Shown in pieces: positions 1 to 64,000 of a DNA stretch of 64,000 nucleotides. The DNA is from Mesaphorura yosii (taxonomy: Eukaryota > Arthropoda > Collembola > Poduromorpha > Tullbergiidae). Below the pieces are notes generated by a model. It saw only the letters and a program-made list of their open reading frames with translations. It was not told the origin of the DNA and did not search any database. Each line of letters begins with the position of its first letter. Positions within the stretch are counted from its first letter, which is position 1. The stretch spans positions 19,776-83,775 of the forward strand of contig WIXG01000338.1 in assembly GCA_009869945.1 (NCBI GenBank), read 5' to 3'. The position numbers and the translations under genes are program-made.

Positions 1-18
1 AGGTAAACGGAACTCACT

Positions 19-1634
19 GGTGGCAGGAAAGGCACTGAACTGATGACTCGATTTGTCCGTCAAAGATGTCTGAGATGACTGACCGCATGATGACCTTGCT
101 TGGGCGTCCACTAACGTCGTCACTTTGCTCGGAGTCCATGGCTTCATCGTCCCGCTTCCTGGGAATATCTGTTTCTTCGGAGCCATTTCCTGAGTCACAC
201 GTTTCAAACGATTCCGTTTCGGACTCTACAAGACCAAGGATAAAATTCATCAATTTCGTTTCGTTTTTCGTTTGTGTGATATTATTGGTTGTACCATTTT
301 CATTGTCAGATTCCTTGGCAGGTTTGGCATCTTCCAGGAAGAAATGCGGCACTAGCGTCTGCTCCGCTAATGTATCCATGAATAGTCTCAGGAATTCTTG
401 AGCATCATGCTGCTGGAAACCACGGAAGATTGGATGAGCTGTTCGGACTGAGTGCAAGAGTCTCGAAGGCATGACTCCCTTGTTGTATTTAACTCCAGGG
501 GACTCCAGATAAAATTCGCTCAAGAGCCATCGGTAACTTAGCGCGACGAATTTGCCTGGAAAGATACAGAAGTTGCAGTTATAAAATACGCATGCATATT
601 TCGAAAAACATTAATTGTCATACATCACACTTACCACTTAAATCACTACATTCTCCCAAAAGATAGGACGTAAGCGGCGACACAGCTGCGATATTCTGAA
701 GAGCTGAATTCATGAAGCACGTGTTTCCAATATTGTACAGCCCCTTCGGTGGATCCTCCTCGCTTGCAGTGTTGGTCCAAATAGCAGGCATAACTCGGCG
801 CCCTCGAAAATCGTAAAAGACTTCATGGTTGCATTCGTTACACCAGACACGATTTGAAGTGATATTTTCTTGTAACATATGACTTGGATTGTCCTGTAAA
901 ATACATTTTAGGGAATTAGGAATACGTGTCCTTTCTATGTGTCAAATACGCCATCGTACTTGGTAATGAAGTTGAGCATGATTTTCTCCAGCTGCGCCGC
1001 AAAGTGTTAGCTCACAATCTGTGTCAAGGCATTTCCAAAAGTTGACTCGCCTCTTTGAATCACCACCGCCAGCAGTAGTGGACGAAACGTTTGGATCACA
1101 TTGAACACACACCTGTATCTTTGCTCTCTCAGTCAGTGCATTATCACCTTTCCTCTTGGAACGATTTGGTGATTTCTTGGTATTTGAGTTACTAGATAAA
1201 GAACGGGCATCTTCATCAGCGCTTGACTTTAGGGATACATCGTCACTGTTCAAACTGCTAGAAATTGCTGAGACTTGGCTATCGTCGACGTCCCCACAAT
1301 CCGCAGAAGGATTGAAGATAACTGTGGGAACGTCCGATAGCTCTGAACTAGATTCGTCTTCACTCTTGTCCTGTCTTCTAATGGTAGGTATCACAAATGA
1401 AGGCTGTATCGTTTCTGGTGAAATTCGGTCTCCTTCACCACTATAGTAATCATTCTTGGACTCTCGTGATCGTTTCGGAGAAAAGAACGAGTTCGGCACC
1501 GCCGACGCAACTTCGTTTGATGTACTCGAGGGTGAACAAGATCGTGATTTCGCTGGATACAGGAGTTCAATGGTTTTCCGCAGTTTCAGGTGGGGACAAA
1601 AGAAGATTTGCTGACGTTTTTGATTTTGACTCAT
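19..1634 (-). CDS. USP20/USP33-type ubiquitin carboxyl-terminal hydrolase (5' part only)
   Basis: Deubiquitinating cysteine protease, cut by the left window edge. Three exons are visible: 1634-960, 893-635 and 555-19, with matching phases. Exon 1 starts with Cys-Pro-His-Leu and ends in the second half of a ZnF-UBP finger. Exon 2 carries the catalytic Cys box (GLYNIGNTCFMNSALQN). Exon 3 holds FRGFQQHDAQEFLR and, after an acidic insert, ISDIFDGQIESSVQCLSC, the stretch most like USP20/USP33. The rest of the catalytic domain, including the His box, lies outside. Odd feature: about 170 Ser/Asp/Lys-rich residues separate the first zinc-ligand motif from the next Cys pair, where relatives have a short loop. 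USP20/33 act on signalling receptors and ER-associated substrates in animals; this copy's substrate is unknown. USP3/16 membership is less likely given the DIFDG block. Confidence 0.85.
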
Positions 1635-3008
1635 TGTTGATCACTAACTGTCCAGATGTGCCGCTCTACAATCTTGCTTCAATTTTGGAACAAGGAAGGT
1701 TACGGATGCAATTCAGAAACTCGAAGTTATATGTTGGAAATGCGGTCCATAATTGTCCATACAACTCAGTTTAAGTTTCTTGTGAAGCCGCTATCTGAAA
1801 TTCAAAGTACCAAGAATTAAATGTTACAATAAATCATGATATCGCGTCATTTTTGCAAACAACAAGCAACAACTTCGGAACGGATACGAACTGGAATGTG
1901 CCGAAAAACAGGAAATGTCATAAATTCATAGGGTACACACAAAATAATTATTATCGGTCATCAAGTTGAAGTCGAAGAAAAAGAAGTAGTTCTCTACAAA
2001 GTCTGACGTTAATCTTAAACCATAAACTTAAATATTGAATTAACTATGAACAGACAAAAGTACTGGCATGAATTTAAATACCAAGAACTTACCTTAAATT
2101 GTAAATGAACTGGTTAAGGCTGCGGATGAAAGGAAAAGACCCAATCCACTAGACCAACGACGATGCCCTTGAGGCGGACCTGTGCAATGAGCCATTCGTT
2201 ATCAAGAGTCTAATTAAATTAAATTGCCAGTAATTTAATTACCTTTTCCTCAATTAATAATCAGCAAAGCGGCAGTGTTGAACACCAGTGAATGACTTGC
2301 TTTTTCTTCGAGAATGTAGAATCGATCTGGCTTAGAATTATCAATGATCACTAATTTTGGGTATTTTCAACTAAAACTAGATTAATAAAATTTGGCGAGT
2401 GCGATTTAATAGTAAAATGTCACTTTACTATACTCTTGTCGACTCGTATCCTGCTGATGAGTTCCGAGCACCTCGGCCAGTGCCACTGCAAAGCTGAGTG
2501 GCTGAGTCGTCAAGATGAATTTGAGTTGAGCGAGCTCTTTTGCAAAAAGCAGAAGCAAGATACATCGGACACGGGCACAGAAGAGATTCGCAACCTGCCA
2601 AGACAGAAGACACAGAATTTGTGTGCATGCAATAAAAGATGCATTGTTTAGATTATAAAAATGTAAACCTACTTATGAATTCAGAGATTCACACGCAATT
2701 TTGTTGAGACGTTGCGTTGAAGGCTCTTTGCGAATCTGCATCTTTGCGTTTGGATTTTTTGCATGTGTCGTGCCGTAAATGAGATGACACGCACATTTAT
2801 GACGACCAGTTAACACTATTGAGTATCATGACTTGTCATATGTCGCTCGGATTGTAGCTGATGCCGTTGATATTTCCCTGCCACGCGTATCCTTATCAGT
2901 TATTAGCCTTAAGAATCCACGCCCAACGGGAGTTAACCATTTGAAAAGTGCTACGACAGCAGTTTATTTGTACAAAATTAGCATTTTTAAGCATGAACCT
3001 GTGGTGTC
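1635..3008. other. Intergenic region between USP and protease genes
   Basis: No convincing coding exon is visible on either strand. Short open frames near 2430-2650 lack coding-like composition and splice partners. This stretch must hold the USP 5' UTR/promoter and the protease 3' UTR. I see no RNA gene or clear repeat here. Confidence 0.5.
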
Positions 3009-5240
3009 TTATCTGACAAGTGTTTCAGCTTTTCTAACTACGCTGCTAATAAAATCCAGGTAAGCTGTAACTCGTGTGTATGCTGGCGGATTGCCACTGC
3101 CACAGACTTTGGATCCGAACGACACGATTCCCACCTGCACGAACCAGTCGATTGGTTCATCGCCCGGTCTCGACTTCTCCTGTTGAACCCTGTCACGATG
3201 CGACCGTGAGAACACGCACTGGTGCTCTTGGCCGTCTGGAGTCACCGTGGATGGCATACCAGTGCCATCACCAGTGTTTGGCGGGCGACTGAATCTCGCG
3301 AAGAGCGGACCACCGGAGTCGCCAACGCATGGCGACTCGGTCTCCGAGCCTTCGGAGCAAAGTAGGTTGCCAGTCACGAGGTTTCGATAGAATTTACGGC
3401 AGTCAGCGTTTGGAATCACTGGTGCGACTCCTTGCTTAAGGATGGGCTGAATTGATCCGGCATTTTGGTCGAAGACTGAAATTACAAGCAATTGTGCAAT
3501 GCACAATGAACGATGTTAATTTAGCTTCGCAGGTCAGAGACAGAGCCATGATAAGCTAAACCTTTGATCGTCTCGCCCCATCCCAGCGTTGAGAAGTTCC
3601 AGCCGCGGAAACTGTTTCCAATGGAGTAGGCGCTCGGCAAGTAGACTGGCTGGACGAAAGCTTACAACCAAAACAAATTCCATTCAAAATGAGCTAGCTG
3701 GTCAATGTGGCGCTGTAAAGACTTACCGTTGACATGGACCTTGTGGTTAAGTCGTACAATCGCAATGTCATTGGCTGCTGTGAATGCGTTGTATCGTGGA
3801 TGCTGAATAATTTGCTTCGTGTCATTTACAAGTTGATATTGTCGAGGCTCGTCGTTCTTGGTCATGTCGTGGACTCCAAAATACATCCCCACTTGCTTTG
3901 CACTGAAACGGGATACGAGTTTGCGAGAATAAACAAAATTGCGGACACATCTGCAAAATAGACTTTATCACTTTACCCGTTTGTACAATGGGCCGCCGTA
4001 AGAACGTGCTTGTCGTCAATGAGAGAGCCACCGCAGAACACGCCTTCGTCAAACACCATTGCGACCATAAACGGATACTGATGCGGGACAACTTCCGAGC
4101 CTCCAATGATTTTGGGCACGACCTTCTCCTTTGACGATTTGAGCACGATTCCAATTGGAATGTCGCCCGTGCTCTCGGGTGGCAGCGTGACTGGAACGTA
4201 GTCGCAAAGCGCGGAAATGTCGCTTCCGTCACCGCTTTGTATGACTGAGCCGTTGATGGAGTCCAGTGGCGTATCTGCGACAGCAGCGCCTTGTGGAGGC
4301 GGTTCCACTTCGGGTTTGACGACGTAAGCCATTTTGAAGCCTCGGTAGTTGAAAAAGTCGAGGGACGTGGCCAGGCGGATCACCAGCTTGTTAGTTTTAC
4401 TCTCCAGTGTGATTGGAGCGAGACGATTCATGTCTCCAGTGAACCTGTCGAATTTATTCAAAAGCGTGCCATGCCATGATGTGTAAATCCACTGAATTGA
4501 GGATCCTGTGTCAATACCGGTAAAATGTGTCCCAGTTTCCGTCAAGCGACACGATGAGATAGTCGAAGAAGTAGAAAAACCATGGCTGAGTCACCAGATC
4601 GAAGAATGTGGCCCTTATTAATGTGTCCGGAGCGCTCTAAAGACATTAACCACTTACAAGGATGGAAATCAGTGAATTGGATGGTATTCTACCTCAATTG
4701 TCCATTGACAGCGCAAACCAGGTGCATAATTGTCTGGGTACGAAGGCGAAGTCACGATTCCATTGGACCCAGTCATTTGATTCGTAATCAAGAAATTGCA
4801 GTCTAGGATTCCGTTTCATAAATTCATTACAAATTATAATATCGAGGTTTGTATCTGAGGTTTGATGCGTGTAATATAGTGTGGTATGAGTTATGTTACC
4901 TGCTTGTGGCATGAATTGAGTATCGGTATACTTTGCTCGTTCCATTCCATGATATTCTGGGTTCGGAAATAACTCCAGTGGCAAATCTTGTCCGAATATG
5001 TTATTTATCTTTACTTTGGACAGCGCGTTCCAAAGTTTGCTACCGGGTTTCGTCTCTTCTGCCTGAAATTCAGCAACACTCATGGAAGTCATTTGGGAGG
5101 GCCAATGGAGTATCTTCTATTGAGTTGGCTTAACTGCACTATTGTGAACAGAGATGAACGGGCTCGAGTGCGAAACTTACCTGCACAAGAATTAACCCGC
5201 AAAGAAGCAGCGGTACAAAGCAGGAAGTCACTTCTGTCAT
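3009..5240 (-). CDS. Secreted CUB-domain trypsin-fold serine protease
   Basis: Eight exons with consistent phases: 5240-5181, 5062-4900, 4802-4693, 4636-4518, 4444-3977, 3902-3727, 3660-3562 and 3475-3009. Exon 1 is a signal peptide (MTEVTSCFVPLLLCGLILVQ). Exons 3-5 make a CUB domain (GIVTSPSYPDNYAPG, FFDYLIVSLDG, RGFKMAYVV). A linker leads to the activation site (PKIIGG) and a peptidase S1 domain with His (LTAAHC), Asp (NDIAIVRL) and Ser (CVGDSGGP). The residue at the primary specificity position, six before the catalytic Ser, is Ser rather than Asp, which argues against trypsin-like Arg/Lys specificity. The domain also has a long Pro/Gly/charged insert between DSGGP and the final VSFGS strand. 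A 73-nt intron (4445-4517) splits the CUB domain; without it the frame stops. Such enzymes act extracellularly in digestion, immunity or venom; the sequence does not say which. Confidence 0.88.
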
Positions 5241-5840
5241 GATTCGATGCTTGCTCGATGTCCCGGGCACGAATTTCGCGAAGGTAGCACTTTCAGTAAC
5301 TGATCTCGATGGGTTGGAAGTTGGGAGCACATAATCAATGCAGCACTAACCAGTTAACGTGTTGTCATTAAACATTCGGCAATAATCTAGAATGTATCTC
5401 GGTCAGACTACATTTGCAGGTGTGCTAGGTTATGTTCACGCCATGACTGTCACCAATCGCCATTAAAGGAAAGTTGGATGTAAATGAGCATCAGTGTGGT
5501 GCTTTTTCGTTTCAGATGGCCAAGTGTTTGACAGATGTGCAATGTTCAATTTTATTCGCTACTCCACTAAATGTAAAACAACAAAATGCGGCATACGCGC
5601 GTGAAATCTCACGCGTTCCCCATTTGGCTTTTTGGATTCATGTTAACAGGTCAATTTCCTGACCTCAACAGTAAATGCAAAACAGTAACTACTTTTCTCT
5701 CTCGCTGCTCGTAAAAAATAACAGGTACATAAATATGATTCATTTTGACCAACCCCTGAGAGCCGTGAGTTAAGTGAGCTAGATACATCGGTTATTGGCA
5801 AATTGGAGTATCACTCGATTGACTAACTGCGTTTCTAATT
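5241..5840. other. Intergenic region
   Basis: Upstream region of the protease gene and 3' flank of the FDX2 gene. The open frame at 5474-5662 (+) has no recognisable domain or splice context, so I do not call it a gene. No repeat or RNA gene is evident. Confidence 0.45.
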
Positions 5841-6785
<945 letters not shown>

Positions 6786-7166
6786 GTTACTATCAACTCA
6801 AACTTAGAAACCAAGAAGAATGAGCAAAGATCAATAAATTCACCTCAGTTAATTCGGTGTCAATGTCCACGTCCGCGCTATACGGAAAAGAATCTTTCAA
6901 GCATATCGCAGTTAGTCTTTTAAATCTCCGACGAACGCGCGGAACCGAACTTCCCACTTTGTTGATACTTTCACAAATAAACGTGACGCAATTGAGATTA
7001 ATACGATTAGAATTGATGAATCACATTAATTCGAGTGTGGATGTGGAATCAATTCTATAAATAAAAGGGCCAGTGCCAATCCTTTCCAAGCTTAGTCGCC
7101 GAAACACTTTGTTATGTGATAGTTCTCGAGTCGCGACTGATGAGATTCAGTCCAATAAGCAGCACC

Positions 7167-7586
7167 ATGAAAGTAATAAGTTTAATTTTAGCGTTGGCAG
7201 ATTTGTGCCATATTTTCGCCACCGTCGAGTCCGCCTACATCACCACTTCGACTTCAGCCCCCATCCTCTGCCACAAAGGACAAGAGGTCTGTGGCAGCGC
7301 CTGCTACGATCCACAAGCGACGGAGTGCCATGGCGGAAGTGTCCCTTGCCTGAAAGGTGAATCCGTATGCAATCATAGCGTGTGCTACTCGCCGGCGACT
7401 CAATCCTGTTTCATGGAAGAGGCCGAGGGCATTGTCATCATCTGCAATGTCGGAGAGGAGCACTGTGGCTGGTCCTGCTACGACCCGACAAAGCAGGTAT
7501 GCCGAGGCACAGGCGATGACGCGATCGTGTGCGATGCTGACTTTACTAGTGAGGGTAAACAACGACAACAATGTCCAGGAGATTGA
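7167..7586 (+). CDS. Small secreted cysteine-rich protein with repeated C-Y-D-P motifs
   Basis: Single-exon protein of about 139 residues. I prefer the ATG at 7167 over the in-frame one at 7116 because it directly precedes a signal peptide (MKVISLILALADLCHIF). The mature part has three imperfect repeats of about 30 residues, each with a Cys-x-x-Gly start and a Cys-Tyr-x-Pro core: CGSACYDPQATEC, CNHSVCYSPATQSC and CGWSCYDPTKQVC. Even spacing of Cys suggests a disulfide-stabilised extracellular protein. The function is unknown. Similar short CYDP-type modules occur in secreted springtail proteins as far as I recall, but I cannot check that here. Its poly(A) signal abuts the stop codon of the opposing GT17 gene, so the two transcripts probably overlap at their 3' ends. 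Confidence 0.72.
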   Translation: MKVISLILALADLCHIFATVESAYITTSTSAPILCHKGQEVCGSACYDPQATECHGGSVPCLKGESVCNHSVCYSPATQSCFMEEAEGIVIICNVGEEHCGWSCYDPTKQVCRGTGDDAIVCDADFTSEGKQRQQCPGD

Positions 7587-7656
7587 TTCAGTTATTACGT
7601 TCTTTATTATGCGAATTTCTCCATCAGTTGCTTTGACAGTATTCCACGCTTATTGT

Positions 7657-7662
7657 AATAAA
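7657..7662 (+). promoter_or_regulatory. Poly(A) signal of the cysteine-rich gene
   Basis: AATAAA, 71 nt past the stop codon at 7586 and one base before the GT17 stop codon (7664-7666, opposite strand). Cleavage downstream would place the 3' end of the plus-strand mRNA inside the GT17 coding region. Confidence 0.6.
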
Positions 7663-7663
7663 A

Positions 7664-8830
7664 TTACTGAGATCGGGCACAGCCTCCAGGTAGCAGGTAC
7701 CTGAACCTATTTGCATTCTCGGTCACATAATTAGGCACAAACATTACAGAATTAGTCTTTGGAATCGGGCCCATGGACGTGAAGAGGTCTTTGAACGTGT
7801 ACGCTTCTGGGTACATGTTAAATATGTCTTCGCCGTTGCATATTCTCTTCTGAATCGCGTCGTACTCCGCCAGCGCCGGATCCGTGAGTCGGTCGGTGTG
7901 CGAATACGCGGCCATCTTGAACACAAAATCGTAGAGGTGTGGAAAGCAGAAGGAGCAGTGCCATCCCGCGTCGATGAGCAAGTAGTCTGAACTTCGGCCA
8001 TGTGAATACCCAAATGATGAGTTGAAGAGTTGGACACGGGGCTTCCAGTTTGAGTTCAGAGTCTGATGGAACTCGAACGAGTAGAGGTAATTCTTGAGCT
8101 GCAGGTGCACCGTGGCAGGGTGCCCATCGCACGTCCTCAGCAGCTCGATCGTCTGCCGCCTCGGGATTTCGTCAATATCGGACACAATTATGAGATCTCC
8201 GTAGTGCGCAACTTCGTGTACCCAGTCGCCCATTCTTCGCCGCATGCGAATTTCGTTGTAGAACGGTGACTGTCCGTCAGGCAGCTGGGAGACGAGGCCG
8301 TCGAACACGTTGTGGCGCATTTTGCCCTTCGCCCATTCGAATTGGTCCATATTTTGCTGTAGGTACAGTTCTTTGGGCTTTCCTGTAAACGTCCGCGTGG
8401 CTTCCAGCACCAGAAACACGTCCACGACGTCCCAAAGCTCCCGCATCCGAATTTCGAGTAGATCCAGCTCTATGCTGAATATAACAGCGTCAATCACTCT
8501 GAAGGCGGCTAATCCTGACTGACCTGGCGACCGGAGTGTCCAGCCATGCAGCTCACACAACGTCGACTTGTTAGCCAGATTGGGCGAGTAATACTGTGGA
8601 ATGATAATGCTGGGCGCTGCGGAGTCCTTGTCCCAAATGGGCCTGGAGAGGTAACCAGCATCACGAACGAGTACCATAAACCTCTTCTGATTCACGGTTA
8701 TCACGACACAAGTTATTAGCACTACAATGACGCAGAATACAATTATGATTGCATCCCGCTTGTGTCGTCGTATGAATTTTCTTGCTGCAATTCCCATCGT
8801 CCACAGTCCGCGTCCAAGTGCCCAAATCAC
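7664..8830 (-). CDS. GT17 family N-acetylglucosaminyltransferase (MGAT3-type)
   Basis: Intronless gene for a 388-residue type II membrane protein of the Golgi. A basic cytoplasmic tail is followed by one membrane anchor (about residues 28-47, IIIVFCVIVVLITCVVITV). The luminal domain is a glycosyltransferase family 17 fold: VIDAVIFSIELDLLEIRM, a Glu-Ala-Thr strand (VFLVLEATRTFTG), the metal-binding DIDEIP and the WHCSFC region. In vertebrates MGAT3 adds the bisecting GlcNAc to the core mannose of N-glycans. The protein is shorter than human MGAT3 because the stem is short; the catalytic region looks complete. An ATG 33 nt downstream could also serve as start. Activity as a true bisecting enzyme in arthropods is inference from family only. 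Absence of introns, unlike all multi-domain neighbours, could reflect an old retrocopy. Confidence 0.88.
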   Translation of the reverse strand: MIWALGRGLWTMGIAARKFIRRHKRDAIIIVFCVIVVLITCVVITVNQKRFMVLVRDAGYLSRPIWDKDSAAPSIIIPQYYSPNLANKSTLCELHGWTLRSPGQSGLAAFRVIDAVIFSIELDLLEIRMRELWDVVDVFLVLEATRTFTGKPKELYLQQNMDQFEWAKGKMRHNVFDGLVSQLPDGQSPFYNEIRMRRRMGDWVHEVAHYGDLIIVSDIDEIPRRQTIELLRTCDGHPATVHLQLKNYLYSFEFHQTLNSNWKPRVQLFNSSFGYSHGRSSDYLLIDAGWHCSFCFPHLYDFVFKMAAYSHTDRLTDPALAEYDAIQKRICNGEDIFNMYPEAYTFKDLFTSMGPIPKTNSVMFVPNYVTENANRFRYLLPGGCARSQ

Positions 8831-10113
8831 AGTTCAAGAATTCGAGAATGAGGTTGCAGCGTAGTTGTGGTTTGACTGCATTGTTTATAGAGCGGAGGCT
8901 GCGGTGAACTGCCAGGACGGAAGAGTTTCGCAAATACTTATCAGTTCTACGTAATCCTGACTAATGATTGCACGTATCTTTTATGAAATCAGAAGTGGTA
9001 TGCAAATAGACCTGCAAATATACGCGTGTACCTGCTGCTCCGAGATAAATGGAAATGGCAAGGATGATTTCGATTTCATTCGACATGGCCATGGAATTCG
9101 TAAACAAAAGCATGCTTCGTGTACCGCATCCCGCATGTTTTTGGCATTTGCGCAAATGCTGTTAGCTATTTTTAGAAAATCGCAATCCCGCATCAACTTT
9201 ACATTAAACCGCTACAGACCGTTCATCTATTTCGATGAGCTAAATCTGAGAATCATTCAGTACTGATGATTTCACTGATGTACTACAGCAATCATTCAGT
9301 CGGATACTTGGCTTGGCTTGTCGTATGCCATGTACAAAAATTTCAACGACCTTTCAATTGCGCCGGAATTGTTCCTTCTTTTAATCACTTCCTGCTTTAT
9401 TAGATTTAATTAACAGATCGGTAGAAGAGTCGTATTGGTTGAACGGCTAAAGTATGAGTCTAAGGAAGGCTGACTGTTACATAATAAGTGAGATCCGCAG
9501 TAGAAGTAGAAGTTCACAATCATCGTCAAATCTTTTTTGTTTCAACTTTGGCACAACTAACGCTAATACTACAATGGACAGAAGTGTGCTAGATTAATAA
9601 GGACAGCTTCCTGACGCGTACGCTTACATTAAAATTAGGACATTTTAGTAGGCTACGCTAATGAGATCCGGAATGAGATTCAATTCAAGTTGCGTTGTAT
9701 CGCATCAAAAGTTGTGGCGAGAGTTGAGTATAAAATTCTGAATTACGGAAGTCATACAAGAATAGCGGCATCAAACGTTTCCTCGGTTTTAAGTCCATAA
9801 ATTCACAACACCAATTTAACCTCAGTTTGAACGTCACATTTGTCACAATCAGTATTGTGCTTATTAGTGCTAATCTAACATGCAATCCGTGTACATTAAA
9901 ATAGCTCTTAACGAAGATGGAGGCAACTGGCTGGCTTATTGACTAGTCTAGTCTCACTTATATGCCAAGTCCATGTCCATCTAAGCTCCACTCCGGCTAC
10001 AACACCACGCCTGTCGTCGAACAAATACCTTCGACCCACATTATTTTCTGACTTGATGGACTGAACTGTCTCATAGTTTGTACCACATAATACTAAATTC
10101 GAAACGAAATTTT
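8831..10113. other. Intergenic region
   Basis: Upstream of the GT17 gene and downstream of the WW-CUE gene. Overlapping short frames at about 8960-9270 on both strands show no domain. I see no tRNA, satellite or transposon end. Confidence 0.45.
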
Positions 10114-13100
10114 CTAAAAATCGTGGCCACCAACCACATCAAACGTCACTTGTGGCTTGTTAGAATAACGGCTCTTGTTGACCGCTGCGCTCCACATCGG
10201 ACCATGAACGAGATTTGAATTCGGACCTTTCGGCTGGTACTGTGATCCAGTACGATTGTTTGGATCCGGTCCTTTCCTTTGTTTGCTCGGGCCCAGGGCT
10301 TGGACGTATGTTTTCCTACAATTCATACGACGCATTATTTGCTGCCATTTTAATTGGGGAGTAGCTTGCACTAATTCGCTGCTTACTGAATTAAAGCTGG
10401 ATTTGAGCCTTTGGCCAGGGAGGGACTCGCACCTTTCGCCTTCTTACTTGTCAGGGAGAAGAATTTTTCAGACTTGTCTGACTTTCGACTGAAGAGACTG
10501 AAAACGCAGAAAAAAGTATTGCTGACTGATCGTGAAAGCGCTTTGCCTTTCCCAGTTTAGAGTACTCACCTTGCAAGAAACCCTTTCTTGCGTGGTCTTT
10601 GCTCGGGTTCAAAGTATCCTGAATCCGGAGTTTGAAGTTCTTTATCCGCAAATGTTTTGCTGATGCTTTTAGGCATCAGTGGTAACACATTTTCTTTGTC
10701 GAGTCGGTCTTCATCTCCTGAAATACAAAAGAGAAGGCACAATTAAATTTGTTCAGTTCAGATAAGAAGGACGAAAGGTGAAGTTCTGTGACGTGGCCAT
10801 AATATGCATGCATACTTTCTGGGATCAAAGATTCAGTGAGACGTTGTACATTTTCGGTTTGCTGTATTTCGTCCACGCTACTTCTTCAGCTGTTACAGTT
10901 GCATCACTTGAAGCTACCATGAGACAGACGAACATCTGAAGGCGTTGCTGTTTTGAATGAGCTACTGCTCCGTTCACCATGTGGACACGATAGAAAAAGA
11001 TTTTGAAGTTCCACTTTTCTCATGCTCATGTTTCGGTACTAAAACAACTGTGGATCGAATCTCTTTTGGAGGTGTGACAACGTCAGCGTTCGAAGATGGC
11101 TTTAATAAGTCAAATCTCCTTTGTTCAAGTAACAAAGCGATTTTGCCCAACATTGAGATCTGCTGCAGTACTTCCTCACTGAGTTGATACTCTGGTTTGG
11201 GGGATTCTGTCCCTGTCCCAGTCGCCGTCGCATAATTAATTGCATTGTCATCGTCATCAGACTCTTCGGAATTTTCCTCAATAGGAAGCTGTGGCTGAGG
11301 CTGCTGAGGAACAATATTGGGGCCCTCACTTTCAGCAGCCGCAGATGCTCTTGTAGTCAACGGGTGTTGAGCCTGGTTGGGGTGAGCTCTTTGTTGTTGA
11401 CCGTGCTGATTGTACGCATTATAATTTGATTGTAATTCGGGTTCTGGTTATTTTGCGCCATAATAGAATTATGTTAATCTACACATGTATAGCCTTTTGA
11501 ATCGGCTTACGCTGAAGACGCGTCAAAAGATGAATGTACAGGGTCCTGTACATTGGCCCAATGGAGGTACCTCCATTATTGGCCCTTCCCATTACCAATG
11601 GTTCACGTTGCTAAAGGAATTCCATCGCATGCGCATGCATGGTTTCAGTACGAAGACTTACCACGTTTAGCTCTGGATTCGTCTGATTTCTCACTGCTAT
11701 CCTCGTCGTACATGGACGTGGACTCTGTACTCAAGGTTCGAGTGGACATTGAAGTAGTCTTGTTGGCAGTCGTGATGAACGGCTTAAATTCTTCCGGTGT
11801 TTGAGGGCACACTTCCTTCAAAAGTCGCTCAGCCTTTTCTTGTTGGAACTGCAGGCCAAAAGATGACACTAGTTTCTTGACTTGAGAGAAATAAATCGAA
11901 AATTGCATTCTTACCTGAGCCACTTCCAGCGCCCACGCGATGAAACGGTCTGGCAAATTCGGGAATTTGTTCATGAGGCTTTTTTGTGAATCCATTTTCT
12001 GCTGCGCCGTGACATGCGGCCTCGCAGTTTTCATTATCGGAGTTGGGAACGGTGACTCCTGTGGTTCACCTCGCATTTCATGCTGGAAATTTACAATCTT
12101 CTGCTGATCCAGTGCCTTCTGACGCTTCTCGATCATGCTCTTGACTTCCAGCCACTTCTGACGCGCAGGTTTTGGCGGCGGTGTTCGAGCGAAGCCCTTC
12201 CTCATTAATCGCTCCGACGCCCTCTGAACATTGTTCTCACAGGAAGCGAGCACGTCCAGCAGCACTGTTTCGTCAGCCGCAGGGAAAATTCCCTTCATGT
12301 ATTTCAGCTTCATGTTTGGACTTTTGGTTGGAAGTTTTCCTGGAGTCTCTCTTCCCTGAATTCAAATCAATACTGACAGTGAATGAACACAGAATAGTTT
12401 CTAAAACTCGCATGGAAATTACCATTTGCATTTGTGGCGATGGAGGAATCGGTGAACCCCATGACTTGGTGAAGAGACTTCCGGCAGACGATTGATTATT
12501 GCTGAACCGCATCAGTGAACCAGGCGTCCCGGTTCTGGCAGGAGAATCGGTCAAGTAACTGCTGAAAATACGTCAATTAATATATCAAATTGATCTCTGC
12601 ATTAGACTGCGTATGCGTACTGTATAAGATAATTGCATTACCTTCGAGTTCCTCTTCCGGGTGAACTGACACCAATCGATTTGTTATCGTGATCGAGTGT
12701 GTCATCCAAATTAACTCCTGAGTTCTTCCGGCTCGGTGTGTAAACCTCAATTTGATTCGAGGAGAAATCCGAAGAGAGAGGATGTTTCTCAACTTGCAAG
12801 GCTGATACCACCAAATTCGGCCGATTGTGGTATTTGTGAAAGAGGTGGCGGACATGAGTTTCAGGCGCAGTTGGAAACATGGCACAAATTGTCTTGTAAG
12901 CAGTGTCAGTATCGCAAGACACCAGGTGCGAAGTTGAGATGTGGGTACTGGCATTGCTGGCGCTCGTAATGTAGTAAGAAGAACAGCCAGAAGATCGCGA
13001 ATTGGGGCGTTCCGGAATTGTCTCTGGAACACCCTTGTCTTGAATTGCATAATTGTTGTACTTTGCTGGAGATGCGGTGCTCGTGGTGGCTGCAGTGCCA

Positions 13101-16100
13101 TTGCTGACTTTTGCAGCATGAGGATACGGGAAAAGCTGTTGCTGGTTATGGAGGACTGAACCAGATGCTGCGGTCTGAGTAATTCCACCACTGCCACCAC
13201 CTGCTCCTGCTCGTGATTCAAGAATTACTTGCTCATTCCGCTTGTTTCTGGGTGGCAAGGTCGGAGAAGGTGCAATACCTGGGGAAAAAAAGTGATAATC
13301 ATCAGAACTTTCGTTACAACTTGTCAAAGGTGAGTCAGAGTGGTACTTACGTGGAGAGCCACCGAGACGAGGTGAAGATCCTCTTCTGTGGAGTGAAAAT
13401 CCTTTCAAGCTTGGTAACGGGCTTGACCATCGACTTCCAATTGTATCCTGTAAGAGTAACAGAACGTTATCACACTCACACAACGTTGTTCTAACTATCT
13501 AACTCCCAGCTCTAAGGCAAAATATGACTATACGGCAGTATATACCTATATATCAATACTTTCCGTATGATCCATCAAAAACAGCACAGATCAAATATTA
13601 ATGAATCACTGGCCGTTAAGGTCGAACCATGAGCCACACAGGGGCCAGACACCCGCCCGGCCTGACAGCAAACCCGGAACCAGGAGAGTGAAAGTGCGAG
13701 AATGACACTCTGAGTGTAATAAAACTTATTGGACATACACCTGTTTGTCTGCTGCTGTTTGTATTCCATTCACTTTGGATTTTTATGAGGTAATTATCTA
13801 AAAGAAGTGACAGTTTAGTTTGCTCTTGTTTGACAAGGGTACATGTGACTCTCCTGTCAATCCCAATTACGGAGATTAAACTCAACTTAAACCAAGATTT
13901 TGAAAGAATGATGACTGAGATTAAGCGGCCCGATGCTGGCAGAAGCTGACTGTGAAGCCAAAATTGTCTTACTTTAAGTGGCCTCGCTAATTTCTCTGGA
14001 AAGAACGCATGGGAGCATTTTACCGGAACAATTTACAGGAAACATTGTCTGGGAACAATTATCTGGGAACAAACATTTTACCGTAGCAATTGTCCGTGGA
14101 TATTTTTCCAGAAAAGCTGTTCTGAATCCTTCTAAAGCCTGTTCATTCACATTCGCGGTACGCGGTATGGATGCATAAAATTGCATTAATTTTGCAATAA
14201 AAGCGGACCGGGTTATTCGAATTATAGCGTGGCCATAAATTTAAGTTTATTGCCGCAGAATTGGAGGTGAATTGGCATACTACTTTCTTTTGCTCATACT
14301 ACACAATGATTGTGTACCCCAACCATTAAGATATTATTTCGTAATTTAATAACAATCGTACTCGCCTTTAGCATTCGGTGTCACATTCGCATGAAATTCA
14401 CGTACACGACACGGCATGGAGAAAGTACGCACGCACGTAGCGCGTGAATATTAAAAACAAACTCGCACATGCATATTTATCAGTTCACCTACTTTTAGGC
14501 CTGCCCGCTTGCTTGTCGAATGCTCAATTGCATGTACTACACCGAATTTGCGTGCTCTTTTCGCAATCGTATCGGCCGGCTTTCGACTACTTTTATTTGC
14601 ATATGCACAGAAAAGGCCATAATAACAAATCCATAACATAACTAACCGAGCAGCCGACACTCAATCACCCACGGTCTTACATGCAATTGGACAAGTACTT
14701 CACACGTTCTTGTTCATTGTACACAAGCGTAACAAGTTCTATGGATAATAATTTATGTAACATGCTCGCGGAGCGCGAAAGCGGTAATTCCTTGTCGGCA
14801 CTTCAGCTTTCGTGCCGTGATGTGCCAAAATTGGCGAGATTTACATGTTTATTCTGCTTGGCCGAGGCCAGATGCCAGATGTCAATAATCATCAGATTGG
14901 TTCGGAAACACACCATTTTGTCGATTATTTGCCTGAAATTGCGTAAAGCACTTATTTATGATACTTGGGTCCTCTTATGGATAGGAAGTTCGTAGTTCCA
15001 AGTGAAAGTGGGTGTGTACAATACCCGGACTTGATCTGCAATATGTTTTGCTTGTCGCAGAGTGGAAACCCTCGTTCCCTCATGCTCAGGTTGGTAAACC
15101 TTCTCTGCATTTCATTGCCACGTGGCAGCGCTAGCAATAAAAATGTAATATTCATGATATTCTCGTTCTGGGAGTTGGGACAGGGCGAGATAGGTCTCGA
15201 TCCTTCTGCTGCTTTCACTGTCAAGTCAAGAGATCAGCGAGCTCATTTGGACTTGGGCCACGACTAAGACTATTCAAGAAAAAGTGACCCTCAGGAGCAT
15301 GAACCGAAATAGCAATACTTGAAGCATGGTACTGTATTGAAGTTGAGTAAATAAGGATGGGGAAGTAAAATCAGTTCGGTGCATTCACTTTCACCACAAT
15401 TCTCAATGTAGCGTAGGTAGAAAGATGCAGGTGCAAGCGGGCGGGGATGAATGCTGAATACTGATTGCCTAAGATGCTTTTGCTTTCTCTTAACCAGAGA
15501 TGGATGAATAGACTTTTACCTCAAAGTAGGCGGTTGGCTGAGTGATCGCGACATGGTACGGGGGAGTCGGGATCGCAGCCAGGCGCGGATCATCCCAAGT
15601 TGTCGTTTTGGTGGCATGATTGATGAAATATCTGCAATGATAATAAAATTACTTTAAATTACAGTGCATCAATTTCGTGCTGACTGATGAAGTTGACGAT
15701 TAGATTGGATGGGCTCGCTATTTGTTTCCGGCGGGCTTTCATCACGCACGCAATGCGAGCAGGACATGCGATGTGAATTAGCGAATTTTAGTCGGGTAAT
15801 TCGGTTCGCTTGCCAAATGAAATAATGGCAAGATCTAATTACGACTATGCGTGCAATGCAATGCGAGAAGCTGAGAAGCACGCATGCATGAATTAACGAC
15901 CATGTGGTTTGAATTTAGCGTTTGCACGTTACAATTTACTCTGCCCGGCTGGTTGTTCATTTTTTATTCATTTTAATTCTGAAATTCCAGTGGTTAACAT
16001 GCAGTTAAAATTACAACTCAAAAATTCTATTCGGATGACTCGAACTGAGAAATAAAAGTACGACTACAACTGAAAGCCGTTTAATAATTTATCACAATGC

Positions 16101-16262
16101 AAAATTACGTGCTGGAAAGTCGTAAGATCGTAATTTTCGACTAGTTGACAGTTATGTATGTCAAGTCTTGAAAATGAAGCCTTGTACTTACAATTTGCCA
16201 TACTTGGTCTCGATTTTACACTCCCAGCCGAGTGGCAGGGGGCCCAAGTTGAACATGTCCAT
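10114..16262 (-). CDS. WW-domain protein with two CUE (ubiquitin-binding) domains
   Basis: Twelve exons close in phase to give 900 residues: 16262-16192, 15631-15520, 13447-13351, 13278-12642, 12561-12423, 12355-11915, 11875-11662, 11443-10978, 10880-10816, 10717-10570, 10497-10387 and 10315-10114. Exons 1-2 form an N-terminal WW domain (LPLGWECKIETKYGK, then YFINHATKTTTWDDPR, about residues 8-41). A long Ser/Pro-rich stretch follows. CUE-like helices lie at about 219-262 (AYKTICAMFPTAPE) and 367-408 (LKYMKGIFPAADE), both with the hydrophobic-Phe-Pro signature of ubiquitin-binding CUE domains. The C-terminus repeats a loose Gly-x-x-Pro-x-Leu motif (GASPSLAKGSNPALIQ, GPDPNNR, GPNSNLVHGP). The combination suggests an adaptor linking PPxY proteins to ubiquitin; that role is inference. 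I do not know a named orthologue. The junction at 10978/10880 is the least certain splice. Confidence 0.78.
11533..11585. repeat. Cluster of perfect palindromes in an intron
   Basis: Inside intron 7 of the WW-CUE gene. AATGTACAGG (11533-11542) is followed after 2 nt by its exact reverse complement (11545-11554). A perfect 18-nt palindrome, AATGGAGGTACCTCCATT, lies at 11560-11577. The octamer ATTGGCCC occurs directly before it (11552-11559) and directly after it (11578-11585). A further short palindrome, GCATGCGCATGC, lies near 11627-11638. Confidence 0.7.
13448..15519 (-). other. Large intron 2 of the WW-CUE gene
   Basis: 2.07 kb between exons 2 and 3, by far the longest intron of the gene. 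I find no extra exon with domain content. It carries a short degenerate repeat (14011-14099). A large first or second intron often holds enhancers, but nothing here shows that directly. Confidence 0.55.
14011..14099 (+). repeat. Degenerate ~15-nt tandem repeat
   Basis: Five or six imperfect units built around GGAACAATT, for example TACCGGAACAATTTACA, CTGGGAACAATTAT and CTGGGAACAAACATT, with the outermost units both containing CATTTTACCG. The units are diverged, so this is an old local duplication. Confidence 0.5.
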
Positions 16263-19200
16263 GGTTCCAAGTCGATGGTCGGGTCCCACGGCCGCAGAAC
16301 TTTCCCGATCACAAATTCACAAACTCAAATACTTTAATCGCTACTCTATGAGAGTATTGCTGATGGCATCGCGTTCGCGTGCTGAGGCGAATGTCGAATT
16401 CCCATGAAATTAATCTCTGGGACACTTATTGAACTTTACACGGGAAATAAAATCCAATAATATCTCAATTCAGTTCAGGATCCGCATCGCAGAGACACGG
16501 GCACTTGCAATGGACACAGACACGGGCTCGGGAGCACGCAGATACTGAATTATAAATACACGTCCCACTCGAACTGAACTCGAACGCAGGGCAATGCTCA
16601 CTTGTTCACTGCAGCACTGTCGAAGAGAATGGAATGGCATGGCCTAAAAGTTATTGCCATTGCCATTGCGTTTCGTTTACAGTGAAGAATTGGATTCGAA
16701 TGATGACTCAGAGCCGTATCCAGGCAGAAGGCAACCAGGGACAGGGAGAAAACGAGAGGAGAAAGATGACGGATTTCTCTCTCGGAACTCGAAACTATGA
16801 AATTGTCTTCCCCATGCCTCCGTGCTCTATCTGTACAGGTTTATGCTCGCTCATGGCTCATAGCCTTAGTATGGTATAGCCATCGTGCTGCGACGTACGA
16901 CTGCGATTCTGATCGTGGGCATCGAGTAGAGTGAATAGTGAATCTCACAGATAGACGCAGACAGAAGAAAGCGGGCACAGTCACAGCCAGCCAGCAACGA
17001 GAACCAAACCGCGACGAGACCGTGCGCTGTACGTACACAACACAAAAGACGACAACTTTTACTTTACGCTGTGCGTTCTGAGTGTAAGAATAGAACCAAA
17101 GTCATATCATTCCATGTAAATGCTCTCATGGCTGCGTATGCTACGTTGCTGCAGCGGTGTGAAAGCCAGTTCGAGTGTAGCAATTAAGTGTGAAACACCG
17201 AATGAATAGCGCACTACAGATGATAGCATGCAATGCAATGCCATGAAAGCCTCGAGCACAAGTCACAACCAAGTGCCAAGTACAGTTTTGGCCTGGTCTG
17301 GCGAGTGTGAGCTTGAGCACAGTGAGAAAAAGCAGAGTGCTCAACGGAGAAAGAAGTTTTCCAGACATGCCAAGACTAGGACCACAAATCATTGTGACTG
17401 CGGCTGCCCAGAACAGAGTCAGAGACCACCTCCACTTCGTCCACTCCAGAAAACTCTTTCCTTTCTCAGTATGAACGGGAAAAACAAAACTTGCATGCGT
17501 GTCGAGCAGCATTGAATGTTTACTCGGTCGTTAAAGTAAAAGGAGGCTCAGCGGCTCAGCGTAAAAGTAAAAGTAGAAGGAGGCATGGCACAGATTCAAG
17601 ATGAAGATGAAGATTACCGTCTCCTTCATTTTATTACGCGTGTTTAAGTAATATTGCATGAAGGTACTCTCGAGCATGTAAACAATAGAACATAAATGAG
17701 TAGAGGAGCTCAGAATCAGCCCGAATCGGATCAACTCGGCCGCACGACGCAGGCAGGGAGAAGGTAGACAAGAGAAAGAAAGAACTTTTGTACTTCGACT
17801 TGCATTGTTCTGAGCGATGTTTTTAATGCATTTGAAAGTTGATGACAGGCACCCTTTCTCCGTGGTTGTGCTTAGCTCGTGACTGTTCTTTCTCTCGCTC
17901 TCGAAGCCCTGTTTTACTTACATTGAGTGCCGCTCACCGTGCGTGCCAGCTACCCAAGGCATCGAAACGAGCAAGGAGTGAGGAAAGAACGAGCATAGAG
18001 AAAGTAATCCAATAAGTTTATTGAGACTGTCAGTCAGCGATTGCTTTGCTTGTGGTGGTACATTAAAGCATGCTTACGAGCAGCCCTGCACTTGCACCCG
18101 TGCCGTGCGCGTGCAGTGCAATTGAGCGAGCTTGGCATGAGATTCATTTCGATATCATTCATCTTGTCCGCTGTTCGTTCTGTTTTCGGTTGCTATTACC
18201 GTTACCGTCTTGTTCTGTGTTACATCACCATAAAATTGTGTAATGTGTGAGGACTGAGCGACCGAGGCGGGCTAATGGCACGGGCACGGGTCCTGGCAGC
18301 CAGCCTGGTACGAGAAGCTTCACCGTGGCTGTCGGTTGGCTGTGCTATGGCCATGGTGAGAATTTCATGCCTCGATAGTGAGTAATAATCTTCAGGAGCG
18401 AGCAACAAGCATAAAAAAGCTCGAACGTGCGAATTCATTCCAATACACTTTCCCCGGGCCTCTGAACTGAGTGAGTGAGTGCAGAGTAGTGCTGGGCCAT
18501 GTTCCCATATTTCCAGACTCGCTTCCCCACATTAAGAGGTAACTCGAACGGGAATGCGACCCCATAACGCCAGGCTAGACCAGGACTCAAGTGCAGTGCG
18601 AGTGAGACTAGCGAGACGAGAGACTAACTAAAGGCTCTGGGTGCACAAGTACAAAGTGACACGAGTCTCGAGTCTATTATCGAAGCAGCAGTAGGTTCAA
18701 GAGTGCGAGCGAGGTTGGGGCTGCTGGAGTTGGAGGTAGTCAGCTCGTGCAGTGGTTGTCGCTGGTGTCCTGACGCTGTCCTGTTTATATTCATTTCGGT
18801 CTCCGATCTCGATCTCGTTTCAGATCTGTATCACCATCATCTCAGTCAAGCCAAGTCAAGTCGGTTCAGAGAGCAGTGAGCGCTGGTAGCAAGTTTAGTG
18901 GATTCGGTGCTTGTACTTTCTCATTTCTCATTCTCGAGTCAGGTATCTCAGGAACACGAGTACGCGTGAGCGCGTCATTTATATTCATTATTCTGTCATA
19001 ATACCAAGAAACCTAAGTCATTGTCATTCGATTCAAGTCTTTGAGTATGAGGAAGCAATCCAATTCAACTACAACGTACAGTTCTCTCAAAAATTCAGTC
19101 CCTGTAGTTCAAAATTCAGTTTGGTTCCTCGAGCATTACAATTTCGGCTTCGGGGGGCTTCAGATCAGTGATTAGAAGAAAGAGGAAGTACACCATCAAC

Positions 19201-19776
19201 AACATCAAGCATTAGCGACTGTGTTGAATACTACGCTTTTCAATTTTGTACAAGATTATCTAGATTTGCATTGGAGATATGAATTTTAAGAAAGTCGTAC
19301 GGTGAAAGTCGAAAGTGCATTACGAAGAAAGTACGAGTTTGTACACATGAGATTTGAGATTTGTTTACATTTCTACGCTCACGTATATAACACACTTCAG
19401 CTTTTGACATTTCCACGCAAGCACGAGTGTGAGCATCTTGGTCTTGGCACGAAAAGCGTACGCAAGAGCAAGAACAAAGCCTAGCCAAGAGCCAAGAGGT
19501 TCATTCCAGCCAGCATCACTGAGCAGTCGACACTCATAATCGTAATCCAGTGTTGTTTTGAATCATGCACTGGCACACAACTTGAAAGTAAGTCTGTTTC
19601 TGTTCTGTTTCATTGAAGTGCTGCAACTTAAATGTGTTCACTTTACGTTGAAATTTTGAAGTGTTCGCTACGTTTTTGCTATTTTATGAAAATGTGAACT
19701 TATAAACGCTAGGAAAGCAGAAGAATGGAGAGATGAATTAAACTGTAACGTAACTCGCCTGAAATTGTAAATTCAG
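16263..19776. other. Divergent promoter/intergenic region between WW-CUE and HS2ST
   Basis: 3.5 kb without a supported coding exon. The 17.0-19.5 kb part is rich in GAG/CTC and CAAG-type short motifs and has long purine-rich runs. The HS2ST start codon lies directly after a splice acceptor (TTGTAAATTCAG|ATG), so at least one non-coding HS2ST exon must lie upstream in this region, possibly near 19.5 kb. I cannot place its boundaries. Confidence 0.5.
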
Positions 19777-21288
19777 ATGCGGAATTGCTTCAGCAGCCGA
19801 GCAATGTGGTCAGCTAAATGGACATCCAATCTCACCATCTTCTTTATCCTGGTCACGCTTCTGTTCATGGTGTATTGGCAGCAGAAGCTGGTCAGTTTAG
19901 AAGAACATCAGAAACTCCTAGGTAAGTTATTGCTTGCATTGATATGCCACGCCACGATCAATGATCAGTTGGCAACTGATTCGAGAGTTGGACTCTAAAC
20001 TATACCTTCATTTCTTCAGGAACTAAACTCGCGAGATTATCGAATGCTAATGGAGTTCGAGATGAAGTAATCAGTAATTTATACGAAGGGGATGGTGAGT
20101 TCACCGGAATGTCCGCGGTCATTATTGCCGAGATTAAAATGTTAACTGTATTGCTTGGATTGCTCGGTTTTTAGGGTCTCCGTTCGAAAATCCTGACAAC
20201 ACCGTGATAATTTACAATCGCATACCCAAGACGGGATCAACGTCTTTAATGGGAATCGCTTACGAACTATGTACACAGAATGGGTTTCATGTGATTCATT
20301 TAAATACAACTAAGAATAGTCATATACTGAATCCAATGGATCAGGTAAGGACTTGTCGAATTGACATCACACCGATTTAATTACCCGTCCACCTGTAATC
20401 AGAATCTTTCTTGTCGCCCTGAATTTTACAGTTGAGATTTGCCCAGAATGTCACACTGTGGCACGAAAAGAAGCCAGCCATCTTCCACGGGCATATCGGC
20501 TTCCTAGACTTTTCAGCTTTCGGTGTTCAATTGAAACCAATTTACATTAATTTGGTTCGCGACCCAATTGAGCGGCTTGTTTCCTACTACTACTTTCTAC
20601 GGTTTGGAGATAATTTTCGACCGGAAGTTGTACGGAAGCGAAAAGGGAACAAGGAAGTAAGTGGCATCGATATTTCTTGGGACTTTGGGTTTTGATATAT
20701 CGTTTGACAACTTTACTGCCTTTATGTAGACGTTCGATGAGTGTGTCGCACGGGAAGGACCAGACTGTGATCCAGTTAATCTGTGGATGCAAATTCCTTT
20801 CTTTTGTGGTCACCACGTACTTTGTTGGGAACCTGGCAACTCATGGGCGCTGCAGCAAGCCAAATCCAATTTGGCCCGGTCATACTTCCTGGTTGGTTTG
20901 ACTGAGAACATGAGTGACTTCGTGAGTTTATTAGAAGCGTCCCTTCCAAGATTCTTTCGTGGTGCCACGAAGCTATTCGAAACAGGTCAGTGTCACATTT
21001 CGCCGACAAAATCCCCACAAAACCGGAACTTTGAGTTAATATCGTGGGTGTGCATTTGTAGGTGGGAAGTCACACTTACGCCAAACATTCGGCAAGCAAG
21101 CGCCCACGAAAGACACCATCAAAATTATCCGAAAATCCAAAATTTGGCAAATGGAGCAAGACTTTTACATGTTTGCCAAGAAGAATTTTAATTCTGTTCG
21201 GAAGAAAACGCTGATCGTGGGAGAGGGCACGGAGAGTGCGAAACCTATTCCTCAGCAATTTCGATACGAGAAAATACGTCCAAAATAA
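19777..21288 (+). CDS. HS2ST1: Heparan sulfate 2-O-sulfotransferase
   Basis: Golgi enzyme that moves sulfate from PAPS to the 2-OH of iduronic acid in heparan sulfate, a modification needed for FGF and Wnt signalling. Six exons: 19777-19921, 20020-20094, 20175-20344, 20432-20656, 20730-20985 and 21062-21288, giving 365 residues (human HS2ST1 has 356). The protein is type II: a membrane segment ([16 protein letters not shown]) is followed by a stem. The 5'-phosphosulfate loop is visible ([11 protein letters not shown]), as is the 3'-phosphate-binding strand ([20 protein letters not shown]). [10 protein letters not shown] and the terminal FRYEKIRPK match the family. No residue that I would expect to be essential is missing. 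The start codon follows an acceptor site, so a 5' UTR exon exists upstream. Confidence 0.94.
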
Positions 21289-23360
21289 GTTGGCCAGTGG
21301 CTCGACACTCGAATGAAGAGCTAAATGGTCATGAACTCCTGCCATCGGCCCGGAATTATGTTGGAGAGTTCCTTCCTCGTTCACTTAATTTGATCTCAAC
21401 AGCTTCTTTCGGTATTCGTCACAAAGGTCAATGATGATCGACTGCTCTTCGGAAACCGCTGCGCTGCTTGTTTTTATCATCCTTCCTGCCGCTGTAGCTG
21501 AAGCAAAATAGCAGCTCCTTAGAAGGAACTGCAACTGATATACTACATGGAATGAATGTCGCCTTATCCCGGTAACTGCTTTACGTTGTAAGTAAGGCTT
21601 TCCCGACTATTGTAGCTCAATACTAGACACAAGAATAGACTAGACTTTAGAGACCCGTGCTCGGTGATCGAATGCAATGGAATTGTAGTACAATAATTTC
21701 TTCGTAATGACTTTAGAATTAGCTACGCAATGTAATTACGTAAAATGCCATGCAATGTTTAAGACAGCAACTCTTTCCACTGTAGAGATTATGAGCCTGG
21801 TGTACCTGCTACTAGCTAATTAGCTTAGCCATACCCATTATTAAGCGTTTTAGTAATGTGTGCGTCCTCGTGGAAAATCTAACTGATAGCTTAGCGAACG
21901 ACAAGGCCCTTTTGTAATTTTCTACCGAGCAATTTTCACTTACCCGATAGGAATCTGCTTGACAAGCACATTTTTAGACTTAGGACTGAAACGTTGACTG
22001 ATTTATGTTGTTATGTATTGCTAGACGTAGACATTTGACATTGACACAATAAAACTGAATCTGATTTCGAGTCTTCTGAAGATATCATTAATTTGTCGGT
22101 ACAGCGGCTTTGAAAGCTGATCTACAATGAAAATCAATGCATTGTGGGGCGGCTTGAGATTCATGTCAAGCGTGTCGCCCGTCGTGACAGCTGCGTAAAA
22201 CTCATACGGTAGATTACAATCTATGAGCCAAGTAGAGCAAGCATACAAAAATGTCAAGGTCAAGGCCAGCGGAAAATTCTGATAACACTTCTAATTCTTC
22301 TCAATTTTAAGTGGTTTATGATTACTACAAGGTCCAAATCATCAATGCAAATATTCTGATTTCGCATTCCGAGCGGAGCAGAGCTCTTCTTTGAATCATT
22401 CAGCCAGGTGGCGCACAAAGCGCCATGCCAACGCGGACTGGGCCCGTCATTTTGGGAAAGCCAGTCGAGTTATGGCCAGCATCGCCTTTTTCAAGTGGCC
22501 AGTAGCCACCCCGAATTCGTAATCCCATGCACGGTGCTATACACAAAACCATATAATGTATAGCCTTGTAAACCAGTTCCTTGAACCTTGACCAAATTCC
22601 ATGTTCTCGAGTGGTTCGACGTAAAGTCCTATCTTTTGGTAACGTGACAGCGTTCGCGTTTAAGCTCAGCAGTGAGCTAATGAGCTGGTAATGCAACCAC
22701 AGACCCTTGTTGCGTCTGCGTCAATTAGCAGTATGCTTCATTAAAAGTTTCGCAATTCCTTGTGCTGCTGCTGCACTCGCTAATTAACGAACCCCGAACT
22801 GTTCGAACCTGTGGATTTGGAATTTCGATGCACGCGCACGTGTCCCTTTCATGATTTATTGCGAAATACGCAACACGGAATGACTGCGCTCCAGAGCACG
22901 ACGCGACGCGACGTGTTGTCTCCACTGTTGCACGAACGCAAGTTTTGGTGATTAACATTCCGTGCAGCAGCAGCGGCGTGACGTAAGCGTTGCGCAAGGT
23001 ACCACCTCAAATTATTGCATACCACAAAATACGGGGGTCGGCTGAGAGTTTTTATGGCATGCAAGAGATAATATGGGACACGGTATGGATTTTGTTCGCG
23101 TAACCCACCGCCTGCGCGATGCAGAGATGCGAAACTGTGCGGGACGAGGTTCCGGGAATAGTTTCACGTTTTTCTGCTGTTTTGACTTTCTCTCATTGCT
23201 CAGGCTCATTCAAAGCTCAAAGTTGTCACGGGTCCAATACTATAAAGAAGTTAACCAGATTTGACAATGACAAAAATGTTTGACAGCCGCCTCTTTCGCC
23301 TCTATGAACTGATTCTTAAAGGGATTTTTTTCTTGTAAGCGTGCTAATCCAACCATTGCC
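21289..23360. other. HS2ST 3' flank and intergenic DNA
   Basis: An AATAAA at 22048-22053 is the first good poly(A) signal after the HS2ST stop and would give a 3' UTR of about 0.75 kb. Beyond it no coding exon is supported; open frames at 22.4-23.3 kb have no domain content. Confidence 0.45.
22048..22053 (+). promoter_or_regulatory. Probable HS2ST poly(A) signal
   Basis: AATAAA about 760 nt after the HS2ST stop codon. No earlier canonical hexamer was noticed in the 3' flank. Confidence 0.4.
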
Positions 23361-23753
23361 ATTGGTGGCATTGGGTTAGGTCACGCCGGGTGTCAGCCAA
23401 TCAGGAGGAATCATTCGAGTTCCGATTCTACGAATAAAACGGAGCAGCCAATGGTCAATGACTCATGGCGGTACGGAAGAATTTGGTCCAATGACCTTTG
23501 GCAACCTGAGTACCATTGTGCTGCAGCCAATCAGAGCGAACCATATGTCATTCTCATCCATTCAAGGTAAAATGGCTGAGCCAATCACGGTTAAACTTTG
23601 GCTGCTCTTTGTCCTTGTGCGGATGTTGTTTTGGTTGAGACCATTAGCACGGGGACCAGTCAATCACCGCGTCCCCCGCTCCGGCCACATACGCACGATT
23701 CCCTCGACGCTCCATTGTTCTATATTTCATATGACTATATCACGAGTTTATAA
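23361..23753 (+). promoter_or_regulatory. CCAAT-box array with TATA-like element
   Basis: Five CCAAT pentamers on the plus strand start at 23397, 23448, 23488, 23527 and 23581, three of them in the favourable context GCCAATC or GCCAATG. Their spacings are 51, 40, 39 and 54 nt. An inverted copy (ATTGG) lies at 23361. A TATAA motif at 23749-23753 (TTTATAAGAGCGG) follows. This is the layout of an NF-Y-driven core promoter. The best candidate target is the gene starting at 24613, through a long or spliced 5' UTR. Confidence 0.45.
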
Positions 23754-24612
23754 GAGCGGTCTTCTGCGCTGCGCAGACATTACAAAAAAGAGGAGACGAG
23801 AATGCTCTAGGCGATGGCGATACCATGTAAAGGACGTCCATGATATTTGCATTGCGTGTTGGTGTTGTGCTTATTGCAAAGCAGCTGCAGTGCTAAAGCT
23901 CGCAGCACGTCCGTCCCACCACACAATTGATAAGGAAGGAGAAAGGTGACTGTAGTTCACCAGCCCAGTGCTGCCTCTGGTGTGGAGGCCTAAAGTCCCA
24001 TGTCGTCGCTGGCTCGCCTGCCTGCTTTATCAGCAAATTTTGTAACGATTATAACCCGTGTGTGCAACCTCATTGCGTTTGGATTCGAGTCCTACGTGAG
24101 CGTAGCGCACACAGCACTTTCGTGAGCAGCGAAAGCGAAACACTTTCTCGGAAAAAGGCTGACGTCCGGTTTTGGTATTGATTAATGTCATATCTATATT
24201 CGGAACAGCTTCTTGTAGTTTGATTAACGTCAATCAATGCTTAAGCTGTGTGGCTAAGAATTTAGAAGCAATTAAGTTCAATAGAATAGCAATGAATGTG
24301 AAGATGTGATCGAAGGCTCTAGACAGACAAGAGTTCATTGCTTCTCCTTGGTGAAATTGTCTGACTTAACTGACAAGATTTGGAATCGACGCCCTTTATC
24401 GCAGCATATTTCACATCCTGAGCTGGTCGATAAGAAGGGTGAAGAGTAAACCTCCGTGGCCAGCCAAATCCCTTGCTGGTCCGGATCGGAGGAGAAGACT
24501 TCTGGACTTCCTCCTCCGACCAATCAGTTGATCGTTAGTTTGGGAGTCGTCGTCGTGTAGAATTTGGTCAGGTTGAAATGAAATTGAAGCCAACAAACGA
24601 AGAACCAGCACG

Positions 24613-26827
24613 ATGAGCAAATCCCTTAAGTGTGAAGGACCAAATTCCAGCACCGACGCAGCGTCGACAGAGTATGATGAATGGGCAAGAAAACTCATCA
24701 ATCGTCCCATCCCGCAAATTGGAGTACCCTCAATACATCAGATCGGCCAGATTCAGCAAGTTGTGGACGGAGTTCCTGCGAACGAAGGGTAAGCCAATCG
24801 CTTGCGTACTTGCATTAGTTAGAGCAGTTAAATCTCAAGATATATTTACGCAGATACGACCTAGACAGTGCAATTGGCCGATTTGCATGGGAGACGATTG
24901 CACCTGGAAAGCATATCCCTACGTTATATCGCTACGGCCAACAATTTTGTGCCATTCGAATGTTGGAGGGTTCGATATTGAATGATTTGTTGCAAAAGAT
25001 ACCCCAAGACATCTACGACTCGGCGAAACTCACTAGCTACTTTGTAAGTTTAAAGTTCGTTATTGATGTTGACGCCTTTGCGTTGTGGGGTTTGTAGGCT
25101 CAGAACTAACAGACCTAATTCTAATTGCAGGTGACGAATGCTGAAGCTAAATTGCTAAACTACATAAACACCTGGCATTGTGAGGGGAAGTATGGCACGA
25201 AAAACTTCACTGTACAGGATCTTATTGTGACGTTGGAAGAAACCAAGAAACTGTACGAGTACATTAACTTTGCCTTCAATGTCCTATCAAATAACGGAAG
25301 GAATCCGGACAACGATTTCAGCAAATGTGGATTTGTTCGAGTTAATAATGATTCCCTAATTCCATACACCGTCCTCAAAGACGGTGACAAATCTGTTCCT
25401 CTCTTCTACTTTGAAGGCCAGACTGAAATTCTCAAAGAAAAGGCCGAGGTAAGAGTTTCATGGACGCCCAAAACTGAAAGCACCTGCTTTGCCTTTCTGA
25501 CAGTCGTGTCGTTTACTGTAGCCCTTGACCGGATGGGAGCTGTCCTATCTGAAGATATGTTGCAAGGTCCAAGGTGTTCGAAAAGACCTGATTGCTGGTG
25601 ATAGCCTGTTAATTGTAAAGTTGGCACATCTACGCTCTTACTTCCCGAAACGGTCTACTTTCGAAGAGAACTGCTGGCCTCCGCCAAAGGGAAAGTCTTT
25701 ACTACCGAAGCAGAATACGATCTCATCAACATCGTCGAATACTTCATCAGCAGGATACTACAACAATATCAGCATGAACGGGCCCAAAATTCCCAATCGT
25801 GTTGTGTCCAATGATAATTTTCAGAATCGGTCTGTCGTGAGAACGTTGACGGCCCCGATGGCGACAATGGGTGTCAGTGCAACTAATTCTACGATAAGCA
25901 GGACACTACCGTCAAAGAATTCCAGTTACACCACAACCTCTCACTCACACAGTGTTAGTGTACCAAATAACAGCCACTATGTGCGGACAAATGGAAACAC
26001 GACGTCTAGCGCTACGGTCACGAATAATTCACCCGCAAACGTTAATAATAATACCCTTGCTCACGGCTTAAATACGGGTACTTTCACCACTTCAAACGGT
26101 TTCACGATCCAGGTCGCACCTCCCTCGATGCGAGGCAGTCCTGAACTGAGAAAGTTAAGGGTCCCAAATCCGCCTGCCGATTTCTCAAGACTAACCACAA
26201 TCCTGGAGCACATTGATGGTGGCAAAGTAGGAGCTTATAATGTCATAACTGTAAGTGTGTTTATTTGAGACTAGTCTAAATTCTTCGTGTCAATTGCGAT
26301 TCATGATGTCATGTATTCTTGCTTTTGACAGATGCTCATTGAATGCGATACCAGAGTTCATTGCATAAACAACAAGCCCTTCAAGTCAGATGAATTCCTC
26401 ATCGTGCTCCAAGACTTAATGAGCAAATTTTTCCCCAATGTGAGCATTTATCCGACTGCGGTCAGTGTACTCAAATCCATCGGCTTACATACGTTCCTAC
26501 CCAACAGGTATGTTTGGGATTCACTTGCATTTTGTCTGATGTTATTTATCTGTTCTACATCTGCCTTGTTGAATTTTGTTCAGTTCACAAATTGCTGCCT
26601 TAAACAATTACGGATTCCAAATCAGCCGTGGCTGGGAGGCACCTTTAGTGAAAGCGACGGAGGCAATAGCGCTTCTCCCACGGATTAAACTCCTCTTGAC
26701 GCCCAAGCCAACACCAAGCCCAAGAATGACGAGTGCTCCTTACAACAACATAATTCGCAACAGTACCGCCAATTCCTCAAATAATCGCTACTACTATTCA
26801 AATTCAACACTGAATCACGCCCGATGA
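24613..26827 (+). CDS. Conserved-looking protein of unknown function (Asn/Ser/Thr-rich middle)
   Basis: Six exons: 24613-24788, 24854-25043, 25131-25448, 25522-26250, 26332-26507 and 26584-26827; the phases close exactly to 610 residues. The first 290 residues look like a folded domain (QIGVPSIHQIGQIQQVVDG, RFAWETIAPGKHIPTLYRYG, LTGWELSYLKICCKVQGVRK). A low-complexity Asn/Ser/Thr-rich part of about 150 residues follows, then a second ordered part (HCINNKPFKSDEFLIVLQDL, GFQISRGWEAPLV). No signal peptide or membrane segment is visible. I recognise no named domain, although the first part looks like a conserved animal protein. The stop at 26825 is UGA followed by C, and the same frame stays open for another 117 codons (separate entry). 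A promoter-like CCAAT array lies 0.9-1.2 kb upstream. Confidence 0.75.
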
Positions 26828-27178
26828 CCATCAGCCTTGGCCTTGTCTAACAGTTTAATAACAAATCACAGTTCGAAGTCAGCTTTTAATCATTATCATG
26901 TGCCTGTCATTTCTCCAAGCTATTTTAGTTCTCTGTGCACTCCGCCACCGACTCCGACTCCGCCTCCTTTATCACATGCATCTAGTCCACTTGGAGTTGG
27001 TGGTGGTGAACTGGGTCTGGGCTCCGGTTTTGGTGTTGGCTTGTCAATGCCATCGAATCTTCCACTGAATCCAGCAGTATTATCACTATCACCAGGAACA
27101 GTTTTGCCACCGATGACTGCTCCGACAAGTGGATTGAGCTCCGCACTTCAGTTTCAGCCTACATTTCATCCCTTCTAA
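26828..27178 (+). other. In-frame extension behind a UGA-C stop: candidate stop-codon readthrough region
   Basis: After the TGA at 26825-26827 the same reading frame continues for 116 sense codons to a TAA at 27176-27178. The extension has protein-like composition: a Pro/Thr block (CTPPPTPTPPPLSH), a Gly/Leu block (GVGGGELGLGSGFGVGL) and a Pro/Leu/Ser-rich end finishing in LQFQPTFHPF. It is biased like a disordered coding tail, not like a UTR. UGA followed by C is the leakiest stop context known in insects. Alternatives are a splice that skips the TGA, a selenocysteine codon (no SECIS element seen), or a recent nonsense mutation. Confidence 0.5.
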
Positions 27179-27918
27179 CTACACCAGGGCCTGCGTTCCG
27201 TTCCGGTGTCAGTGTTTAACACATGCACAGGCCAGTCACCCCCTTTGAAATCAGAATCAAATCAGTCTGCTCAAGGACACTGTGAGACTGCGGCTGAGGC
27301 AAGTTTTGGGATTGCGTTGAACCTGATCTCTTTGTGAACGGCTTGTCTTTTTAGTAATCATGAATTAGTAAATTGAATTGTGATAGAACTGTTAAAAGTG
27401 GCCCAATTTTATAAACTTTATCTTGTTCTTGTCTATTTTAAGCTGTGGTCAGGCCAAGGCACGTTCAGAACGTCGCTTCGGATTAATTCCCAAGCATTTG
27501 TTGTTTTAAGTCATGTGAATACATGTTCAAAACCCACTATGAATTATGTTTTCAGTTATCAGTCGACAGTAATCAGTTTGTCGTGACTGGATCTGGATCT
27601 TACTTTTATATTCGTGGTTATCGAAGTTATGTGAAATACTAGCGATAGTTTATCCAAATGGAATAAAAGTCAATGACGAATCACGAATAGGACTTAACAC
27701 AAAGGAAGTTCTGATGAGCTCGCATAATTTATTTACTCAGTTTCAGTGATTTTAAATTGCTTAGCAAACATAAGAATATCAACGTATAAAGAAATGCATG
27801 AGTTATTAAGATAAAATCCTAGAAGTATATAAGAGGAAAAAGATAAAGATATCTTTAATCTGCTTCACGTTCAGTACATTGCAAGATCCGCATCAATATT
27901 CAAGTCTTAAATCTTCAT

Positions 27919-28770
27919 TCAGGTCTCTTTCTTCACTTGGGCTCGTCCCAGCGTTTCCCAAATCTTCGTTTTCTCCGCGTCCCATTCGGCTTTCATCGCG
28001 TGCAGTTTCGATGCAAACTCCTCTCGAAGATTTGCCACCACCATGTTGTGATTTCGAGTCGTCTTTTCAAGCTCCAGAGCGAATTGTGCTTCCATTTCTT
28101 TTATTCTTGCTTCAGTGACGACACCAGGAGGCGGCTGTTGTGATTTGAGGTAATTAAATCTAGGAGCAGAGGACACGGGTGCCGTTGCAGGATTCGTGTT
28201 TGGAGTTGGAGTCATTCCAACACCGACCGCTGCTGGAATTGTTACTCCCGGCGGCACCGGCGAGAGAAGCATTGTTGCTTGGACTGGCGTAACTGGAGCG
28301 GGGTTGTTTGGAACGACGGGGGCGGGAGGAGCTTTCGGTTGTCTTCCACGCTTTTTGGGCGTTGTTACAGGCTGAACTGTCGGCGCTGGCTGGACTTTCT
28401 TTGTTGGAGAGTTTGAGGCAGACTTTGCCTTTGCCGTAGTAATATCAGCCGCTTCCGCTGCCTTGAACGTCGGTTTGCGGCCACGCTTTTTAGGTTCGCT
28501 GTTGTTGTTCTTGGAGGGTCGACCGCGCTTTCTTTTTGGACTCTCCTCCACGCCGTCGCTGGGATCAAAATCTGGGTCTTCGTTATTATCCTGGTAAGTT
28601 AACATATCAGTCTTCTCATACGGTTCGTCGTCCTCATCTTCGACACTAACGTGAATCATGTCATCCGTCAGATGAAACTGTTGCACGGGAGGGCTCCTGT
28701 ACTTCTTCCCGCTTTTTGTACCATTAGCTTTCGGTTGCGGTGCCGTATACGCTGATTTTTTAGTCCTCAT
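27919..28770 (-). CDS. AT-hook DNA-binding protein
   Basis: One coding exon, 283 residues. Three AT-hook motifs follow one another at about residues 79-150: KRKRGRPSK, KKRGRKPT and KKRGRQPK, each with the Gly-Arg-Pro or Gly-Arg-Lys/Gln core that inserts into the minor groove of AT-rich DNA. An acidic patch (SVEDEDDEPYEK) comes before them and a Pro/Ala/Val-rich linker after. The last 60 residues form a charged coiled coil (EARIKEMEAQFALELEK to LHAMKAEWDAEK). The ATG follows an acceptor-like TTTAATTTCAG, so a non-coding first exon is likely. Nuclear chromatin or transcription role is inferred from the hooks. No catalytic domain is present. It is divergent with the kinase gene, about 0.5 kb away. 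Confidence 0.75.
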   Translation of the reverse strand: MRTKKSAYTAPQPKANGTKSGKKYRSPPVQQFHLTDDMIHVSVEDEDDEPYEKTDMLTYQDNNEDPDFDPSDGVEESPKRKRGRPSKNNNSEPKKRGRKPTFKAAEAADITTAKAKSASNSPTKKVQPAPTVQPVTTPKKRGRQPKAPPAPVVPNNPAPVTPVQATMLLSPVPPGVTIPAAVGVGMTPTPNTNPATAPVSSAPRFNYLKSQQPPPGVVTEARIKEMEAQFALELEKTTRNHNMVVANLREEFASKLHAMKAEWDAEKTKIWETLGRAQVKKET

Positions 28771-29288
28771 GACCTGAAATTAAACATCGGCATCATTAAA
28801 ACTGCACAATTAGTCAAAAAGGCGAACTGGGTTAATTATACATTCGCTATCGGAGCTTGAGTTATTCAGTTCTAAACTTACTTACGGCCTAGCACCACCG
28901 CCTTCTCCTGGGGTTTCGCGTATCTGCTGATATGGCGTCACTTTAGTTGGAGCCAGATAATTTGGCGTTATTTTGTTAGCCTTTTTCGTACCACAGAGTG
29001 ACACATATTATGTGTTCGCGTTCGATGTTGGAGTGAGGCTCAAGAATCTCGAAGTACGATTTTGCCGACTTCGTTACCAGTCTCTGATATTTTATACGAG
29101 AACCCTGTATGTTTTGGTCCAGCGTACCCGTACACTGAACCCTTTTACCCAAAGGGAATCTTGCAAGGAAAAGCGTTAAAATTTTGAGCGCAAAACAAAG
29201 TGGAGCTCACGACATTCTGTAAACTCACGCACAAACTCCCGAAGATTGCATCATTTTCACTTTCGGAAATATCAACTCCAGTACCGCA
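28771..29288. other. Bidirectional promoter region
   Basis: 0.5 kb between the divergent AT-hook (-) and kinase (+) start codons. It must hold both promoters and the non-coding first exon of the AT-hook gene. A donor-like sequence on the minus strand near 28880-28890 fits that exon's end. Confidence 0.4.
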
Positions 29289-31185
29289 ATGGATAGAGAT
29301 TTTGTGGCCCATCTTCAAAGTCTGGAGACAATAAAGGACTTTGACTTTGGTAAGTCAGGTGTCACTTGTCATTGTACCATCGTGTAGTAGTTCTGCTCTG
29401 GCTGACACCGAGATTAGTTAGGCAGATGAGATGACGATTTGGCTTTTAACATATACATTATACCACAGGAATTGGCGGTTCCCCGAAGGAATTCAATCGA
29501 GTTTCGGCAATCACAACAGATGTGACTGACTCCGAAGTGAACTTCATTACATGGCTATTGCTCGAGAAGGAATTCGGAGTCAACGGGGCTGCATTCAGGG
29601 AAGATGATGAAGATCATTCGCAATCTGATTCCGACACAACTGATACATCGAGATCCGTTGCTCATGGCAGCAGAATCCAGACAGATGGCGGCCGACCTAA
29701 TCGCACTCTTAGTAGGAGGGAGCAAGCTTTGAAATGTTAGTAAGAAATGCAGTTAAGTCAATAGTCAATAAAAGGAAAGTTAACTGAAGTATTGGGGTTT
29801 CTGCCTCCAGATGCTGAGACCCTCCTGTCAGCTGTTGGTGTTAATATTCCCTTTCGATGTCTGAGCCCAGAACAGCGACACGATCTTTTCAAATTATTTT
29901 CCTCATCCAGCAATCTTTTGATTCAAGAGAAGTTCAGGTGCAGTTTGTGTTTTGATGTTTTGAACGTTTTGTCCGTTGTGACTTGTACGGAAAACTCCCA
30001 ACCGTATGTTTAACTCACAATCATTTTCCCTGCTTGAATTTTAGCTCTATAACGGACCTGTACAGTGCCCTGCGTCGACGGTCAAGGTTCCGAGAGGAGT
30101 TCAGTGTGACTGATCGATTAGGTTCTGGGAGTTTCGGCACAGTGTATTCAGTGAGGAAACGCACGGGAGGATTCAGAAATACGCTTGCAGTGAAGAAAGT
30201 TACCCTGACGCTTGACCTTGTTGAACTCATTCCAATGATTTTAAATGAATCATCGATCATGAAGGCAGTCACAGGGAATGAAAACGTTGTAAAATATTAT
30301 GACTCTTGGCTTGCGATGGAATTCGCCGATGCTGAGGAGGAACTTCTGGAGGCTGGCGACGCCTGCAGCTTTGGTTCCTTTTCAGACGCCACCGGGTTAT
30401 CAGAACAATCAGAAATATCAGCAGCGGCAGTGGAGCATGAAGAGGGAAATTACGTGTTTTACTTATTAATGGAACAGTGCTGGATAAGTTTAAGACAATG
30501 GAAAACCAAGTTCCCAGACGAGGTCCTCTCTCCTGAACAATTGCATCAAATTGCTGCGGGATTAATCAACGGAATTGATTGGATTCACAGTAAAGGGTAT
30601 TTGCATCTGGATATCAACGTATGTTCGCCCATCAAATTTCAAATTCTACCAGCAAGGAGGCTACTTTAATCTAAACATTCCATTTTTTAGCCGAAGAACA
30701 TCCTCTGGAAGAACGAAACCCGATCGTCGGTGGTGATCAGTGATTTTGGGTTGGCAGTGATTGGGCCCACATTCGGAGAACGAGTGGGAACATGCCCTTT
30801 CGTTCCACCCGAAAAAATCCTAACTGCAAAGGTGATGCGTCATACGATTGTCACATTTCGTACATTTTAGTTACTCGTGCTCACGCATGGCATTTCACTT
30901 TGTAGAGTGACATTTACTCGCTGGGCGTGTCACTTTTTGAGATAAGTCATCAGTTCGCGACGACGTCGGAATTCCTTCACAAATTAGAGGCCCGTGATTT
31001 GGAAACCGGAACAGAATTACTGGTACTTTAATTACACTTTACACTTTCTGAACTTGAGAATTTAATGGATCGGTTCTGAATGCTTGGGTCTACAGAATGA
31101 AATGCTTCCAGCAATGTTAAATCACCGACCTCAGCAACGGCTGTCGGCCACGGAAATTAAGACGAAATTTTTCGCCGGCACGTGA
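29289..31185 (+). CDS. Protein kinase of the eIF2-alpha-kinase (PEK/HRI-like) type, catalytic Lys replaced
   Basis: Seven exons: 29289-29349, 29469-29735, 29811-29937, 30045-30618, 30691-30831, 30906-31022 and 31096-31185, giving 458 residues. After a 150-residue N-terminal region comes a kinase domain: Gly loop GSGSFGTVY, ATP-binding Lys 201 (LAVKKV), then VVKYYDSWLA followed by an acidic insert of about 55 residues. A Tyr-Tyr-x-Ser-Trp strand plus insert at this place is typical of eIF2-alpha kinases (HRI, PERK, GCN2). The Mg-binding Asp 361 is kept (SDFGLAV). The catalytic loop reads HLDINPKN instead of HRDLKPxN, so the usual Lys two residues after the catalytic Asp 341 is Asn 343. The activation segment ends in VPPEK rather than APE. 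It could be a weak kinase or a pseudokinase. A Wee1/Myt1 relation is the alternative, since those share His-Leu/Met-Asp. Confidence 0.72.
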
Positions 31186-31245
31186 ACGCATGTACCAACG
31201 AATCTTTATGTATCTGAAAATTGTACTGTATTTTATATTTGATAC

Positions 31246-31868
31246 TTAATCATTATCAAAACCAATGATGTCAAATTGATAAATAATTATTCTCCCATAA
31301 AAATCTGTGCTCGATTTGAATAAGAGTCTGAACTCGTCCGCTCGTCTTAACGCGTCGGCTGGAATTGGAATTTCTTGCACTGAATTAGAGTCATGTGGAG
31401 TAAAGCGGTAGGAGTCTTCTTCGACCTTATTTGCGCTATCCGTCCAAGCTTGAATGCTGCAGTCTTTACCGGCGAATCCACCTTGGAATTGGATAGTCAA
31501 CTGTGATATCCTAACAGGTTTTGAAAATTTGAGGTGAATCCATTGTGGCAGTCCCTGGAAAAGAAATCTTACATTTAGCTAGTTATCTTAGAGTATGTTG
31601 ACTACGAGCGCTGGACATCGACAGCACTTACTTGGTCCGAATTCCAACAGGTTTCATCCTTTCCATCGAACAAGAATTTCTTTCCGTATACTTTACGGTC
31701 ATTATTCAGTACTGTGCTAACCCTGATGACGAAATAACCCCGTATAAATCGTGAATGACAGTTGGCATTATGTATAATAGTATTAACAAGATAATTGATA
31801 AGATAGGACACTAACTTGTACTCAGCAATCAATGGAGTCAGCGAATGTAGTCCAACTCGATCGGCCAT
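31246..31868 (-). CDS. NR2C2AP: Nuclear receptor 2C2-associated protein homologue
   Basis: Three exons, 31868-31816, 31722-31632 and 31554-31246, giving 150 residues (human protein 139). It is a small single-domain protein with a galactose-binding-like jelly-roll fold. Diagnostic stretches are KKFLFDGKDETCWNSDQG, LTIQFQGGFAGKDC, and the C-terminal STDFYGRIIIYQFDIIG. In mammals it was described as a partner that represses nuclear receptor TR4 signalling; its conserved molecular role is poorly known. The start MADRVGLHSLTPLI is the only ATG giving the right phase. It is convergent with the kinase gene, with only 60 nt between the two stop codons. Confidence 0.9.
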
Positions 31869-32402
31869 CTTGGATTCTTCAACGAAGCTGCTGTGTAGCT
31901 GTAAGCTAATACGCAATAATATTCAATTAAACGAGATGGAAATTTAGTAAACAATGTGTAGCACAAACGCACTAAAGCACGTGTGAAAATCGACCGCCCA
32001 AGGTCCAACCCGCATCAGCTGACTAATAAAATAATAAAGCTTGTCTTCTCGTCTCTCGCTTTCAATCTGTATCATCTTCATCATTATCCAAGTTTTTTCC
32101 GACTTTTCCGAAGTTCACGGGGTATGAAACTGTAGGAATATGCTTATGCTTATTCCATACTTAGTGGCGCTGTAAACGTAGTAACGTAGTTAGTTGTAGT
32201 TTAGTTAAAATGTCAAAGAGCAACGACAAACGATTCGGTCTTGCTCTTCACTCAATGATCTAAAACTAGTTTAGTCTTCCTCTCCACGTCGTCGAGTCAA
32301 GACGGTCGCTCTCGTTAATGCCTCTAATGTTAATAAAGTAATGTCAAGTTTAACTATTGTGTCTTTCCTCAAATATTAAGTAGCATAACTTAATATTACA
32401 GA

Positions 32403-33064
32403 AACATATCACGACAACGAACCGACCCAGAACGAATTGGGAATTTATCCATGCTGGCTTACCAGAGCCCGTGGTGTTCGTACTCTACAACGATTATGGT
32501 CATAAGAAGTTCATACCGAAGGAGGAACTCGAAAACTACAAATTCACGTGCAGGGAGAACATTACTTCGGTGGAGAAGGATTATATGGGCCTGGACGTCA
32601 GAAGGGAAAAGTGTGATCACCAAAACCGCTGTAGTACTCAGGTTAACGTTGTCACGAGGGCCTGACGAAGTGGAATTGTATGACAACAATGTCACGCACA
32701 AGCAAGTGATCCTAAGACCGTTCATCGATCAAGAAACGGGACTGACCTGTATTTTAGGCAGTGGGATCAGGCGTAAATTCTTCGGCTAAATCAAGCAGGC
32801 TCGATGGCCTCAAAGTCCAAATGAACGCGATCTCGAACTTGATGAAGACATATTCGTCTTGGATAACATCAGTGAACAAGCCCAAGGGTATTTTGAGGAT
32901 GTGATCAACCCGGAGCTGGTCTACCAAGGAAATGAGACTTTGTCATCGCCTTTGTACGTGTGCATTGTGGAAATCCTTCGAAGTAACTTGGTGACTGCGG
33001 ACAGTTTGAGGGAAGTGTGCGAATTTGACGTTACCGGAACCGAAGTCCAAGTCGGACCGCATTG
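32403..33064 (+). pseudogene. Broken coding fragment (frame change plus in-frame stop)
   Basis: Coding-like sequence in pieces. From 32403 one frame reads WEFIHAGLPEPVVFVLY and continues to about 32645 (CDHQNRCSTQ). The sense then moves to another frame at about 32645-32665 (LSRGPDEVELYDNN, HKQVILRPFIDQETG) with no room for an intron. That frame meets a TAA at 32787-32789 and continues open to 33064 (EDIFVLDNISEQAQGYF, SPLYVCIVEILRSN). One frame change and one stop in 660 nt indicate a decayed gene, or else sequencing errors. An acceptor-like ATATTACAG precedes the first piece, so a 5' exon may have existed. I do not recognise the family and saw no transposase or reverse-transcriptase motif. 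Confidence 0.45.
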
Positions 33065-33647
33065 AACTGTGACATGAAATACGATCGGATCGCGCGTTAC
33101 GTCTAATACCTTCAATTCCAATCTATTAATCATTTTGTGATGTGCCAATTTTTCTGTGAATGGAATAAAACGATTATGACTCGATGACTCTCCCTTTTGC
33201 GAAGAGTTCATAGTAATATCTTTGTTTAATGCAATTTCTTATCAGTCGGATGCCCTGACCGACGTGTACATATTTGAGCAGTTATCAGGAGGCTGTGCTA
33301 GCCGTCTGGAAGAGATCGTTCTTGCAAACGATTAGCTCGAATTCGAATATGCTTGAATTCTACGAGAAAACAAAACAGTAGTGCGTCGATCAAACAAAAC
33401 AGAATGCACGCACAAATACAACTCACTGTACAGATTCTCTGCGCTGGCAGGAGAAGGGTGAGTTTTTCCGTGCAACCAGTGAAGTCAGGTTTCACCTGCT
33501 CTTCACTTTTGCCAGTGCCTTCTCAGATTTAGTAATTAGAGATTTCGGGTGGTTTAGCATTTATCGTACAGTTGATAATTTAGGAGTACTTCTTCAGTTA
33601 GTACGTCTGTCGTGTTGCTCGATTGTCATTGCATCTAATCCGCCAAG

Positions 33648-62059: not shown

Positions 62060-63576
62060 TTACCTGTTCAAAGAGTCGTTGGGATTGGGTGGGGGCCCAC
62101 GTTCGGACTGGACTCGTCTGACGGCGCCTCCTGGCGTTTCGGTAGCGGCTGAAATCATTCCGGTAGCACCAACTTCATCTTCAGCAACCAGCGCAACGGC
62201 TTCCGATATTGCTCCAGCTACAGTTCGGTGGTTTGCATCATTCTTTTGGGATACCGCTCGCGGACCCGGAACTGGTGCAGGCGGAGGGACAGGCGCAGCG
62301 CTTACGACTGACTCAGAATAAGACGAAAGGCTTGTCACCGAGCTTGGAGTAAGAAGCCTCGTTTCACCTTCCGCTTCAGCTTCGGGTGCTTGTGGGATTT
62401 CTTCCCCGCTCGTGACTTCCATCAACTCTTCTGCCAACTTCAGCTCGCGTTTCTCCTCCAAATACTCACAAAACTTCGGGTAAAAGTACAAAAGCACAAT
62501 AACGAAGTACATCACGGAGAAAGCAAGAAGGATGATCGTGAGGTAACGGAGAATTTGCATGAGCTGGTAGAATTTCGGAGCTTTCTCGTCTAAGTCTTCA
62601 ATCCTGATGATATTTGAGAAGCAACCCTGGCAAATGGAAAATCGTGTGTACTGCTTAGCTTAAAATACCTGGTATTGGTAACTTACCCACGGGAAGTCCG
62701 GCGCCTGAGTTCCATTTATGGTTTTGGAGATCATACAGTTTGTTTCGTCCACGCCTTTCACTGTAATGTCACAGCACGAAAGAGGAAGAGGAAACCGGCC
62801 GGTATTGTTGTAGTCGTAGTCTGTGTAACCGTCAACCCCACAACAACGCTGCATGACAAAGGCCAAAAAAGAACCAACTGCAACTGTAACCGTTAACCGT
62901 AACTAAATTAGATTGTGTGCAAATTGGCTTACCAGTTCCTCTTCCAGTCTCCAGAGCGCACGGTTAAAGTTGCCGATCTCCCCAGTCAGAACAAATTCTC
63001 TGACCTCGTCGCGGTTGGGCAGTGGCAGAACGATCAGAAACACCATCCCGGCAATGCAGAGACAAAGTTCCGGGACAAGGAGCCCTATCAACTGAATTGG
63101 TGATAAGTGATGAAATTAGTTCTGGCATTCCATCGACTGCTCTCAAGCATACCTTCAGGGATAAAAAGAGCGTGGTATCACTCCAACAATATAGGAGACA
63201 GCCGACTACTCCAGCGAACAGAAGCAGGAAACTGGCTGCTGTTGCGCAGATGAAGCCATAAAATTGCACGTAGGATATTCCAGTGAAGTCTGCACCATAG
63301 TGCGAGTAGATTAGCGAGAATATGAGCCCGGCTATCTAGACAAATGAGAAGGCAAAGTTGTGTATCACTTCCTAGCATCTTCTTATCAGTTGCCTCTGCG
63401 CGTCCCGTTGCACTTACGGTGCAAATCCAAACAACGGCATATTTGCCAGGACTTTCTATGCCCCATGTTCTTTCACTTCCTTTGGAAGATGTATCATTCG
63501 CGGTTTGCTTCGTTGGATCTGAGTCTGGGCCTTGAACAGCACCACCAGCCTCAGTAATTTTGATTTCGATCGACAT
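62060..63576 (-). CDS. Tetraspanin with long cytoplasmic tail
   Basis: Five phase-0 exons, 63576-63418, 63335-63153, 63091-62933, 62848-62687 and 62626-62060, giving 409 residues. Four membrane segments: WGIESPGKYAVVWICT with IAGLIFSLIY; ICATAASFLLLFAGVVGCLL; LLVPELCLCIAGMVFLIVL; and ILRYLTIILLAFSVMYFVIV. The large loop has the CCG hallmark (RCCGVDGY) and further Cys (LSCC, TNCMI, GCFSN) for the usual disulfides. Tetraspanins organise membrane protein clusters. Unusual are the 40-residue N-terminal tail and a C-terminal tail of about 135 residues, acidic then Pro/Ala-rich (APVPPPAPVPGP); most tetraspanins have tails under 30. An ATG 18 nt upstream (63594) would add six residues. Confidence 0.87.
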
Positions 63577-63884
63577 GTGCTCAAAGAAATCCAAGTACTA
63601 GTGCAAAAGGCTCCGGTGACTGCTTATTCATTTGCCATTCTAATATCAGCACTAGCCACCAGTTCATAGCTGTTTCAACTTTTCTTATAAGGTCGTGTGG
63701 TGACTCCAGAAATCTTGTTTGCCTTTCAGATTCGGCAAGGCCCCGGAATTTGTTGTCAGGGCTCATGGAGCGAGTCAGTCCACCAACACACTCAGCGGTC
63801 AAGTCGGAAGCATATTCAAAGCAAGAACGTATTTATTGTAAAACGAACGATGCAAGCGTCGAACTCCCATTCTAACTTAAGAAT

Positions 63885-64000
63885 TTATGCCCAGTACATA
63901 ACTAAATCTGTGCTAAGAGGCAGATTCAGACGCTCAATCGTGACCTCTCCGGTGTCCGGGTTGTAACTGTAATCGGTGTGCCGTCCATCATTCACGGTGA
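63885..64000 (-). CDS. C-terminal end of a second GH31 alpha-glucosidase (partial)
   Basis: The last 38 codons of a minus-strand gene that enters from the right. Its end (YSYNPDTGEVTIERLNLPL, then STDLVMYWA) aligns with the tail of the GH31 gene at 57.8-61.3 kb (FSYEPDTKEIVIYSLGVPI, then DAALIITWNN): the same Tyr-x-Pro-Asp-Thr core, strand pattern and closing Trp. A poly(A)-type AATAAA on the minus strand lies near 63828. The rest of the gene is outside the window. Confidence 0.65.
   Translation of the reverse strand, partial: TVNDGRHTDYSYNPDTGEVTIERLNLPLSTDLVMYWA

Follow-up and report, generated by a model that had tools for sequence, protein, structure and literature searches.

Candidate readthrough of a UGA-C stop codon in a springtail gene encoding a Dachshund-homology-like domain

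Stop codon readthrough in Pancrustacea and the springtail locus

Translation past a stop codon into a conserved second reading frame is well known in Pancrustacea. In the sections of the comparative study by Jungreis et al. (2016, PMC5100048) drawn on here, readthrough is reported for at least 5% of stop codons in mosquito and at least 6% in fly. Counted over all lengths, there are at least 614 readthrough regions in mosquito and 960 in fly, with at least 302 and 460, respectively, having a length of 10 codons or more. The same sections describe the process as abundant in Daphnia and in most of the insects that were tested, though not in a centipede, and place Tribolium and Apis below the readthrough threshold. 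The candidates from fly and mosquito prefer TGA, followed by C. In fly, the extensions commonly form disordered tails of long regulatory proteins, according to the parts of Pancsa et al. (2016, PMC4999894) used here, and the available portion of another account (PMC13170385) includes fly cases that are promoted by a stem-loop. Among titles and the opening lines of abstracts, we found no report of stop codon readthrough in springtails or Collembola, and the word Collembola does not occur in the text of PMC5100048.

The locus described here is located on contig 338 of the 93.0 Mb genome (1127 contigs) of the springtail Mesaphorura yosii, in an analysed stretch of 64,000 nucleotides that we call the window and whose positions are used throughout. 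It shares with the cases in the consulted sections of PMC5100048 an ancestral stop codon with a long second ORF in the same frame after it, the TGA plus C context, the lack of a selenocysteine signal and, tentatively, a composition-based frame-0 coding signature. However, the calls reported there rest on codon-level conservation among about 20 species, whereas the springtail case comes from one genome. With the disordered extensions of Drosophila, as presented in the parts of PMC4999894 used here, the locus has in common a probably regulatory protein and a low-complexity C-terminal tail. Those fly extensions are reported to show little conservation among species, and no homologue was found for the springtail tail, whose disorder is judged from composition alone, unlike that of the Drosophila readthrough set. 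The Drosophila gene dfr, in the available portion of PMC13170385, likewise has a leaky stop with extra codons after it, but the dfr stop is a UAG aided by a stem-loop, whereas the springtail stop is a UGA with no stable 3ˊ structure.

The host gene and its usual C-terminus

The following features define the gene that precedes the candidate extension.

24613-26827, forward strand: host gene with six exons and 610 codons plus TGA, forming a continuous frame with homologues in springtails and other arthropods
24613-24788, 24854-25043, 25131-25448, 25522-26250, 26332-26507 and 26584-26827, forward strand: exons of the host gene
26233-26693, forward strand: stretch encoding the Dachshund-homology-like domain (residues ~466-567), interrupted by the intron at 26508-26583
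26825-26827, forward strand: UGA stop codon, a candidate for leakiness, in the context CGA UGA C

All five introns have GT..AG boundaries and are 65 to 87 bp long. The best matches to the host protein are springtail proteins from Orchesella cincta (506 bits), O. dallaii (492 bits) and Allacma fusca (459 bits), and these homologues align along the gene model. The first match outside the springtails is from a butterfly, at 252 bits. The gene belongs to a family of arthropod proteins to which no Pfam entry is assigned, and it also has an ordered N-terminal part (~67-292, and ~70-295 in the Orchesella model). A search of viral contigs with a springtail homologue yielded no match, as expected.

Structurally, the C-terminal domain of the host protein has the Dachshund-homology fold, as indicated by structural alignments to Dachshund, SKI and Ski-like proteins (1l8r, 1sbx and 3eq5) that span 400-508 of the Orchesella model. 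Although the fold is shared with these proteins, identity in the structural alignments is only about 15-16%. The host protein has no match to the Pfam model PF02437 at E values up to 1, and weak matches are present in four of 25 homologues, the best with an E value of 0.057. Because the PF02437 cut-off is not reached, the domain is described as Dachshund-homology-like and is not assigned to membership of SKI/SNO/DAC. A search of the springtail's own genome for zf-C2H2 domains was uninformative.

The ends of the homologues reveal where proteins of this family normally terminate. The C-termini of the three springtail homologues (...ATRR, ...ASRR and ...LQRR) align with the ...NHAR terminus of the host protein. 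A basic end motif, such as KRARIS or KRQRTS, follows shortly after the C-terminal domain in 23 of the 35 homologues listed. The remainder consist of two proteins that end after the domain without this motif, the three springtail proteins, and seven that lack the domain or end irregularly. None of the 35 carries a tail like the extension. Since the homologue ends coincide and no such tail is found among them, the aligned proteins place the normal terminus of the family at the TGA, with the extension located past the ancestral C-terminus.

These alignments bear on the idea that the TGA is a recent change or an assembly error, such that the tail was or still is part of the main frame. A single substitution would be enough to create it, and a recent nonsense change would leave a coding-like stretch directly after the stop. 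However, all three springtail homologues terminate at this same position and the basic motif is found at the corresponding end in the majority of the homologues listed, making this explanation very unlikely.

The open frame behind the UGA

Two further features describe the sequence downstream of the stop codon.

26828-27178, forward strand: extension with 116 sense codons (26828-27175) that continue the last-exon frame, ending in TAA at 27176-27178
27662-27667, forward strand: first AATAAA after the stop, a probable poly(A) signal

The original prediction of a TGA-C stop followed by a long in-frame opening to a TAA holds, and its length of 117 codons is correct if the TAA is counted, there being 116 sense codons. 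The predicted low-complexity character is likewise confirmed by composition: the extension is rich in CCN and GGT, and the encoded tail is rich in Ser, Pro, Leu and Gly. The poly(A) signal at 27662 would probably place the extension within the transcript. The extension is present as a single copy in its own genome, and no homologue was found among 66 candidates from a search of 5.8 billion proteins, although protein searches are blind to any readthrough region that is unannotated in relatives. When residues 500-727, which join the end of the main frame to the extension, served as the query, none of 5881 candidates was a match at an E value of 1; this search also missed the Orchesella homologues and is therefore of little information.

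We estimated how often such an opening would arise by chance. From base composition, the probability that 116 codons stay open behind a stop is 0.12%. Order-2 Markov models give 0.05% (trained on 27179-27918), 0.15% (26828-27918), 0.37% (the window) and 0.45% (200 kb of contig C1), and simulations from a model of the non-coding training segments give 0.16% (49 of 30,000). With the extension's own composition, the value increases to 2.3%. The biased composition had been proposed to lower the likelihood of chance, but the effect is the reverse, because CCN/GGT-rich sequence is poor in stop codons. Some openings of this length are to be expected across a genome with many thousand genes (a number we assume), but one is unusual for any single given gene.

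Coding character was assessed by a classifier of the Z-curve type whose training ORFs, each 200 codons or longer, came from 264 kb of this genome, with the host gene excluded (cross-validated AUC 0.994 for coding versus non-coding windows). In frame 0, the score of the extension is 1.42, whereas the two remaining forward frames give -5.25 and -0.97. This value is reached by none of the 528 non-coding segments and, among 372 out-of-frame windows, by about 0.5%, but the non-coding segments had been preselected to lack ORFs of at least 80 codons, which makes them too kind a control. Among 186 true coding windows, 18% score no higher than the extension. Stop-free simulations of non-coding sequence reach 1.42 in 3.4% of 2000 cases, and those with the extension's own composition do so in 6.4%; the likelihood ratio is 2.8. 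Plain codon-usage log-odds give no coding support for the extension; this measure discriminates poorly, as host exons 4 and 6 are also slightly below zero.

The signature is unevenly distributed. When the extension is split at 26929, a point picked after the acceptor site there was known, the first 34 codons have a likelihood ratio of 0.36 and look non-coding, whereas 26930-27175 has a ratio of 18.8 and looks coding. However, the final 34 main-frame codons are equally poor, with a ratio of 0.25, and the weak start of the extension is thus not decisive. The proposal that the extension is coding-like finds some support in its frame-0 signature, but none in its first 34 codons or in codon usage.

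These values also weigh on the possibility that the extension is ordinary 3ˊ UTR kept open by its simple CCN/GGT-rich sequence, with any translation amounting to background leakage. The 2.3% chance at the extension's own composition, a composition signal that is moderate given stop-freeness (3.4-6.4%), the non-coding-like first 34 codons, the lack of an extension homologue, and the many genes per genome all speak for such an origin. Nevertheless, the opening has a probability of 0.05-0.45% under the other backgrounds, and the fact that one gene combines TGA-C with the frame-0 signature makes chance less likely here. On balance, we consider a chance opening rather unlikely.

The antisense strand was considered as well, where two frames over the extension score 2.39 and 1.82, compared with 1.42 in the sense frame. 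Positions 26923-27147 of the reverse strand contain a 75-codon open run of coding-like composition. An antisense exon would accommodate this run, which lies in the frame scoring 2.39, but it has no acceptor scoring above 1, and an antisense frame beats the sense frame in 9% of the 186 true coding windows anyway. Two other possibilities can be grouped with this one. Selenocysteine insertion at the UGA finds no SECIS family among the Rfam matches: a search of 24500-29000 at E values up to 5 recovered a chance-level snoRNA as its sole match. A start codon inside the extension would have to be one of its two in-frame ATGs, at 27047 and 27113, which are too late to account for the first 73 codons. 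Taken together, these three explanations are very unlikely.

A splice that avoids the UGA, which the original prediction had named as an outcome to be checked, was examined in the sequence with a divided result. No GT in the last exon has a positive donor score, compared with 6.6 to 10.6 for the five real donors, and therefore no splice can keep the last exon yet skip only the UGA. However, an acceptor with compatible phase is present in the extension.

26927-26929, forward strand: rival acceptor, with AG at 26927-26928 and an exon starting at 26929, phase-compatible with the donor of exon 5 at 26508

In this alternative, the exon-5 donor would sometimes be joined to this acceptor, such that 26929-27178 encodes an alternative C-terminus and the UGA is never crossed. 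All splice scores use generic animal weights that were not trained on this genome. The acceptor scores 2.6, within the range of the five acceptors of the host gene (-1.0 to 4.4), and the exon-5 donor, with a score of 10.6, is the best of its five and fits the acceptor in phase. In addition, the coding signal starts near 26929, and the spliced product would be an open 612-residue protein with the final 82 extension residues as its C-terminus. Several observations run counter to such an isoform. Joining 26507 to 26929 would break the Dachshund-homology-like domain at residue 530, and would need an intron of 421 bp where the other host introns are 65-87 bp. The 34 codons between the UGA and the acceptor would be open in the last-exon frame only by chance (0.15 for the length times one third), and the TGA-C context would also be left to chance. 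Furthermore, 4.4% of 15,617 AG sites score at least as high as this acceptor, and with 17 AG sites listed in the extension, about 0.75 such scores are expected by chance. We regard the alternative splice as unlikely.

Readthrough as the preferred reading

Leaky readthrough of the UGA is the single best reading of the extension, and we give it about an even chance of being correct, with the splice into 26929 and a chance opening accounting for most of the remaining probability. The proposal of a readthrough candidate is favoured by the open frame, the TGA-C context, the frame-0 signature, the coincidence of the stop with the normal terminus of the family, the location of the extension before the AATAAA at 27662, and the lack of a last-exon donor. 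Against it stand the confinement of the coding signal to 26930-27175, the acceptor at 26929, and the absence of a stable stem-loop. UGA-C had been described as a leaky context, and although it is the one preferred among the fly and mosquito candidates, only 25% of the events that the consulted part of a fly ribosome profiling study (PMC3840789) reports occur at UGA. In 264 kb of this genome, TGAC is found at six of 90 rough gene ends.

Presumably, a small share of ribosomes would decode the UGA as an amino acid and add the 116-residue tail, by near-cognate misreading that is favoured by the UGA-C context and would proceed without a SECIS element or a stem-loop. Folding of five stretches at or after the stop is consistent with the latter, as no structure stands out and 139 to 200 of 200 shuffled sequences fold at least as well. 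Termination would mostly win, and both a short and a long isoform would be made. The short form would end at the usual end of the family, ~43 residues after the Dachshund-homology-like domain, and the long form would carry a predicted disordered tail rich in Ser, Pro, Leu and Gly, for which no relative was found. The translation of this tail, its rate of readthrough, its disorder and its function are what we infer from these features. The main frame lacks the sequence CAGCAGCA, which weighs against this reading.

When the three frames were compared behind 90 putative gene ends from 264 kb, no excess of frame-0 openings was seen, with two, three and zero second ORFs of at least 116 codons in frames 0, 1 and 2, respectively; this set is contaminated with internal exons and far too small. 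A rough calculation was made from literature values, by which ~3% of stops have readthrough regions of at least 10 codons, and on the assumption that 10% of these reach at least 116 codons. Combined with a chance of 0.16%, a TGA-C ratio of about 5-7 (literature shares versus 6/90) and a composition ratio of 2.8, this would favour readthrough over chance by well above ten to one before any discount. The discount must be strong because of the rival splice, the poor coding signal over the first 34 codons and the selection of this gene after the fact, and because abundant readthrough in springtails is itself an assumption.

The more specific proposal, that springtails have programmed UGA-C readthrough by which an undescribed Dachshund-homology-like regulator gains a disordered, lineage-specific tail of 116 residues and with it a two-isoform switch, is tentative and somewhat less probable than leaky readthrough as such. 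If true, readthrough of the type known from fly and mosquito would reach springtails, a hexapod lineage outside the insects, and this gene would provide one concrete and cheaply testable locus. If false, the locus would illustrate that a long opening after TGA-C can be simple sequence or can hide an alternative acceptor.

Other open frames were noted in the vicinity. A convergent single-exon frame at 27919-28770 on the reverse strand has 283 codons from its ATG and encodes basic GRP/RGRK repeats that resemble AT-hooks by eye; no Pfam match was found for this frame. Further downstream, an exon of a protein kinase gene is located at 29956-30669 on the forward strand (Pfam Pkinase, E value 2.5e-12). 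Elsewhere in the genome, near position 180994 on the forward strand of contig C1 (L028, near base 994), a 108-codon frame ends in TGA-C and is followed by a coding-like opening of 211 codons with a score of 4.1. Either an exon-intron effect or a second case of candidate readthrough may account for this opening.
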